Assembly: GCA_017557345.1 (NCBI GenBank)
Contig: JAFYZR010000124.1
Location: 1-63,206, forward strand
DNA length: 63,206 nt
Source: Paludibacteraceae bacterium
GTDB taxonomy: Bacteria > Bacteroidota > Bacteroidia > Bacteroidales > Paludibacteraceae
Reading direction: 5' to 3'
Both the position numbers and the translations under genes were made by a program. Position 1 is the first letter of the stretch, and the number at the start of each line of letters is the position of its first letter. Shown piece after piece: positions 1 through 63,206 of this stretch. Below the pieces are notes generated by a model. That model was not told the origin of the DNA, did no database searches, and worked only from the letters and a program-made list of their open reading frames with translations.

Positions 1-2
1 GT

Positions 3-182
3 ACTCGCTTTGCAGCTGTCGCTGCAGCCGTCAAGGCACGCAAAGAGGACTTGATGAATGTCAACACCGACAAGCAGAACTTCCTCGCACAGAAGGACGA
101 TCCTAACGGCAAGAAGACCTTCAAGGCTTACCTCTGGAGCATCTGCGCAGCAGCGTACGACCAAGCGCATCCTCGGGCTTGA
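3..182 (+). CDS. 3' end of an unrecognised protein (partial)
   Basis: The reading frame beginning at base 3 is open from the window edge and stops with TGA at 180-182, giving the last 59 residues of a protein. The visible sequence is charged and helical (contains KARKEDLMNVNTDKQNFL and FKAYLWSICAAAYDQAHP) and reads as a soluble cytoplasmic protein. I do not recognise the family from this tail. A strong hairpin terminator follows within 25 bases, which supports this being a genuine gene end. Confidence 0.6.
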   Translation, partial: TRFAAVAAAVKARKEDLMNVNTDKQNFLAQKDDPNGKKTFKAYLWSICAAAYDQAHPRA

Positions 183-203
183 TCGGGGACCCCAAACGAA
201 AAA

Positions 204-229
204 GGCGGCCACTCAGTGCCGCTTTTTTC
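204..229 (+). terminator. Rho-independent terminator of the left-edge gene
   Basis: Arms GCGG and CACT pair with AGTG and CCGC around a one-base loop with one bulged C, followed by TTTTTT. It lies 22 bases after the stop codon of the partial gene. Confidence 0.8.
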
Positions 230-276
230 GTCTCTAATCTCTAATCGAAAATCGAAAATCGAATATCGTTAATCGA
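230..276. repeat. Degenerate 7-bp tandem repeat (TCGAAAA-type) at a gene end
   Basis: Successive units of the form AATCGAA/AATCGTT/AATCGAT run from the terminator to the stop codon of the leftward lipoprotein gene. It belongs to a family of short AT-rich tandem repeats also seen at about 20111, 27330, 28413 and 30672. Confidence 0.6.
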
Positions 277-1290
277 TTATTTCACATCTTGTACGAGGCG
301 GACAGAGGCAAGGTCGTTGACTGCCATGGACATGTACGGCCATATATTGAGCAAGTCAAACATCACACAATCGGCGTACGGTGCATCCGTGGTAGAAGCT
401 TTCTTTCGGGAGGCACTCCAGTAATAGCCTGCATCTGAACGCTCAGAGTATTTGCCACCGCCACCCAGTTGTCCGTTACCCGGCAGGAAGACTACGCCCG
501 ACTTAGAGAGTTTCTCGAACTCGGAAACCGTATAGACATTCACTTCGGGTCTTGCATTGGTGCTGCGGTACCAGAAGCCCTCCCCGTTATTCGGGAACCA
601 GCCCCAGTTGGAGTCTTTTCCCAGCGGTGTGAACGCGATACCGGACGGGCGAGTCCAGGAATCCGGGATAAGCATAATAGCGTAGATACTGGTGTACTCA
701 TCATAGATGAGCATAAGTGCATTCTGAATCTCGCAGAACCCGAATTTCTTATCTGCATCCTTGCGCATGGTGAACAGATAGGTCCATTCATCTTCAGTGA
801 GCGTGCGCCACTGGTTGGCTTTGTTGCCACCGTTGGAGATAGGATGCGATCCCCATTCGATGAAATCGGTGTGTGAGTAGATATCCTGATTTCTCAGCCA
901 CGGCTCATTGCCGGCGCCAAACAGGAAAGCGTCAATCCAGCCGTCGTAGGTCTTGGATGCGTAGTTATTATCACTCTTAACGCCGTTATGGAAGATATTT
1001 CCCTCGTAGGTGCCGCCTACTTTCTGGTACTGTTTCGGCGCAAAGGCCCATTTATCCTCGCTGGCGAGGTAGAGCAGGTTACCCATCGAGAAGGACACTT
1101 TTTTGCCTTGCCCAACCGTAAAGACACCCGGCAGACGGCCATTAACAACATAGGAAGGCGTAGAACTGCCACCACCGTCGCCGGAACCGCCGTTACCGCC
1201 ACCACCGGAATCGGGATCATTAACCTCACAGGCACAGAAGGCCGTTACTACTGCGCCCAGGAGCGCTACGAGAAAAGTCTTTGTTTTCAT
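277..1290 (-). CDS. FISUMP-like surface lipoprotein
   Basis: 337 residues. The N-terminus is a lipoprotein signal peptide ending in AFCAC (acylated Cys about residue 21), so the mature protein should be lipid-anchored and probably surface-exposed. A flexible linker rich in Gly and Ser (about residues 28-43) follows. The body has hallmarks of the Fibrobacter/Bacteroidales FISUMP-like repertoire: WRTLTEDEWTYLF in the middle and a C-terminal YYWSAS...SVRLVQD motif. Members are usually large paralogous families of unknown function in gut Bacteroidota. The gene is transcribed alone from a divergent promoter near 1344-1375. Family assignment rests on motif resemblance; binding target is unknown. 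Confidence 0.75.
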   Translation of the reverse strand: MKTKTFLVALLGAVVTAFCACEVNDPDSGGGGNGGSGDGGGSSTPSYVVNGRLPGVFTVGQGKKVSFSMGNLLYLASEDKWAFAPKQYQKVGGTYEGNIFHNGVKSDNNYASKTYDGWIDAFLFGAGNEPWLRNQDIYSHTDFIEWGSHPISNGGNKANQWRTLTEDEWTYLFTMRKDADKKFGFCEIQNALMLIYDEYTSIYAIMLIPDSWTRPSGIAFTPLGKDSNWGWFPNNGEGFWYRSTNARPEVNVYTVSEFEKLSKSGVVFLPGNGQLGGGGKYSERSDAGYYWSASRKKASTTDAPYADCVMFDLLNIWPYMSMAVNDLASVRLVQDVK

Positions 1291-1343
1291 AATGGAGTGC
1301 TATTTAAGTGATTATTGAATGAGCAAATCTGTCAATTCTGGGA

Positions 1344-1375
1344 CAAAGGTACAACAAAAAATTGAATTGTACAAG
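1344..1375 (-). promoter_or_regulatory. Promoter of the FISUMP-like lipoprotein gene
   Basis: On the minus strand a -7 box TACCTTTG (complement of 1344-1351) follows a CTTG -33 box (1372-1375) with a 20-base spacer. The predicted start near 1337 gives a leader of about 47 bases. Confidence 0.7.
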
Positions 1376-1390
1376 ATTTTTGCAAATAAA

Positions 1391-1422
1391 TTTGCATATT
1401 TCCAAAATTTTTACTATCTTTG
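1391..1422 (+). promoter_or_regulatory. Promoter of the hpf/stress operon
   Basis: TTTG (1391-1394), 20-base spacer, TATCTTTG (1415-1422). The -33 box lies in the palindrome TGCAAA-TAAA-TTTGCA (1381-1396), which could be an operator. Predicted leader is about 30 bases before the ATG at 1459. Confidence 0.85.
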
Positions 1423-1458
1423 CACAAAATTTGAAATAACACTTAAAAAAATACTACT

Positions 1459-1734
1459 ATGAATCTGACAATTAATGCCGTAAATTTCGAGATGGCAGAA
1501 AAACTCGAGCAGTTTATTGAGAAGAAAATGAATCGTTTTGACCGTCATTTGAACGCAGACGACAAGGTGGAGATTCGCATGTCGGTCATCAAACCGCAGA
1601 CCAATCTGAACAAAGAGGTTAAAGTGCGCATCGCCGGTCTGTTTGCTGAGAAAATAGCTGACAGCTTTGAGGAAGGCCTGGATGCATGTCTCAATGCGCT
1701 GGAAGGACAGCTCGAGCGCCGCAAAAACGGATAA
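1459..1734 (+). CDS. hpf: Ribosome hibernation-promoting factor, short form (HPF/RaiA)
   Basis: 91 residues, the size of short HPF/YfiA proteins. The N-terminal beta strand (MNLTINAVNFEM), the helix with EKLEQFIEKKMNRFDRH and the second helix SFEEGLDACLNALEGQL match the ribosome-binding S30AE fold, and no long-HPF dimerisation domain follows. Such proteins bind the 30S decoding centre in slow growth and promote inactive ribosome storage. It is the first gene after a strong promoter, with the phosphatase gene starting 10 bases later. Being first in an operon that also makes and degrades alarmone suggests shared control with growth arrest. Confidence 0.9.
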   Translation: MNLTINAVNFEMAEKLEQFIEKKMNRFDRHLNADDKVEIRMSVIKPQTNLNKEVKVRIAGLFAEKIADSFEEGLDACLNALEGQLERRKNG

Positions 1735-1744
1735 GAGATAACGA

Positions 1745-3790
1745 ATGAAAACGGGTACACGATCCGGCTTCTGGATTATAGTGGTCGCTGCAGCGGTGCT
1801 GGAGCTGACTGCTTGTATTCAGTATTTCTACAGCCGTGCGGGCTTGCGTGCGGAAGCTGAGATGCGTGCGGCAAGCGAGTTACGCAAGGCGGAACTGGAG
1901 ATAGAGAAGCATACGATAGAGATGGAGGCGGCGGCGAAGACACTCGCCATGCTGGCCGAGAAACATGTCAACTGTCCGGATTCTATCTTTGCCGCCACGC
2001 GTTCCATCGTGCAGGCGATTGGTAACACCAGTAGTGTGGCCGTCGCTTATGTGCCCGGTTATTTCCCAAAGAAAGGCCGTTACTTCGAGGCATGCAGCAG
2101 CCGCATATCCAAGGATAGCATTTATACCCGTCAGATAGGCAGCGCCGAGCATGACTATACGCAGCTGGAGTGGTTCCGGAACGGCCTGACGATAGATAGC
2201 TGCTGGTGGTGCGAGCCTTACTTGGATGACTCGGGCTCACAGACCTGGGTGGTCAGCTGTTCGCACCCCGTGCATGGCCGAAACGGCGCAGTGGTGGCGG
2301 TGGTGTGCGTGGATCTTTCACTGGCCTACCTGCAAGACATGTCCGAATACCTGCAGATATACCCTGAGAGTTTCTATTCTATCACTTCAGGTACAGGCGA
2401 GAAGATCGTGCCGCTGCCGGACACCGTTCCCGGACGTAAGTACCATATTTTCGAAGAGGAAATTGATGCCACAGGTTGGCATATATCTATCGTCATTCCG
2501 GATGAGATCATCTATGCCGACTTGCGCCGAATAGGATTGTTCGTCTCCATCCTTATGTTCATCGGCTTGGCTCTGCTGGTGTTTATTCTGTACCGTTCCG
2601 GCAAGAGTATTCAGCAGCTGCTCACAGTTCGCGGACAGCAGGAGAAGATAGAGGGCGAGTTGGAAATAGCGCAGACGATTCAGCGTGCTATGCTGCCTAC
2701 CGTCTTCCCGCCGTTCCTTGACCGTCTGGACCTGAATATATACGGCATGGTGCGCCCTGCCAAAGAGATAGGCGGTGACCTGTATGACTTCTATGTCCGT
2801 CACGACAAGCTCTTTTTCTGTATAGGTGACGTGAGCGGCAAGGGTGTGCCGGCGGCACTGGTGATGGCTACTATCCGTTCGCTTTTCCGGAGCATCACGG
2901 CGCACGAGGAGAAAGCCGACCGTATAATGCAGATACTCAACGACTCTCTGTCGGAGAACAACGAGCAGCTGATGTTCGTCACGCTTTTCCTGGGCGTGTT
3001 GGATCTGGAGTCCGGTGAACTGAACTATTGCAATGCCGGTCATAACGCGCCGGTGATCATTGACGGCCATCAGGCGAAAGAGGAGAGTATACCTGTTCTG
3101 CCGAACCTGCCTCTGGGCATTGAGCCCGGTTTCGCCTTTACGGCGCAAGCCATGCAACTGCACCGTGACGATACACTGTTCCTTTATACGGACGGTCTGA
3201 CCGAAGCGGCCAACAAACGCATGGAACTCTTCTCCGAGAACCGAATGATGGATGTGCTGGCCAAAGTCAACGGCCTGCGGCCACAACAGATAGTCGATTC
3301 TATCCAGACGGAAGTAGGGCGTTTCGTGGACGGCGCGGAGCAGAGCGATGACCTTACAATGCTGGTCATCCGTTATCAGCAGTCCGCGATAGTCATGCGC
3401 AATGACATACAGCAGATACCCACGCTTGCGGAGTGGATCGACGGGCTGGGTATACCCGATGAATATAACATGCCGATCAACCTGGCGCTGGAAGAGATAG
3501 TGACGAATGTCATGCTTTATGCTTATCCTTCAAGCAACGAGGGCAAAGTGTTTGTGGAGTTTGTCAAGGCGAAAGGCGAAGCGGGCGAACGGCTCATCTT
3601 CACGATTACGGACAGCGGTATTCCGTTTGACCCGACACAGGCACCCGAAGTGGACACCACGCTCTCGGCGGAGGACAGAGACATAGGAGGGCTGGGCATA
3701 CACCTGGTTCGACAACTGATGGACGAAATAGCCTACGAGCGTTCAGACAATAAAAACATACTCACACTGGTGAAAAATATTCAATCGTAA
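1745..3790 (+). CDS. Membrane SpoIIE-type PP2C phosphatase with C-terminal HATPase (anti-sigma-like kinase) domain
   Basis: 681 residues. One transmembrane helix at about 8-29, an extracytoplasmic sensor region of about 230 residues with a Cache-like look (WFRNG...CWWCEPYLDD near 143-162), and a second helix at about 263-283. The SpoIIE phosphatase follows: IQRAMLP about 312, GGDLYDF about 343 and GDVSGKGVPAALVM about 361, carrying the metal-binding Asp residues. The last 140 residues are an RsbW-like HATPase with N box (ALEEIVTNVMLYAYP) and G box (GGLGIHLVRQLMDE). One protein thus carries both opposing enzymes of a partner switch, and the STAS protein encoded next is the probable substrate. 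The extracellular signal is unknown. Confidence 0.9.
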   Translation: MKTGTRSGFWIIVVAAAVLELTACIQYFYSRAGLRAEAEMRAASELRKAELEIEKHTIEMEAAAKTLAMLAEKHVNCPDSIFAATRSIVQAIGNTSSVAVAYVPGYFPKKGRYFEACSSRISKDSIYTRQIGSAEHDYTQLEWFRNGLTIDSCWWCEPYLDDSGSQTWVVSCSHPVHGRNGAVVAVVCVDLSLAYLQDMSEYLQIYPESFYSITSGTGEKIVPLPDTVPGRKYHIFEEEIDATGWHISIVIPDEIIYADLRRIGLFVSILMFIGLALLVFILYRSGKSIQQLLTVRGQQEKIEGELEIAQTIQRAMLPTVFPPFLDRLDLNIYGMVRPAKEIGGDLYDFYVRHDKLFFCIGDVSGKGVPAALVMATIRSLFRSITAHEEKADRIMQILNDSLSENNEQLMFVTLFLGVLDLESGELNYCNAGHNAPVIIDGHQAKEESIPVLPNLPLGIEPGFAFTAQAMQLHRDDTLFLYTDGLTEAANKRMELFSENRMMDVLAKVNGLRPQQIVDSIQTEVGRFVDGAEQSDDLTMLVIRYQQSAIVMRNDIQQIPTLAEWIDGLGIPDEYNMPINLALEEIVTNVMLYAYPSSNEGKVFVEFVKAKGEAGERLIFTITDSGIPFDPTQAPEVDTTLSAEDRDIGGLGIHLVRQLMDEIAYERSDNKNILTLVKNIQS

Positions 3791-3811
3791 ATCGTCAAAT
3801 TATCAATCATA

Positions 3812-4114
3812 ATGACTACAACAATTACTGAATCGGGCAATCAAGTGATTGCATTATTCTCCGGTCGTTTAGACACATCCTCGGCTATCCCTACCGCTGA
3901 AGCGGTAAAACCGCTGTTGGAGGCAGAAAACAAAGAAATCATCCTTGATTGCAGCCAACTGGAATACATCTCTTCTTCGGGATTGCGTATCTTCCTTTCT
4001 ATCCGCAAGGAAGCCACTGCACACGGCTCGAAAGTGATCGTCCGCAACATTAATGCCGACATTCGTCAAGTATTCGTGATGACGGGTTTCATCAGTTTAT
4101 TTGAAATCGAGTAA
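3812..4114 (+). CDS. STAS-domain anti-sigma factor antagonist
   Basis: 100 residues, the full length of a single SpoIIAA/RsbV-like STAS domain. The motif EYISSSGLRI (51-60) holds the serines that would be phosphorylated and dephosphorylated in a partner switch. It starts 21 bases after the SpoIIE/HATPase gene, which supplies both a phosphatase and a candidate kinase. Its stop codon overlaps the start of the alarmone synthetase gene (TAATG at 4112-4116), suggesting coupled translation. No sigma factor is visible nearby, so the final target is unknown. Confidence 0.9.
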   Translation: MTTTITESGNQVIALFSGRLDTSSAIPTAEAVKPLLEAENKEIILDCSQLEYISSSGLRIFLSIRKEATAHGSKVIVRNINADIRQVFVMTGFISLFEIE

Positions 4115-5160
4115 TGGACCTGCATTGTGAAATGATTTTGGAGGAGTACCGCGCTGCGTTGCCGGAATTGGAACGCCTCAAAGAGCAGGTACTGACCACT
4201 TTACGCGAAGCGTTAGACCGCAACGGACTTATCGTTACGGCGGTGGAGGGACGTGTGAAGACAGAGGAATCGCTGGCGGGCAAACTGGCGCTCAAAGGGG
4301 CCAAATATACCTCGCTGCAAGATATCACAGACCTTGTGGGGGCACGAATCATCACGTTTTATACCAGTGATGTGGATCGCATTGCTTCCATGGCCGAGCA
4401 GCTCTTCGAAATCGACTGGGAGAACTCCGTGGACAAGCGCAAACTGCACCAACTGGATAGTTTTGGCTATAACTCGTTGCATTATGTGTGTCGTGTTCCC
4501 GGTTTCGCTTTCCGCTTCGAACTGCAGCTGCGCACGACCTTACAGCATGCCTGGGCGGCCATTAATCATGACACGGGGTATAAATCCGGCATTGAGATCC
4601 CGCGTGAATACATGCGGCAGATGAGCCGTCTCGCGGGCTTGTTGGAGATGGCGGACGATGAGTTCAGCCGTATACGAATGGAGATAAACGACTATCGTCG
4701 TAGAGTGCAAAATCTCGTGCAAAACGGCAAGTTGGAAGATGTGCTACTGGATGGCGATACCTTCCGCAGTTTCCTGCAAGCCAAGCCGTTAGATGCGCTC
4801 AATCGTCGTATCGCGGCTATCAACCAGGCGGAGATTCAAGAAGTGCCGCTTATCCGCTATCTGCGGGTGCTCAAAGAGCTGAAATGCAATACATTAGGCG
4901 ACGTGTCACGTTTGATTAAGACCTATTCGGAAGACGCGTACCGTCTCGCCAGACACCAGTTGGGCAACACCGACATTGACATTATTTCTTCAGCCGTCGG
5001 ATTGCAAAACATATGCATCGTTTGTATCCTCTCAACCGGTGGCGGAAAGATAGGTCTGGAGCACCTGTTCGATGTACTCAACGGACATAACAGCCAGAAT
5101 ACCGAACTCGCTGAACTCACTTTCCGGCAGGCTTCCGGTTTGCCATTTATGAACAAATAA
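4114..5160 (+). CDS. RelA/SpoT-domain (p)ppGpp synthetase with C-terminal extension
   Basis: 348 residues. Residues 40-160 contain the synthetase motifs: RVKT (47-50), TDLVGAR (72-78), GYNSLHY (118-124), ELQLRT (136-141) and HAW (145-147). These are the substrate-binding and catalytic positions of small alarmone synthetases, which transfer pyrophosphate from ATP to GDP or GTP. There is no HD hydrolase or TGS/ACT region, so it is not a full Rel. A helical extension of about 180 residues, longer than in YjbM/YwaC, completes the protein and I do not recognise it. The hydrolase is encoded two genes downstream. Confidence 0.85.
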   Translation: MDLHCEMILEEYRAALPELERLKEQVLTTLREALDRNGLIVTAVEGRVKTEESLAGKLALKGAKYTSLQDITDLVGARIITFYTSDVDRIASMAEQLFEIDWENSVDKRKLHQLDSFGYNSLHYVCRVPGFAFRFELQLRTTLQHAWAAINHDTGYKSGIEIPREYMRQMSRLAGLLEMADDEFSRIRMEINDYRRRVQNLVQNGKLEDVLLDGDTFRSFLQAKPLDALNRRIAAINQAEIQEVPLIRYLRVLKELKCNTLGDVSRLIKTYSEDAYRLARHQLGNTDIDIISSAVGLQNICIVCILSTGGGKIGLEHLFDVLNGHNSQNTELAELTFRQASGLPFMNK

Positions 5161-5172
5161 TCCCTTTTTCCG

Positions 5173-6012
5173 ATGAAACCCACACCGATTGACCTCAACG
5201 ACTACGTGCACGTTGGTGAAGGCGCTAATGGCGCGAGTTATAATCATAAGACCGACCCGAATATAATGCTCAAAATATACTTCCGTAATTTTGAAGCGGC
5301 GTATAAGGAACTGGAACTGGCGCAAAAAGTGTATGCGATGGGTATCCCGACTCCCGAACCGGGTGATTTGGTTACGGATGGAGAAAGGCTCGGTATTCGT
5401 TTCAAGCGTCTGACGGGCAAAAGGTCTTACTCGCGGGCCTGTGGCGATGAGCCGGAGAGAGTGGAAGAGTATGCACGGGAGTTCGCGCAACTCTGTAAGA
5501 AACTGCATGCTACGCACGTCGATACTACGCAGTTTGAGAATGTGAAGGACCGCCTGTACAAAATGCTGGAGGAAAATCCGTTCTTCACCGACGACCAGAA
5601 AAAGAAGATCCATGCTTTCATTGCTGCAGCCCCGGATACGGACACGGCCATCCATGGCGACTTACAGTTCAGTAACGGCATTTTTACAGAGGAAAAGGGT
5701 GTCCGCACGCCGTATTTCATTGATCTGGGCGATTTCTGTTACGGCTACCCGATGTTCGACATAGGCATGGTTTATCTGTGCTGCTGCCTGAACAACGAGG
5801 CATGGACGATGGAGCAATACCACATGTCGAATGCCACTGCTGCGAAATTCTGGGATGCGTTTGCACCGGAATACTTCGGTCCGGACGCGAACATGGAGGA
5901 GGTGATGAAAGAAGTGAAGATATATGCCGGACTGAAAACGCTTATCGTTGAGCGCGATACACACCGCCCAATGCCGGAATTCCGAGCTATGCTCGAAGGA
6001 ACGATTTACTAA
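5173..6012 (+). CDS. APH-like phosphotransferase (TIGR02172-type kinase)
   Basis: 279 residues of the aminoglycoside-phosphotransferase/protein-kinase-like fold. Visible are the glycine-rich opening VGEGANGASYN, a lysine in IMLKIYF for ATP binding, the catalytic loop HGDLQFSN and the metal-binding IDLGDFCYGYP. Related Fibrobacter and Bacteroidetes proteins are called putative small-molecule kinases and the substrate is not known. It begins 12 bases after the alarmone synthetase gene and is followed at once by the HD hydrolase gene, so it lies inside the stress operon. Confidence 0.8.
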   Translation: MKPTPIDLNDYVHVGEGANGASYNHKTDPNIMLKIYFRNFEAAYKELELAQKVYAMGIPTPEPGDLVTDGERLGIRFKRLTGKRSYSRACGDEPERVEEYAREFAQLCKKLHATHVDTTQFENVKDRLYKMLEENPFFTDDQKKKIHAFIAAAPDTDTAIHGDLQFSNGIFTEEKGVRTPYFIDLGDFCYGYPMFDIGMVYLCCCLNNEAWTMEQYHMSNATAAKFWDAFAPEYFGPDANMEEVMKEVKIYAGLKTLIVERDTHRPMPEFRAMLEGTIY

Positions 6013-6018
6013 TTGAAC

Positions 6019-6606
6019 ATGGCAAATAAATATCTAAATACTGACTTGCTGGACCGTGCCATTGTATTCGCGGTAAAGGCGCACCATAATACGGAGCGTC
6101 GCGGCAAAGGATTTCCTTATATCGTTCATCCGATGGAGGCCATAGAGATTGTGTCAACCATCACGTCCGACCAGGAACTGCTTGCCGCCGCGGCACTACA
6201 TGATACCATCGAAGATACCGATGTGACGGTGGAAGATATCCGCCGTGAGTTTGGTGATAGAATAGCCGATTTAGTCCATGCAGAGAGTGACCGATTCACG
6301 GAAGGTGTGAGCGAAGAAGATAGCTGGCATGAACGTAAACAAGCGGCTATTGAACGCCTTGCCGCTGCTCCGCACGATGCCAAAATAGTGGCGATGGGCG
6401 ATAAACTGAGCAATATGAGGGCTATCTGGCGCGATTATCAGAGCAAAGGGGACGAGTTGTGGAAGATATTCCATGTAACCGACAAAGCCTCGCATGAATG
6501 GCACTATCGTGGCTTGGCTGTCTCGCTGAGCGAACTGAGCGATACCTTCGCTTATAAGGAATTCATACGTTTAATTGAAGACGTCTTTGGAAGTTCTCTT
6601 CGATAA
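6019..6606 (+). CDS. HD-domain alarmone hydrolase (SpoT/MESH1-like)
   Basis: 195 residues from the ATG at 6019; a TTG at 6013 is in frame but less likely. Motifs of (p)ppGpp 3'-pyrophosphohydrolases are present: YIVHP (34-38), HDTIEDT (61-67) with the metal-binding HD, and a GDKLSNMR variant of the usual ADKLxNLR at about 127-134. The length is that of a stand-alone small alarmone hydrolase. It shares an operon with the synthetase encoded at 4114, so synthesis and breakdown would be co-transcribed. The 3' end overlaps the next gene by about 30 bases. Confidence 0.85.
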   Translation: MANKYLNTDLLDRAIVFAVKAHHNTERRGKGFPYIVHPMEAIEIVSTITSDQELLAAAALHDTIEDTDVTVEDIRREFGDRIADLVHAESDRFTEGVSEEDSWHERKQAAIERLAAAPHDAKIVAMGDKLSNMRAIWRDYQSKGDELWKIFHVTDKASHEWHYRGLAVSLSELSDTFAYKEFIRLIEDVFGSSLR

Positions 6607-7390
6607 CATAGTAAACGCCCGCGATTTAGGCGGTATGGTCGGTGCCGGAGGAAAAGTCGTCCGTCCGCATCGCTTATTACGCACGGCGCATCTACATGAT
6701 GCATCCCCGGCGGACCTGCAACGTTTGCACGAAGAGTATAATATCTGCCGAGTATTCGATTTCAGGTCATTGGACGAAGCTCAAGCATTGCCTGACCAGG
6801 AGGTACAAGGTGCCACGCATCATTTGTTGCCGACCATTGACCTTAGCGCGGAGCGCTTGACAGAACAGCCTATTCCCCAAGAAGCCTTTCTGGATCTGGA
6901 GACGCATATAGTCAATTATTCCTTTTATCCGGAAGTGCAAAAAATGGCTGCGAATATGTATCCGTCATTGTTGCAGAGCGAATATTCGCAGCTCCAATAC
7001 GCTACTTTCTTGCGCCTAATCGTGGAATCACCGGAAGATGGTGGTATTCTATGGCATTGCTTCCAGGGAAAAGACCGAACAGGCTGGGGAGCGGCCTTCT
7101 TGCTCTTTGCTTTAGGAGTGGATCGAGAAACGATTATTGAGGACTTTGACCTGTCGAATGCCGCCTACAGAGAATTGGTTGCAACGCTTAATGCGCAGAT
7201 AGAAGCGCGTGGGGGAGGAGAACCGGAGAAAGAAGTGATTTTAGCCTTTATGGGCGTTTCTACACCTAATTTTATTCGTACGCTTGACCTTATCGATCGC
7301 GAGTATGGAGGAATGCTGAATTATCTGCAAGAACAACTCCTATTATCGCATGAAGATATACAAATATTACGGAAACGTTTCCTAATTTAG
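6575..7390 (+). CDS. Tyrosine-protein phosphatase family protein
   Basis: 271 residues. The P-loop HCFQGKDRTG (161-170) has the Cys and Arg of the Cys-based phosphatase mechanism with the GKDRTG form typical of the Y_phosphatase3 family, and the N-terminal NARDLGG motif is also characteristic. Because NARDLGG must be included and no ATG lies upstream, translation probably starts at TTG 6575 (or TTG 6587), inside the end of the hydrolase gene. It is the last gene of the operon and is followed by a hairpin terminator. The substrate may be a phosphotyrosine protein or a phosphoinositide-like small molecule. Confidence 0.85.
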   Translation: MKTSLEVLFDNIVNARDLGGMVGAGGKVVRPHRLLRTAHLHDASPADLQRLHEEYNICRVFDFRSLDEAQALPDQEVQGATHHLLPTIDLSAERLTEQPIPQEAFLDLETHIVNYSFYPEVQKMAANMYPSLLQSEYSQLQYATFLRLIVESPEDGGILWHCFQGKDRTGWGAAFLLFALGVDRETIIEDFDLSNAAYRELVATLNAQIEARGGGEPEKEVILAFMGVSTPNFIRTLDLIDREYGGMLNYLQEQLLLSHEDIQILRKRFLI

Positions 7391-7411
7391 CAAAAAAATG
7401 TGCAAAAATGG

Positions 7412-7441
7412 CATACGCTCTTGCGTATGTCATTATTTTTT
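7412..7441 (+). terminator. Terminator of the stress operon, overlapping the next promoter
   Basis: CATACGC-TCTT-GCGTATG hairpin (7412-7429) followed by a T-rich run. The 3' arm also carries the -33 element of the downstream promoter. Confidence 0.75.
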
Positions 7442-7451
7442 TGTACCTTTG
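7420..7451 (+). promoter_or_regulatory. Promoter of the TPM-lemA operon
   Basis: CTTGCGTATGTC at the -33 position (from 7420), a 20-base spacer, then TACCTTTG (7444-7451). The -33 element is part of the hairpin that ends the upstream operon. Confidence 0.85.
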
Positions 7452-7479
7452 CACGCTGAATAGTTAATTGTCAGAAGTT

Positions 7480-8412
7480 ATGCATAGCAAGATGCGCAAA
7501 ATAGTCCTTTTCGTAGCGTTGTTATTCGGTTCGCTGGCTTATGCCGCTGAATATACGCCGAGCACTGTACCTGATCCAAAGAAAGCAGGACAAGAATTCT
7601 ATGTCTCTAATCCCGATAATATCCTGTCAGCGGAAGATGTTAGTTTCTTGAACCGTTGTGCGCAGGACTTGGAAAAACAGACCAAGGTCGAGTTATGCGT
7701 TGTGGCGATTGGTTCGATTGGAGAGGCAGATGCATTCGATTTCTCCTACGAACTCTTTCAGCGTTGGGGCATCGGAGGCAAGAACAAGAATACCGGTGTA
7801 CTTATCCTTTTCGTGCTGGATAGCCATGATTTGCAGATTCGTACAGGAACGGGCATTGAAGGTGTGCTGACGGATGCCAAATGCTCGAAAACGATGCACG
7901 AGGATATGTTTCCTTCTTTCCGTGCCGGCAATTACGGCGAAGGTCTCTGCCTGGGCGCGCTGCGCATCTATGAGATTTGTACGGATGGCGAAGCTCCGGA
8001 AGAATTACTGAACATGAAGTCCGTAACCAATCGTGGGAAATATGCTTCATCGAACGACGAGGAAGACAAAGCGTTAGGCATGGTTGGCATGGTAGTGGGA
8101 GGTATGGCTGTACTATTTTTCCTTATAGCCATTTGGAAACCACGCGCCAAATGTCCGAACTGCAAGAAGCGCAAGGGAAAAATGATTAAGGATGAAATAA
8201 TAGAACGAGCTACCTATTCCCACGGAGGAAATGGTATCCGCTATTATAAATGCAAGAAATGCGGCCACGAATGGAGTAAACCGTATACCACCTCCAAACT
8301 AACGCATTCGTCCAGCAGTGGCGGAGGCAGTTCATGGAGCGGAGGAGGACATTCCGGCGGCTCATGGGGCGGTGGCTCTACTTCCGGCGGCGGAGCAGGA
8401 GGCAGATGGTAA
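7480..8412 (+). CDS. TPM-domain membrane protein with zinc ribbon and Gly/Ser-rich tail
   Basis: 310 residues from ATG 7480 (ATG 7492 is also possible; both leave the signal peptide MRKIVLFVALLFGSLAYA intact). A TPM domain (YgcG/Psb32 family) follows, with VSNPDNILSAEDVSFLNRCAQDLE and the RTGTGIEGVLTD motif. A transmembrane helix comes at about residues 200-220, then a cytoplasmic zinc ribbon (CPNC...CKKC) and a tail dominated by GGGS-type repeats. TPM proteins are often encoded next to LemA, as here, with suggested roles in membrane-protein quality control or photosystem repair homologues. The function in Bacteroidota is not established. Confidence 0.85.
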   Translation: MHSKMRKIVLFVALLFGSLAYAAEYTPSTVPDPKKAGQEFYVSNPDNILSAEDVSFLNRCAQDLEKQTKVELCVVAIGSIGEADAFDFSYELFQRWGIGGKNKNTGVLILFVLDSHDLQIRTGTGIEGVLTDAKCSKTMHEDMFPSFRAGNYGEGLCLGALRIYEICTDGEAPEELLNMKSVTNRGKYASSNDEEDKALGMVGMVVGGMAVLFFLIAIWKPRAKCPNCKKRKGKMIKDEIIERATYSHGGNGIRYYKCKKCGHEWSKPYTTSKLTHSSSSGGGSSWSGGGHSGGSWGGGSTSGGGAGGRW

Positions 8413-8472
8413 TCTGAAATAGGCAAATATCATAAATTGAGATATAACATTTGATAGTTTAAATTTTTAGTT

Positions 8473-9060
8473 ATGAAAAAATCAGTAGGATGGATTGTCG
8501 TATTAGGAATACTGGTAATCCTTGGCCTTTGGGTCATGAACACGTACAACAAAATGGTAGAGCACGAAGAGACCGTTGAGTCCGCTTGGTCGCAAGTAGA
8601 GAACCAATACCAACGCCGTGCAGACCTTGTGCCGAACTTGGTAGCCACCGTTAAAGGTTACGCTTCGCATGAGCAAGAGACCTTTGAACGTACGATGGAA
8701 GCTCGCGCTAAAGCAACGCAAATCACTATTGATCCGACAAATGCTACTCCTGAGCAATTAGCTGCTTTCCAAGCTGCGCAAGGTGAGTTGAGTCAGGCAC
8801 TCGGTCGATTGATGGCAGTTGCTGAGAGTTATCCGGAACTGAAGGCTAACGAAAACTTCCGCGATCTCCAATCGCAATTAGAGGGCACAGAGAACCGTTG
8901 TACCGTTGCTCGTCAGCAATTTAACGAGGAAGCACGGCAGTTCAATACAATCGTTCGTCGTTTCCCGGGTAACATCATTGCCGGTATCTTCGGATTTGAG
9001 AAAAAGCCGTATTTCGAGTCAGACGAAGACGCTAAGCACGCTCCTAAAGTAGAATTCTAA
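8473..9060 (+). CDS. lemA: LemA family protein
   Basis: 195 residues with one N-terminal membrane helix (about 5-25) and a long helical domain containing the LemA signature YNKMVEHEETVESAWSQVEN and RRADLVPNLVATVKGYA. C-terminal QFNTIVRRFPGNIIAGIFGF is the conserved end of the family. LemA proteins are membrane-anchored four-helix proteins of unclear role, commonly paired with TPM or with metalloprotease HtpX. It follows the TPM gene by 60 bases and precedes the DUF349 gene by 29, on the same strand, so one transcript is likely. Confidence 0.92.
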   Translation: MKKSVGWIVVLGILVILGLWVMNTYNKMVEHEETVESAWSQVENQYQRRADLVPNLVATVKGYASHEQETFERTMEARAKATQITIDPTNATPEQLAAFQAAQGELSQALGRLMAVAESYPELKANENFRDLQSQLEGTENRCTVARQQFNEEARQFNTIVRRFPGNIIAGIFGFEKKPYFESDEDAKHAPKVEF

Positions 9061-9089
9061 GATTCTAAATACATTATATTTATTGCACT

Positions 9090-10547
9090 ATGGCAAGCAC
9101 AAGACAAGAAATCATCGAAGAACTCAAGCAGTTACTTGAGCAAGAGAGTACAGATATCAAGGAACAAGTAGATCATCTCAAAACGCGTTTCTATAGCAAT
9201 AATGAGGAGGTAACCGACGAAGAAGCCCATGCGGCAGAGGAGGAAACCTTCAAGGAGTTATTGGCGCAATACAAGGCCAAACGCGCGGAAAATGCTGCAG
9301 AACAGGCTAAAGAGCAGGCAGAGAACCTGGCCCGCAAACAAGCCATCCTTGAACAAATGAAAACGATGGTAGAAGGCGCAAACGCAGATGGAGTAATGAC
9401 CAATCTGCAGCATATGCGTGACCTACAAGCCGAATGGAAGACCATTGGCGCTGTGCCTGCCGATAAGCAGCAAGAACTCCGTAAAGCCTATCAGCAGTAC
9501 CAGGAGCAGTTCTACGACTTGGTAAAGATTAACATCGAGTTGCGGGACTTGGATTTCAAGAAGAACTTGGAACTCAAAACGCTCCTCTGCGAGGCTGCGG
9601 AACGTCTGCAAAGCAATGAAAATATTGTCGAGGCTTCGCGTGCCCTCCAGCAGTTACACGATGAGTGGGCAGAGATTGGACCTGTAGCGCGTGAACTGCG
9701 TGAAGAACTATGGGAGCGTTTCAAAGCCGCTTCTACGGTTATCAATAAGAAACATCAGGCTTTCTTTGACGAGCTGCATGCTAAAGAGCAGGAGAACCTC
9801 GAAGCAAAAAGAGCTATCATTGAGCAACTCAAAGAGATTAATCTCCCCATCGTAAACGGAGAACCGCTGACAGCTAAGAAATGGGACGAGGCATCCGAGA
9901 AAGTGCAGGAATTGCAGGCACAATGGCGCAAGATAGGCTTTGCACCGAAGAAATTCAATCAGTCTATCTACGATGAGTACCGCGCTGAATGCGATCGGTT
10001 CTTCCATGCAAAGACTGAGTATTTCAAAGATTTGCGCGATACGTTCTCTTCTAATCTCAAGCATAAACGTTCGCTGATTGAGCAAGCAAAAGGAATTGTG
10101 GACGGAGTTAAAACCAAAGTGGAGAACAATGAGGCTACCCGTGAATACTGGGACGAGATGACGAAACAGATGCAAGCAATGCAAGCGGAGTGGAAGACCG
10201 TAGGAGCAGTAACCCGTAAGTATTCCGACGAACTTTGGAAACAATTCTCTGAAACTTGCGACGCTTTCTTTAATGAAAAGCGAGAAATGCTGAATAGTGA
10301 AAGATTAAAGGCGAGAGGAGAAAAGGCAGCTCGCGCGGCTCGTCAAGCAGCCAGCCAAGGAGCAGAGGGACTGCGGAAGATGCGCGATAGATTACAGCAA
10401 GAGATTAAAACAGCAGAAAATAACATCCTTTTCTTTACTGCAAAATCCAAAACGGCTAATAAACTCGTAGATAGTATGCAAAAGAAAATCGATGAGTTGA
10501 AGAAGCAGTTGGAGGATATCCAAGAGCGAATGGATAACGAAGAATGA
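9090..10547 (+). CDS. DUF349-domain coiled-coil protein
   Basis: 485 residues, highly charged and almost entirely helical. At least four repeats of about 70-75 residues carry the DUF349 core L-x-x-x-W-K-x-[IV]-G (for example LQAEWKTIGAVP, LHDEWAEIGPV, LQAQWRKIGFAP, MQAEWKTVGAV). The N-terminal 80 residues and the last 60 are extra coiled coil. No signal peptide or membrane helix is seen, so it should be cytoplasmic. The role of DUF349 in bacteria is not settled. The stop codon overlaps the ATG of the FtsE-like gene (ATGA at 10544). Confidence 0.85.
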   Translation: MASTRQEIIEELKQLLEQESTDIKEQVDHLKTRFYSNNEEVTDEEAHAAEEETFKELLAQYKAKRAENAAEQAKEQAENLARKQAILEQMKTMVEGANADGVMTNLQHMRDLQAEWKTIGAVPADKQQELRKAYQQYQEQFYDLVKINIELRDLDFKKNLELKTLLCEAAERLQSNENIVEASRALQQLHDEWAEIGPVARELREELWERFKAASTVINKKHQAFFDELHAKEQENLEAKRAIIEQLKEINLPIVNGEPLTAKKWDEASEKVQELQAQWRKIGFAPKKFNQSIYDEYRAECDRFFHAKTEYFKDLRDTFSSNLKHKRSLIEQAKGIVDGVKTKVENNEATREYWDEMTKQMQAMQAEWKTVGAVTRKYSDELWKQFSETCDAFFNEKREMLNSERLKARGEKAARAARQAASQGAEGLRKMRDRLQQEIKTAENNILFFTAKSKTANKLVDSMQKKIDELKKQLEDIQERMDNEE

Positions 10548-11206
10548 GCCAATTAATTGAATATAAAGGCGTTGAAATACGTCAAGCCGATCAGATTGTC
10601 CTGCAGAATGTGAATGTTACCGTTCAAGCAGGCGAAATGATTTATCTGCTGGGTAAGGTGGGTAGCGGAAAGTCGTCGTTGATGAAAACGATTTACGGGG
10701 CTCTGCCGATAACTGCCGGAGAAGCTACGGTGTTGGGATATGACATGACGCATATTCGCCGTCATAAACTCCCATTCTTGCGCCGTCGGCTTGGAATAAT
10801 CTTCCAGGATTATAAACTATTGACTGATCGCTCTGTGGAGGAGAATCTCCTCTTTGTATTGCGTGCAACAGGGTGGAAAGATAAGAAACTGATGCTTTCG
10901 CATGTACACGAGGTACTGGAGCAGGTAGGAATGGAGACAAAAGCCTATAAGAAACCGTACGAATTATCCGGAGGAGAGCAACAGCGTGTCGTTATAGCAC
11001 GTGCTTTGCTGAATTCACCGGAGATTATCCTTGCCGATGAACCTACAGGAAATTTGGATACGGAAACCGGCCGAGGAATTATGGATTTGCTTTACGCCAT
11101 CAGCCAAGCTGGGATAACGGTTTTAATGTCTACGCACAATCTTATATGGCCGGAGAACTATCCGGGCAAGAAATGGATTTTTACCGAAGGAGAGGTTAGG
11201 GTATAA
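10544..11206 (+). CDS. ftsE: FtsE-like ABC transporter ATP-binding protein
   Basis: 220 residues, a single ABC ATPase domain of FtsE/LolD size. Walker [10 protein letters not shown] (37-45), Q-loop IIFQDYKLL, signature LSGGEQQRV and Walker [10 protein letters not shown] are intact. [20 protein letters not shown] fits FtsE, which with the permease FtsX controls cell-wall hydrolases at division. The permease is not next to it, as is common in Bacteroidota. The start overlaps the DUF349 stop by four bases and sufE follows after three bases. Confidence 0.85.
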
Positions 11207-11209
11207 GCA

Positions 11210-11632
11210 ATGACCATTAACGAATTACAAGACGAGATTATTGAGGAGTTTGAGTTCCTTGAGGATTGGGTAGACCGTTATCAATTGATTATTGATTGGG
11301 GCAAAGAACTAAAGAAGGATCCTCTTGCTGAAACCGATAAAACGCCTCAAAACGTCATTGATGGCTGTCAATCTACCGTTTGGATCACTTGCGTATACCA
11401 GGACGGGAAAATCTATTTCAAAGGCGATTCTGATGCGTTATTGGTAACGGGGATTGTGGCATTGCTGATACATGTACTTACCGGACATACACCGCAAGAG
11501 ATAGTAGATGCAGACCTCTATTTCATTGACCGTATAGGCCTGAGAGAACATCTCAGCCCTACGCGCAACAATGGCATCTTAGCGATGCTAAAGCAGATGA
11601 AGTTATACGCTTTGGCGTATAAAAGTATGTAG
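11210..11632 (+). CDS. sufE: SufE family Fe-S cluster sulfur acceptor
   Basis: 140 residues, full length for SufE. DGCQSTVW places the sulfur-accepting cysteine at residue 53, and LREHLSPTRNNGILAML is the conserved C-terminal helix that meets the desulfurase. SufE takes persulfide from SufS and passes it to the SUF scaffold. It is the last gene of the TPM-lemA operon. Its 3' end overlaps the 3' end of the convergent aroK gene by 30 bases, so the two transcripts would be antisense there. Confidence 0.93.
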   Translation: MTINELQDEIIEEFEFLEDWVDRYQLIIDWGKELKKDPLAETDKTPQNVIDGCQSTVWITCVYQDGKIYFKGDSDALLVTGIVALLIHVLTGHTPQEIVDADLYFIDRIGLREHLSPTRNNGILAMLKQMKLYALAYKSM

Positions 11633-12148
11633 TTCTTCTGCTATCCGTTCGTCGGATTGTTCATCGCAGATTTCTACATCCAGAATATGATTTGCACGGC
11701 GATAAAAAGGCTCACGTGCAGCTAATTGAGGAGCTATGAATTCAAGTAGCTCCTTTTCTGTGCGTCCTTGTAAGACTGGACGATCACTTAAATCCGTTAA
11801 AATAAGACGTTTAGCCAAGTGTTCGGGTTTCCAGCGGATGTATATACTGGTGCCTAATTCCCGTAAACAATCCATGTTATCTTCCCAGCATGGATATCCG
11901 CCACCAGTGGCATAGATCACTTTCTCAAAGGGTATTTGGTCTGCCAAGTCTTCTACCACATATTTCTCTTTCTTGCGGAATTCTTCCAAACCGAACGCAC
12001 GGATATATTCCGCGGTAGAATAGCCGTGGATCTGTTCAAACGCCTCGTCTAAATCAACAAAATGCCAGCCGAGTTTCTCTGCCAGCAACTTACCGACGGT
12101 CGTTTTGCCCGCCCCCATATAACCTACAAGGTAGATTGGTAGTTCCAT
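11603..12148 (-). CDS. aroK: Shikimate kinase
   Basis: 181 residues. Walker A is GYMGAGKTT (9-17), the shikimate-binding Asp lies in FVDLDEAFE (about 34), ATGGGYPC is the conserved Gly-rich substrate loop and LSDRPVLQGR is the lid arginine. The enzyme phosphorylates shikimate in the chorismate pathway. It is the last gene of the leftward operon led by the FAH/PorU genes. Its start overlaps the preceding small gene by 25 bases. Confidence 0.95.
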   Translation of the reverse strand: MELPIYLVGYMGAGKTTVGKLLAEKLGWHFVDLDEAFEQIHGYSTAEYIRAFGLEEFRKKEKYVVEDLADQIPFEKVIYATGGGYPCWEDNMDCLRELGTSIYIRWKPEHLAKRLILTDLSDRPVLQGRTEKELLEFIAPQLAAREPFYRRANHILDVEICDEQSDERIAEELHTFIRQSV

Positions 12149-12459
12149 GTGTTATTGTCCTTCCAGACGATTTTCCCGTTCTCAATCGTCGCCAAAGGAA
12201 ATATAGAAGAGAAGGGAGGTTCAAGCGTTTTGAGTAGCTGCCACTCCTTATTATATATACGCGCGCGAGATGAACATTGCGGAGCACATGCTGTGAAGAC
12301 TACCAAAATAGAATCGCCTTGATAAATCTCCATCGTAGTGCTATCTGTCAATGCTATGCGCTCGTAATTGCCTTCTTGCTCAATCACACGCGGTTGGCCT
12401 CCTAAAGAAAAGAGATCAACGAGTAATGAAAGCCCTATGGATAAAAGGCAAATCTTCAC
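12124..12459 (-). CDS. Small secreted protein of unknown function (DUF3256-like)
   Basis: 111 residues. The N-terminus (MKICLLSIGLSLLVDLFSLGG) is a plausible signal peptide or anchor. The core FTACAPQCSSRARIYNKEW with two cysteines resembles what I recall of DUF3256 proteins of Bacteroidales, though those are usually longer. It sits between ispF and aroK and overlaps aroK by 25 bases, which argues for real, coupled translation. No function can be given. Confidence 0.6.
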   Translation of the reverse strand: MKICLLSIGLSLLVDLFSLGGQPRVIEQEGNYERIALTDSTTMEIYQGDSILVVFTACAPQCSSRARIYNKEWQLLKTLEPPFSSIFPLATIENGKIVWKDNNTWNYQSTL

Positions 12460-12475
12460 TAATCTAAATTTGTTT

Positions 12476-12946
12476 TCAATTGAGCAATACTACGGCATAG
12501 GCAGCGATGCCTTCTTCCCGTCCGACAAAACCAAGATGTTCGGTAGTCGTGGCTTTGAGGCTCACTTGGTTAGGCGCAACGTTCATCACTTCTGCTAGAC
12601 AGGCTTGCATTGCATCAATAAACGGATTCAGTTTAGGTGCTTGTGCGCATATCGTGATATCACAATTACCTAACTCATAACCCGCGTTACGAATCATCTC
12701 CATCACACGACGGAGAAGTATCTTTGAATCGATACCTTCATATTCATTCCCTTTGGTATCCGGGAAATGGTAGCCGATATCACGCATCGCAGCAGCTCCG
12801 AGCAAAGCGTCACACAATGCATGAATAGTGACGTCTGCTTCTGAATGACCTAACAAGCCGCGATCATAAGGCACCTCAATCCCCCCTAACCACAGTTTGC
12901 GGTCAGGGGCGAATTGATGCACATCATATCCAAAGCCTATTCTCAT
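12476..12946 (-). CDS. ispF: 2-C-methyl-D-erythritol 2,4-cyclodiphosphate synthase
   Basis: 156 residues, the usual IspF length. The metal-binding Asp8 and His10 are in GFGYDVHQF, GHSEADVTIHALCDALLGA supplies the second metal His (42), and the CDP-binding KATTTEHLGFVGR and AYAVVLL end are present. It forms the cyclic intermediate of the non-mevalonate isoprenoid pathway. It lies 24 bases downstream of porV in the leftward operon. Confidence 0.96.
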   Translation of the reverse strand: MRIGFGYDVHQFAPDRKLWLGGIEVPYDRGLLGHSEADVTIHALCDALLGAAAMRDIGYHFPDTKGNEYEGIDSKILLRRVMEMIRNAGYELGNCDITICAQAPKLNPFIDAMQACLAEVMNVAPNQVSLKATTTEHLGFVGREEGIAAYAVVLLN

Positions 12947-12970
12947 AGTATTTGGTCTTAGTAAATTGGC

Positions 12971-14152
12971 TTATTTTTTGTTGTCCACCAGATCCTTGAT
13001 GCCTGCTAAGTCGAAGCCAAGGGAGAAACGCATCGTTTGATCGAGTGGGTTAGAGGCTGCCAAACCTACACAGTATGATACATCGAGGGTTACGATTGAG
13101 AGGTGGAAACCGGCACCAAAGGTGATGACATTACGGTTACCTTTGTAATAATTCTCATAGCTGTAACCCATACGAGCGAAGAACTGCTTATTGTACGAAT
13201 ATTCAACACCTGCACCCCAGCGAACTTCCTCAAACTCTTCTTTTGCACCAAGAGGAGCATCATGCAAGGACTGGAACCAACCCTTAGCCGGGTTTATCTG
13301 AGAATATTCTTCTTGGGTATATCTACCGGTCGTTTGATCCGGAGCTAATTTTGAATAGCGCGTAGGAACAAGTAATTTATTGGTTTCCAGGTTGAAGGTG
13401 AGGAAATTATACTTGTCGCACGGCAACTCGTAACTAACACCTAAGTTTCCGCTGGTAGGGATAAAGTTACTGCTACCATCATCTGCGTAAGTCATTTTAC
13501 CGCCTAAATTCTTCAAAGTGAAGCCGGCTGCTAAATAACTGGTACCCATTGGTAACTCAAATGGTTGACGATAGTAAACACCGATATCTGCAGCCATAGT
13601 CCATGCCGGATGCATCTCTGTGCCGCCTGTTGTGCTGGCATTATAGCCGTTATTCAGGTCGGAGTAGAGGAAACGAACAGCTACCGACATTGAGACATAC
13701 TCATGCAGTTTACGGAAATAACTGATATCTAAAGCCCATTCGTTAGGACGAACATCCTGGAGGATAGTACCACTCATGTCAGTTAATGACACATCACCCA
13801 TTGAGAAATAGGTGAAACTGGCACCTAAACCACCGGCTAAGTCACCGAAGTTATAGAAACCGGCAAGGTAAGCCAAGTCGATATCTCCTACTAATTTACG
13901 TAGCCATGGTGTGTAGTTGGCTACAATTCCACCTTTTGAGTACAGATACGCGTATTTGGCAGGATTCCAATACTGCGAGTTAAAATCAGCTTCTGTGGCA
14001 ACACCGACATCAGCCATACCGGCTGCACGGGCATCCGGGGCGATGGAAAGTGACGGCATTGCCGTGATTACGGGATTCGGATCACGCGCATCTTGTGCAC
14101 TCAACGTTACAGCACATACGAGTGCGGTGAGAGAAATAAGAATTTTTTTCAT
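12971..14152 (-). CDS. porV: T9SS outer-membrane protein PorV (LptO)
   Basis: 393 residues with signal peptide MKKILISLTALVCAVTLSAQDA and an outer-membrane beta-barrel pattern of the FadL type. ITAMPSLSIAPDARAAGMAD is the N-terminal signature of PorV, and repeated short amphipathic strands run to the end. PorV collects T9SS cargo from the translocon and carries it to the PorU sortase. It lies directly downstream of porU with a 60-base gap. From memory, porU and porV are also adjacent in Porphyromonas gingivalis. Confidence 0.92.
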   Translation of the reverse strand: MKKILISLTALVCAVTLSAQDARDPNPVITAMPSLSIAPDARAAGMADVGVATEADFNSQYWNPAKYAYLYSKGGIVANYTPWLRKLVGDIDLAYLAGFYNFGDLAGGLGASFTYFSMGDVSLTDMSGTILQDVRPNEWALDISYFRKLHEYVSMSVAVRFLYSDLNNGYNASTTGGTEMHPAWTMAADIGVYYRQPFELPMGTSYLAAGFTLKNLGGKMTYADDGSSNFIPTSGNLGVSYELPCDKYNFLTFNLETNKLLVPTRYSKLAPDQTTGRYTQEEYSQINPAKGWFQSLHDAPLGAKEEFEEVRWGAGVEYSYNKQFFARMGYSYENYYKGNRNVITFGAGFHLSIVTLDVSYCVGLAASNPLDQTMRFSLGFDLAGIKDLVDNKK

Positions 14153-14212
14153 ATTAATAATTGTTGTTAGTATTTTCGATTTTTAATTTATCAAGCGATT
14201 TGTTTCATAGGC

Positions 14213-17200
14213 TTATTTTGTTACTATAATTTTGCCCGACATCGAGCTATAACGGCTGGATGCGGATTTGATTTTTACTGTGTATATATATATGCCGGCC
14301 TGCAATCCGATGGATGATAGATTAATGGATACGGCATCCGGATTATTCTGTTTGTGATTCCAAACCATTTGACCGCTCATATTGTATAGATACATTTCTG
14401 TTTGCAGCAGTTCATCCGGTTGGTTATAATCTACTACTACGTTGACAATTCCTTGTTCTCCAACAGGATTAGGGTAGGTGGTTACACCGGCAATGGAAGG
14501 ATCAAGACTGGCATCAACAATAAAATTGAGGCTTTGAGAAGTACTGTTATTGAGCAAATCCCATGCGCGGAACGTCAAACTATGTTGCCCTTCGGGCAAT
14601 TTATCCATCAAATAGCTAACCTGCCCCCCTTGATAACTGCTGTTCGAAGCAGTAAAATACTCGTTGAGCGTGTATATTTGTTTTGGATCATCATCAATAA
14701 TGAGCATCAGGTCATGTCCTATACCTGCACCGGCAGTATTGATGCCATGCTCGTCGTAAAGGTCAGCAAAGAAACGTGGCGTAGCATAGGTCTCATCGCC
14801 ATCTTTAAAGGACTTGGAATTAAGATAGATATACATTTCAGGGCCTACGGTATCTACCAATAAGCTTTGACCTGTACCGCCAACGATGAACTCTTCGAAA
14901 TGTCCAACAGCTTCTGATTTTTCACCTTCATCTGTCGTAACAGCATAGTATACAATACGGCCATTACCATAATTATAGCGAATATCTTTCGGTACCATGA
15001 ATGTATAATCGAACAAACCCTCTTTGACAGCAGTAGAACCGGTGAAGATCGTGTTTGGATAGTCGTTATAACTGATTTCCTTTACGTCGTCACCTTTCTC
15101 ATCATTGTCGCGGGTCTTGATAACCTGCAGTTTATCGTATATGGTTATATCTACTTGACCGTTGAAATCAGATACGGTATTCTTGTCTTCATCGATGATT
15201 CGTCCTTCTACATGTTGCACAGATAGGGCATTTAAAGTGTCCATCTTAGTGGTTGTCTCCACGTAATAGTCTGTCGGGAAATTAAGGCGCAAAGCCGGGT
15301 CACCAATCAGAACATATGCCATCTTATTCATATCCGACCCAAGGCGGTTCTTTCCGATAGCTACAGCCTCGCCAAGTGTCATTTCATAATGGAATACATC
15401 TTTATGTCCGAAGAGTGTGTCTGTGACGCTACGGTATAGTTCAGTATTCGGAGTGGCATAAACGGTACGGGTAGCGGCAAGAATACCGATTGCACCGCCG
15501 TTTGGATTAAGAACAGCCGATTCGGCAGAACTACGCTTGCCGGCATCAAACTGCGCGAAATTACAAGTAGCGAACAACCAGAATGCCTGGTTTTTATTCG
15601 TCATGGCTTCGATATCCTTAATGTTCAGAATCGACTCATTGGTAATAGCGTTATAGCCGCCATGACCGGAATAGCCGAAGAACAAGGCACCGCTTTTAAG
15701 CAAATTAGTAAGTCTATTTTTTGCCAGAGGATAACTCTCACCACTTGCGTTCACTTCTTGTGGATAGGCATCGAGATAAATCTTATTGACAACAAAATCA
15801 GGATTCTTCAGGCGTACACGCTCAGCACTTCCTTCGGCTGTTTCAGTATGTGTGCCATGCTCACCGTCATCTGCAAGGAAAATCAATTGGTTCTTCCATT
15901 TGCCTGTCTGCTCATTATGAATATAAGCAATCAGCTTATCTACGGTTGTGCGGGCTTCACCTACGCTTTCTACAGGAAGACGGCCAACGCCTATATCCAT
16001 ACGTCCTTGCGTATCTGTTTCTCCTTCGTTATCGTCCAAGAAGCCGAAATAATCATCGGTAGCATACGCATTCACCTCATTCTCCGAGTTCTTGGCCTGA
16101 TAGGTCAGCAACAAGGCAGTACCGGAGTTCCGTAGCAGTTTGCGGTTATCGAATGAACCGTGTCCCATGAGCAACAGCCAGCGTGGCTTGGCAATTCCGT
16201 TTCCGTCTGCACGATCGTAGAGCATTTTCATCAGCCAGCGATAAGCGGTTGCATCAGGCGTGCCGGAAGAGAACTCATTATACACTTGTTGATCGGTCAC
16301 AACGGCCCAGGTAATTGCCTCTTTTTCCTCATGCGCTTTGGCTAAGTCTGTTGATACATCTTCATAGCCTTCCGGGCAAATAATGACATAGTCAATATTC
16401 TTTAGCGCGTGGAGGTTTTGATTTGCTACATTGCCTACCACTTCGGCTTTTACCCATTCAGAGCCTTGCGGATTGACAGCCACATATTCATGAATACCAT
16501 CTTTCTGTGTGCCTATCCATGTCATTTCTCCGCCGGCATAATTTGTTTTCATACGGCGTATGGCACCGAGTTTGGTTACATCCCAGATCTGTGTATTCTC
16601 TGTGGCTCCGCTCAGATGGAACTTAACAGGGACATCTGTCTGATAATTGACATTAGTGCGGATGGGCATTTGATTTCCTACCATTTTCAATGTTGTCGGC
16701 GTAGTAATCTCAATATAATTGAGCCAGCCGAGTGCACTTGCCGCACTATTTTGTAATGTCAAGCGAATAGTCTGTTTATCGGCCTTTACTTCTTTCTTTG
16801 TGGAGATAGTGCCCGTACAGCCCATGGTGTAAAAATCAGGGTAGGGGCGGATATAAACACTCTCATTCTCACTACCGTTGATGCTCGCTGAGAAATACGA
16901 GGCATTACTGGAGTATGCAGCCATTTCGATACGAACCGTGTTCTGTTCTCCCGCGATGGCGTTGGGGGTGTTGAAAGTGAACGTACGGGATTGATTAGCC
17001 AGGAATTGCTCTCCATAGAATGTACGACCTCCACCGGAGACACCGGTACGGTCGATAAGGTTAATCGAATCCAAATCGTGCACTTGATTGTTCAAATAGG
17101 TAGTTACATCCGTTGGTGTGCCTTCTATTTCTGCACTTTCCACAGGAGCCAAGAGCGAACCTACATTATCGGTCAAGAAGTAATAGCCATGGTCCGTATA

Positions 17201-17557
17201 AGTATTGCGCGTATGCGCGAAACGAGAGCCGTTATAGGTCCAACTGATTGTACCTTGTACGTAGAAAAGTACATAATCTGACCCTACATAGACGGGCACT
17301 TGAGGTAGGTCATCTATTTTCTCTTTCTGGAAATTCTGCTCTAAAAGAGCACCGCCGTATCCGAATACACGCAATTGTTGCGGGTTAAGTCCGGCACTTT
17401 CTATCTCACTAAAACTCATACGACAGACACCTGATTCGCTCACACGAATCTTCACCCACTTACCGTCAGCCAGTTTTGACTGATCGGTATAGGTGTGAAT
17501 ACCCGCCATAATTGGCAGGCAGAGCGCTAACAGTACTATCGTAATCAGTTTTCTCAT
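14213..17557 (-). CDS. porU: T9SS C-terminal signal peptidase/sortase PorU
   Basis: 1114 residues, family C25 (gingipain-like). After the signal peptide and an N-terminal beta region, the caspase-like domain holds the catalytic pair: His in YSGHGGYNAITNES (about residue 632) and Cys in LFATCNFAQFD (about 663). The C-terminus is itself a T9SS type-A sorting domain (TTYPNPVGEQGIVNVVVDY ... GIYIYTVKI). PorU removes the C-terminal signal of cargo and joins it to A-LPS. The start overlaps the upstream FAH-like gene by four bases (ATGA), so the two are translationally coupled. Confidence 0.95.
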   Translation of the reverse strand: MRKLITIVLLALCLPIMAGIHTYTDQSKLADGKWVKIRVSESGVCRMSFSEIESAGLNPQQLRVFGYGGALLEQNFQKEKIDDLPQVPVYVGSDYVLFYVQGTISWTYNGSRFAHTRNTYTDHGYYFLTDNVGSLLAPVESAEIEGTPTDVTTYLNNQVHDLDSINLIDRTGVSGGGRTFYGEQFLANQSRTFTFNTPNAIAGEQNTVRIEMAAYSSNASYFSASINGSENESVYIRPYPDFYTMGCTGTISTKKEVKADKQTIRLTLQNSAASALGWLNYIEITTPTTLKMVGNQMPIRTNVNYQTDVPVKFHLSGATENTQIWDVTKLGAIRRMKTNYAGGEMTWIGTQKDGIHEYVAVNPQGSEWVKAEVVGNVANQNLHALKNIDYVIICPEGYEDVSTDLAKAHEEKEAITWAVVTDQQVYNEFSSGTPDATAYRWLMKMLYDRADGNGIAKPRWLLLMGHGSFDNRKLLRNSGTALLLTYQAKNSENEVNAYATDDYFGFLDDNEGETDTQGRMDIGVGRLPVESVGEARTTVDKLIAYIHNEQTGKWKNQLIFLADDGEHGTHTETAEGSAERVRLKNPDFVVNKIYLDAYPQEVNASGESYPLAKNRLTNLLKSGALFFGYSGHGGYNAITNESILNIKDIEAMTNKNQAFWLFATCNFAQFDAGKRSSAESAVLNPNGGAIGILAATRTVYATPNTELYRSVTDTLFGHKDVFHYEMTLGEAVAIGKNRLGSDMNKMAYVLIGDPALRLNFPTDYYVETTTKMDTLNALSVQHVEGRIIDEDKNTVSDFNGQVDITIYDKLQVIKTRDNDEKGDDVKEISYNDYPNTIFTGSTAVKEGLFDYTFMVPKDIRYNYGNGRIVYYAVTTDEGEKSEAVGHFEEFIVGGTGQSLLVDTVGPEMYIYLNSKSFKDGDETYATPRFFADLYDEHGINTAGAGIGHDLMLIIDDDPKQIYTLNEYFTASNSSYQGGQVSYLMDKLPEGQHSLTFRAWDLLNNSTSQSLNFIVDASLDPSIAGVTTYPNPVGEQGIVNVVVDYNQPDELLQTEMYLYNMSGQMVWNHKQNNPDAVSINLSSIGLQAGIYIYTVKIKSASSRYSSMSGKIIVTK

Positions 17558-18078
17558 TTAATCTTGCAGTATAATTTATCTTCTCCGTCTATTTCCACGC
17601 GGAGAACCTCTTCCTTTTTTACAGGCGTAGGTGCCTGTGCGCGCTGGATGTATATCAAATCCCCTTGCCGAATCGTCATCACTTTACTTGCTGCAGTAAT
17701 GGCCTCTTCAGGAGAAAGAAGCAAATTCTCAATATTCAGCTTTGTTCTTTCCTCTTTATCTATCCATTCTCCAATGGCGAGGGAGTAGTCAAAGTCCAAT
17801 GCTCTTGTCCAAGGCCGTCCTGCTGCTTGTGCTTCGCGGAGTATATCCATCGCAAAAAAGTCCGCTCCGGGAGCAACTGCGTCGTAATATCGGTCTGCAA
17901 ACTTAGTATCAATCTCTTTGCCCAAACGGCTTACGCGCAGAATAATGCAATCTGTCACACAAAGCTCTTTTGTCCAGTCAGGAACGAACATCGGTTTGCG
18001 ACCGTTCAGCAGACAGCTATCACCTTTGAGCACCATTTCCGCTTGGCCCTCATGATATACAAAGCCGATGATCTTCAT
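17554..18078 (-). CDS. Fumarylacetoacetate hydrolase-like small protein, first gene of the porU operon
   Basis: 174 residues. The fold looks like a shortened FAH family protein: MFVPDWTKELCVTDCIILRVSRLGK, DAVAPGADFFAMD, WTRALDFDYSLAIGEW and a terminal strand with MTIRQGDLIYIQR. An equivalent gene precedes porU in Porphyromonas gingivalis as far as I recall. Metal-binding residues of true FAH enzymes are not obvious, so catalysis is doubtful. It is the first gene after the promoter at 18098-18129. Any link to secretion is inferred from location only. Confidence 0.7.
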   Translation of the reverse strand: MKIIGFVYHEGQAEMVLKGDSCLLNGRKPMFVPDWTKELCVTDCIILRVSRLGKEIDTKFADRYYDAVAPGADFFAMDILREAQAAGRPWTRALDFDYSLAIGEWIDKEERTKLNIENLLLSPEEAITAASKVMTIRQGDLIYIQRAQAPTPVKKEEVLRVEIDGEDKLYCKIK

Positions 18079-18097
18079 TTTTCCAACAAAAAGCGCG

Positions 18098-18129
18098 CAA
18101 AATTACTACTTTTTTTTTATATACGCAAA
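18098..18129 (-). promoter_or_regulatory. Promoter of the FAH-porU-porV-ispF-aroK operon
   Basis: Minus-strand TTTG (18126-18129), 20-base A-rich spacer, TAATTTTG (18098-18105). The extended -33 reads TTTGCGTATATA. Confidence 0.85.
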
Positions 18130-18138
18130 CATTTAAGT

Positions 18139-18155
18139 AAAAAGTACAACTTTTT
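18139..18155. terminator. AT-rich hairpin downstream of der
   Basis: AAAAAGT-ACA-ACTTTTT inverted repeat 12 bases past the der stop codon, with U-rich flanks on either strand. It could end the leftward der transcript. The stem is weak. Confidence 0.35.
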
Positions 18156-18166
18156 CTTAAAAAATG

Positions 18167-19483
18167 TTACTTAGCTCGGATGAACAGTTGTACGGGCGTT
18201 CCGGTGAAGTCCCACCACTCGCGCAGCTTGTTCTCCAGGAAGCGTCTGTATGGTTCTTTAACGTATTGCGGCAGGTTAGCAAAGAACACAAATGTCGGTA
18301 TCTGCGTGTTCGGTAATTGCGTACAATATTTGATTTTGATGTACTTGCCTTTCCATGCGGGTGGGGGATAGTTCTCAATCAGAGGCAGGAACTTATCGTT
18401 CAGTTGTGCGGTAGGCACTTTCTTGTTTTTATTCTCGTACACATGAATAGCAGTCTCCACCACCTTGAATATACGCTGTTTGGTAAGCGCACTCGTGAAG
18501 ATAATCGGAAAGTCTGTAAACGGGGCGATTCGTTCGCGAATGGCGCTTTCGTATGCCTTAATGTCCGCGTTCGTTTTGTTTTCTATCAAATCCCACTTAT
18601 TGATACATACCACCAAACCCTTCTTGTTTTTCTGGATAAGCGAGTATATATTCAGGTCTTGCGCCTCTATACCACGGGTGGCATCAATCATCAATATACA
18701 TACGTCAGAGTTCTCGATGGCACGGATGGAGCGTACTACAGAGTAGTACTCCTGATCTTCTGTGACTTTGGCTTTCTTACGGATACCGGCTGTGTCCACG
18801 AGATAAAAATCCTTGCCGAACTTGTTATAGCGCGTATATATGGAATCGCGCGTTGTGCCGGGAATATCGGTTACGATGGTACGCTCCTCGCCTATAAAAG
18901 CGTTCAGGATACTTGATTTGCCGGCATTAGGACGACCTACGATGGCAAAACGCGGTAATTCTTCCAGTTCATCATCGCTGTTATCTTCTTTGCGGAAACG
19001 GCTTACCACCTCATCCAAAAGGTCGCCTGTTCCCAAACCATTCTCTGCTGAGACGATGAACGGCTCACCTAATCCTAATTTATAGAATTCTGCTGCACCG
19101 TACTGATTCTCAAAGGTATCCACTTTATTGACCGCCAGGATGGTTGGTTTCTTAGCCTGGCGGAGCAGGTGAGCCACTTCGGTATCAAATTCCGTCACAC
19201 CTTGGTTGACATCCACTACGAGCAGCACTACATCCGCTTCGCGGATGGCTAAGTCCACTTGACGGTTGATTTCGCTCTCGAATGTATCGTCTGAGTTAAC
19301 TACCCATCCGCCTGTATCGATGACGGAGAACTCTCGTCCGCACCACTCGGCTTTGCCGTATTGGCGGTCACGAGTTGTGCCGGCTGTATTCATCACTATC
19401 GCTCGACGAGTTCCTGTCAAGCGGTTAAACAGAGTCGATTTCCCTACATTGGGACGACCCACTATCGCTACAATATTTGCCAT
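18167..19483 (-). CDS. der: Ribosome biogenesis GTPase Der (EngA)
   Basis: 438 residues with two GTPase domains in tandem: the first P-loop is GRPNVGKST (8-16) with NKVD, the second is GRPNAGKSS (about 182-190) with [11 protein letters not shown] and NKWD. A C-terminal KH-like domain ends in [20 protein letters not shown]. Der acts in maturation of the 50S subunit. It follows slyD by 34 bases and is probably co-transcribed with lptD and slyD. Confidence 0.96.
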
Positions 19484-19517
19484 AGTATCTCTAAACTTTA
19501 AATTCTAAACTTTTAAC

Positions 19518-20096
19518 TTATTCTTTGCTACAAGCGTCTTGCCCGCAATGGCTGCCGCAGTCGCTCTCGCAGTCATCACATTTGCCATGACATTTGCCGC
19601 ATCCATGTGGATTACGGATGGCCTTCAGTTCGCCTTCTGTCACATCGCGGATGTCGAGAATCTTGCCTTTGAAATGCAGGTCCTCGCCGGCATAGGGATG
19701 GTTGAGGTCGATAGTCACAGTTTCGTCCGTTATCTCGCAAACCTGTGCCTTGACAATCTGTCCGTCTGTGGTGTTCATCGGCACGATGGCACCGACGTAT
19801 ACTCGTTCCTCGTCAAACTCACCATCGCCATTGAAGAACATCTTCTTGGGCAGTTCCATCAGGCCTTCCTGGATATACTCGCCGTAGGCGTCATTGGCTT
19901 TGAGCACGAAATCGAACGCATCGCCCACTTCCTTGCCTTCCATGGCTGCTTCGAAAGCCGGCAGCATCATTCCTTCGCCTTGGCACCATACCAATGGAGC
20001 TTGCTCGGTAGCTTGTTCCATCAATTCTTCTTTGCCACCTTCGCCGTTGATATACAACTCGTACGTGGCTTTCACTACTTTTAATTTCTCTATCAT
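19518..20096 (-). CDS. slyD: SlyD-type FKBP peptidyl-prolyl isomerase with Cys/His-rich tail
   Basis: 192 residues. The FKBP part contains EQAPLVWCQGEGMMLPAFEAAMEGKEVGDAFDF broken by the insert-in-flap domain and the strand VTIDLNHPYAGEDLHFKGKI, the SlyD pattern. The last 30 residues are metal-binding in character, with seven cysteines and three histidines (HGCGKCHGKCDDCESDC and on). E. coli SlyD uses a similar tail to bind nickel and other metals, so a metallochaperone or sensor role is possible. It lies between lptD and der in a leftward run. Confidence 0.9.
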   Translation of the reverse strand: MIEKLKVVKATYELYINGEGGKEELMEQATEQAPLVWCQGEGMMLPAFEAAMEGKEVGDAFDFVLKANDAYGEYIQEGLMELPKKMFFNGDGEFDEERVYVGAIVPMNTTDGQIVKAQVCEITDETVTIDLNHPYAGEDLHFKGKILDIRDVTEGELKAIRNPHGCGKCHGKCDDCESDCGSHCGQDACSKE

Positions 20097-20148
20097 AAAT
20101 TCACAAATTTAAATTCCCTAATCGCTAACTCGTTAACTCGTTATCTCG
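20097..20148. repeat. Degenerate 8-bp tandem repeat (TAACTCGT-type)
   Basis: Units CTAATCG, CTAACTCG, TTAACTCG, TTATCTCG and TTACC follow one another between the slyD start and the lptD stop codon. Same family as the repeats at 230, 27330, 28413 and 30672. Confidence 0.6.
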
Positions 20149-23088
20149 TTACCACCAATCCACACGACCGTTGGTCGATTGGTTGCTGGTCTTGTCGTAT
20201 TTGAGGTCACTCAGGATGGACGCGTTCACACCGATATGGAAGGTATAGCTCTTGAATGGCCCGATAGGGTTGATACTGGCCGTCATGTTCCAGCAATGCA
20301 GGTCACGGCTGATATTGAACGTACAGGCTGTCACTTTCTTCATATCGAAGTTATACGTCATGTTGGCGCTCACTTTCCATCCTTGTCCGAGTCCGATGTT
20401 TCCGCTCAGGCTGAGATAGTGCGAGAAGACCATCTTGTAATACATCTTATCGTAGTCGAACTCGCTACCGTTACCATAGGTAAGGGAGTAGTTGATACTC
20501 AAGCTCCACGGGAACTCCGTCTTCACATATCCGTCATCGATGGCTGTTTCTTTCTTGCTGTCAAGTTTGCCATGTTTATCGGTTCCATCCTCGTTCTTCT
20601 CTACAGGTTTTATCTCCGCCTCCCCATCGGTACTTTCTTCTTTGGCTATACGTCCTTCTTGCCGTGCCTGAATCTTCTCTTTCCATTTCTTGATGGTCTG
20701 GTCGGAGAGGGTATAGCTGAAGCTCCATCGTAGTCCGTTCCAATGTGGCATACGGCCGTGGTGCCAGTATTGCTTGTTGGTTCGAACAGGCGTACCGAGG
20801 GCGTTTAACTCGTACATATATGGGTCAAGTTGCGTGTTGAGGTTTAGGCTGTAGTTGTTCAGTTTCGGGAATTTCAGACGCAGGTTGACGTTAAAATTAT
20901 TCCAGTTCATAGAGTCGGCTGCGAAGTTATAGCCTCCGTCCACGCTGAAGTTATCAATCAAACTGATTACTTTATACGGGTTCTTACCGGTAGTATCAGC
21001 TTTGTTGACCACTTTCATCTCTAAGTTATTGGCCACGCCAAAGGATAGGGTAGCGGATGTACCTCGCGGTGCACTACCGTACATGCCTCCCTGAAAGCGA
21101 GAATAGACTTGATGCTGGTACATCGGGTTGCCCTCCTCGTCCACTTTCTGTATCTTACGTCCGGAAACACTATCCACACCATCATAGATAGGCTGGTCAT
21201 AACTGCCGTAATAGCCCCAGAACGACCGCTCGAAATCCGGGTGGTAACTGATACTGAGCGATGGTGTAAGCACATGGCGGAATTTCTCCACTTTGCTGTG
21301 CGGGAACAGTTTCTTTATCGGGGTGTAGAATCCGTACAGCTTGGTACTCATGCTCAGGCCTACGTCAAAGTCAAAGACGTTAAAGAACCCGTTTGCGGTA
21401 TCTCGTGCCAGCGCTTGCTGTTCCTCGTCCCATCGCTGATCCACGCGTTGGAAATACATACGGTCACGCAGGCTGATGTTCGGTGTGATATTCAGATATT
21501 TGAACACGGTGAAGCTGGCGTTGATAGGCAAGGTATGCCGTATACCTGTCTGCCAGTCGCGCAAGAAATCGGACGTGAGGAAGTCTTTCTCTTTGATACT
21601 GTTCACGCCTATCTTGCCGTTCATGGTGTAGCTCATTTTGATTTTCTCGTACCATCGTTCTTTGCCTGCCGGCTTGCCGTTTTTCTTCAGAACAGCCTGC
21701 CGTAACTGCTTGAACGGATAGACGCTGGACATGGTCAAGGCCAGTTCAGGTGCGGTTAGCGAGATGGTCGAGTCTTTGGTTCGTTGGGTCAGGCTGGCAG
21801 ACATACTCAGGCTCCACGGGCTGTCCGGGAAACGCTGGGTGAAGTTAATCGTACTTTGCTTTGTATTCTCTGAATACAAGTCGGGGTTGTAATAGCTATT
21901 GATGTTACTTCGGTTGTAACCGCTGGTAGCGAAGTTGACAGAGGCCGAGAATGTGCTATAGGGGTTGAATTTAGCGTCTTGCGTGTGGTTCCATTGTACG
22001 CTGAAGTTCTTTGCCACCGAATAGTCCGGCATGCCTTTCTCGCTCGTCACATCGTTACGGTAACTGATGTTGAGGTTTCCCGAGAACCGGTACCGCCATA
22101 CGTATTTCGATTGTGCCCGCACAGCCCATGTCCCGCGCGTATATATATCGCCCGTTACCTGTAGGTCGAGATAGTCGCATATGGCGAAGTAATAACCGCC
22201 GTTATTGAGATACAGACCGCGGGTGTAGTCATCTCCGAAACTCGGCATGATGATACCGCTGGTGTAGGTGTTCGTGAATGGGAAGAAGCCAAACGGTACG
22301 GCAAGCGGCAACGGCACATCGCCTACCACCATGTATGCCGGACCGCAGGCGATATACTCGCCCGGTTTCACTTTGGCTTTGGTCATCTTCAGGTAGAAAT
22401 GCGGGTGCTCATGATCATCGCAGGTCGTGTACTGGCCACCGGCAATCGTCATCTCGTCTCCCGGCAGTTTCTTCGTGCGGTCAGCTATGATATATCCCTC
22501 GCCCTGCTGGCTGACCACATGACGGATATAGCCTTTCTGAGTCTTGATGTTATACGTTATCTCGTTGGTCTGATATTCGTCCTGCCCGTCTTTGAAGATC
22601 GGTCTGCCGACCCATTCCTCGTTGATGGTGTCATAGACACCACAGGCGTATATCTGGCTGCTGTCGATGTTCATTCGGATGTATTCCGAGTTCAGTTCCA
22701 TCTTCTCGTAGGTCAGCACACCCTTGCCGTGCAGATAAGCCGTTCCGTTGCCTGTCATGACCATCGAGTCGTTCGACTGGTAGTGTACAGGGGATTTCAA
22801 GTCATTTTTTGTCTTCGGCTTGGGTTTCTCCGCCAGAATGCTGTCTCCAGTCTCCCGATTTCTGTCTTCTGGAGTAATCGTTCCCCCTGTTGGATGAGAA
22901 TCCTGACTCTCTCCTATGGCCGGCGACCTGTCCTCTGATTCGCTACTTCCTAATTCCTTAATTCGTGAATCGCTGATGCGAGAATCATTCCCGCCCTGTC
23001 TCTCCAAGGGTGGAAGCGCATTGATGACTCCCGCACATCCAAGCAGGAGAAGCATCATTACCATATGTACACGAACAAAGGAGCGCAT
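20149..23088 (-). CDS. lptD: LPS-assembly protein LptD-like outer-membrane barrel
   Basis: 979 residues from ATG 23088. An in-frame ATG at 23160 lies upstream of the predicted transcription start, so it is rejected. Signal peptide (VRVHMVMMLLLLGCAGVINA), a low-complexity segment rich in Ser, Asp and Glu (about residues 30-85), then an OstA-like beta-jellyroll (SNDSMVMTGNGTAYLHGKG ... ERTKKLPGDEM-like region) and a large beta-barrel to the C-terminus. LptD inserts LPS in the outer leaflet. The low-complexity segment seems to derive from short tandem DNA repeats (22935-22986). First gene of the leftward lptD-slyD-der group. Confidence 0.85.
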   Translation of the reverse strand: MRSFVRVHMVMMLLLLGCAGVINALPPLERQGGNDSRISDSRIKELGSSESEDRSPAIGESQDSHPTGGTITPEDRNRETGDSILAEKPKPKTKNDLKSPVHYQSNDSMVMTGNGTAYLHGKGVLTYEKMELNSEYIRMNIDSSQIYACGVYDTINEEWVGRPIFKDGQDEYQTNEITYNIKTQKGYIRHVVSQQGEGYIIADRTKKLPGDEMTIAGGQYTTCDDHEHPHFYLKMTKAKVKPGEYIACGPAYMVVGDVPLPLAVPFGFFPFTNTYTSGIIMPSFGDDYTRGLYLNNGGYYFAICDYLDLQVTGDIYTRGTWAVRAQSKYVWRYRFSGNLNISYRNDVTSEKGMPDYSVAKNFSVQWNHTQDAKFNPYSTFSASVNFATSGYNRSNINSYYNPDLYSENTKQSTINFTQRFPDSPWSLSMSASLTQRTKDSTISLTAPELALTMSSVYPFKQLRQAVLKKNGKPAGKERWYEKIKMSYTMNGKIGVNSIKEKDFLTSDFLRDWQTGIRHTLPINASFTVFKYLNITPNISLRDRMYFQRVDQRWDEEQQALARDTANGFFNVFDFDVGLSMSTKLYGFYTPIKKLFPHSKVEKFRHVLTPSLSISYHPDFERSFWGYYGSYDQPIYDGVDSVSGRKIQKVDEEGNPMYQHQVYSRFQGGMYGSAPRGTSATLSFGVANNLEMKVVNKADTTGKNPYKVISLIDNFSVDGGYNFAADSMNWNNFNVNLRLKFPKLNNYSLNLNTQLDPYMYELNALGTPVRTNKQYWHHGRMPHWNGLRWSFSYTLSDQTIKKWKEKIQARQEGRIAKEESTDGEAEIKPVEKNEDGTDKHGKLDSKKETAIDDGYVKTEFPWSLSINYSLTYGNGSEFDYDKMYYKMVFSHYLSLSGNIGLGQGWKVSANMTYNFDMKKVTACTFNISRDLHCWNMTASINPIGPFKSYTFHIGVNASILSDLKYDKTSNQSTNGRVDWW

Positions 23089-23107
23089 AATACGCCAATT
23101 TAGAGCG

Positions 23108-23139
23108 CAAAAGTACTGCTTTTTTTTGACATATGCAAG
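23108..23139 (-). promoter_or_regulatory. Promoter of lptD
   Basis: Minus strand CTTGCATATGTC (-33, 23136-23139 core), 20-base spacer, TACTTTTG (23108-23115). The predicted start near 23101 leaves a leader of about 13 bases before ATG 23088. Confidence 0.85.
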
Positions 23140-23234
23140 AAAATTCGAAAAAAAGAGCACCTTTTGGTGCCCTTTTTGCTATTTTTCAGACTGTTCATGA
23201 GGTATGTATACCTATAAACACGACATGTCGGAAC

Positions 23235-23651
23235 CTATCGATACACACTATCCATCATCTCGTCGAAATTGCTCCTGAACTCAAATACGTCGCGCAAGGA
23301 ATAGTAGTTCCACGGGTCGCTGCAGTAGCGATAAGCGTATGTCAGAAACTTCTTCCTGTTGTCATCGAAAGAGAACTTACGAGCCATTCTCTCCAAGTCG
23401 TTGGTGCAGAATCTGCCGAGCGTCACACAGAGTTGCGCTACTTCTAATCTCCTTTCGTCAAATGTCTGATTTTCAAGCACTTGCAGCGACATGTGCAGTT
23501 GCTCGTTGGTCGCACATTCTATCTTCTCACGGCCATGTCCTGGTCTATCTCCGGGACCACGATTATCACGTCCTCTCTGTCCATGTGGCGGTTGCGCCAT
23601 CATGCCTACTGTTACCAATGCAAACAATACCATCCAAACAGCCTTTTTCAT
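23235..23651 (-). CDS. Secreted DUF4476-domain protein
   Basis: 138 residues: signal peptide MKKAVWMVLFALVTVGMMAQ, a Gly/Arg/Pro-rich linker (about 21-42) and a DUF4476 domain in which FDERRLEVAQLCVTLGRFCTND and FSFDDNRKKFLTYAYRYCSDPWNYYSLRDVF match the family. DUF4476 is common in exported Bacteroidota proteins and has no known function. No clear promoter matching the local consensus is seen upstream. Confidence 0.75.
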   Translation of the reverse strand: MKKAVWMVLFALVTVGMMAQPPHGQRGRDNRGPGDRPGHGREKIECATNEQLHMSLQVLENQTFDERRLEVAQLCVTLGRFCTNDLERMARKFSFDDNRKKFLTYAYRYCSDPWNYYSLRDVFEFRSNFDEMMDSVYR

Positions 23652-23771
23652 AACTTTTTCCCTTTCTTTTTAGTTCATTTAACCATCTCCTACAAATTTC
23701 ATGCCATACTAACATCATTTTAAGTGTTGTTTCGTTTTTTTCATTTTCCCAAGTTTTTCCCAACTATAAAA

Positions 23772-23803
23772 TTTGCATAATTCAAATAATTTTCGTAATT
23801 TTG
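23772..23803 (+). promoter_or_regulatory. Promoter of the duplicated membrane-protein gene
   Basis: TTTG (23772-23775), 20-base spacer, TAATTTTG (23796-23803), extended -33 TTTGCATAATTC. Leader about 20 bases before ATG 23829. Confidence 0.85.
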
Positions 23804-23828
23804 CATCGAATTTAAAATTTCAACCGGC

Positions 23829-24587
23829 ATGAAAGCACGATTTTTAGTTTTGATAATATTTTCCGGAATAACTCTTCACATCGTTCAAGCGCAAGTGGTT
23901 ATGCAGCCTGCAAATCCCAATGAAGCGTGTGCTGAAGCATGGGCAAAATACCATAAAGGCGATGTGTTATGGAATACCGGATGGGGACTTTTCGGAGGAG
24001 GAATGATTGCAGGTGCGCTGGGGTGGACGCTCTTTCCCATTTTTTCTACGGCTCTTCCTCCAGACGCGCCACAAGAACAAAAAAACAGAAAAACTGCCGC
24101 CACCGCTTCTACTTTAACGGTTGCTACGTTAGGTTCTGCTGCTTTTCTTGCCTCTATTCCTTGCCTTGCCGTGGGACAGGTGCGCCGTAAAGCTGCAATA
24201 AAAAACTATGAAGAATGGAATTGTGCATCATATCTCTCTTGCGAACAAATCAATTCCTATTATCATAATGCGGATGTGATGTGGAAAACCGGTTGGGGAC
24301 TCTTTGGCGCAGGAATGGGCATGTTCACTTTCGGCATGCTTTGTATTGTTCCGAATGTCTTTCCTCCCGCACCCGGACCTGATCCTTATGCATTAGAGAA
24401 AAGTGGTTTTGCTATTCTTGGTGTCGGATGTGGAGCCGTTATTGCTTCTGTGCCATGTATATGCGTGGGACATGTACGCCGAAAGGCTTCCCAAGGATTG
24501 TATAATGACAAATGTGCCGACCAAGCACCCTTGACTTTCTCTATTCAATCGTCGTCTAATGGCATAGGTCTTGCCATGCAGTTCTAA
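23829..24587 (+). CDS. Exported membrane protein with internal duplication, unknown function
   Basis: 252 residues with signal peptide (MKARFLVLIIFSGITLHIVQAQ). Two tandem units of about 105 residues follow: unit 1 has YHKGDVLWNTGWGLFGGGM (41-59) and AVGQVRRKA (114-122), unit 2 has YYHNADVMWKTGWGLFGAGM (144-163) and CVGHVRRKA (212-220). Each unit has two hydrophobic helices, so four in all after the signal peptide, and begins with a Cys. A short C-terminal strand (LTFSIQSSSNGIGLAMQF) could enter the outer membrane. I do not recognise a named family. It has its own promoter. Confidence 0.75.
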   Translation: MKARFLVLIIFSGITLHIVQAQVVMQPANPNEACAEAWAKYHKGDVLWNTGWGLFGGGMIAGALGWTLFPIFSTALPPDAPQEQKNRKTAATASTLTVATLGSAAFLASIPCLAVGQVRRKAAIKNYEEWNCASYLSCEQINSYYHNADVMWKTGWGLFGAGMGMFTFGMLCIVPNVFPPAPGPDPYALEKSGFAILGVGCGAVIASVPCICVGHVRRKASQGLYNDKCADQAPLTFSIQSSSNGIGLAMQF

Positions 24588-24602
24588 AAAATCGTAAAAA
24601 AA

Positions 24603-24634
24603 TTTGCATATTTGAAAAAAAAGTTGTACCTTTG
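24603..24634 (+). promoter_or_regulatory. Promoter of the leader RNA before the methyltransferase
   Basis: TTTG (24603-24606), 20-base spacer, TACCTTTG (24627-24634), extended -33 TTTGCATATTTG. The -7 box lies in the palindrome ACCTTTGC-ACTC-GCAAAGGT (24628-24647). Confidence 0.88.
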
Positions 24635-24780
24635 CACTCGCAAAGGTTTTTGCGACCTATACCGTCGCTTACAGACGTAAAACAGAAGGACATATTGATA
24701 TATTAACAGCGTTTATTGCGCTTTGTTCTTGGCAGTTCGAATCCGCTAAATTCAATAACTGTAGTCAAGGCATTGCAACA

Positions 24781-24903
24781 ATGAATGTCTGCTTGTGTAT
24801 GTATATACATAGGCCTCATTGGGCTTACTATATCTATACACGGCGGGCTTCTAGTTGCTATCCTACTACAGCGGCTTTTAGCGGAGCCGGAACTGCGGGA
24901 TAG
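24781..24903 (+). CDS. Possible 40-residue leader peptide
   Basis: ATG at 24781 opens 40 codons ending with TAG inside the loop of the terminator hairpin. The peptide begins MNVCLCMYIHRPHWAYYIYT and ends in a Gly/Ala-rich tail. Its placement over the terminator is what an attenuation leader would show. No clear ribosome-binding site is seen and it may be chance. Confidence 0.25.
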   Translation: MNVCLCMYIHRPHWAYYIYTRRASSCYPTTAAFSGAGTAG

Positions 24904-24926
24904 AAACAAGATGTCCCGCTTTTTTA
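24895..24926 (+). terminator. Terminator/attenuator before the methyltransferase gene
   Basis: GCGGGA pairs with TCCCGC (24895-24900 with 24914-24919) around a 13-base loop, followed by TTTTTT at 24920. It lies between the promoter and the gene, so read-through must be needed for expression unless another promoter exists. Confidence 0.75.
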
Positions 24927-24957
24927 TTTGCCATGACGAGGCGCTTTCACCTCAGTT

Positions 24958-26019
24958 ATGGCAAAGAATAGCAATCTCGGGCAGGCGAAGGCTGCCAAAA
25001 ACGATGAGTTCTACACCCAGTATGCGGACATCCAAAAAGAAGTAAATGCGTACATAGAATATAACCCTGATGTTTTTCGGGGCAAAACTATTCTGTTGCC
25101 TTGCGATGATCCCGAATGGAGCAACTTTACCAAATTCTTTGCACAGAACTTTGAGTTCTTCGGTTTGAAGAAACTCATTTCGACCAGTTATGCCATCGAA
25201 AGCAAGAAATACAAAACTGATTGGCAACCAACACTTTTCGAGACAGAGAATCCATTATATAATGTGGATAAGACGCGCGTAAAAGGTAAAATCTTTACAC
25301 TTGACCATGATACAAATGCCAATGGCCGCATCGATATCGATGACTTGCAATGGAACTATCTCGAAGGAGATGGCGATTTCCGTTCTGCTGAAGTAACTGC
25401 CCTCCGCGACGAAGCGGATATTATCATTACCAATCCACCGTTCTCGCTGTTTAGGGAGTTTTTAGCGTGGATAATGGAAGGCAAGAAGCAATTTGCAATA
25501 ATTGGCAATTCCAATTCTATTACATATAAGGAAGTATTCCCTTTGATTAAAGAGAATAAGGTTTGGATTGGAGCAACTGGTAATGGAACCGACATGGTGT
25601 TTGGAGTACCAGAAGGAGCAAAAGTGGCTGAGAGTGATAGGGCAAAGGCTGCCCGCCTTGGCTATATAGGCAACTACACTCGTCTTGGGAATTCTTGTTG
25701 GTTTACCAATATAGAACATGGTCGCCGATATAAACCCTTGCAACTCATGACTATGCAAGATAATATTCGATTTAATAAAACCGAATACCCATATTATGAC
25801 AACTATGATGTCATTGAAGTATCAAAGAGGAGTTATATACCGAGCGACTATGATGGTATAATGGGCGTCCCTATTTCATTCTTAGAGCAATATTGCCCTG
25901 AACAATTTGAAATAGTTGGTTGTGCGAACCATGGGAAGGACAATCAGTATGATTTGTTTGCACCCACAATTCAAGGAAAAGGTATATTTAAACGCATACT
26001 AATTCGCAAAAAACAATAA
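24958..26019 (+). CDS. EcoRI-family adenine-specific DNA methyltransferase
   Basis: 353 residues. The opening MAKNSNLGQAKAAKNDEFYT is typical of the EcoRI methylase family (PF13651), ILLPCDDPEWSNFTKFFAQNF covers the AdoMet-binding part and NPPF (159-162) is the catalytic motif IV of N6-adenine methylation. It should modify adenine in a short DNA sequence; the exact site cannot be read from the protein. The gene follows a terminated leader RNA and a small hairpin (GAGG/CCTC, 24938-24953) just before the ATG. The HNH gene starts three bases after its stop. Together they look like a modification-restriction pair. Confidence 0.9.
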   Translation: MAKNSNLGQAKAAKNDEFYTQYADIQKEVNAYIEYNPDVFRGKTILLPCDDPEWSNFTKFFAQNFEFFGLKKLISTSYAIESKKYKTDWQPTLFETENPLYNVDKTRVKGKIFTLDHDTNANGRIDIDDLQWNYLEGDGDFRSAEVTALRDEADIIITNPPFSLFREFLAWIMEGKKQFAIIGNSNSITYKEVFPLIKENKVWIGATGNGTDMVFGVPEGAKVAESDRAKAARLGYIGNYTRLGNSCWFTNIEHGRRYKPLQLMTMQDNIRFNKTEYPYYDNYDVIEVSKRSYIPSDYDGIMGVPISFLEQYCPEQFEIVGCANHGKDNQYDLFAPTIQGKGIFKRILIRKKQ

Positions 26020-26022
26020 GCC

Positions 26023-27186
26023 ATGAAAGCAATAAAAAGAACGTACACAGTAGAGGAAATCTGCAAAGGTTTTACCTATAACGAAGCCGAGGGCAAAGGT
26101 CTGTTTGGTCTGTCCGGACATCTAACTATTCAGCCGGAATACCAGCGCAATTATCTTTATGCTGAGCAGAATGGCGCACGCGAGATAGCTGTCATTGAGT
26201 CCGTACTCAAAGGGTATCCTATCGGTTTGTTATATTTCAACAAAGTGGATGACGAGCATTTGGAAGTATTGGATGGTCAGCAACGTATTACTTCGCTCGG
26301 ACGTTTTATTACGCGAAAGTTTGCGGTAGTCATTAACGGCATGGAGCAGTATTTCGATTTCATGGCGGATGACTTAAAAGAGAAAATATTAAAAACCGAA
26401 CTGCTGGTCTATGAATGCGAGGGCACAGAGAGCGAAATAAAAGAATGGTTCAAGACCATAAACATTGTAGGCTTGCCGCTTGAAGAACAAGAGATCCTCA
26501 ATGCTGTTTATTGCGGTTCGTTCGTTAATCTCGCTAAAGAGGTGTTCTCTAACTCCCAGAATGCAAACGTCAATAAATGGGCTGCGTTCTTACGCGGCAA
26601 TGTGAAGCGACAAGCCTACCTGCACACGGCTCTCGAGTGGGTGAGCAAAGGCAATGTGAGTGGATATATGTCACTCCATCGTTATGACGATAATATCCGT
26701 GAAATGCAGACCTATTTCGATAGCGTCATAGACTGGGCAAGCGGCGTGTTCCAAAATATCGAGAAAGAAATGTGCGGTCTGCAGTGGGGCGAACTCTACG
26801 AGAAATATCACAAACAACCTTACAACCCGACTGAAGTTGCTGCTAAACAACGCGAATTGTATGAGGATTACTACGTAAAGAACAAGCGCGGCATTTACGA
26901 GTATATTATAGGCGGTTGCAAAGACTCCAAATTATTAGAGGTGCGTTGTTTTGACGAACCTACCAAGAAAAGCGTTTATGCGCGTCAGACCGCCGAAGCG
27001 GAGAAGAAAGGAATCTCCAATTGTCCGCATTGTGTCTTGGAGAACGGTGCTAACAAATCCAAGATTTGGAAACTCGCTGAAATGGACGCTGACCATGTAA
27101 CGGCTTGGTCGAAAGGCGGTGCAACGGATATCTCCAACTGCCAGATGCTCTGCCAAACCCACAATAGAGCCAAGGGGAATAAATAA
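26023..27186 (+). CDS. DUF262-HNH endonuclease (GmrS/GmrD-like)
   Basis: 387 residues. The N-terminal DUF262 domain has IQPEYQRNY (36-44) and DGQQR (84-88), motifs of the GmrSD/ParB-like nucleotide-using fold. The C-terminus is a zinc-type HNH nuclease: CPHC (334-337), DADHVTAWSKGG (355-366) and CQMLCQTHNRAKGN (373-386). GmrSD-type proteins cut modified phage DNA, while other DUF262-HNH proteins belong to less studied defence loci. Starting three bases after an adenine methyltransferase, it is likely to be regulated and expressed with it. Whether it cuts unmethylated or modified DNA is not known. Confidence 0.85.
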   Translation: MKAIKRTYTVEEICKGFTYNEAEGKGLFGLSGHLTIQPEYQRNYLYAEQNGAREIAVIESVLKGYPIGLLYFNKVDDEHLEVLDGQQRITSLGRFITRKFAVVINGMEQYFDFMADDLKEKILKTELLVYECEGTESEIKEWFKTINIVGLPLEEQEILNAVYCGSFVNLAKEVFSNSQNANVNKWAAFLRGNVKRQAYLHTALEWVSKGNVSGYMSLHRYDDNIREMQTYFDSVIDWASGVFQNIEKEMCGLQWGELYEKYHKQPYNPTEVAAKQRELYEDYYVKNKRGIYEYIIGGCKDSKLLEVRCFDEPTKKSVYARQTAEAEKKGISNCPHCVLENGANKSKIWKLAEMDADHVTAWSKGGATDISNCQMLCQTHNRAKGNK

Positions 27187-27189
27187 CTA

Positions 27190-27245
27190 TTTAAGTAGGT
27201 GATTAGTAGGTTATTAGTAGGTTATTAGTAGGTTATTTGTAAACT
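27190..27245. repeat. 11-bp tandem repeat ATTAGTAGGTT
   Basis: Three exact units (27202-27234) flanked by a diverged unit on each side, starting four bases after the HNH stop codon. The 11-bp period equals that of the CGA units in the dispersed element. Confidence 0.85.
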
Positions 27246-27329
27246 ATATGTAAGTAATAATTAATTCCTTCTAAACTACAACACAAATATACCGTTGATG
27301 GAAGATTAACGCAATAATCGTACCCTTTA

Positions 27330-27366
27330 GGGTTAAGAATTAGTGAATTAGGGAATTAGGGAATTA
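27330..27366. repeat. Degenerate 8-bp tandem repeat (GAATTAGG-type)
   Basis: Units GAATTAGT, GAATTAGG, GAATTAGG and GAATTAGC run directly into the terminator stem. Confidence 0.6.
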
Positions 27367-27400
27367 GCGTCTGCTTCGTCAGGCGCTTTTCTTTTTTTTT
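27367..27400 (+). terminator. Terminator of the methyltransferase-HNH operon
   Basis: GCGTCTG pairs with CAGGCGC (27367-27373 with 27380-27386, one GU pair), loop CTTCGT, followed by TTTTC and a run of nine or more T. Confidence 0.8.
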
Positions 27401-27566
27401 GCCTGTATCTTTTTTGCTGGTTTAGCCTGTATCTTTTTAAAAAACACGCAAAATAAATACAAGCTATAAGACAAAAAAGGTTAAAAGTTACATTGATCGA
27501 ATTTTATTTTTGCATGTTACTTGTCTTAAAGTATTTTAAAGTATAATTAAATCTAATTAATTGATA

Positions 27567-27650
27567 TACAATATTTTATAATATAAATCACATATTATAT
27601 CATGTAATTGTGCAATGTGCAATTTCAATTTCGATAACTTTTAACTTTTA
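27567..27650. repeat. AT-rich 84-bp block, inverted copy at the right window end
   Basis: The sequence matches the reverse complement of about 63122-63206 with few differences. A 36-base core (27601-27636) containing TTGTGCAATGTGCAATTT appears identical. Confidence 0.85.
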
Positions 27651-27721
27651 ACTTTTAACTTATTAATATACTCTCTAATTCATAAGTACCGAGACAATCA
27701 CTATAACTACCGGGACAAAGT

Positions 27722-27753
27722 ATTGCATATGTCACGGATTTGTAGTATCTTTG
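27722..27753 (+). promoter_or_regulatory. Upstream promoter of the repeat-protein gene
   Basis: ATTGCATATGTC (27722-27733), 20-base spacer, TATCTTTG (27746-27753). Transcription would run through the dispersed element into the gene at 27963, so this is a distal promoter or a promoter of a short RNA. Confidence 0.6.
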
Positions 27754-27776
27754 TCGTCGGAATCAGAAATCAAAGA

Positions 27777-27865
27777 AAAATAGAACATTTTGGGGTGGAA
27801 AAATTAGGACAAAACCTCGACATAATACCGATGAAACCTCGATAACCCGGAAAATTGAACATTTT
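27777..27865. repeat. Dispersed phased element, copy 1 (89 bp)
   Basis: Left repeat AAAATAGAACATTTT (27777-27791), a spacer that includes AATTAGGACAAAACCT, three 11-bp CGA units (27818-27850: CGACATAATAC, CGATGAAACCT, CGATAACCCGG) and right repeat AAAATTGAACATTTT (27851-27865). The terminal repeats start 74 bp apart. Confidence 0.9.
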
Positions 27866-27906
27866 CACAAAAGGCAAATAGAAAAAATCAGATTTATGCG
27901 ATTAAA

Positions 27907-27938
27907 TTTGCATATATCAGATTTTTTTTGTAATTTTG
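27907..27938 (+). promoter_or_regulatory. Promoter of the repeat-protein gene
   Basis: TTTG (27907-27910), 20-base spacer, TAATTTTG (27931-27938), extended -33 TTTGCATATATC. Leader about 17 bases before ATG 27963. Confidence 0.88.
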
Positions 27939-27962
27939 CACGCAAAATTGAAAACACCACTA

Positions 27963-28415
27963 ATGAGAACGAAATTAACCATACTGTTTTTGCTGCTAAT
28001 ATCACCGCTTATGGCACAGATAAAATGCTATCAGGGCCGCTCGAACTATTCGGGTGACATCCTCTACACCTGGGACGGGAAATACGTCTATAAGGGCAAT
28101 TCCACCTATTCAGGTGACATCCTTTATTCGTGGGACGGTAAGTACCTCTACAAAGGACGTTCGAACTACTCAGGCGATATTCTTTATACTTGGGACGGTA
28201 AGTATGTCTATAAAGGCCGTTCGAACTATTCGGGAGATATCCTGTACTCTTGGGACGGCAAGTATGTCTATAAAGGCCGTTCGAACTACTCGGGCGATAT
28301 CCTTTATACCTGGGACGGGCAGTATGTGTACAAAGGCAAATCGTTCTATTCAGGCGATATTATCACAACGACTGATGGCACGATTCCTGTTCCCATCATT
28401 CTCAGAATGATCTAA
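27963..28415 (+). CDS. Secreted protein of tandem 20-residue YSGDILYxWDG repeats
   Basis: 150 residues. The ATG at 27963 gives the signal peptide MRTKLTILFLLLISPLMAQ; an upstream in-frame TTG overlaps the promoter. From about residue 22 the protein is five 20-residue repeats and part of a sixth, consensus YSGDILYTWDGKYVYKGRSN, with a short hydrophobic end. The fourth position after ILY alternates Thr, Ser, Thr, Ser, Thr along the array, so the true unit may be 40 residues (120 bp). Regular aromatic and Gly-Asp turns suggest a beta-hairpin solenoid, somewhat like MORN repeats. The family is unknown to me. It sits behind a dispersed element and two promoters. Confidence 0.85.
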   Translation: MRTKLTILFLLLISPLMAQIKCYQGRSNYSGDILYTWDGKYVYKGNSTYSGDILYSWDGKYLYKGRSNYSGDILYTWDGKYVYKGRSNYSGDILYSWDGKYVYKGRSNYSGDILYTWDGQYVYKGKSFYSGDIITTTDGTIPVPIILRMI

Positions 28416-28460
28416 TTCCCTAACTCGCTAACTCGCTAACTCGAAAATCGTTAATCGAAA
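28413..28460. repeat. Degenerate 8-bp tandem repeat (CTAACTCG-type)
   Basis: CTAACTCG occurs three times in a row, followed by AAAATCG and TTAATCG units, filling the space between the repeat-protein stop and the glycosyltransferase ATG. Confidence 0.7.
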
Positions 28461-28462
28461 TT

Positions 28463-29428
28463 ATGGATCTATCAATTATAGTACCGCTGTTTAATGAGGC
28501 GGAGTCGCTACCACATTTATACGAATGGATAGCGCGCGTGATGAAGGAGAACAAATTCTCCTACGAGGTTATTTTTGTAGATGACGGCTCGACCGACACA
28601 TCGTGGGACGTAATCAGTCAGTTGAAAGAGGAAAGTGGAAAGTTGAAAGAGGGCGCTGTCCACGGAATCCGTTTCCGTAGAAACTACGGAAAGAGTGCCG
28701 CTTTGTATTGCGGATTCAAGGCCGCTCAGGGTGATGTAGTCATCACGATGGATGCCGATTTGCAGGATTCGCCCGACGAGATTCCGGAACTCTTCCGCAT
28801 GATCAAAGAGGATGGCTTTGACCTTGTCAGCGGCTGGAAACAGAAACGCTTCGACAATAAGTTGACGAAGAACATCCCGTCGAAACTATTCAACGCTACC
28901 GCCCGTCGCGTGACAGGCATTCAGCTGCATGACATGAACTGCGGACTGAAGGCCTATCGCAAGGAGGAGGTGAAGAATATCGAGGTATTCAGCGAGATGC
29001 ACCGTTATATCCCGTACCTGGCCAAGAATGCCGGTTTTACAAAGATAGGGGAGAAAGTGGTGCAGCACCGCAAACGGGAGTTCGGTACCAGTAAGTTCGG
29101 CATCAACCGTTTTGTAAACGGTTATCTGGACCTGATGACGCTATGGTTCCTCAATAAATTCGGCAAACAGCCCATGCATTTCTTCGGCCTAGCCGGCAGC
29201 CTGATGTTCTTCATCGGTTTTATCGCTGTGGTAGTAGTAGGCGGCATGAAGCTGTATGCGCTCTCGAACCATGTACCGGCTATGTTAGTGGGCGTGAATC
29301 CGTATTTCCACATCGCCATCCTGATGATGATTCTGGGTTGCATGCTGTTCCTCGCCGGCTTCCTGGCAGAACTGATTATTCGCAACAGCCCGAGTCGTAA
29401 TGACTACCTCATCAAGGAGGAACTCTAA
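28463..29428 (+). CDS. Membrane-anchored family 2 glycosyltransferase (polyprenyl-phosphate type)
   Basis: 321 residues. GT-A fold with SIIVPLFNEAESLPHLYEW, FVDDGSTD (DxD-type Asp residues) and ITMDADLQDSPDEIPEL, followed by two membrane helices at about 235-258 and 275-298. This is the layout of GtrB/ArnC/DPM1-like enzymes that move a sugar from a nucleotide to undecaprenyl phosphate. A short insertion QLKEESGKLKEGAVHG (DNA 28617-28664) has repeat-like base composition (AGTTGAAAGAG). The next gene begins 17 bases later. Confidence 0.9.
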   Translation: MDLSIIVPLFNEAESLPHLYEWIARVMKENKFSYEVIFVDDGSTDTSWDVISQLKEESGKLKEGAVHGIRFRRNYGKSAALYCGFKAAQGDVVITMDADLQDSPDEIPELFRMIKEDGFDLVSGWKQKRFDNKLTKNIPSKLFNATARRVTGIQLHDMNCGLKAYRKEEVKNIEVFSEMHRYIPYLAKNAGFTKIGEKVVQHRKREFGTSKFGINRFVNGYLDLMTLWFLNKFGKQPMHFFGLAGSLMFFIGFIAVVVVGGMKLYALSNHVPAMLVGVNPYFHIAILMMILGCMLFLAGFLAELIIRNSPSRNDYLIKEEL

Positions 29429-29445
29429 CAAGAAAGGCGGCAAGG

Positions 29446-30675
29446 GTGGCTCAGGAACTGGATGCACAATTGATGACCGTTGAACGGGCATTGGGCGAGC
29501 GCATGATTGAGAGTGCGCTGGTTATTGTACGTTCCTGGCTCAACGAATTGGGCGAGAACAACCCGTACGAGGATGCCCATACCGCCATTCGCAAACGATA
29601 TAACGAGTTGTTTAGCCTTTGGCTAACTTCCGGAGACGAGCAGATAGATGTGCAGTTGAATAAACTGACAGGCGAAGCATTCCAATTAGTGGATGCTGTG
29701 TATGCCGATTTGCGTCTGGCTCGCGGCCTTTCGCCTGACATGCACGGCTTTAACCAGGACTCACCCCAATCGGTGATGAATTATTTCCTAAACTGCGTCC
29801 GTCTGCGTCCCGAAGATATCGAATGGCTGCATAAAGCGGTCAACGATGACAACCGTGTCGTGGCTGCGCTGATGGCTACTTCATCTCTCGCTCATAACTT
29901 GCGGGAGTGCTTCTCCATCGACGGCATTAAGGCACTCATCGACGGCATGACAGCCGAGAACAGCATCGTGGCGGCACAATGTATCGCCAGCGTACTGCTG
30001 CTACTCATTCAATATGATGTCCGGATAGACTTCTTCCATCAAGTGCAGGAATCATTCGTAGAAACCGTACGGTCGATGGACGACGAAGATAACACGGTAA
30101 TAAACGTGCTTTGCACGTTAATAGCATCCACCACCAAGCGTACCGACGCGGATTATGCCCGAGAGGTGGAGTCGATTTCAGAACTGCCGGATGTCTTGCA
30201 GCAGCTCTTCCGCGAGGCTGGAGTAGGCAAGGATAAGAACGCACTTGTCCAATGGTTCCCTTCCTCGGAAATGGATTATCTCGCGGGCTTGATGCGTATT
30301 CTGCCGGATACATGGGTATATGATGTGCTGACGGCCGATAACCCGTCCGTTGAACTGATCATCACCCAAGAGCTGCTGAAAAACGGTTATCGCGAGTCAC
30401 TATGGGAACATCCGACGGTAGCAGAACAGGTATTTCGTGAGAAACTGCGCAAGAAAGGCACTAAAACCCCGCAGGATTATATCAATTATGCCCATTGCTT
30501 GCTCTTCAGAGGCGATCGGATGATGGCCTATGAGAACTACCGCCAGGCACGTAACATGTGCAAAAACGTAAAGGATTTTTACAATCTTTTCCGTCCGGAT
30601 AGGGGAAACTTAGTGGATCATGGCGTTCCCTTGGAGCAGGTCTATCTGATCGAAGATCAGCTGTTTCAAGGATGA
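29446..30675 (+). CDS. Alpha-helical protein of unknown function
   Basis: 409 residues from GTG 29446; ATG 29473 is an alternative. No signal peptide. The protein is helical throughout with pairs of amphipathic helices (for example VVAALMATSSLAHNL, IVAAQCIASVLLLLI, TVINVLCTLIAS), which suggests a HEAT/ARM- or TPR-like solenoid, and TPR-like helices near the C-terminus (DYINYAHCLLFRGDRMMAYENYRQAR). I do not recognise a named family. It follows the glycosyltransferase closely and may be in its operon. Confidence 0.75.
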   Translation: MAQELDAQLMTVERALGERMIESALVIVRSWLNELGENNPYEDAHTAIRKRYNELFSLWLTSGDEQIDVQLNKLTGEAFQLVDAVYADLRLARGLSPDMHGFNQDSPQSVMNYFLNCVRLRPEDIEWLHKAVNDDNRVVAALMATSSLAHNLRECFSIDGIKALIDGMTAENSIVAAQCIASVLLLLIQYDVRIDFFHQVQESFVETVRSMDDEDNTVINVLCTLIASTTKRTDADYAREVESISELPDVLQQLFREAGVGKDKNALVQWFPSSEMDYLAGLMRILPDTWVYDVLTADNPSVELIITQELLKNGYRESLWEHPTVAEQVFREKLRKKGTKTPQDYINYAHCLLFRGDRMMAYENYRQARNMCKNVKDFYNLFRPDRGNLVDHGVPLEQVYLIEDQLFQG

Positions 30676-30711
30676 GCGATTAGTGATTAGTGATTAGCGA
30701 TTAGCGAGTTA
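30672..30711. repeat. Degenerate 7-bp tandem repeat (GATTAGT-type) between convergent genes
   Basis: GATTAGT, GATTAGT, GATTAGC, GATTAGC, GAGTTAG units fill the whole space between the stop codons of the helical protein and the leftward outer-membrane enzyme. Confidence 0.7.
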
Positions 30712-32010
30712 GAGAGAGACGCCTATTCCGGCATCGATAAACTCAGCCCTTACACCATGGGTCTTTAGACCCAACTGAACAAAGAGATGGTCAAGTACAT
30801 GATACTTGAGCACGAATTGCATATAGCACCAGCCATCCTCATAATTGCTGGCCTTCGAGAAATCATAAGCATAGAACAAGCCTCTGTGCAACGGTTCGCC
30901 ACCATTGGCCTTCACAGCCTCATACGGCTCTAAGTTCTTAATCGGGTCAAAGAGATAGAACCCGACATGCAGACCGGCCGTCAGATGGCCTATCATGAAC
31001 TCCGGCTGGATACTGACACCCATACGGAAACAGTTCTTTACCTTGCTCTCACGCAGATAAGTCTTGCCGAAATACGTAATCGGTGTCCCTTCCGGATTTT
31101 CAGCAGCAAACTCATCATTCACAGAGCGGTAATAACCGTCATAGAACGCATCAAATCCTGCGCCTAAACGGAAAATAGACACGGGCACCCAGTAGGCGGA
31201 TGCTTTCATCGTGGCTATGCCAAAGAACTGCTGGCCATTGATGTTATCGCGATAGTAATTTTGCTTCGCGCCACCTGTAACACTTATCTCAACCGCCCAT
31301 GGCTTATCTACATCATCATATAATTTCTTCGGCACATTCGGTTCCGGACAGGCGGATTTGTCGCTCAATATATCATGGGGCGCATAACTGATTCCTAATT
31401 CGCCGCCAAAGAGGTTATATCCGCTGTTGGGCTGCATGAAACTGCCGTTACTAATGTGCTGCCAACCTCCAGAGAGCCTGATCGCCCAACCGTCTTTGAT
31501 AGGGAAATCCATATACAGCTCCATCGCCAGATAGGCATTGAGAATCGAACCGATGGACCAGTTTGCAATCAGCTTGCCGTCTTGCTTAGCGGTAGAATAA
31601 GGAGCAACGTCATCGGGTAGGGTGTTCCGATAGGTCTTGTTCACAGCCGCCAAACCTACGGTTGGACGAACACCAATGCGGAAATGTGAGCCGTTATAAA
31701 ACGGCTGATTGATATATCCGTATGCTGCAAAAGCAGAACCGAGATAATGGTCATTACCCAGATTGAGATAACTGGCTCCAACTCCGATAGACGCATTATT
31801 CCATTGCTGCAGACTTTTCCAGCGGCCGGTAGGAAGGAACTCTACGGCAAACTGCCCACCAAAGGTGGGACGCTGAATCCATTGGTCCACTTTGTCGTCA
31901 CGCATCATCATCGCTGCAGAACCACCTAAACGGTAATTCAACTCATAATGAGGCAATCCGAACGCCTGTAAACAGGCGAATAATACTATAAAAACGCAGA
32001 TTTTTCTCAT
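30709..32010 (-). CDS. Outer-membrane acyloxyacyl hydrolase/PagL-like lipid A deacylase
   Basis: 433 residues from ATG 32010 (signal peptide MRKICVFIVLFACLQAFG). A longer frame opens at 32145 but crosses the promoter and murC, so it is rejected. The first half is a beta-barrel with the PagL-type active-site motif: His and Ser in WQHISNGS and a Glu in GGELGISYAP. PagL removes a 3-O-acyl chain from lipid A; Bacteroidota members are annotated acyloxyacyl hydrolase. The second half (about residues 235-433) is a further region of beta strands longer than PagL itself. The mRNA leader would be only a few bases. Confidence 0.8.
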   Translation of the reverse strand: MRKICVFIVLFACLQAFGLPHYELNYRLGGSAAMMMRDDKVDQWIQRPTFGGQFAVEFLPTGRWKSLQQWNNASIGVGASYLNLGNDHYLGSAFAAYGYINQPFYNGSHFRIGVRPTVGLAAVNKTYRNTLPDDVAPYSTAKQDGKLIANWSIGSILNAYLAMELYMDFPIKDGWAIRLSGGWQHISNGSFMQPNSGYNLFGGELGISYAPHDILSDKSACPEPNVPKKLYDDVDKPWAVEISVTGGAKQNYYRDNINGQQFFGIATMKASAYWVPVSIFRLGAGFDAFYDGYYRSVNDEFAAENPEGTPITYFGKTYLRESKVKNCFRMGVSIQPEFMIGHLTAGLHVGFYLFDPIKNLEPYEAVKANGGEPLHRGLFYAYDFSKASNYEDGWCYMQFVLKYHVLDHLFVQLGLKTHGVRAEFIDAGIGVSL

Positions 32011-32019
32011 TTTCCGCTG

Positions 32020-32050
32020 CAAAGGTACGATTTTTTTTGGATATATCAAA
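32020..32050 (-). promoter_or_regulatory. Promoter of the acyloxyacyl hydrolase gene
   Basis: Minus strand TTTG (32047-32050), 19-base spacer, TACCTTTG (32020-32027). The predicted start (about 32014) is within five bases of the ATG, so the mRNA is nearly leaderless. Confidence 0.75.
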
Positions 32051-32067
32051 ATTTTTTTGTAATTTTG
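32036..32067 (+). promoter_or_regulatory. Promoter of murC-ftsQAZ
   Basis: TTTG (32036-32039), 20-base spacer, TAATTTTG (32060-32067), extended -33 TTTGGATATATC. It interleaves with the divergent promoter on the other strand. Confidence 0.85.
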
Positions 32068-32092
32068 CACGGAAATTTGTGAATTAACGTAG

Positions 32093-33469
32093 ATGATTGA
32101 ATCTCGAGACATACGAAACTTCTTTTTCTTGGGGATTGGCGGCATAGGAATGAGTGCCCTGGCACGCTATTTTTACCATCGCGGTTACCCTGTTTCCGGT
32201 TATGACCGTACGCCCTCTCCGCTGACGAAAGAACTAGAGGAAGAAGGTATTCCCGTCACATATCAGGATCGTGCAGAAACGATTGATACGCTGGGCTTAC
32301 GTCCTTTGGATACATTGGTTGTCCGTACTCCTGCCGTACCGGAAGAGAATATCACCTATACATGCCTGCGTGAACGGGGTTATGACATCCGCAAGCGTGC
32401 AGAGGTGTTGGGCATGGTAACGCGTCAACTCAAGGCCTTGTGTGTGGCAGGAACACATGGAAAAACAACCACCAGCACGATGCTGGCGCATTTCCTGAAT
32501 CCTGTGAATGCTTTCCTTGGTGGTATCAGCATGAACTATGGCACGAATCTGCTGATGGATAGCAAGAGTCCGTTTGTAGTGGTCGAAGCTGATGAATATG
32601 ACCGTTCCTTCCATCATCTGACGCCTTATATGGCCGTCGTGACAGCCGTGGATCCGGACCATCTGGATATATACGGTACACCGGAGGCTTACAGAGATTC
32701 TTTTGCGCACTTCACAAGCCTTATTTCCAACACGCTAGTGATGAAACATGGCATCGCTTTGCAGCCTCGCTTGAAGGATGGTGTGAAACAATACACCTAT
32801 GGCGTAATGGAGAATGGGATAAATGCATGTCGAGACGCCCGACCGGATTTCTTTGCAGATAATATCCGCGTGACGGAAGGACAGATCTTCTTTGATTTCC
32901 ACACGCCCAAAGAAACGATTGCAAACATGCAGCTTGGTGTGCCTGTTTGGGTGAATATCGAGAATGCGGTGGCGGCCATGAGTGTGGCATGGCTGAATGG
33001 TGTTCCTGCTGAGCAGTTACGTGAGCGGCTGGCATCGTTTAAAGGCGTTCAAAGACGATTCAATATCCATGTCAATACACCGAAAGTGGCTTATATCGAT
33101 GATTACGCACACCATCCGGAAGAAATCGCTACAGCCATTGATTCGATTCGTAAATTATATCCTGACCGCCGTTTGATAGGTGTGTTCCAACCGCATTTAT
33201 ATACCCGTACGCGTGATTTTGCAGATGGTTTCAGACGTGTGTTAGGAACGCTTGACGAGTGCATCTTACTGCCGATTTATCCTGCTCGCGAACTGCCTAT
33301 TCCGGGTGTGACGAGTGAAATGCTTGGCGGCAAAGTGGTAGAGAAAAGTGATCTGGTGGAGGAATTGAAGAAACGGGTAGAGGAGAGTACGCAACCTCTG
33401 GTTATCTTGACCGTAGGCGCAGGCGATATAGACCGATTGGTTCCGACCATTACGGAAACTTTGAAATGA
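32093..33469 (+). CDS. murC: UDP-N-acetylmuramate--L-alanine ligase
   Basis: 458 residues. FFLGIGGIGMSALARYF is the N-terminal nucleotide-binding loop, CVAGTHGKTTTSTM (about 115) the ATP P-loop, VVEADEYDRSF the Mur ligase metal region and YIDDYAHHPEEI the C-terminal signature. The enzyme adds L-Ala to UDP-MurNAc in peptidoglycan precursor synthesis. It leads the division cluster and its stop overlaps the ftsQ ATG (ATGA at 33466). Confidence 0.97.
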   Translation: MIESRDIRNFFFLGIGGIGMSALARYFYHRGYPVSGYDRTPSPLTKELEEEGIPVTYQDRAETIDTLGLRPLDTLVVRTPAVPEENITYTCLRERGYDIRKRAEVLGMVTRQLKALCVAGTHGKTTTSTMLAHFLNPVNAFLGGISMNYGTNLLMDSKSPFVVVEADEYDRSFHHLTPYMAVVTAVDPDHLDIYGTPEAYRDSFAHFTSLISNTLVMKHGIALQPRLKDGVKQYTYGVMENGINACRDARPDFFADNIRVTEGQIFFDFHTPKETIANMQLGVPVWVNIENAVAAMSVAWLNGVPAEQLRERLASFKGVQRRFNIHVNTPKVAYIDDYAHHPEEIATAIDSIRKLYPDRRLIGVFQPHLYTRTRDFADGFRRVLGTLDECILLPIYPARELPIPGVTSEMLGGKVVEKSDLVEELKKRVEESTQPLVILTVGAGDIDRLVPTITETLK

Positions 33470-34206
33470 GCAGAACGGCGCATATCATATGGGTTAGTAT
33501 CGGTTTGGCTATCACGGCAGGTCTGCTGATTACTGCAGCTGTGTGGGGCTACAAGATGCGTCCAACGAATGAGGTATGCATGTCGATGGAATACATCATC
33601 GAAGATAAATCGGAACGGTTGTATGTGACAGAATCCGAGTTGCAGCAAGTGTTGAGAGAGGAAAAGATAGAACCTGTGGATTGCTCAACAGAGCAGATAC
33701 AGCTGCATAAGATAGAGAAAGCGATAGCTCGTCATCCAATGGTGCGCACAGCGGAGTGTTATATGACTCCGCGTAACGAAGTGAAGGTGCGGTTGACCCA
33801 ACGTGTTCCTTTGTTGCGCGTGCAAGTGCCGGATAACACGTATTTTATCGATACGGACAGAAAAGTGATGCAGGCACGTGCAATAGTACGAGACAGCGTA
33901 CTAATTGTGACCGGAACGGTAGGCGTGCAGAGTGCATCCCATCAGTTGGCTGACTTCGCAGCATGGCTGCAAAAAGAACCGTACTGGCAGGAAAAAATCC
34001 ATCATGTGTATGTGCAAAACCCGCAGATGGTGTATCTTTACCTGAAAGGTGACCAGCCGCGTGTAGTATTAGGACCGATGAGGGATTATAAGCGAAAACT
34101 GGCTAAACTTCGTATATTCTTCGAGAATGGCGCAGAGGCAACGAAAGATAAACATTATACCGAACTGGACGTCCGTTTTAGGGGCCAAGTTATCGGGAGA
34201 TATTAA
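33466..34206 (+). CDS. ftsQ: Cell division protein FtsQ
   Basis: 246 residues with one N-terminal membrane helix (about 8-29), then a POTRA-like region containing KIEKAIARHPMVRTAECYMTPRNEVKVRLTQRVPLLRV and a C-terminal beta domain. Size, topology and place between murC and ftsA identify FtsQ, the periplasmic linker of the divisome. Sequence similarity in this family is low, so context carries much of the weight. Confidence 0.88.
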   Translation: MSRTAHIIWVSIGLAITAGLLITAAVWGYKMRPTNEVCMSMEYIIEDKSERLYVTESELQQVLREEKIEPVDCSTEQIQLHKIEKAIARHPMVRTAECYMTPRNEVKVRLTQRVPLLRVQVPDNTYFIDTDRKVMQARAIVRDSVLIVTGTVGVQSASHQLADFAAWLQKEPYWQEKIHHVYVQNPQMVYLYLKGDQPRVVLGPMRDYKRKLAKLRIFFENGAEATKDKHYTELDVRFRGQVIGRY

Positions 34207-34228
34207 ACACTAAACCTTACACAAACAA

Positions 34229-35512
34229 ATGGCAAGAAGACAAACAAAAACAGCGGATTCGCTCCCTCTCGTGGCGATAGACATGGGTAGCGATAGCGTA
34301 CGTGCCATGGCAGCACGACGTATTGCGCCAGATCTGTTCCAGATCCTTGGAGTGGAGGAACGGCCGCAAAAAATGGGAAATGTATGCGTGGAGCAAGGTA
34401 TCATCACGCAGTCAAGTAATGCGGGTTATGTGATTGCAGAAGTGCTCAAACTGCTGGCAAACCGTATTGGAGAGGACGAACTTCCTACTGCATTTCTTTC
34501 GGTTGGCGGACAATCGATGCAGATAGTGGCGGTACACTCAAAACGCGACCAGGCAAGACGCAAGGAGATCAGTCAAGCTTTGCTTGACGAGATGGAACAG
34601 GAATGCAAAGAGAAGATAGAACTCCGCAACCCGGACGTGGCTGTTTTAGGCCTTGTCCCGAGTTATTTCAAGTTAGATGGTGTGGAGCAGGATGAACTGC
34701 CTACGCCTGAGCAACGAGCAGCATTGGTGGAAGCACATTATATCGCTTTCTATGGCCGTAAGACAATTGACACACAGCTACAGAAAGCGTTCTCACAAGC
34801 CGGACGTAGTATAGAGCACGCGTTTGTTCGTCCGGAGTGTTTGTTGTCTGCTTTTGCAACCTGCGATGGAAACCATGTGCTGATGAATGGTTGTGCTGTA
34901 CTGGACCTTGGGGCGCAAACCACAAGCCTTACCGTCTATAAGGGCGGTCAGTATCTGTTGAATAAAGTAGTGCCGAAAGGTGGTTACCATATCACGCGTA
35001 TGTTGGAACAACAGGGTATGAGTTTCAATACAGCCGAGGTGCTGAAGAAAAACTATGGCTGTGCCGCTCCGACTTATATCACGAAAAATGTTCGTCTACG
35101 CGTTCCTGCCAGCCCTGAGATAGGCGGAGATATGGTTATCGCATCTCAGGAATTAGCAGAAGCTATTGAACTGAAACTGCAAGAGATTTTGGCGCCACTA
35201 TTGGAAGAACTGAAGAAAGTGGAAAGTCGCATCTCAACACTCTATATAACCGGCGGTGGCAGTATGTTAGCCGGGATTGCAGAGTATATTCAAAGCTTGA
35301 CACCCATTCGCGTGCAATATGGCGCGCATAACTTGCTGCTGCATCGCGATACGGACGAGAAATACCTTTCCCCGCAATATACCTCGCTGGTAGGCACAAT
35401 ATTGCTCGGTCAGGATTATCGCGACAGCCATAAGAATCAATTGGTACGCAAACCGGGATTCTTTGACCGTGTGAAGGAAAGCACATTAGACATGTTTATT
35501 GAAAGCGAATAA
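34229..35512 (+). CDS. ftsA: Cell division protein FtsA
   Basis: 427 residues of the actin-like fold. VAIDMGSDSVRAMAAR is the phosphate-1 loop, SVGGQSMQIV begins the FtsA-specific 1C domain, AVLDLGAQTTSLTVY is phosphate-2 and LYITGGGSMLAGI the adenosine motif. The end, FFDRVKESTLDMFIES, is the amphipathic membrane-targeting helix. FtsA tethers FtsZ polymers to the membrane. ftsZ follows after 15 bases. Confidence 0.96.
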   Translation: MARRQTKTADSLPLVAIDMGSDSVRAMAARRIAPDLFQILGVEERPQKMGNVCVEQGIITQSSNAGYVIAEVLKLLANRIGEDELPTAFLSVGGQSMQIVAVHSKRDQARRKEISQALLDEMEQECKEKIELRNPDVAVLGLVPSYFKLDGVEQDELPTPEQRAALVEAHYIAFYGRKTIDTQLQKAFSQAGRSIEHAFVRPECLLSAFATCDGNHVLMNGCAVLDLGAQTTSLTVYKGGQYLLNKVVPKGGYHITRMLEQQGMSFNTAEVLKKNYGCAAPTYITKNVRLRVPASPEIGGDMVIASQELAEAIELKLQEILAPLLEELKKVESRISTLYITGGGSMLAGIAEYIQSLTPIRVQYGAHNLLLHRDTDEKYLSPQYTSLVGTILLGQDYRDSHKNQLVRKPGFFDRVKESTLDMFIESE

Positions 35513-35527
35513 AATAACACAAAACAT

Positions 35528-36772
35528 ATGGAAGACAATTTAATTACTTTGCCGTTGGAAGGTTTGACGGAAGATAGCATCATCAAGGTGATTGGCGTTG
35601 GTGGTGGCGGTTGTAATGCAGTTAACTACATGCATCGTCAGGGACTGAAGGATGTTTCGTTCCTTGTATGCAATACGGATCGCCAGGTTCTTATTAAATC
35701 ATCTGTACCCAGTAAGTTGCAATTAGGTCCCGGTTTAGGTGCCGGTGGTGATCCTGAGACCGCTCGTCAGTATGCGGAAGAGAGTAGAGATCATATCCGC
35801 GAAGCGCTTAATGACGGCACACAAATGTTGTTCATTACTGCCGGAATGGGTGGTGGAACAGGTACGGGAGCTTCGTCTGTAGTGGCAGAAGTAGCACAGG
35901 AAATGGGTATTCTGACGGTCGGAATCGTAACTATTCCTTTTGCTTTTGAGGGCAAGAAGAAAATCGAGAAAGCCATGACGGGTGTGGCTCGTCTGGCAAA
36001 GCATGTAGATGCGCTTCTCATTATAAATAATGAGAAACTGAAACAGATTTATCCGGAATTGAACTTGCTCAATGCCTTCTCTAAATCGGATGACGTAGTA
36101 GCTAACGCGGCTCGTTCAATAGCCGAAATTATTACTGTTCCCGGATATATCAATACCGACTTTGCAGATGTACGCAATACTTTGCGTAAAGGTGGTGTGG
36201 CCATTATGAATATAGGCCGTGCATCGGGTGAGAAGCGTATTACCAATGCTATTAACGATGCACTTAACTCTCCGTTAGTAAACACGAATGATGTGCATGG
36301 TGCTGAGCGTATTCTATTGCAATTCTACTGCTCGACCGAGCATGCGATTGTGATGGAAGAAATCGACCAGATCAATGAGTTTGTTCAGGAAGTAGGCGAC
36401 GATATCGAAGTACAATGGGGCGCTTCGATTGACGAGACACTCGGCGAGGATGTACGTGTAACGGTCATCGCTACGGGATATAAGGTAGATGGTCTGCCTT
36501 CGGAGAACGAAGAGGAAGGCAAGAAGACCATTTCCGAAGCCATCGAGGAGAATTATCCTCCGCAAATCAATAATCCAATGGAAGACGAGCCGATTCAGAC
36601 GATTGATCTTAGCGGTACACTCTTCCCGTTAGAGGATAAGCCTCGTCAGCCGCGTGAGCATGCTGCTTCTACATCTGCAGAGGATGTAGTAATCACCATT
36701 GAAGATGAGACCAAAGCGGATGAAGGCGATAAAGCGGAACATCGTCCGTTTGGATGGATTAGAAGAAAATAA
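35528..36772 (+). CDS. ftsZ: Cell division GTPase FtsZ
   Basis: 414 residues. IKVIGVGGGGCNAVNYM opens the nucleotide-binding domain, GMGGGTGTGASSVVAEVAQ is the tubulin signature, and NTDFADVRNTLRKGGVAIMNIG with GEDVRVTVIATGY gives the T7 region and C-terminal domain. A variable acidic linker of about 70 residues leads to the terminal peptide HRPFGWIRRK, which should bind FtsA. It forms the Z ring. Confidence 0.98.
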   Translation: MEDNLITLPLEGLTEDSIIKVIGVGGGGCNAVNYMHRQGLKDVSFLVCNTDRQVLIKSSVPSKLQLGPGLGAGGDPETARQYAEESRDHIREALNDGTQMLFITAGMGGGTGTGASSVVAEVAQEMGILTVGIVTIPFAFEGKKKIEKAMTGVARLAKHVDALLIINNEKLKQIYPELNLLNAFSKSDDVVANAARSIAEIITVPGYINTDFADVRNTLRKGGVAIMNIGRASGEKRITNAINDALNSPLVNTNDVHGAERILLQFYCSTEHAIVMEEIDQINEFVQEVGDDIEVQWGASIDETLGEDVRVTVIATGYKVDGLPSENEEEGKKTISEAIEENYPPQINNPMEDEPIQTIDLSGTLFPLEDKPRQPREHAASTSAEDVVITIEDETKADEGDKAEHRPFGWIRRK

Positions 36773-36789
36773 CTGATTTCTAAAAACAT

Positions 36790-37767
36790 ATGGAAAAACA
36801 AAAAATCGAGCCCTCCGTGGGTAAAGAAATGAATTTCTGGGACTTATGCGTGACCATCGGTCGTGCTATAGGTCGCCTTGGCATCGCTTGTTGGCATGTG
36901 TTAAGACGAATGATTCGCCTGACATACCGTTTCTGGTGGCTAGTGGTGCCGATTGTAATCCTTGCTCTTGTGGGCGGATATTTCTACAGTCGTTATGATA
37001 ACACCACCTTCCGTATCAATGGCGTAGCATTGCTTAACGGACCAACCATCCAGCAGTTTGAAGATGCTTATGCTCCGTTACGTTCGCAGCAGCTTTTGCC
37101 GGAAGATGCGCCTATTGCGCCGTATTTGTATGGAGGATGTGTGCATCATTTTGAAACCTTCCGCGTGATTGACTCCAGACATGATGAGACAGCGGATTAT
37201 ATTGATTTCAAGCGTAAGAGCAAGCCAACGGACACGACGAATGTTCAGATGCAAGACCGTCTTTGTATTCAATTCCGCATCAAAGTACGTGATATGACGG
37301 GTATTCCGTATATAGAGGATGCGTTGTTGGCTACTCTGAATGCTAATCCGGTTTTGCAGCAGGCATATGAGTCTTATCTTGTGAATCTTCGTGAAGAAGT
37401 GGCATTTAACCATCGTCAGTTCTATAAACTCGATAGTTTGACGAGTTGCTACTATTATAATGTGGCATCAGCAACCATTCCCAGTGTGCCGGCAGAGAAT
37501 AGCGTAGCGTTTGTAGGAGATCGCAAAGTAAGACTATTCCTCAATCAGATCTACCAGCAACATGATCATATGCAACGCATAGATCATCGTTTGCAAATGG
37601 CAACGGCTCCGGTAGTATTGGAGAACCATCTTGCTGTCGATCCGAAACCCGTTATGGGACGCAAGAAATGCCTTGCAATATTCTTCTTGTTAAGTTGGGG
37701 ATTCGCTTGCTTGTTAGCTGAGATTATTGACCAGCGCAAAGAGATTATCGCTTGGTTGAAGAAATAA
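36790..37767 (+). CDS. Two-helix membrane protein with Wzz-like topology, unknown function
   Basis: 325 residues. A membrane helix at about 49-68 (FWWLVVPIVILALVGGYFYS) and one at about 295-312 (CLAIFFLLSWGFACLLAEII) enclose a periplasmic region of about 225 residues, the layout of Wzz/chain-length determinant proteins. The periplasmic part has helical stretches but no motif I can name. It lies 17 bases after ftsZ, so co-expression with division genes is likely. It meets the leftward DedA gene end to end (3 bases apart). Confidence 0.7.
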   Translation: MEKQKIEPSVGKEMNFWDLCVTIGRAIGRLGIACWHVLRRMIRLTYRFWWLVVPIVILALVGGYFYSRYDNTTFRINGVALLNGPTIQQFEDAYAPLRSQQLLPEDAPIAPYLYGGCVHHFETFRVIDSRHDETADYIDFKRKSKPTDTTNVQMQDRLCIQFRIKVRDMTGIPYIEDALLATLNANPVLQQAYESYLVNLREEVAFNHRQFYKLDSLTSCYYYNVASATIPSVPAENSVAFVGDRKVRLFLNQIYQQHDHMQRIDHRLQMATAPVVLENHLAVDPKPVMGRKKCLAIFFLLSWGFACLLAEIIDQRKEIIAWLKK

Positions 37768-37770
37768 CCT

Positions 37771-38424
37771 TTAAGCGCGTTTGGAACGTTTAATAAGCCA
37801 ACGTACCAAGTAATAAAGAATAACTGCTCCAAGCAGAATTAATATGGCCACGCTTAGTTCGTGGCTATATTTTTTTATCAAGTCCATCTGACCTGCTGCC
37901 ACATAACCTACCGCTGCCAGTACACAATTCCAAATAAATGCGCCAAGGAATGTCCACCATAGGAAAGAACCGAAGTTCATGCGGCTTAAACCGGCAGGGA
38001 TAGAAATCAATTGGCGAATACCCGGAATGAATCGGCCGACAAAGGTAGAGACATTTCCTTTTTCACGGAAATATTCTTCTGCACGCTCCAGTTTCTCGCT
38101 GGATAGCAGGCATAAATGACCGAGTTTGCTATCTGCAAATTTATAGATAATAAGCCGTCCGAGCCAAACGGAAAGACCATAGTTGATGATGGCACCAATC
38201 ATAGCGCCCAGTGTGCCGAAAAGAACAATCAGCAGCACATCAATGGGATAATTTCCTGTTGCGCACAATACACTCTCCGGTTGGCCGGCTACGAAGGCTG
38301 CAGGCGGAATGACTACTTCGCTGGGGAAGGGTATAAACGACGACTCAACAGCCATCAACGCAGTTATCGACGCATAATTCATATGCGCCGAATACCACGC
38401 GATAATATTATCTACTAAACTCAT
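37771..38424 (-). CDS. DedA family membrane protein
   Basis: 217 residues. The DedA/SNARE-associated (VTT) domain shows ESSFIPFPSEVVIPPAAFVAG, the charged re-entrant motif FREKGNVSTFVGRFIPGIRQLISIPAGLSRM and several membrane helices. Recent work links DedA proteins to undecaprenyl phosphate and phospholipid translocation. It immediately follows the antiporter gene (stop and start are adjacent bases at 38425/38424) in a leftward operon with lepA. Confidence 0.92.
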   Translation of the reverse strand: MSLVDNIIAWYSAHMNYASITALMAVESSFIPFPSEVVIPPAAFVAGQPESVLCATGNYPIDVLLIVLFGTLGAMIGAIINYGLSVWLGRLIIYKFADSKLGHLCLLSSEKLERAEEYFREKGNVSTFVGRFIPGIRQLISIPAGLSRMNFGSFLWWTFLGAFIWNCVLAAVGYVAAGQMDLIKKYSHELSVAILILLGAVILYYLVRWLIKRSKRA

Positions 38425-39729
38425 TTAAATAAAAATCAATTGAACGATGATATAAACCGGCAACAGGATGATTAAACTAAATTTAATCATATATCCGAAG
38501 AATGACGGCATATCGATACCTTCCTGCTCTGCGATGGACTTCACCATAAAGTTAGGCCCGTTGCCAATATAAGTCAAAGCGCCAAAGAAGACAGCACCCA
38601 TAGAAATGGCTTTCATGAACTCAGGTGCTATGCCAGCGACAGCAGTTGCTGCATCAACTGGTAAGGTAGTTGCCGTTGCATGGAATACCATTGCCGTAGG
38701 TGCATTATCCAGGAACGCACTTAAAGCTCCGGTGCAGTAAACAAATTGCCAAGGAGCGTGAACAGGAAGCGGATTTTGCTGCAAGAACATTAATGCCGGT
38801 GTCATCGTGGCAAAAATACCCAGGAATACGCAGGCTACCTCCAGAATAGGTGTCCATGAGTAGTTATTCTTCACGCGTATCTCGCGTTTCGTAGTTAGCC
38901 AGGAAATGCCGATAATGGCAATAAATGCCCATTCACGCAGCAGTTTCACATACCATGGAGCATCGTGCGCACCCATCGCAGGAATATAGGTGGAGTTGAT
39001 GAACATCGTTGAAGCGATAACGCATAGCAGCCAAACGATATTAATCAAGCCACTGACTTGCAGTTTCCCAGCCTCTCGCACATCCGCCATGAGGTTCTCT
39101 GTCGGCTCTTTCTTATAGAAATAAACGTCAATCAGGAAATAGATAAGCAGCAACAACGCGCCTGTTACGGCCCATTCGGGCAGCATATTTTGCATCCACC
39201 ACATGAAAGGCGTACCTTTTTGGAAGAGCAGGAACAAAGGAGGATCTCCTAAAGGAGATAACAAACCGCCGCAGTTCGCCACAATGGCGATGAAGAAAAG
39301 CACGGTATGTACGCGGTATTTGCGTTGCTGAATAGTAGCCAGCAAAAGGCGAATCAGTAACATTGCTGCGCCTGTCGTTCCCATAAACGAAGCCAGCACC
39401 CAACCGATGGCTAAAATAATGGTGTTTGTCTGTGGCGTGGCTTTCAAGTCTCCGCGGATACAGATACCTCCGGTCGTAACGAAAAGCGCCATAAGCAGCA
39501 AGATAAACGGCACGTAGTCATAAATCATCTGATGAATCAGTTCATGGCTCATTCCGTTCACGCACAGCCAAAAACCAACCGGCACGCCGAGGATCAATGA
39601 GACATACAATTTGTGCAAGTTGTTTTCCCACCATTCACCTACATGCGGGATTAGCGGCAACACCGCTATGCATAGCAGCATTACCACAAATGGAATCAAC
39701 ATCCACGCAGGAATCAAATGTTCTAACAT
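38425..39729 (-). CDS. NhaD-like sodium:proton antiporter (CitMHS-type)
   Basis: 434 residues with about 11-12 membrane helices. Segments GGLLSPLGDPPLFLLFQKG and GALSAFLDNAPTAMVFHATAT are the paired polar loops of the ion transporter superfamily, and LTYIGNGPNFMVKSIAEQ is typical of NhaD-type Na+/H+ antiporters of Bacteroidota. It should export sodium with proton entry. It lies 11 bases after lepA on the minus strand. Confidence 0.87.
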   Translation of the reverse strand: MLEHLIPAWMLIPFVVMLLCIAVLPLIPHVGEWWENNLHKLYVSLILGVPVGFWLCVNGMSHELIHQMIYDYVPFILLLMALFVTTGGICIRGDLKATPQTNTIILAIGWVLASFMGTTGAAMLLIRLLLATIQQRKYRVHTVLFFIAIVANCGGLLSPLGDPPLFLLFQKGTPFMWWMQNMLPEWAVTGALLLLIYFLIDVYFYKKEPTENLMADVREAGKLQVSGLINIVWLLCVIASTMFINSTYIPAMGAHDAPWYVKLLREWAFIAIIGISWLTTKREIRVKNNYSWTPILEVACVFLGIFATMTPALMFLQQNPLPVHAPWQFVYCTGALSAFLDNAPTAMVFHATATTLPVDAATAVAGIAPEFMKAISMGAVFFGALTYIGNGPNFMVKSIAEQEGIDMPSFFGYMIKFSLIILLPVYIIVQLIFI

Positions 39730-39740
39730 AGTATTTTGTT

Positions 39741-41516
39741 TTAGTCTAATTTCAATACAGCAAGGAACGCTTTCTGTGGTACTTCGACGTTACCTATTTG
39801 TTTCATGCGCTTCTTCCCTCGTTTCTGTTTCTCAAGCAGTTTACGTTTACGACTTACGTCGCCGCCGTAACATTTTGCCAACACATCCTTGCGAACCTGC
39901 TTGACCGTTTCGCGTGCAATTATCTTCGCACCAATTGCCGCTTGTATCGCAATATCGAATTGCTGACGAGGAAGAAGCTCTTTGAGCTTCTCGCACATAC
40001 GACGACCGAAATCAACGGCATTATCGCGATGGGTGAGGGTAGAAAGCGCATCTACTTGTTCTCCGTTCAGCAAGATGTCCAATTTTACAAGGTTAGACGG
40101 ACGGAATCCGTTCATGTGCCAATCAAATGACGCGTAGCCTTTGGAAATAGATTTCAACTTGTCGTAGAAGTCAATGACTATCTCGCCCAATGGCATATCG
40201 AACAGCAATTCCATGCGGTTGCCTGAAATGTATTCCTGTTTGACCAGTTCTCCGCGTTTACCCAGACAAAGCGTCATGATCGGACCTATATAATCGGCAG
40301 TGGTGATGATCGACGCACGGATGTACGGCTCTTCGATGCGGTCAATCTCCGTCAAATCCGGCATGCCGGCAGGATTATGCACCTCTACCATTCCTCCGTC
40401 TTTGGTATAGACATTATAACTTACGTTCGGAACGGTGGTAATCACATCCATGTCGAATTCGCGGTCTAAGCGCTCCTGGATAATCTCCATGTGCAGCAAT
40501 CCTAGGAATCCGCAACGGAAACCGAAACCAAGCGCCATCGAACTTTCCGGCTGGAAAGTAAGGCTGGCATCGTTCAGTTGCAGTTTCTCGAGCGAAGCTC
40601 GTAGGTCCTCATAATCTTCCGATTCAATAGGATAAACACCCGCAAAGACCATCGGTTTGGCTTCTTCGAAGCCGGCTATTGCCTTGTCGCACGGACGAGC
40701 TACGTGTGTAATTGTATCACCCACTTTTACTTCCGTACTCGTTTTTATGCCCGAAATGATATAACCTACGTTGCCGGCGCTTATCTCTTTGCGCGGGCTC
40801 ATGTCGAGTTTGAGAATGCCAATCTCATCCGCGTCGTACTCCTTACCTGTATTCACGAAACGCACGCGGTCGCCTGTATGCATGGTGCCGTTCACCACTT
40901 TGAAATAGGCAATGATGCCACGGAAGGAATTGAAAACCGAGTCAAACACAAGGCATTGCAATGGCGCGCTTGGATCACCCACAGGCGCAGGGATACGCTC
41001 AATGATGGCATCTAAGATCTCCGGAACTCCTTCACCAGTCTTGGCGGAACAACGTAGGATCTCCTCGCGTTTACAGCCCAGCAGATCCACTATCTCATCT
41101 TCCACGCGTTCCGGCATGGCATTCTCCATGTCGCATTTGTTGAGCACAGGAATAATCTCCAAGTCGTGCTCAATGGCCATGTATAGATTGCTAATTGTCT
41201 GTGCCTGCACGCCTTGCGTGGCATCGACCACGAGCACCGCTCCTTCACAGGCGGCAATACTACGGCTTACTTCGTATGAAAAATCCACGTGCCCCGGAGT
41301 GTCAATCAGATTAAGGGTGTAACCCTTATGGTCCATTTGTATGGCATGGCTCTTTATCGTGATGCCACGCTCTTTCTCCAACTCCATGTCGTCAAGCACT
41401 TGTGCTTCCATGCTACGTACGTCAACCGTTCCGGTCAACTCCAACATTCTATCCGCCAAGGTGCTTTTCCCGTGGTCTATATGTGCAATGATACAAAAAT
41501 TCCGAATCTTATCCAT
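39741..41516 (-). CDS. lepA: Elongation factor 4 (LepA) GTPase
   Basis: 591 residues, full length. [17 protein letters not shown] is G1, [16 protein letters not shown]3 and [18 protein letters not shown]4 with the LepA-specific extension; the C-terminal unique domain includes [30 protein letters not shown]4 acts on stalled or newly starting ribosomes. It begins three bases after the upstream secreted-protein gene ends, so the leftward operon appears to run from 42704 to 37771. Confidence 0.97.
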
Positions 41517-41519
41517 GTT

Positions 41520-42704
41520 TTATTTACTTGCTTTTTCCTTAACAAGCATTTTGCGGATGTTTTTGAGAACGGTGGTACTGGTATTCAGCCCCTTGGTGTC
41601 GGCGTCTAAATTGTATGTCCACATCAGTTCCGGTCTAGAGGATTCCATCTTGATATATATGGTATTATCGAGCGCGTGCTCTCTGGGTATATCATCAAAA
41701 TAGATATATCCCTCGGGCATGTTGCTTCGCCAGAGCATCCAAATCTTGTTTTCTTTGAAAAATTTCTGCAAATTTGCCATTCCGGCTATCATCTCATCCA
41801 CCGTCTGAATAGCCTGGTCAATATTGCTGCCGAGCTGTAGCAAGGCACCTTGCATTGTGGATGGATCTTCTATGGTATATTTCCAATGCGGCCGGAAACC
41901 ATCCAAGTCGGCGGGGAAAATATCAGCATCTTTCTCTTCAGGGATGTATTCGCGGCGGAAGAGATACATCTCCGAGCCGCCGAAACCAACCCATGCACAC
42001 GAACCCAGATAAACTGCATATATCGGAGAGGAGAAACGCACTTCGCCATTGCCTTGTTCATTCTCCCAGGAAGCCATCTCATTCGGTTCCGGGAATGCTT
42101 CGATATCTTGGATGAAATGCCGTATCTGCTTGAGCGAGAGGAAGGCGGGTTCTAATTCTGTAGAGGAGATAAAAACACCTTTTACGGCACCTAAACCACC
42201 TACCGTACCGTAACGGATACGAAAGAGTGTCTCTTCATGATCGACAAGTTTGGAATAATGCTCCTCGTAGAATATTTTGCCATTTTTGCTGATCATCTTA
42301 AATGCATTTCCATTGAGGGAGTTGCCGGCTTTTTTTGTCTGCGTTATTTCTTCCAGGGAGCGCAGGGTAGCAATGGCTCCTTCTTTCGTGCTGCCTAAGA
42401 AATAGACGGCGCCATTGCCGGATTCCTGGTTGATATACGTTGTGTTGGCGGTATATGCGCTATAATCTGTATAACCGATAACATAGATGGCGAATCCCAC
42501 ATGTTTGCCGTCTTTCTGCAAAGCATAGAGCACAGAGGGCAGGAAGGTGGCGGACTGCTTCATAGAGTCCAGACGAAGGTACTGATACTCACCGCCGAAA
42601 ATATTCGGTGTGAAGATTTTCATGTTCTTTTTAGCGCATAGTGTGCACGCCAAAACCAAACTCAAAAAGAGAGAGACAAATCTGTTTTTCATAATTGTTC
42701 TCAT
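41520..42704 (-). CDS. Exported protein of unknown function upstream of lepA
   Basis: 394 residues from ATG 42704 (or ATG 42692); the frame extends to 42974 but that part crosses the promoter and a repeat, so it is rejected. The signal peptide is NRFVSLFLSLVLACTLCAKK, possibly a lipoprotein signal. The mature protein is a mix of beta and helix with repeated use of IYxxY and SSP motifs and resembles DUF4836-type Bacteroidales proteins only loosely. No function can be given. Its promoter bears a -7 palindrome. Confidence 0.75.
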   Translation of the reverse strand: MRTIMKNRFVSLFLSLVLACTLCAKKNMKIFTPNIFGGEYQYLRLDSMKQSATFLPSVLYALQKDGKHVGFAIYVIGYTDYSAYTANTTYINQESGNGAVYFLGSTKEGAIATLRSLEEITQTKKAGNSLNGNAFKMISKNGKIFYEEHYSKLVDHEETLFRIRYGTVGGLGAVKGVFISSTELEPAFLSLKQIRHFIQDIEAFPEPNEMASWENEQGNGEVRFSSPIYAVYLGSCAWVGFGGSEMYLFRREYIPEEKDADIFPADLDGFRPHWKYTIEDPSTMQGALLQLGSNIDQAIQTVDEMIAGMANLQKFFKENKIWMLWRSNMPEGYIYFDDIPREHALDNTIYIKMESSRPELMWTYNLDADTKGLNTSTTVLKNIRKMLVKEKASK

Positions 42705-42727
42705 TTTATTGCAAACCTTTGCGGGTG

Positions 42728-42759
42728 CAAAGGTAGTAAAAAAAAATGACATATGCAAG
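42728..42759 (-). promoter_or_regulatory. Promoter of the exported protein-lepA operon
   Basis: Minus strand CTTGCATATGTC (-33 core 42756-42759), 20-base spacer, TACCTTTG (42728-42735). The -7 box is one arm of the palindrome at 42715-42734 (ACCTTTGC-N4-GCAAAGGT). Confidence 0.88.
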
Positions 42760-42810
42760 AAAAAAGTGTCCAAAGGCATTTTTTTTGTGTAATTTGCAAG
42801 TCCAAAACCC

Positions 42811-42854
42811 CGACATAATACCGACATAATACCGATAAGATACCGATTAATAAT
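42811..42854. repeat. Four 11-bp CGA units, relative of the dispersed element
   Basis: CGACATAATAC twice, then CGATAAGATAC and CGATTAATAAT, without the flanking AACATTTT repeats. It lies between divergent promoters. Confidence 0.88.
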
Positions 42855-42882
42855 GTTAAAGTGTACGAAAATGGTTGCAAAA

Positions 42883-42914
42883 TTTGCGTATATGAAAAAA
42901 AAGTCGTACCTTTG
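42883..42914 (+). promoter_or_regulatory. Promoter of the small membrane protein-skp-wzi operon
   Basis: TTTG (42883-42886), 20-base spacer, TACCTTTG (42907-42914). CCTTTGC (42909-42915) and GCAAAGG (42928-42934) form the outer arms and GCCAA/TTGGC the inner arms of an inverted repeat that ends right at the ATG. Confidence 0.88.
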
Positions 42915-42934
42915 CAGCCAAATTGGCGCAAAGG

Positions 42935-43132
42935 ATGAAAATTCTGTTGGCGATATTAGCAATTGGCCTGGCAATTATTTTGCTGTGCGTAGGGGTTATC
43001 TTCCGCAAAGACCATACGTTTCGCTCACAGCATATTCATGAAAATGAACGCATGAAACGCGATAACATCCATTGCGCCATTGCCGAGGACAAGATAGCGC
43101 GTAAAAGCGCCGCTAAAAAGATAAAAAGTTAA
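42935..43132 (+). CDS. Small single-pass membrane protein
   Basis: 65 residues from ATG 42935; an in-frame TTG at 42923 is close to the predicted transcription start. One membrane helix (about 2-24, KILLAILAIGLAIILLCVGVI) is followed by a basic cytoplasmic or periplasmic tail with His and Cys (HIHENERMKRDNIHCAIAE). Such small proteins often accompany OmpH genes in Bacteroidales, but I cannot name a function. The leader is only about 15 bases. The Skp-like gene starts 12 bases on. Confidence 0.65.
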   Translation: MKILLAILAIGLAIILLCVGVIFRKDHTFRSQHIHENERMKRDNIHCAIAEDKIARKSAAKKIKS

Positions 43133-43144
43133 ATAAACATATTT

Positions 43145-43798
43145 ATGAAAAAGATTTTAAGTCCTGAAAAGGTACAATTGGTACAAAACATTATTAATTC
43201 CGTTTTGGTAACGGCAGTTATTGCCTTGTTTATTATCTTCTTTACCGTAAAACCCGGTTCACGCAAACCTGCAGCACCTGAAGTAGAAGCAGCAGGTGAG
43301 TTAATGCCGATAGCTGTAGTGAACACGGATTCTATCCTCAAACATTATACTTTGGCCGTTGAGTCGCAAGACAAGTTGATGGCTCAGTATGAGGAGTCGA
43401 TGGTTAAGTTGGATACGAAAGCCAAAGCATTCCAGAAGGAGTATGAGACCTTCCAGCAAGACGTTCTCAATTTCCAAAAGAAATTGGAGGCCAACGCTTT
43501 CCTTAGCCGTGAGCGCGCAGAGAGCGAGCAAGCCAAACTGCAAAAGAAAGAGCAACAACTGATGGCTAAACAGCAAGACTTGGAGAACCTCCGTCAGAAG
43601 CTGAGCAACGACTTTATGAACCAGCAGGCTGAGTTGACGCAACAACTGCAAGATTCAGTTCAGCAATACTTGCGTGAATTCAATGCTGACGGTCATGTTC
43701 ATCTTATTCTTAATGATGCTGTGCTGATGAATAAAGTGGCCGGTTATGACATTACGGAAGATGTGATTGAAGCTTTGAACGCACGCTATACCAAATAA
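43145..43798 (+). CDS. OmpH/Skp-like periplasmic chaperone, membrane-anchored
   Basis: 217 residues. An uncleaved N-terminal helix at about 13-38 anchors a strand (PIAVVNTDSILKHY) and a long coiled coil (about 70-180) rich in Gln, Lys and Glu, closing with a short strand-helix part (HVHLILNDAVLMNKV...DVIEALNARY) that completes the trimer body. Skp proteins hold unfolded outer-membrane proteins. The anchor is unusual compared with soluble Skp and would fix the chaperone to the inner membrane. Encoded just before a Wzi-family outer-membrane protein. Confidence 0.85.
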   Translation: MKKILSPEKVQLVQNIINSVLVTAVIALFIIFFTVKPGSRKPAAPEVEAAGELMPIAVVNTDSILKHYTLAVESQDKLMAQYEESMVKLDTKAKAFQKEYETFQQDVLNFQKKLEANAFLSRERAESEQAKLQKKEQQLMAKQQDLENLRQKLSNDFMNQQAELTQQLQDSVQQYLREFNADGHVHLILNDAVLMNKVAGYDITEDVIEALNARYTK

Positions 43799-43814
43799 CG
43801 AGCGGTTATAAATT

Positions 43815-45635
43815 ATGGGTTATAGGTTACGGTACATATTAGTCTTTCTTCTTTGTTCCTTCCTCTTTGTGCCCGTAGAGGCGCAGCGTATTCCGCAGGC
43901 ATTGGAGTATACGGAGATTTACGACTTCATTGAGGAACTGACGAACGATGGGATCGTTTGTGCCAACGAAGCCATTAAGCCGTACACGCGTGACTATATC
44001 GCGGGGATGCTAAAGGAGGCGCAGAGCAAAGATTCGCTGTTGACTCGTCGTCAGCGCGATGACTTGCAGTTCTACATGCAGGACTATGCTTTGGAGCTCG
44101 ACACGTTGCCCGTTTACAGCAGTTACGGTCATCGGCACATAACGCAATGGATTACCGAAGTATCTAATCTATCGCTGGCTGATCCGTCGTTGCACATACT
44201 GACTAAAGACAGAGTCTTTAAAATGCGTGTTCGGCCTATATTGGGGATGGATCTGACCTATAATAGGCACGGGTTGCTAATGCACCGTTGGTATGGCGCA
44301 GATATCCAAATGGACATCGCGAAGCACCTGTCTATCTGGGGCTCGCTGCGTGATAACAGTTGGAGCGGGCAAGGCATTGACGGTTCCCGTGTCACCAAAC
44401 CAACTTACCTGAACAACCTGCCAGGCGTGCAATACAAAGAGGCGAGCTACGGCGGCGATTTCTCGGATTCGCGAGGTGGTGTGTCGCTTTATGCATGGTG
44501 GGGCAGTATCGGTATTCAGCGAGAGAGGATCCAGTGGGGTGACGCGCAGCATTGCTCGAATATCCTGTCCGGACATAACCCTGCTGTGCCGATGGTTACC
44601 CTTCAACTTACGCCTTGCAAATGGTTCCAGTTCGATTATTTCCATGCATGGCTGGTGAGCAATGTTATCGATTCCACGAATTACTATATAGAGAAAGACC
44701 GCGAGGGCGTGTTACAGCGCGAATACAGGCCTGCCAACAAGTTTATGGCGGCGAATATGTTCACGTTCATGCCGATTAAATACGTTCAGTTCTCGTTCGG
44801 TAACTCCATCGTTTACGCAGAGCGTAATGTGCAAGCGGCGTACTTCATTCCGTTTGCTTTCTATAAGTCGCTTGACCACCTGTTAACGAAGGGCTTGGGC
44901 GTGGAGAACCAGAACTCACAGGCCTTTGCTACGATTTCTATTCGTCCGACTGATCACCTGCGCTTGTACGGCTCATTCTTCCTGGATGAGTTTAAGTTCG
45001 CCCGTCTAAAGAAATCGAATCCGGAAAAGAACCCTGTTTCTTATCTCGTTGGTTTCAATTGGTCCGGTTGGCCGCCCCACGGATTCAGTCTCCGCGGAGA
45101 GTTCATGCGCTCTTACATCGCTTGCTACACGCACTCGATAGATGTGCTGGCCTATACGTCCAATAGCTATTATATGGGCCATTATATGGGCGATAACGCG
45201 CAGAGTATTTGGGTACAGCTGACCTATCGTCTGGTACGCAGTCTGCGGCTGACGTTGGATTATACGCATGACACGAAATACCGTGCATACGAATATATCC
45301 GTCATAACATTGCGGGCACAAGGGTACCGAATCCGATTATTGCGCAGAAGCCGTTTAGCGAGAAAATCTGGCGTAGCCATGAGTTTAAATTCCGTGCCCT
45401 TTACGAAGTGTTCAACAACTGCTACGCGCACGTGGACATCTGTTATAATGACACGCGTTCTTTCCTACCTACATCGGAACGCATAGAGGGAGAGGACCGG
45501 GGCTGGAATAAGGACGGCACGTCCATGGAGTTGTCCGGTGAAGCGCTAGAACGCTATTATCTGAATAAATACAGCCCTGCTTATTTCCAGGGCAGTAATA
45601 TAACCTTCACTTGTGGGCTAAGTTTCGGCTTCTAA
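43815..45635 (+). CDS. Wzi-family capsule assembly outer-membrane protein
   Basis: 606 residues. Signal peptide up to VEAQ (about 24), a helical N-terminal part (IYDFIEELTNDGIVCANEAIKPYTRDYIAGML) typical of Bacteroidota Wzi proteins, then a beta-barrel with aromatic-rich strands to the C-terminus ending in Phe. Wzi is a lectin-like barrel that holds capsule at the cell surface. The partner capsule cluster is not here. It starts 17 bases after the skp-like gene and converges with the glycosyltransferase gene. Confidence 0.8.
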   Translation: MGYRLRYILVFLLCSFLFVPVEAQRIPQALEYTEIYDFIEELTNDGIVCANEAIKPYTRDYIAGMLKEAQSKDSLLTRRQRDDLQFYMQDYALELDTLPVYSSYGHRHITQWITEVSNLSLADPSLHILTKDRVFKMRVRPILGMDLTYNRHGLLMHRWYGADIQMDIAKHLSIWGSLRDNSWSGQGIDGSRVTKPTYLNNLPGVQYKEASYGGDFSDSRGGVSLYAWWGSIGIQRERIQWGDAQHCSNILSGHNPAVPMVTLQLTPCKWFQFDYFHAWLVSNVIDSTNYYIEKDREGVLQREYRPANKFMAANMFTFMPIKYVQFSFGNSIVYAERNVQAAYFIPFAFYKSLDHLLTKGLGVENQNSQAFATISIRPTDHLRLYGSFFLDEFKFARLKKSNPEKNPVSYLVGFNWSGWPPHGFSLRGEFMRSYIACYTHSIDVLAYTSNSYYMGHYMGDNAQSIWVQLTYRLVRSLRLTLDYTHDTKYRAYEYIRHNIAGTRVPNPIIAQKPFSEKIWRSHEFKFRALYEVFNNCYAHVDICYNDTRSFLPTSERIEGEDRGWNKDGTSMELSGEALERYYLNKYSPAYFQGSNITFTCGLSFGF

Positions 45636-45640
45636 GAGGA

Positions 45641-46582
45641 TTAGCGGCAATAATTGACGCGCATCTTATGGAAGTCCCTGCGAGCCTCAAAGACGGCTTT
45701 AAAACTCTTCGGACGGCCTTGCAGCAGATAGAAGAAAGCCGCGGCGTAGTCTAAGAAGAAACGTATAAAGAGCACTCCAAACGGGTGCTTTTTATTTTTG
45801 TATATCATCAGCAGGTTATTGCGATGATTGAGATAGTTCTTGCGTGGGTTATCGTAATGCAGCGACCCTCCTCCGAGGTGGAATACCGTGCTTTGTGGCA
45901 CACACACAAGTCGCCAACCGGCATTTCTCATGCGCCAGCAAAGGTCAATCTCCTCCATATGCGCAAAGAACGAAGCATCCAGGCCGCCTAACTCCTTATA
46001 CACTTTTGTGCGCACGCACATGCAAGCGCCCGAAGTCCAATCCACATCGATAACCGAGTCGTACTGGCCTTTGTCTTCTTCCACGTGCCACAACACCCGT
46101 CCGCGGCAATAAGGGTAACCCAAGGCATTTACGAAGCCTCCTGCAGCACCCGCGTGCTCAAAGAACGACTTGTTCTTCCAACTGCGTATCTTCGGCTGCA
46201 CAGCCGCTACGTCCGGATGCGTTTCAAGATAATCGAGTAGGGGCTCTAACCATCCTTTCGGTGTCTCTACGTCCGAATTGAGAAGCACGACGAACTCGCT
46301 GTCCACTTGCTCAATGGCGCGGTTGTAGCCCTCTGCAAAGCCGTAGTTCTTGTCCAGGACGATCATCTTAACCGTCGGGAACTCCTTGGCTAACACATCC
46401 AGACTAGTGTCTGTACTGCCATTGTCCGCCACGATGAGTTCCGTCTGAATGATGACATCTGAATTCTGAAGACTCTCAACCACCGACGGCAGGTACCGGC
46501 GTAGCATCTCTGCGCCGTTCCAGTTTAATATGATTACTGAGCAGGTCTTTTCCACTTCCATCTGTTGTGACTCCATAGCCAT
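45641..46582 (-). CDS. Family 2 glycosyltransferase (rhamnosyltransferase-like)
   Basis: 313 residues; starts at 46582, 46576 or 46561 are possible. SVIILNWNGAEMLRRYLPSV, VADNGSTDTSLDVL and FVVLLNSDVETPKGWL are GT2 motifs; DWTSGACMCVRTKVYKELGGLDASFFAHMEEIDLCWRMRNAGWRL is the acceptor and catalytic region of the GT2 family that includes rhamnosyl transferases. A basic C-terminal hydrophobic stretch may touch the membrane. It overlaps the acyltransferase gene upstream, so both lie in the cdsA operon. Confidence 0.92.
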   Translation of the reverse strand: MAMESQQMEVEKTCSVIILNWNGAEMLRRYLPSVVESLQNSDVIIQTELIVADNGSTDTSLDVLAKEFPTVKMIVLDKNYGFAEGYNRAIEQVDSEFVVLLNSDVETPKGWLEPLLDYLETHPDVAAVQPKIRSWKNKSFFEHAGAAGGFVNALGYPYCRGRVLWHVEEDKGQYDSVIDVDWTSGACMCVRTKVYKELGGLDASFFAHMEEIDLCWRMRNAGWRLVCVPQSTVFHLGGGSLHYDNPRKNYLNHRNNLLMIYKNKKHPFGVLFIRFFLDYAAAFFYLLQGRPKSFKAVFEARRDFHKMRVNYCR

Positions 46583-47406
46583 AAATAAGGTTGTTCTTTA
46601 ATATTTGCTTCGAGTTCTTGTGCATAGCGGCGGGTTATCTCGCCTAGCGGCAGCTCTTGCGGATTGGCCGCCAGCAGTTTCAGTTCCACCGTATAATAGC
46701 CCCGTTTGACACGCAGCACCTTGCCGTAAAAGACAGGGTAGTTGAATTTAGCGGCCAGCACTTCTCCACCATCCACAAAGCCGGTCTCTTGGTTCAGAAA
46801 AGTGAGCCATGTGCGTGTCACTTCCGGCCGTGGCTTCTGGTCGCTGTTCAAGCCCCATAGCACGGGTTTCTTCTCATTCTTGAGTCGTACCATTTCCCGC
46901 AGTACCCGTTGTTTCTCCACGTAAATGCCTTTCCATTTGGCGCGCAGGCTCATCATTAGGTCGTCCACCCGTTTGTTCTTCAGTTTGCGGTATACTTTGG
47001 CCACCCTCACAGCGGGATCTACCAAGTCGCCGACAGCCGCCAGCCATTCCCAGTTGCCCATGTGCGTGAACATGCTTATCACGCCTCCGGAAGTGTGTAT
47101 ATAACGCTGCGCCTCGTCCAGATTGCGGATCTCCATGCGTTGTGTCATCTCTTCATTGGAGCGGCCGTAGCAATAGATGATCTCCACGATCAGGTCGCAG
47201 AACTGGTGATAGAAAGCGCGTGCTATCTGTTGTCGCTCCGCCTCGCTCTTCTCCGGAAAGGAGTTGCGCAGGTTCTTGGCCACTATCTTTCGCCGATAAC
47301 GCGCTACATGATAAACCAGCGGAAAGAGCAACCAATCCGAGATCCAGTAATGTACGGCAACCGGCAAACGGCTTAAAAGAGTGGTACAATATAATAGCAT
47401 AACCAA
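46534..47406 (-). CDS. LpxL/HtrB-like lipid A acyltransferase
   Basis: 290 residues. N-terminal hydrophobic helix, then the acyltransferase motif H-x4-[DE] in MFTHMGNWEW, with VAKVYRKLKNKRVDD and WGLNSDQKPRPEVTRTWLTFLNQETGF completing the family pattern. It should add a secondary acyl chain to lipid A or ornithine lipid. It overlaps cdsA by 34 bases and the glycosyltransferase by up to 49. Confidence 0.9.
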   Translation of the reverse strand: MVMLLYCTTLLSRLPVAVHYWISDWLLFPLVYHVARYRRKIVAKNLRNSFPEKSEAERQQIARAFYHQFCDLIVEIIYCYGRSNEEMTQRMEIRNLDEAQRYIHTSGGVISMFTHMGNWEWLAAVGDLVDPAVRVAKVYRKLKNKRVDDLMMSLRAKWKGIYVEKQRVLREMVRLKNEKKPVLWGLNSDQKPRPEVTRTWLTFLNQETGFVDGGEVLAAKFNYPVFYGKVLRVKRGYYTVELKLLAANPQELPLGEITRRYAQELEANIKEQPYLWLWSHNRWKWKRPAQ

Positions 47407-48251
47407 CAGAACGAAGTGATAATAGGTGCTGCCAGCAGTACGCTGTCAAAGCGGTCAAGCACACCTCCATGCCCGGGCAGAAAACGACCGGAGTCTTTAA
47501 CTCCGAGGGAACGCTTCATGACGCTCTCCATCAAGTCGCCAAACGTACCGAAACCGCTTACCAGGAATGCAAAGATAGCCGTTGTAAGCGCTCCGCGACC
47601 TTCCACAATGATGGCATCGAACCAACCGAAATACCAAAGCAGGAACGCACCGCCAAGGGCAAAGACAAAACCGCCGATAAGGCCTTCCCAGCTCTTCTTC
47701 GGGCTCACATGAGGAATCATCTTATGATTGCCTTTCTTGCGTTTGGCCGTCAGACTGCCCACGCAATAGGCACCGGTGTCATTCACCCAGATCAGCACAA
47801 AGAGCGCTAAGACAAGCCATTTGTCCAGGAAATAAAGGAACGCCAGCGATGCCAAAGGGGCCACAATCATCATCTGCGAAATAAACAGATTGCCCCAGTT
47901 CTGCAACGGACGCTCGGAATGATTCCAGATCTCGTCCAGCAAGGCAAAAATAACCACCGGCAGATAGGCTATAGCCAGAATGATTCCGAAGGCCCGATAG
48001 TTCTGTGCCGAGCCCTCCACGCGCCATGCCAGGCTATCCGCCATGAGACATAACAGGATGGTGGCAAGACAGGAATAGATCCGTAGCGCACGGGGAGATT
48101 TGACTAAACGGTGGAATTCATCCTCCGCCAGAAGACAAATGATTAGGAAAATGCCTATAAAAGAGTAGGGATTCCATAGGATAGCGCCTACCATCGTGGC
48201 TACAAATACTGCCCCGCTAAGGGTCCGTTTGACTAATTCTGTCATATTCAT
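47373..48251 (-). CDS. cdsA: Phosphatidate cytidylyltransferase
   Basis: 292 residues from ATG 48251, chosen because an in-frame ATG at 48269 is upstream of the predicted transcription start. About eight membrane helices, and the C-terminal CdsA signature S-x-KSWEG...DSGRFLPGHGGVLDRFDS with catalytic Asp. It makes CDP-diacylglycerol, the precursor of phospholipids. First gene of a leftward envelope operon. Confidence 0.94.
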   Translation of the reverse strand: MNMTELVKRTLSGAVFVATMVGAILWNPYSFIGIFLIICLLAEDEFHRLVKSPRALRIYSCLATILLCLMADSLAWRVEGSAQNYRAFGIILAIAYLPVVIFALLDEIWNHSERPLQNWGNLFISQMMIVAPLASLAFLYFLDKWLVLALFVLIWVNDTGAYCVGSLTAKRKKGNHKMIPHVSPKKSWEGLIGGFVFALGGAFLLWYFGWFDAIIVEGRGALTTAIFAFLVSGFGTFGDLMESVMKRSLGVKDSGRFLPGHGGVLDRFDSVLLAAPIITSFCWLCYYIVPLF

Positions 48252-48266
48252 TTCAATTTTGCGCTG

Positions 48267-48298
48267 CAAAATTACTAAAAAAAATTGACTTATGCAAA
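48267..48298 (-). promoter_or_regulatory. Promoter of the cdsA operon
   Basis: Minus strand TTTG (48295-48298), 20-base spacer, TAATTTTG (48267-48274), extended -33 TTTGCATAAGTC. Leader about 10 bases. Confidence 0.85.
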
Positions 48299-48330
48299 TT
48301 ATAAAGCATTTTTTTGCAAATTCGGAGAGA

Positions 48331-48418
48331 AAAATAGAACATTTTTATATAGGTGTTGCATAGGTAATAACCTCGACATAATACCGATGAGATCCCGATG
48401 GGAAAAATTGAACATTTT
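48331..48418. repeat. Dispersed phased element, copy 2 (88 bp)
   Basis: AAAATAGAACATTTT (48331-48345), a diverged spacer, three CGA units (CGACATAATAC 48374-48384, CGATGAGATCC, CGATGGGAAAA) and AAAATTGAACATTTT (48404-48418). Terminal repeats start 73 bp apart. The last CGA unit overlaps the right repeat by three bases. Confidence 0.88.
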
Positions 48419-48459
48419 ATGAATATGCAGACAGAAAAAATCAGATTTATGCAATTAAA

Positions 48460-48491
48460 TTTGCACATGTCAAAATTTTTTTGTACCTTTG
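48460..48491 (+). promoter_or_regulatory. Promoter of the carboxyltransferase gene
   Basis: TTTG (48460-48463), 20-base spacer, TACCTTTG (48484-48491), palindrome ACCTTTGC-ACCC-GCAAAGGT at 48485-48504. The region upstream is shared with 27866-27910. The leader before ATG 48554 is about 55 bases. Confidence 0.88.
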
Positions 48492-48553
48492 CACCCGCAA
48501 AGGTGTGTGTCACAGCGCACCGGTTAATTGTGAGCTTAAAAATAACACATTAT

Positions 48554-50188
48554 ATGAGTAAAAAAGAGATTCAATTTTCGTTGGTTTACCGCGACATGTG
48601 GCAGAGTAGCGGTAAGTATGTCCCCCGCAAAGATCAGTTGGCGCGCGTGGCGCCGGTCATCATTGACATGGGGTGTTTCGACCGCGTGGAGACGAATGGC
48701 GGCGCAAGTGAGCAAGTAAACCTGTTGTACGGTGAAAACCCCAATCAGGCAGTACGTACGTTTACCAAGCCTTTTAACGAGGCAGGCATCAAGACCCATA
48801 TGTTGGACCGCGGTCTGAACGCGTTACGTATGAACCCCGTTCCCGCGGATGTGCGTAAGCTGATGTATAAGGTAAAACATGCGCAAGGCGTGGACATCAC
48901 ACGTATCTTCTGCGGTCTGAATGACCCGCGTAACATCATTCCGTCCATCAAATGGGCGAAAGAGGCAGGCATGACGGCCCAGGCGACGATGTGTATGACC
49001 TATTCGCCGGTACATACCGTTGAATACTACGTAAACCTTGCCGAGGAGCTGATTGCCAACGGCGCACAGGAGATATGCTTGAAGGATATGGCAGGTATCG
49101 GCCGTCCGACAATGCTCGGTGCCATCGTGGCAGCCATCAAAGCCAAACATCCGGATATCATCATCCAATACCACGGTCATACAGGCCCCGGTTTCTCCGT
49201 AGCCTCGATGCTCGAGATTGCCAAAGCCGGTGGTGACGTGTTCGATGTGGCTATCGAACCGCTCAGCTGGGGTATGGTGCACCCGGATGTGATCACCATC
49301 CAAGCGATGTTCCGCGAGGCAGGCTTCCTGGTGAAAGATATCAACATGAAAGCCTACATGGAAGCACGCAAACTGACGCAAGAGTTTATCGATGACTTCC
49401 TCGGCTACTGGATCGACCCGCGTAACAGCAAGATGACGTCTTTGCTCGTTGGTTGCGGTCTGCCGGGCGGTATGATGGGCTCGCTGATGGCTGACCTCAA
49501 AGGTCTGCATGCGGCTATCAACGCCAACCTGGCTAAACGCGGAGAGCATACGTTAAGCGAAGATGAGCTGCTTGTGGAACTGTTCCAGGAAGTGCAGCGC
49601 GTATGGCCGATGCTCGGTACCCCGTGTCTGGTAACGCCGTTCTCGCAATACGTTAAGAATGCCGCGCTGATGAATATCTTCAGCCGTTCGATGGGCGAGA
49701 AACCGTTCACGCGTATGGATCCGGCTATGTGGGGCATGATACTCGGCAAGTCCGGCAAACTGCCCGGCACACTGGCTCCGGAGATCATCGAACTGGCGAA
49801 AGAGAAGGGTATGGAGTTCTATACCGACGACCCGCAGGCCCTTTATCCGGACGTGCTGCCGCAATACATCAAGGAGATGAAAGAACTGGGTTGGGATCGC
49901 GGACAAGACGACGAAGAGCTTTTCGAGTTCGCCATGCACGACAAGCAGTACCGCGAGTATAAGTCCGGTCTGGCCAAAGAGCAGTTCAACAAGGAATTGG
50001 CACAGAAGAGGGGCGCGAAAGTGGAGATTCCAAAAGCCGCTCCTGCTGCACAGAATGCCGCTAACAACGATCTGGCAGCCGTGGCATATGCCCTTTATTT
50101 GGCTGGCAAGAAACCCAAAGAGGGTATTATTGCATTGCCGACCATCCGTCCTACAGCATGGAATCATAAACATTTTACTTTGAAATAA
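48554..50188 (+). CDS. Biotin-dependent carboxyltransferase subunit (OadA/pyruvate carboxylase B-like), without biotin domain
   Basis: 544 residues from ATG 48554; the frame opens at 48398 but that part spans the promoter. The HMGL-like TIM barrel has SLVYRDMWQSSGKYV in place of the usual RDAHQS, KDMAGIGRP with the metal-site lysine, and YHGHTGPGF with the metal histidines. The conserved carboxylase domain follows. The biotinyl domain with its MKM lysine is absent; a Pro/Ala linker leads instead to a short NNDLAAVAYALYLAGKKP helix. It should transfer CO2 to or from pyruvate, oxaloacetate or a related acid together with separate biotin and pump subunits. Confidence 0.85.
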   Translation: MSKKEIQFSLVYRDMWQSSGKYVPRKDQLARVAPVIIDMGCFDRVETNGGASEQVNLLYGENPNQAVRTFTKPFNEAGIKTHMLDRGLNALRMNPVPADVRKLMYKVKHAQGVDITRIFCGLNDPRNIIPSIKWAKEAGMTAQATMCMTYSPVHTVEYYVNLAEELIANGAQEICLKDMAGIGRPTMLGAIVAAIKAKHPDIIIQYHGHTGPGFSVASMLEIAKAGGDVFDVAIEPLSWGMVHPDVITIQAMFREAGFLVKDINMKAYMEARKLTQEFIDDFLGYWIDPRNSKMTSLLVGCGLPGGMMGSLMADLKGLHAAINANLAKRGEHTLSEDELLVELFQEVQRVWPMLGTPCLVTPFSQYVKNAALMNIFSRSMGEKPFTRMDPAMWGMILGKSGKLPGTLAPEIIELAKEKGMEFYTDDPQALYPDVLPQYIKEMKELGWDRGQDDEELFEFAMHDKQYREYKSGLAKEQFNKELAQKRGAKVEIPKAAPAAQNAANNDLAAVAYALYLAGKKPKEGIIALPTIRPTAWNHKHFTLK

Positions 50189-50206
50189 AAATGAAGGTTC
50201 GTGCTA

Positions 50207-50237
50207 GTCGAGTGTAAGCTTGCTTACGCAGCTCGAC
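50207..50237 (+). promoter_or_regulatory. Strong hairpin between the carboxyltransferase and serC
   Basis: GTCGAG (50207-50212) pairs with CTCGAC (50232-50237) and GTAAGC (50214-50219) with GCTTAC (50222-50227) around a TT loop. There is no T-run, so it is not an ordinary terminator. It lies 32 bases before serC and could be an RNA processing site, attenuator or protein-binding element. Confidence 0.6.
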
Positions 50238-50268
50238 GACGCCGAAACTCCATAATTTAATTTAAATT

Positions 50269-51348
50269 ATGAAAAAGTACAATTTTAATGCGGGACCGAG
50301 TATCCTCCCGCAGGAAGTGATCAAACAAACGGCTGAAGCCGTACTCGATTTCCAAGGTGAAGGTCTTTCCGTATTGGAGATCTCTCACCGTGCCAAGTAT
50401 TTCCAGCCCGTCATGGACGAGGCGGAAGCGCTGATGAAAGAGTTGCTGAACGTGCCAGAGGGTTACCGCGTGCTCTTCCTGGGCGGTGGTGCCAGCCTGC
50501 AGTTCTGCATGGTTCCGTTTAACATGCTTGAGAAAAAAGCTGCATACCTGAATACCGGCGTATGGAGCAAGAAAGCGCTGAAGGAAGCCAAAGGCTTCGG
50601 CGAAGCAGTGGAAGTAGCAGCCAGCACGGATTCCATCCCGATGGACTTTGAGATCCCGCAGGACTCCGATTATTTCCATATCACGACGAACAATACTATC
50701 TTCGGTACGGAAATCAACGACGACAAACTCGCTGAGATTTACCGCAAGAAAGGCAATGTACCTTTGATTGCCGACATGAGTTCGGATATCTTGAGCCGTC
50801 CTATTGACGTCAGCCAGTATGATATTATCTACGGCGGTGCACAGAAGAACCTGGCTCCGGCCGGTGTGACCTTCGTCATAATCAAAGAGAGCTGTCTTGG
50901 TCGCGTAAGCCGTTATATCCCGACAATGCTCAACTACCAGACCCATATTGACGGCGGTTCGATGTTCAATACACCTCCTGTTCTGCCCGTTTATACCGCT
51001 CTGCTGACGCTCCGCTGGCTCAAGGCAAACGGTGGTGTGAAATGGATTGAGGCTCGTAACAAAGCCAAAGCCGACCTGCTGTACGGATGTCTGGATAACT
51101 CCAAACTGTTCATGCCGACCATCTCTAAGAAAGAGGACCGTAGCCGCATGAATATCTGTTTCGTCTTCAAGCCGGAGTACGCCGAGCTGCAAGATGACTT
51201 CTTCAAGTTTGCTACCGAGCGCGGCATGGTAGGTATCAAGGGTCACCGTCTCGTTGGCGGTTTCCGTGCTTCATGCTACAACGCGATGGACCTCGAAGGC
51301 GTGCAAGCTTTAGTGGATTGCATTAAAGAGTACGAGAAACTGCATTAA
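50269..51348 (+). CDS. serC: Phosphoserine aminotransferase
   Basis: 359 residues. [18 protein letters not shown] is the family opening, [10 protein letters not shown] binds phosphate, and the PLP lysine lies in [12 protein letters not shown]. The C-terminal [16 protein letters not shown] is the substrate-binding end. The enzyme makes 3-phosphoserine from phosphohydroxypyruvate. serA follows within 85 bases, a standard Bacteroidota pairing. Confidence 0.97.
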
Positions 51349-51433
51349 TATGCCGTACTTCTCATTTCATCATTCAGAACCAACCAGGAAGAAAACGGTG
51401 CCAGCCGAGTTCTTCACAACACTTGTACATAAA

Positions 51434-52354
51434 ATGAAAGTTTTAGTTGCAACAGAGAAACCCTTTGCCAAAGTGGCCGTGGACGGCATACGCGAAGTGG
51501 TAGAAGCAGCAGGTTATGAACTGGCGCTGCTCGAGAAATACACAGATAAACAGCAACTGCTGAATGCAGTAGCCGATGCAGATGCAATCATTATTCGTTC
51601 CGACATTATCGACGAGACCGTCTTGAACGCAGCCAAGCAGTTGAAGATTGTTGTGCGTGCCGGTGCCGGCTATGATAACATCGATCTCAATGCGGCTACA
51701 AAGCACAACGTAGTAGCCATGAATACCCCCGGCCAGAACAGTAATGCGGTTGCAGAGCTGGCTCTCGGTCTGATGGTATATGCCGTTCGTAACCTGTATA
51801 ACGGCACCAGCGGAACCGAACTGAAAGGCAAGAAACTGGGCATCCATGCGTTCGGAAATGTTGGCCGTAATGTGGCACGTATTGCTCAGGGCTTTGGCAT
51901 GGAAGTGTTTGCATACGATGCTTACTGCCCCGACGAGGCTATGATTGCAGCAGCAGTAACGCCGGTACACAGCGCAGCGGATCTATATAAAAACTGCAAC
52001 ATTGTTAGCCTTCATATCCCGGCTACCGACGAGACGAAGAACAGTATTAACCATGACCTGGTGAACCTCATGCCGAAAGGTGGCATCTTAGTCAATACAG
52101 CCCGCAAGGAAGTGATTGACGAGGAGGGTCTGATTAGCTTAATGCAGGAACGTCCGGACTTGAAGTATATGACGGATATTATGCCCGCAGCCGATACGAA
52201 GTTCCGTACATTATTCGAAGGAAGGTACTTCGCAACGCCAAAGAAGATGGGCGCACAGACAGCCGAGGCAAATATCAATGCCGGAATTGCTGCCGCTAAA
52301 CAGATCGTGGACTTCTTCGTGAACGGTAACACAAGATTCCAAGTGAATAAATAA
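51434..52354 (+). CDS. serA: D-3-phosphoglycerate dehydrogenase, short form
   Basis: 306 residues from ATG 51434; the frame opens at 51350 but the extra 28 residues do not resemble the family. VRAGAGYDNIDLNAATKHNV, the Rossmann motif HAFGNVGRNVARIAQGFG and LVNTARKEVIDEEGL are the 2-hydroxyacid dehydrogenase signatures. There is no C-terminal ACT domain, so feedback by serine as in E. coli is not expected. It forms the first step of serine synthesis and lies after serC. Confidence 0.93.
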   Translation: MKVLVATEKPFAKVAVDGIREVVEAAGYELALLEKYTDKQQLLNAVADADAIIIRSDIIDETVLNAAKQLKIVVRAGAGYDNIDLNAATKHNVVAMNTPGQNSNAVAELALGLMVYAVRNLYNGTSGTELKGKKLGIHAFGNVGRNVARIAQGFGMEVFAYDAYCPDEAMIAAAVTPVHSAADLYKNCNIVSLHIPATDETKNSINHDLVNLMPKGGILVNTARKEVIDEEGLISLMQERPDLKYMTDIMPAADTKFRTLFEGRYFATPKKMGAQTAEANINAGIAAAKQIVDFFVNGNTRFQVNK

Positions 52355-52366
52355 AAATTCCCTGCA

Positions 52367-53635
52367 ATGAGCCGTCGGTTACAGCGTATATTCGTCTTTG
52401 TTCTTTTCTCTTTGAGCGGAGCGGTCTTTTGTCTGGCCGCTGACATCGAGTGCGTAGGAAAAGCCACGCAGGTGGTGGAGGGCAATGATACTACGTTCAT
52501 CTTTAGGGATGAGCCTGCGCTACGCTCAAACATCGGTGCTGTGGACTGGTACACGTCTGATGGAACATTGTATGCCTCAGGAATGGAGGAGATCTTTCCG
52601 GAAGATGGCTGTTACCGGGTGAATAATATTCATTTCTGCGTACAGACCTATAAGGGCATTGACGATTTGGACTTTACCATCGAGGCTACTTGCGAAAACA
52701 CGCTGCTCCATGTGACGGGTGACATCTCTTCGCGCGCACACACGTATTCCTTATCATATAATGCGCTTGCATGGAATACGGAAGAGTGGGTGGACTCGGC
52801 GGCAACCGCGGACGGCAAACTGACAAAGACCATTGTGCTACCTGCCCTTTATGGTGCTACACCGATCAAGCTGTGCTACGACGAGGAGATTCGTGAGAAA
52901 TTAGACCTGGACTCAGCATGCGTGGAGAACGAATTGAAAGCGGACGAGGTACAGGCTGTGAAGCATGAGTTGACCAGTCTGGCCACGGTTCGCGGCAATG
53001 AAAACGAGAAGAGCAACGAGCGTAACCGCCCGACCAGTCAGACCTTAATCGCCAGTTCAGAGTACAGCGGACCGCTGGAGGTTGCTTTTTATAGCAACCC
53101 GACACCGGCAGCTATGTATTACCGCTGGGCGATTTATAAATCCACCGAACTGCTCGTAACGCGCAATGACCAGGACATCCGTTATACCTTCTCTGAACCC
53201 GGAGCCTACCGTATTGTATGTGCAGTCAATAACTCGCATTGTACTTCTGACTCCACGGAAATGTCAGTTCAAATAAGTGAGTCGTATCTGGCTGTGCCGA
53301 ACGTATTCACACCAAACGGAGACGGTAAGAACGATGAGTTCCGCGTGGCGTATAGATCCTTGCGTGAATTCCATTGTTGGGTATATAACCGCTGGGGAAA
53401 GCTGGTTTACGAATGGACCGATCCGGCAAAGGGATGGGACGGAACGATAAATGGCCGTCCGGCTGCTGAGGGAGCTTATTTCTATGTGATTAGAGCACTC
53501 GGTACAGATGCGGATAAAAACGCTTCATACTCCATGAAAGCGGTTTATACAAAGAAGAAACTGAAAGCAGACGAGTCCGTAATCGGTGTTTATCAGATGT
53601 CCGGAGACATAAACCTCTTGCGCGGAAGAAAGTAA
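52367..53635 (+). CDS. T9SS cargo protein with CHU_C (type B) sorting domain
   Basis: 422 residues. Signal peptide ending near FCLAA (about 25), an N-terminal region of beta domains, a PKD-like stretch near 235-305, and a CHU_C/gliding-motility-associated C-terminal domain: VPNVFTPNGDGKNDEF, VYNRWGKLVYEW, GWDGTINGRPAAEGAYFYVI and SGDINLLR at the end. This domain directs export by the T9SS, whose PorU and PorV are encoded at 12971-17557. An insert of about 25 residues precedes the last strand. Its role on the surface is unknown. Confidence 0.85.
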   Translation: MSRRLQRIFVFVLFSLSGAVFCLAADIECVGKATQVVEGNDTTFIFRDEPALRSNIGAVDWYTSDGTLYASGMEEIFPEDGCYRVNNIHFCVQTYKGIDDLDFTIEATCENTLLHVTGDISSRAHTYSLSYNALAWNTEEWVDSAATADGKLTKTIVLPALYGATPIKLCYDEEIREKLDLDSACVENELKADEVQAVKHELTSLATVRGNENEKSNERNRPTSQTLIASSEYSGPLEVAFYSNPTPAAMYYRWAIYKSTELLVTRNDQDIRYTFSEPGAYRIVCAVNNSHCTSDSTEMSVQISESYLAVPNVFTPNGDGKNDEFRVAYRSLREFHCWVYNRWGKLVYEWTDPAKGWDGTINGRPAAEGAYFYVIRALGTDADKNASYSMKAVYTKKKLKADESVIGVYQMSGDINLLRGRK

Positions 53636-53659
53636 AAAACGATACTAATAATTTATTGT

Positions 53660-55813
53660 ATGAAAAAAATGATGCTTATGGCTCTTACCACGGTAATGAT
53701 GGCCGCATGTACGGAAAAACAGGCAGTAGTTGAAGAAAATGCCAACCCGTTGTTAAATTACGCCAATTGGACCACCCCGCACGGGACGTATCCCTTCAAT
53801 GAGATATATGCGGAGCATTATATGCCTGCGTTTGACGAGGCTTTCCGGCAGGGTAGAGCTGAGATAGATGCCATTGTCCGTAATCCGGAGGAACCTACGT
53901 TTGCTAATACGATTGAGGCCTTGGAGAAATCCGGTCATACCTTGTCTGTGGTAGCCGGCTGTTTCTACAACCTCTCGCATGCTGAAACGAATGACTCCAT
54001 TCAAGCGATTGAGGTAGAGTTGAGTCCGAAAATGTCGGAATATAGCACGTCCATCATCCTCAATGACAGTCTTTTCCAGCGTGTCAAGGCCGTTTATGAC
54101 AAACGTGACCAGTTGCGCCTGGATGTTGACCAGCGTAAATTGTTAGAGGATACCTACGAGTCGTTTGCCGATAATGGTGCCAACCTGGATGAGGAAGGAA
54201 AAGCCAAATACCGTGAACTGACGGCCCGCCTGTCTATGCTTACGCTAAAGTTCGGTCAGAACGTACTCAAAGCAACCAATGCATGGACCAAACTCATTAC
54301 CGACGAGAAGCAATTAGAGGGCTTGAATGACGATACTAAAGGCATGCTTAAGGCCAAAGCGGAGAGTAAGGGACAAAAAGGATGGTTGCTTGACCTCAAG
54401 CCAACGACCCTCAGACCGGTGCTGCAGGATTGCGCTAACCGTGCACTTCGCCAAGAGATTTACATGGCATCTTCTACGCGTTGTATCGGTGGAGAATTCG
54501 ATAACACGCAAAATATAATCAACATTGCCAACACACGTCTGGAAATTGCCCAGTTGTTCGGCAAAGAAGATTACGCACAGAAATCACTCCATAAGACATG
54601 TGCCGAGACAGAAGAAAATGTAATGAATTTCCTTGACCAGCTGCGTGACGCATATATGCCGGCAGCTAAGGAGGACGTAAAAGAATTGCAAGATTACGCA
54701 GTTTCGTTAGGCTTTGAAGGTGAACTTCAGCCATGGGATTGGAGTTTCTACAGCAAAAAGCTGCAGGATGCCAAGTATAGCATTTCGGATGACATCCTTC
54801 GCCCATACTTTGAATTGGAGTCCGTTAAACAAGGCGTGTTTGGCTTGGCTAAACGCTTATATGGCTTGACATTTGTGGAGAACAAGGATATTCAGGTTTA
54901 TCATCCGGAAGTATCTGCATACGATGTATTCGACAGGCATGGCAAATTCCTAGCGGTATATTATAGCGATTTCCATCCGCGTGACGGCAAACGGGGTGGT
55001 GCATGGATGAATGATTTTCAGCCGCAATACAAATATGGCCGTAAGGATCATCGCCCACATATTGTCAACGTAATGAACTTTACGCGCGCAACCGAGACAA
55101 AGCCGGCCTTGTTAACACATGACGAGGTTGAGACTTTCCTGCACGAGTTTGGACATGCGCTTCATGGTATGTTAACCCGTTGCCGTTATAGTTCCCAGAG
55201 TGGCACATCGGTACCGCGTGACTTCGTGGAATTGCCAAGCCAGTTTAATGAGAACTTCCTTGATGAGAAAGAATTCCTGGATACTTTTGCCAAACATTAC
55301 GAGACTGGCGAACCTATGCCGGAAGAACTGATTGAGAAAATCAAGGCCGCTAATAACTACCATGCTGCTTATGGCTGTGTACGCCAGTTGTCCTTCGGTT
55401 ATCTCGACATGGCATGGCATAGACTTCATGAGCCATTCGTTGTTCCGGAAGGACAGACAGCAAAAGAAGCGGTTCTTAACTTTAGTAACGAAGCCATGGA
55501 GCAGGTTAGAGTAATGCCGAACATAGAAGGCACACAAATGGCTCCATCCTTTACGCATATCTTCTCCGGAGGCTATGCAGCAGGCTATTACAGCTATAAA
55601 TGGTCAGAATTGCTTGACGCAGATGCATTCTCGGTATTCAAGAAAGCCCAGGCAAAGCGTGGCTCAATCTTTGATAAGAAATCGGCTAATTCCTTCCGCA
55701 CCAATATTCTCGAGCGTGGCGGTACGGAGGAACCAATGGTTCTTTACCGTCGTTTCCGTGGAGGAGATCCATCGATTGATGCCCTGCTGGAGCGTGACGG
55801 AATCAAGAAATAA
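53660..55813 (+). CDS. dcp: M3-family peptidyl-dipeptidase (Dcp-like) lipoprotein
   Basis: 717 residues. Lipoprotein signal ending MMAAC (Cys about 19). The long helical M3 fold carries the zinc motif HEFGH in FLHEFGHALHGML (about 496-500) with downstream EFNENFLDE and YAAGYYSYKWSELLDADAF, as in oligopeptidase A and Dcp. It should trim peptides in the periplasm. It stands alone and ends in a strong terminator. Confidence 0.93.
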   Translation: MKKMMLMALTTVMMAACTEKQAVVEENANPLLNYANWTTPHGTYPFNEIYAEHYMPAFDEAFRQGRAEIDAIVRNPEEPTFANTIEALEKSGHTLSVVAGCFYNLSHAETNDSIQAIEVELSPKMSEYSTSIILNDSLFQRVKAVYDKRDQLRLDVDQRKLLEDTYESFADNGANLDEEGKAKYRELTARLSMLTLKFGQNVLKATNAWTKLITDEKQLEGLNDDTKGMLKAKAESKGQKGWLLDLKPTTLRPVLQDCANRALRQEIYMASSTRCIGGEFDNTQNIINIANTRLEIAQLFGKEDYAQKSLHKTCAETEENVMNFLDQLRDAYMPAAKEDVKELQDYAVSLGFEGELQPWDWSFYSKKLQDAKYSISDDILRPYFELESVKQGVFGLAKRLYGLTFVENKDIQVYHPEVSAYDVFDRHGKFLAVYYSDFHPRDGKRGGAWMNDFQPQYKYGRKDHRPHIVNVMNFTRATETKPALLTHDEVETFLHEFGHALHGMLTRCRYSSQSGTSVPRDFVELPSQFNENFLDEKEFLDTFAKHYETGEPMPEELIEKIKAANNYHAAYGCVRQLSFGYLDMAWHRLHEPFVVPEGQTAKEAVLNFSNEAMEQVRVMPNIEGTQMAPSFTHIFSGGYAAGYYSYKWSELLDADAFSVFKKAQAKRGSIFDKKSANSFRTNILERGGTEEPMVLYRRFRGGDPSIDALLERDGIKK

Positions 55814-55834
55814 AGGCTATACGCAAAGATACAG

Positions 55835-55866
55835 AAAACTCCTGCTCATTCGAGCGGGAGTTTTTA
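55835..55866. terminator. Bidirectional terminator between dcp and the orphan transcript
   Basis: AAAACTCC-TGCTC pairs with GAGC-GGGAGTTTT, loop ATTC; T-rich on the plus strand, TTTTC on the minus strand. It serves dcp rightward and could end the RNA that starts near 56047. Confidence 0.88.
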
Positions 55867-56047
55867 TTAAAAGTAAGTACTCTTAGTTAAGTCCGGTTTA
55901 ATACCACGCTTTTTAGAAAGCGAAAACAGCCGTCGTCTCGACGTCTGTTTTTCTAAGGTATTAGTCTGTTTATTTAAGGTACAAAAAAGATTGGTCTTAT
56001 CAAAAATGGATTTAAATTGTCAACTACACTTAGCATTTTTCTTAAAT
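55835..56047 (-). ncRNA. Candidate small RNA with two mutually exclusive folds (about 210 nt)
   Basis: A good leftward promoter (56054-56085) faces a terminator (55866-55835) and no long frame lies between. The RNA can form a nested stem: TAATACC/GGTATTA (55899-55905 with 55957-55963), TTAGAAA/TTTCTAA (55913-55919 with 55950-55956), AACAG/CTGTT (55925-55929 with 55945-55949) and GTCG/CGAC. A competing hairpin CGCTTT-TTAG-AAAGCG (55907-55922) uses the same TTAGAAA arm. A 20-codon frame begins at its second ATG-like site near 56034 and may be chance. Confidence 0.55.
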
Positions 56048-56053
56048 CCGGTG

Positions 56054-56085
56054 CAAAGGTACTACATTTTTTTTATATGCGCAAA
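56054..56085 (-). promoter_or_regulatory. Orphan leftward promoter downstream of yfcE
   Basis: Minus strand TTTG (56082-56085), 20-base spacer, TACCTTTG (56054-56061), extended -33 TTTGCGCATATA. The only thing it can drive before the terminator is the candidate RNA. Confidence 0.8.
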
Positions 56086-56162
56086 TTTTTTTATATGTTT
56101 TTTAACATATTTATGCAACTTTTTTTGATTTTTATCGATTATTGGCGATTTTGAACATTTAA

Positions 56163-56684
56163 TCAGAGTTTTTCAAGTTCAATTACTTCCAAATTGTCAA
56201 TTTTTGTTCCGTCGATAGTGAATCTCAACAGCGTCTGGCATGGTTGCCATCCTTGTTTTCCTGCTGCACCCGGGTTCATAGTTAGAAATTTGAATTGCGA
56301 ATCATACTGTACCTTCAAAATATGGCTATGCCCGCAGACAAAGAGATCAATTCGTTGATTCGGGTCTTCATGTTGCTCAAGCGCCTTGCGAAAAATGGGT
56401 AAGAGCCAAGGATTATAATGCCCCGGATAGCCACCTATATGCGTCATGAGCACGTTAACATCTTCCACTCGAAAACGGTAAAACTCACTTAGCGTATAGC
56501 GCACATCACCGCTATCCATATTCCCATAAACCGCACGGGTAGGCTTGGACTCACGCAAACGGCGTAGCACATCCTCGCTGCCTATGTCACCCGCATGCCA
56601 AATCTCATCTACGTCTTTGAAATGTTCCAAGACGCGTTTGTCCAGCAATCCGTGCGTGTCGCTTAATACGCCTATTCGAGTCAT
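56163..56684 (-). CDS. yfcE: YfcE/MJ0936-type metallophosphodiesterase
   Basis: 173 residues. The calcineurin-like metal motifs are all present: GVLSDTHG (5-12), HAGDIGS, YGNMDSGD, MTHIGGYPGHY and CGHSH. The size matches small phosphodiesterases of the YfcE group; the true substrate in the cell is unknown. Its ATG overlaps the GldF-like gene stop (ATGA at 56681), so it is the last gene of the leftward transporter operon. Confidence 0.9.
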   Translation of the reverse strand: MTRIGVLSDTHGLLDKRVLEHFKDVDEIWHAGDIGSEDVLRRLRESKPTRAVYGNMDSGDVRYTLSEFYRFRVEDVNVLMTHIGGYPGHYNPWLLPIFRKALEQHEDPNQRIDLFVCGHSHILKVQYDSQFKFLTMNPGAAGKQGWQPCQTLLRFTIDGTKIDNLEVIELEKL

Positions 56685-57346
56685 TTGTGTGTCAGTTTAT
56701 CAATGGTGAAGATTGACGCAATAATGGCAATAACGGCAACCGTAATGAAGAAAAGCAGGTCACGCAAATCCAGCACACCACGGGAAAGAGATGAGTAATG
56801 GTCTTGCATCAAAAGCCAGTACAAAACAAAACACATGAGAGCCCCGGAGATGAAACATACTATCTGACTCTTGCTGACGGTGGCGCAAAGCAAGCCGAGT
56901 GCCATAAAAGAGCCACTTAGCAGAATGAGACCAATGAACGATCCGAGAAAAGCACCACTATCCAGGTTTCCCATCGGTTCCGCCATATAAGCCACTACGA
57001 AATAATGTACAAAACAGGGCAATAAGCCAATTAAGACGAGCGTCCAGGCTGCAAAATACTTACCCAATATAATACGTGTCAGCGAGATGGGTTTCGTGCG
57101 GATTAAATCCCATATGCCCGATTGTCTTTCTTCCGAAAACAAACGCATCGTAAGGGCAGGGCATAGTAACATAAAGAGCCACGGACTCAATTGGAAAAGC
57201 CCGTCCACTTGGGAATAACCGGAGTCAATGATGTTCCATTGGCCCGGAATGACCCAAAGGAAAAGACTTATTGCCAATTGGTATAATCCGATAACAATAT
57301 ATGCAATCGGCGTAGAGAAATAATATGAGAGCTCTTTACGATACAC
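56681..57346 (-). CDS. gldF: ABC-2 permease GldF
   Basis: 221 residues. It starts with GTG at 57346, one base inside the stop of the transporter gene. YRKELSYYFSTPIAYIVIGLY, QLSPWLFMLLCPALTMRLFSEERQSGIWDLI and NLDSGAFLGSFIGLILL match GldF, the membrane part of the gliding ABC transporter with GldA and GldG. Six membrane helices. gldG and gldA are not next to it here, and in a presumably non-gliding gut or rumen organism the role may be in secretion or surface assembly instead. Confidence 0.82.
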   Translation of the reverse strand: MYRKELSYYFSTPIAYIVIGLYQLAISLFLWVIPGQWNIIDSGYSQVDGLFQLSPWLFMLLCPALTMRLFSEERQSGIWDLIRTKPISLTRIILGKYFAAWTLVLIGLLPCFVHYFVVAYMAEPMGNLDSGAFLGSFIGLILLSGSFMALGLLCATVSKSQIVCFISGALMCFVLYWLLMQDHYSSLSRGVLDLRDLLFFITVAVIAIIASIFTIDKLTHK

Positions 57347-58644
57347 TATTTCTTAACCGGTGTTTTGGGGAAGAAGATCCAGAAGAGGATGGCCACTACC
57401 AAAGCATAAGCGGCAAAGGAATACCATGACATCTTCCATCCGTCCCAAATAGCCATGAAATCAGCAGTCTCAGGCAGATGATATACAAACTTATTCACAA
57501 CGGCCTGTGCCGAGAGTGTACCGATAGTAGCTCCGACGCCATTGGTCATTACCATGAATAAGCCTTGTGCGCTTGAGCGCATCGATGGGTCAGTCTCTTG
57601 ATCTACATAAAGCGCTCCAGAGATATTAAAGAAGTCAAATGCAAAACCGTAAACAATGCAGCTGAGCACGAAGAGCAATACACCCGGGAAGCCCGGATTG
57701 CCTGCACCAAAGAAAGCGAAACGGAATACCCACGCGAACATCGCCATCAGCATTACATTCTTTATACCGAATTTCTTAAGGAAGAACGGAATAGCCAGAA
57801 TACACAGCGCTTCGCAGATCTGGCTGATGGAAATCAAAATACCGGAGTGTTGTACAGCAAAGGTCTCTGCAAAAGCAGGATTGGCGCTAAAGCTTGCCAG
57901 GAACGGATTTGCAAAGCCATTGGTGATTTGCAGACTTACACCCAAAAACATACAGAAGATGAAGAACAGCGCCATTTTCTTTTGCTTGAAGAGCGCAAAG
58001 GCTTTGAGACCAAGTGCTTCCACCAAGTCCACTTTGCCTTCCGTCTTACTAACCTCACAGTTCGGTAACGTCAGCGAGTAAGCCGCCAGAATAAGGCTTA
58101 GACCTCCACTTATAACAAACTGAGCGGGTGTATCCATTGCACCTACAAGGTCGACAATCCACATTGTAGCGATAAAACCAACTGTTCCGAAAACACGGAT
58201 AGGCGGGAAGTCCTTGACGGTGTCCATTCCGGCCTTTACAAGCGCGTTAAATGCCACGGAATTAGTCAAAGCAATCGTCGGCATGAAGAATGCTACGGAA
58301 ATGGTGTAAAGCGAGAAGAGTGGGGCAAAAGCCACGTCTGCACCTGCCGTAAAGGCATAAATACCTGCTGCACCCATGAAAAGACCAGCTAAAGCATGAC
58401 ATAGACTCAAAGCTTTCTGAGCGGGTAACCAGCGGTCAGCTACAATACCCATCAAGGCCGGCATGAAAAGGCTGACGATACCTTGAATGGAATAGAACCA
58501 TCCGATTTGTGAACCAAAACCGTGAGCGCCAAGATAGCGGCCCATTGATGTTAAATACGCACCCCATACCGCGAACTCCATGAAGTTCATCACAATGAGG
58601 CGAATCTGAAGAGATCTGTTTTTCATAATACTATCTAATTTCAA
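57346..58644 (-). CDS. Nucleoside:H+ symporter of the NupG/XapB MFS family
   Basis: 432 residues with twelve membrane helices. RLIVMNFMEFAVWGAYLTSMGRYL, GIQGIVSLFMPALMGIVADRW-like loop 2-3 (YSIQGIVSLFMPALMGIVADRWLPAQKALSL) and QTDPSMRSSAQGLF-like loop (VDQETDPSMRSSAQGLFMVMTNGVGATIG) are NupG hallmarks. It should import nucleosides with protons. It lies 14 bases after prfC on the minus strand. Confidence 0.9.
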   Translation of the reverse strand: MKLDSIMKNRSLQIRLIVMNFMEFAVWGAYLTSMGRYLGAHGFGSQIGWFYSIQGIVSLFMPALMGIVADRWLPAQKALSLCHALAGLFMGAAGIYAFTAGADVAFAPLFSLYTISVAFFMPTIALTNSVAFNALVKAGMDTVKDFPPIRVFGTVGFIATMWIVDLVGAMDTPAQFVISGGLSLILAAYSLTLPNCEVSKTEGKVDLVEALGLKAFALFKQKKMALFFIFCMFLGVSLQITNGFANPFLASFSANPAFAETFAVQHSGILISISQICEALCILAIPFFLKKFGIKNVMLMAMFAWVFRFAFFGAGNPGFPGVLLFVLSCIVYGFAFDFFNISGALYVDQETDPSMRSSAQGLFMVMTNGVGATIGTLSAQAVVNKFVYHLPETADFMAIWDGWKMSWYSFAAYALVVAILFWIFFPKTPVKK

Positions 58645-58658
58645 ATATAACTATCCAA

Positions 58659-60155
58659 TTAAAACTCACTTGTAAAGTGGAATTTAATATGCTTATAGTC
58701 TTGTTGCGCCATGCTCAAAACGTAGGCACTATCCGCCATAAACACATCCCGTCCTTCTTTGTCGTAAGCCATATACTGCGCTTTGCGCTTCTTGAAGGTA
58801 TCCAATTCAGCATCGTCATCCGATTCAATCCAGCAAGCTTTGTACATCTGCAAGGGTTGCCATTTGCATTTTGCTTGATATTCATGCTCCAAGCGATACT
58901 GAATGACTTCAAACTGCAATTGTCCTACGGTACCGATGATTTTTCGTCCGTTCAACTGGCTTATAAAGAGCTGTGCCACACCTTCATCCATAAGCTGATT
59001 AACGCCTTTTTCCAATTGTTTCTGCTTCATCGGATCGGCATTATCAATATATTTGAACATCTCCGGAGAGAAGGAAGGCAATCCTTTGAAATGCAGTTTC
59101 TCGCCCGAGGTAAGTGTGTCGCCTATTTTGAAGTTTCCCGTGTCAGGCAAACCAACTATATCGCCTGCATACGCTTCATCCACGGTCTCTTTCTTTTGCG
59201 CCATGAAGCATGTAGGTGCTGCAAATCGCATTTGCTGCTCTTTGCGTACATGGTAATAATAGGTATTCCGCAGGAACTTACCGCTACAAATCTTGAAGAA
59301 GGCGATACAGGACCTATGATTCGGGTCCATATTAGCATGAATCTTGAAGCAGAAGGCCGTAAATTTGTCCTCCATCGGTTCCACGGCTCGTTCTTCGGCT
59401 GTTACAGGACGCGGAGATGGCGCATTAAGAACAAAGAAATCGAGTAGTTCTTGCACTCCGACAGTCTTATAGGCAGAGCCAAAGAACACCGGAGCCAAGT
59501 CGCCACGCAGGTATGCTTCTTTGTCAAATTCCGGATACACTCCGTCGATCAATTCCATATCAGCCTGCAGTTTCTCGCTTAGCTCTTTCGGGCGATTGTT
59601 GAGCGCGAAGACGGACTCAAATTTAAGTCCCTGTCCGTTCGCCCATGTTACAGGCGTACAATGAATACCCAACTCGCGTTCTGCTTCATCCATCAAATCA
59701 AACGGATCTTTGCCTTCACGGTCCATCTTGTTCATGAAAATCATGACAGGTGTTTTGCGCATTCGGCATACTTCCATCAAGCGGCGAGTCTGCGTCTCAA
59801 CACCTTTAGCTGAATCGATGACCACTATCGCACTATCAACGGCTGTCAACGTACGGAAAGTGTCTTCTGCAAAGTCCTGGTGACCGGGTGTATCAAGAAT
59901 ATTGATATGATAGCCGTCGTAATCGAAACCCATCACGGAAGTAGCAACGGATATACCACGCTGCTTTTCGATCTCCATCCAGTCAGAAGTGGCTGTCTTT
60001 CGAATCTTATTTGACTTGACCGCCCCGGCTACGTGAATAGCTCCGCCATATAACAGAAGTTTCTCTGTAAGTGTAGTTTTACCGGCATCCGGGTGAGAGA
60101 TGATGGCAAATGTGCGACGACGCAGTATTTCTTGTTGATCAGCGGAGGGTAGCAT
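58659..60155 (-). CDS. prfC: Peptide chain release factor 3
   Basis: 498 residues, near the 520-530 usual for RF3. G1 is [13 protein letters not shown], then the switch region [25 protein letters not shown] and [16 protein letters not shown]; the C-terminal part has [17 protein letters not shown]. This GTPase recycles RF1/RF2 and helps quality control. Its start overlaps pheT by 17 bases, so translation is probably coupled. Confidence 0.96.
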
Positions 60156-62610
60156 GGAATTCTTGTTCGAATTTTGCCTTCAGACGATTCATAACGTTCT
60201 CAATCTGTGTATCTTTGAGCGTATTCTCCGCATCTTGCAAGATGAATGAAAGGGCATACGATTTCTTGCCGGTCTCGAGGTTCTTTCCCTCGTATACATC
60301 AAAGAGGAATACGTTTTTCAGCAGTTTCTTCTCTACAGAGAAGGCGGCACGTGCCAAATCGGCGAACTCGATGTTCTTATCCACCAGCAAAGCGAAGTCA
60401 CGCTTCACTTCCGGATATTTTGGCAAATCGTTGATAACAGCCTTGTATTGCTTGTTTTGCTTGAGCAGTTGATTCCAATCCAGGTCTGCATAGAATACTT
60501 CCTGGTCGATATCGAAGATCTTCAGCTGCTTACGAGTCACAATACCGATAAATCCTAATGCCTTGCCATTAACGGCCTTAAGCACCAATCCATCGCTAAA
60601 CAATTCATTCTCAAGGCGTTCTACGCTTATTTTCGTTATATCGATGCCCAAACGCACGAGAATATTATCGACATAGGCACGGAGCTGATAGAATGAAGTC
60701 TTCTCGTCTTTACGAACCCAACTCTGCGCAGATTTATTACCTGTCAGCCACAAGCCCAAATGCGGTTCTTCGGAATATTCAACGAGTGAATTCTCGGGAT
60801 TATGTTCACGCGCTGCCGGATTAGCATGATAATGATAACAACTGCCAAATTCATAGAATTTGAGGTCGTTATTCTTTCGGTTTGCGTTTCGTGCAATAGA
60901 TTCCAATCCGCCAAAGAGTAGGGTTTGACGCATAACGCCAAGATCCTGGCTCAACGGATTCATTATCTTCACACAATTAGCCAACGGCAGTTGCTCCAGC
61001 GGCTCGTAATAAGCCACTTTGGTGAGCGAGTTATTGAGAATCTCGTTAAATCCTTGAGCGGTCAGCTGTTCCGCTATGCGACGACGCAATTGCTCCGGAT
61101 TCGGTTTCGGGCTATAAGCCAGACTGGTATTCAGTTTCTCCGGGAATTCCACATTATCGTAGCCGTATATACGAAGTATATCTTCTACCACATCGCACTC
61201 TCGTTGAACATCCACACGGTAACGGGGAACAGCCAATTGCCAAATATCGCCATCTTTCTTGACAATCTCAATCTCCAGCGCGCGTAAAATGGTCTCGATA
61301 GTATCTTCGCCAATCGCTTTGCCGATAAGATTGTTCACACGGCTTATCTGAATCGTTACGTCCCATGGCTTGAAATCGCCATTTACAGTATCCGTTACTT
61401 CCATAGCCACCTGCCCGCCTGCCACTTCTTGAATAAGAAGTGCTGCACGCTTGAGCACATAGATGGTGTTATTCGGATCGCAGCCACGCTCATAGCGGAA
61501 CGAAGCGTCCGTCTGTAACTGATGACGGCGGCTGGTCTTACGGATGAAGACCGGGTCAAAATATGCGGACTCCAGGAACACATTCTTCGTGTTTTCCGTC
61601 ACACCGCTTTCCAATCCGCCGAAAACGCCTGCAATACACATTGCCTCGGAGCTGTTGGCAATCATCAGGTCACGCTCATTCATCTCGCGTTCTATGCCAT
61701 CAAGCGTGACAAATTTCTCGCCTTGTTTGGCCAAACGCACATGAATCTCGTTGCCTTTTATCTTGTCTGCATCGAAAGCATGTAACGCTTGTCCGCACTC
61801 ATGGAGAACGAAGTTCGTCACATCGACGATGTTATTTATCGGTCGAAGACCGATAGTAAGCAAGCTGTTCTTCAGCCACTCCGGCGATTCTTTCACTTCC
61901 ACGCCTTTGATGCTCACGCCCGAATAACGCGGACAAGCCTCCGGAGCATCAACCACTACGTGGATTGGTAATTGGTTATTGTTAATTGTAAATTGCTCCA
62001 CATCGGGCTTCTGGAGACGAACATCCTGTCCGTGCGCTTTATAATAGGCATACAGATCCCGCGCAACACCAAAATGGCTGCAAGCATCCGAACGGTTAGG
62101 CGTTATATCCACTTCGATGATCGTATCGTTTTCTATGTGATAATACTCCGCAGCCGTCATGCCAACAGGCGTATCAGCCGGAAGGACGATGATACCGGCA
62201 TGGTCTGTTCCAACGCCTATCTCATCTTCCGCGCAAATCATTCCCCACGATTCTTCGCCACGCAGTTTGCCTTTCTTGATCGTAAAGCTCTCGTCTCCGC
62301 TATAAAGAACGGTTCCGATAGTAGCAACAATCACTTTCTGTCCGGCTGCCACATTAGGCGCGCCACAAACGATTGGCAAAGGTTCGCTTTCACCAATATT
62401 GACGGTCGTTACATGCAAATGGTCAGAATTAGGGTGGGGTGCACACGTCAGCACTTCGCCTACTACCAGGCCTTTCAGCCCACCACGGATGGTCTCTTTT
62501 TCTTCTACTGTCCCTACTTCGAGACCAATGGAGGTAAGGATTTTAGCTACTGTCTCTGCATCATCCGGCAGATTAATGTAGCGTTTCAACCACTTATAAG
62601 ATATATTCAT
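60139..62610 (-). CDS. pheT: Phenylalanyl-tRNA synthetase beta subunit
   Basis: 823 residues, full length. [19 protein letters not shown] start, tRNA-binding domain ([21 protein letters not shown]), B3/B4 editing region ([25 protein letters not shown]), B5, the core catalytic-like domain (EFGSCYHYH...) and the C-terminal anticodon-binding fold ([15 protein letters not shown]). The alpha subunit is not adjacent. The segment [13 protein letters not shown] has DNA like the local AATTAACAATT micro-repeats but the length fits the family. It lies three bases after the lipoprotein gene. Confidence 0.97.
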
Positions 62611-62613
62611 CGT

Positions 62614-62853
62614 TTATTTTTTTGTTTCTTCAGGCATGGGATCTGCAAAATCACCGACTTGCTCTATTTGGCCATCCAGAACGGCTGGTGAACCATATTT
62701 AAGCATAACCATTTCTTCCGGCTCAGGACAACCATATTTTTCGATGGGTGCCGGACCGTAAAGACACTCATGGGAATCACAACTGGTGCCAAGCAATCCG
62801 AAGCTCATCGCACCAAGTATCACATTGATTCCATGTAACCATTTCTTTTTCAT
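62614..62853 (-). CDS. Small lipoprotein with repeated YGxP motifs
   Basis: 79 residues. The signal peptide MKKKWLHGINVILGAMSFGLLGTSC ends in a Cys likely to be lipidated. The mature part repeats a Tyr-Gly-x-(x)-Pro pattern (LYGPAPIEKYGCPEPEEMVMLKYGSPAV) and is acidic. Bacteroidota have a family of radical-SAM-associated putative lipoproteins with similar YG/P patterns, so it could be a modified peptide, but no radical SAM gene is in the window. The promoter has a palindrome over its -33 box. It leads pheT-prfC-transporter genes. Confidence 0.65.
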   Translation of the reverse strand: MKKKWLHGINVILGAMSFGLLGTSCDSHECLYGPAPIEKYGCPEPEEMVMLKYGSPAVLDGQIEQVGDFADPMPEETKK

Positions 62854-62890
62854 AACGTATGATTTTTACACATTTATCCAAAATCGGGTA

Positions 62891-62922
62891 CAAAAGTAGT
62901 AAAAAAATTTTGAATTACCAAA
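62891..62922 (-). promoter_or_regulatory. Promoter with -33 palindrome, lipoprotein-pheT-prfC operon
   Basis: Minus strand TTTG (62919-62922), 20-base spacer, TACTTTTG (62891-62898). The -33 box lies within the palindrome TTACCAA-ATAA-TTGGTAA (62915-62932), a candidate operator. Confidence 0.82.
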
Positions 62923-63020
62923 TAATTGGTAAAAAAAATGAAGAAATACGTTTAATCGTACCCTATGGCTAAGAATTATGCTTGCATATATTTAGTTCAT
63001 CGGGAATTCCAAATTAAGGA

Positions 63021-63109
63021 AAAATTGAACATTTTGGAGTGAAAAAATTAGGACAAAACCTCGACATAATACCGACGAAACCTCGAAGAACCGTAAAATT
63101 GAACATTTT
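63021..63109. repeat. Dispersed phased element, copy 3 (89 bp)
   Basis: AAAATTGAACATTTT (63021-63035), spacer sharing GTG-AAAAATTAGGACAAAACCT-type sequence with copy 1, three CGA units (CGACATAATAC 63062-63072, CGACGAAACCT, CGAAGAACCGT) and AAAATTGAACATTTT (63095-63109). Terminal repeats start 74 bp apart. Confidence 0.9.
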
Positions 63110-63121
63110 AAGAAAAAAGGT

Positions 63122-63206
63122 TAAAAGTTAAAAGTATCGAAATTGAAATTGCACATTGCACAATTACATGATATAAGATGTGATATATGTATAATAAAAT
63201 ATTGTA
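63122..63206. repeat. Inverted copy of the 27567-27650 AT-rich block
   Basis: Reads as the reverse complement of the block beside the HNH gene, with TTGCACATTGCACAATT in the shared core. It is cut by the window end. Confidence 0.85.

Follow-up and report, generated by a model that had tools for sequence, protein, structure and literature searches.

Short intergenic cassettes with direct-repeat ends around 11-bp arrays: a probably mobile family in a genus of Paludibacteraceae

Introduction

Why does a short block of DNA, bounded at both ends by the same direct repeat and filled with 11-bp units, recur at separate gene junctions of one bacterial contig? The window (the whole stretch of 63,206 nucleotides that was analysed, from a gut-dwelling Paludibacteraceae bacterium) contains such a block at 27775–27865. 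A sequence-only reading had proposed that it might be a protein-assembly site, a non-autonomous mobile unit or a recombinase site. The anatomy, copy number, relatives and gene context of the element are described below, with R1 and R2 denoting its left and right ends.

Results

Anatomy of the window copies

Three copies lie where the earlier reading placed them. Their 15-bp ends are exact and stand at distances of 74, 73 and 74 bp, and the first unit opening with CGA is CGACATAATAC in each. Two subfamilies are represented: copies 1 and 3 make up the first, and copy 2, whose left interior differs, is of the second. Copy 1 (27775–27865, plus strand, subfamily 1, spacing 74, delimited by sequence and pair alignment) begins with the R1 end GAAAAATAGAACATTTT (27775–27791, plus) and carries three 11-bp units, CGACATAATAC, CGATGAAACCT and CGATAACCCGG (27818–27850, plus), that directly abut the R2 end AAAATTGAACATTTT (27851–27865, plus). 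Its neighbours encode a GmrSD/HNH-domain protein and a Bflower_3 protein (Pfam), and a promoter-like site TTTG...TAATTTTG (27907–27938, plus) points away from the element toward the Bflower_3 gene called at 27936–28415. Copy 2 (48329–48418, plus, subfamily 2, spacing 73) separates two divergent genes, a cytidylyltransferase gene (CTP_transf_1) on the minus strand and a carboxylase-domain gene on the plus strand; its 11-bp units CGACATAATAC and CGATGAGATCC are followed by CGATGGGA (48374–48403, plus), and a downstream promoter-like site TTTG...TACCTTTG (48460–48491, plus) points away from it. Copy 3 (63019–63109, plus, subfamily 1, spacing 74), with its first unit CGACATAATAC at 63062–63072 (plus), lies upstream of a divergent minus-strand ORF starting at 62853, and a promoter-like site recognised from sequence (62891–62922, minus) again points away; nearby are a small ORF without a Pfam match and then the gene for the phenylalanyl-tRNA synthetase beta chain. 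The TTTG sites in the window presumably represent the Bacteroidetes promoter pattern. Annotation of the genes adjoining the three window copies reveals no common theme. A fourth site (42810–42846, plus) is a bare array, CGACATAATAC twice and then CGATAAGATAC, without R ends; it sits between two genes and is absent from the congener G015, where the corresponding gap measures 26 vs 114 bp.

Several other repeats occur in the same region. A separate 11-bp tandem array, AGTAGGTTATT repeated 4.4 times without R ends, lies directly 3' of the GmrSD/HNH gene (27194–27241), and the Bflower_3 (six-fold beta flower) protein encoded 3' of copy 1 contains 60-bp tandem repeats at 28028–28360. Arrays of 7–8 bp units occupy 27635–27666, 27337–27367, 28412–28443 and 30671–30712 (TAACTTT, GAATTAGG, CTAACTCG and GATTAGC). 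Additionally, an 80-nt inverted repeat pair (27583–27662 and 63109–63188, 86%) adjoins copies 1 and 3; in L047 and L085, too, elements are followed by a similar flank. Another dispersed repeat can thus neighbour the cassettes, and it is in this repeat that the contig ends.

Copy number, ends and spacing across the genome

A scan of the whole genome (2.84 Mb in 155 contigs) for copy number yields 85 exact copies of the end AAAATNGAACATTTT against none for a reversed-pattern control, and 117 against 2 when up to one mismatch is allowed; the core CGACATAATACCGA, likewise with up to one mismatch, is present in 90 copies against 2. At both stringencies these counts lie far above the reversed control, and the repeated end and core are not products of chance. 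Rather than only three copies, the genome holds at least 51 paired elements between genes, as drawn from 100 places listed among the 117 one-mismatch matches. All 51 aligned end pairs are in direct orientation, and their spacing is non-random: 72–74 bp in 34, 83–85 bp in 7, 95–96 bp in 7 and 106 bp in 3, the last class bearing a longer end. The length of 88–89 bp that had been taken as fixed therefore moves across the genome in 11-bp steps, from spacings of 72–74 up to 106. Similarly, the apparent drift of the spacer in copy 2 is a second subfamily present at further loci, and the first unit, said to be always CGACATAATAC, is CGACTTAATAC at some other loci of the genome.

The 48 short-end pairs define the end more precisely than the 15-bp repeat first described, as [A/G]GAAAAATWGAACATTTT with sharp borders, and the element as a whole is bounded by RGAAAA on the left and ATTTT on the right. 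Positions 7–12 (GAACAT) are identical in 96 of 96 ends of these pairs, which were preselected at no more than 2 mismatches per end; since acceptance required at most 2 mismatches per end in this genome and at most 4 in the genus, end conservation comes partly from selection. The ends are imperfectly palindromic, and the interior is more variable than they are, with composite interiors repeating in the same order at unrelated loci. Core-bearing clusters without R make up 26 of 88 clusters, and bare 11-bp arrays without R likewise have a period of 11. Like MITEs, the elements are short, high-copy, non-coding and limited to one lineage. Segmental duplication of a single region was considered and set aside, the 51 pairs being spread over many contigs with mostly different flanks (a few are common).

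The 11-bp period

When interiors are compared with themselves at lags from 5 to 20, 45 of 46 match best at 11 bp; identity is 0.53 at lag 11, 0.44 at lag 22 and 0.37 at lag 33, against 0.22–0.27 at other lags (0.25 at lags 10 and 12); the profile is much alike when this genome is left out. The spacing of the ends follows the same step, with a Rayleigh vector length of 0.90 for 11 bp over 38 pairs, one of which is from this genome. A 10.5-bp step fits these 38 pairs almost equally (0.88), so spacing alone cannot tell a helical turn from the unit length. The suggestion that the geometry matters holds well beyond the window, as spacing is quantised at 11 bp outside the species too and interiors keep the period of 11. 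The unit sequence, by contrast, differs between genomes: CGACATAATAC here, TTTAACCACGG in G034, ACTCCGATAAG in G033, GGCGCGAGAGT in G315 and CCCCGATATAA in G319. The period is thus fixed while the unit sequence is free and differs between species. In 395 kb of contigs from relatives, chosen through earlier search matches, Tandem Repeats Finder (TRF) gives 211 rows, which can overlap; 28 have an 11-bp period, 3 a 10-bp, 15 a 12-bp and 62 a 7-bp period.

Distribution in the genus and beyond

The short-end form is peculiar to this species, as a species-specific burst: the genome has 66 exact 17-bp short ends, and 4 of 177 congeners have one match each. A longer end, AATCTTAAAAATNGTACATTTTT, is widespread in the genus, as direct repeats on either side of 11-bp arrays that differ in sequence. 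When up to one mismatch is allowed, its 20-bp core pattern is found in 90 of 300 family genomes; 79 of these, by table count, are in the genus itself, and the 11 genomes outside the genus have one or two matches each. Long-end pairs could be read in 19 of 20 loci taken from the match list, always as a direct repeat, with spacings of 73, 93, 95, 104–107 and 117 bp. The cassette plan is therefore common to the genus, the inside being filled with different 11-bp repeats in each species. Copies are thus not restricted to the window, their spacing is not random, and the architecture, but not the short end, recurs in relatives.

Phage or plasmid carriage was also considered and rejected. The copy 1 element has no match in phage or plasmid records, nor one long-end element in plasmid records; viral contigs give only degenerate or weak pairs, the long end being present in 3 of them and the short end in 95 viral stretches, with one weak pair among the 84 examined. 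In two viral entries of the same sequence (L300 1492–1512 and L301 6472–6492) the long end has a degenerate second end 65 bp upstream, a spacing outside the 11-bp series. The pattern search also caught an unrelated repeat in Desulfobacterales HSG2, whose loci L119 and L128 hold dense palindromic repeat arrays with a AAAATGGGACATTTT core.

Persistence and differences at orthologous junctions

The junction between what are presumably engB and a TonB-receptor-like gene, names assigned from sequence, carries R-array-R in 19 of 30 species loci and no pair in the other 11; these loci are the best engB matches among 118 genomes with an engB match, and close relatives are over-represented. In G324 an R2-like site has a doubtful partner 69 bp off and was left out of the pair count. 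Locus-specific variants are common to species, GTAAACTT as R2 in 13 of the 19 and CGTGTA in R1 in 7, which indicates that the engB ends descend together. The TAA of R1 stands at the end of the engB frame in 11 of the 19, and in this genome R2 is read into the start of the signal-like peptide of the downstream protein.

The ends persist at this junction, and the interior between them differs between most species. Over 171 pairs, mean identity is 0.93 for R2, 0.82 for R1 and 0.75 for the downstream DNA, against 0.55 for the interior (0.50 when shuffled). Specifically, G004 and G224 agree at 94% in the downstream DNA, 88% in R1 and 100% in R2, against 48% in the interior, where shuffled interiors reach 50%. 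G224 has a full R-array-R at this junction, not a solo R. In G029 and G301 the difference amounts to ordinary accelerated divergence (downstream 95% vs interior 72%). With the exception of close pairs, engB arrays are largely unrelated between species.

The serS and dut junctions carry a pair in 1 of 30 loci each, namely in this genome, so long persistence at one place is seen for engB alone; pairs at serS in G254 and at dut in G004 were seen in separately retrieved loci. At the serS junction, where the arrays of G000 and G254 look mutually inverted, arrays of similar units run in opposite directions in two species (L193 1492–1618 and L081 2951–3076) between ends of the same orientation, a hint that an array was inverted or independently replaced. 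Inspection by eye shows other short repeats in place of the pair in several species, and in some congeners 7-bp repeats fill gene junctions where others have R-array-R. Presence in one genome against absence in another is clear for a single R element: in this genome the upstream protein ends in KRLEK with its stop codon in R1, and in G015, which has no element there, the protein has its own C-terminus, KRLKANS, the next gene starting 18 bp past the stop.

Likeness of arrays within genomes

The mean array score is 33.3 for 40 pairs within a genome, 11.8 for 215 pairs at the same locus in different genomes and 9.5 for 780 other pairs; the pairs are not independent, and six elements of this genome entered the comparison. 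Leaving this genome out lowers the within-genome mean to 22.1 (25 pairs). None of 5000 label permutations reached the within-genome score. Seven loci had been added by hand (L046, L048, L098, L099, L100, L106 and L167), and two genus elements, L183 with its spacing of 117 and L186 at the locus of L198, had been omitted; when five of the added loci (L046, L098, L099, L100 and L106) were dropped, the mean was 18.1 in 17 pairs and was reached by 1 of 5000 permutations. Within-genome similarity lies at background in G191 (one pair), in 2 of 3 pairs of G034 and in 4 of 10 pairs of G288. Overall, the arrays of one genome are more alike across its loci than are arrays at the same locus in different genomes.

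Placement relative to genes and promoters

Among R-array-R elements with a called downstream gene, that gene is co-directional in 35 of 45 (p = 2.5e-4), and in 36 of 49 when four clusters of two ends without the core are added (p = 1.4e-3); gene calls rest on a greedy ORF heuristic, and 12 of 48 such elements overlap a called ORF. Upstream genes are evenly oriented, 24 to 24, and for bare arrays the downstream gene is co-directional in 17 cases and opposed in 8 (p = 0.11). The pattern TTTG-N17-22-TAnnTTTG, sought within 150 bp, points away from the element on the downstream side in 19 of 51 and on the upstream side in 11, counts that are not all independent because some elements have common flanks. 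Sites pointing into the element number 0 upstream and 1 downstream of the 51. Of 4000 random windows, 46 contain such a site. The element therefore lies upstream of the promoter, not in the leader, wherever such a promoter is seen. Some elements are located within operon junctions, where R1 gives the upstream stop and R2 stands at the start of the next gene; a TAG inside R1 is the stop codon of the upstream gene in six elements, and two further cases lie in or at R1.

Discussion

A mobile cassette and its alternatives

The elements of this genus are probably mobile cassettes of one family, short, intergenic and non-autonomous, with conserved direct-repeat ends around an 11-bp array, although confidence in this reading is modest. 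Among the three early suggestions, the non-autonomous mobile unit fits best, given at least 51 pairs in one species, almost no short ends in 177 congeners and one presence/absence difference. A recombinase site or a protein-assembly site is conceivable; no enzyme or binding protein came to light in the search, and nothing supports a role in segregation. The ends behave like recognition sites, being conserved, imperfectly palindromic and kept in helical phase. With no clear target duplication, no inverted-repeat terminus and no gene inside, the elements are read as cassettes moved in trans, and the lack of target duplication and of terminal inverted repeats separates them from classical MITEs. 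Specifically, matching flanks show no clear excess in 48 elements (at best 7 against 3.8 expected, for 2 bp), and the ends, all direct, provide no terminal inverted repeat. The genome has one Y1_Tnp match and 14 tyrosine-recombinase matches, and none of the 15 loci around them contains an R pair or core; L296 has a lone R-like site. Active R x R integration would be expected to leave R-array-R-array-R, of which no clear case exists among the 51 pairs, L044 having a third R site with 2 mismatches.

The observed biases in orientation and promoter placement fit a selected regulatory site as well. Such a site, dispersed through the genome, would have a protein bind both R ends in phase and loop the DNA upstream of promoters, the array serving as phased filler that changes by whole 11-bp turns; the nearly invariant ends, their spacing of about 7, 8, 9 or 10 helical turns, the promoter-like sites pointing away (19 downstream and 11 upstream of 51) and the co-directional downstream genes (35 of 45) speak for it. 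Against it, bare arrays without R share the period of 11, so that the phasing of R is not the reason for the period; moreover, the genes beside the three window copies have no common theme, R1 provides the stop codon in some operon junctions, and 173 of 177 congeners lack the short end. A regulatory site is accordingly credible but unlikely. Phasing and high copy number, with and without R ends, would also suit iterons for a polymerising or centromere-like DNA-binding protein active in the nucleoid or in segregation. A complete difference of arrays at one locus in such close relatives as G004 and G224 would be unusual for an essential site, and the pair is missing at engB in 11 of 30 species, which makes iterons highly improbable.

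Plain short tandem repeats produced by slippage, immobile and flanked by the ends only by coincidence, would accord with the abundance of 7-bp and 11-bp arrays (62 and 28 of the 211 TRF rows mentioned above) and with the other short repeats seen by eye at the same junctions in several pairless species. This leaves unexplained both a 15–17 bp end that recurs 85 times in phase with the array and composite interiors in the same order at unrelated loci, and slippage on its own is quite improbable. A structured RNA element of intercistronic mRNA is scarcely to be expected: some elements do lie between co-directional genes a few bases from stop and start codons, and the two ends pair together in many predicted folds of genus elements, yet the mean folding z over 51 elements is only -0.92 on the element strand and -0.46 on the other, the interiors of 22 elements have no common fold by eye, Rfam 15 at its gathering score finds two tRNAs only in the window and 15 loci, and promoters of the searched pattern start downstream rather than reading in from upstream.

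A possible mechanism for mobile cassettes

Under the mobile-cassette reading, the family would be MITE- or BOX-like, with ends recognised by protein and interiors exchanged and homogenised within genomes. A recombinase, transposase or initiator acting in trans could recognise the R ends, and the array may line up binding sites for that factor or a partner in helical phase. Copies would spread through insertion, interiors might be exchanged or converted between copies, and the host would tolerate elements outside genes. Instead of a dedicated enzyme, RecA could mediate conversion through ends and arrays. By analogy, palindromic ends, 11-bp iterons and the absence of target duplication would also suit a rolling-circle (HUH-type) copying route.

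A more speculative and unlikely extension is a "dialect" system, in which arrays of fixed period and free sequence lie between conserved ends, the specificity of the factor changes from species to species, and arrays are rewritten in step through interior exchange; that factor is possibly a rolling-circle initiator or another DNA-binding machine. If true, bacteria would here show concerted evolution acting on a non-coding recognition ladder. In the cassettes the array sequence is species-specific, yet common across the loci of one genome and, at one ancestral junction, apparently replaced between fixed ends. Should the exchange be real, the cassettes would be a tractable natural setting in which bacterial non-coding DNA evolves in concert, and would point to an enzyme that inserts and refreshes cassettes at gene junctions, R1 supplying the stop and R2 the next start region.

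Comparison with known systems

Several familiar repeat systems invite comparison. In REP/RAYT (REPIN) systems a palindromic unit stands beside a Y1 transposase gene, and the sole Y1_Tnp locus here (L284, 2.7 kb) contains neither R nor core. CRISPR arrays consist of repeats separated by unique spacers, and were rejected as a candidate on the two ends per element and the interiors common between loci. Centromere-like parS/parC sites are marked by a cognate partition protein and origin-proximal clustering. BrickBuilt is found in the same order as the present genome.

In Porphyromonas gingivalis the BrickBuilt MITE is described with 23-nt units in 1 to 22.8 copies, a leader and a tail, inverted-repeat ends like those of ISPg and 19 copies (passages of PMC4596501). 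It resembles the cassettes in being short, always intergenic and limited to a species, with tandem repeats within conserved flanks and no transposase remnant; unlike it, as those passages of PMC4596501 present it, the cassettes are built of 11-bp units, have direct ends that are alike and lack a terminal inverted repeat; they number at least 51 pairs, and their arrays vary from species to species. The BOX, RUP and SPRITE repeats of Streptococcus pneumoniae are likewise small, proliferate in one species with few or none in most relatives and are thought parasitic; extensive secondary structure is reported for them, whereas folding is weak here, and an 11-bp phase is unmentioned in the relevant passages of PMC3049150. 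Neisserial dRS3 with its RS units offers a conserved short repeat with an inverted-repeat core and variable 30–160 bp units between genes, and recombination at that repeat is suggested in the portion of PMC3898611 concerned. According to the same portion of PMC3898611, the dRS3 repeat measures 20 bp, has inverted ends of 6 bp, builds mosaics of 200–2700 bp and serves as a phage target; in contrast, each cassette has two ends, and no long mosaics were seen.

The rolling-circle origin of plasmid pMV158 has its nick site in a hairpin loop and, at a distance of 84 bp, three tandem repeats of 11 bp; binding is on one side, through a GC-rich region, and 7-bp repeats lie nearby (parts of PMC9943647). 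It is a plasmid origin with one nic locus, as those parts of PMC9943647 depict it, whereas two R copies flank the array here. IS91, as outlined in excerpts of PMC5714925, is without inverted termini and target repeats, two properties that the cassettes share. By analogy, the anatomy of the cassettes resembles a rolling-circle origin. The TAACTGA heptamers of Beggiatoaceae, some Cyanobacteria and Bacteroidetes are also abundant, intergenic, short tandem direct repeats, but of a fixed 7-bp sequence, and no end cassette is described in the passages of PMC4679880.

A combination of direct-repeat ends and a sequence-free 11-bp interior appears in none of the passages cited for BrickBuilt, BOX/RUP/SPRITE or dRS3/NIME, and no earlier description of these cassettes was found in the open-access literature. 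BrickBuilt, judged by the passages describing it, is the nearest published relative in kind, its 23-nt unit with leader and tail having no counterpart in the cassettes. Descriptions of bacterial interspersed repeats usually treat them as sequence families; in these cassettes it is the geometry of 11-bp steps and the pair of ends that are conserved.
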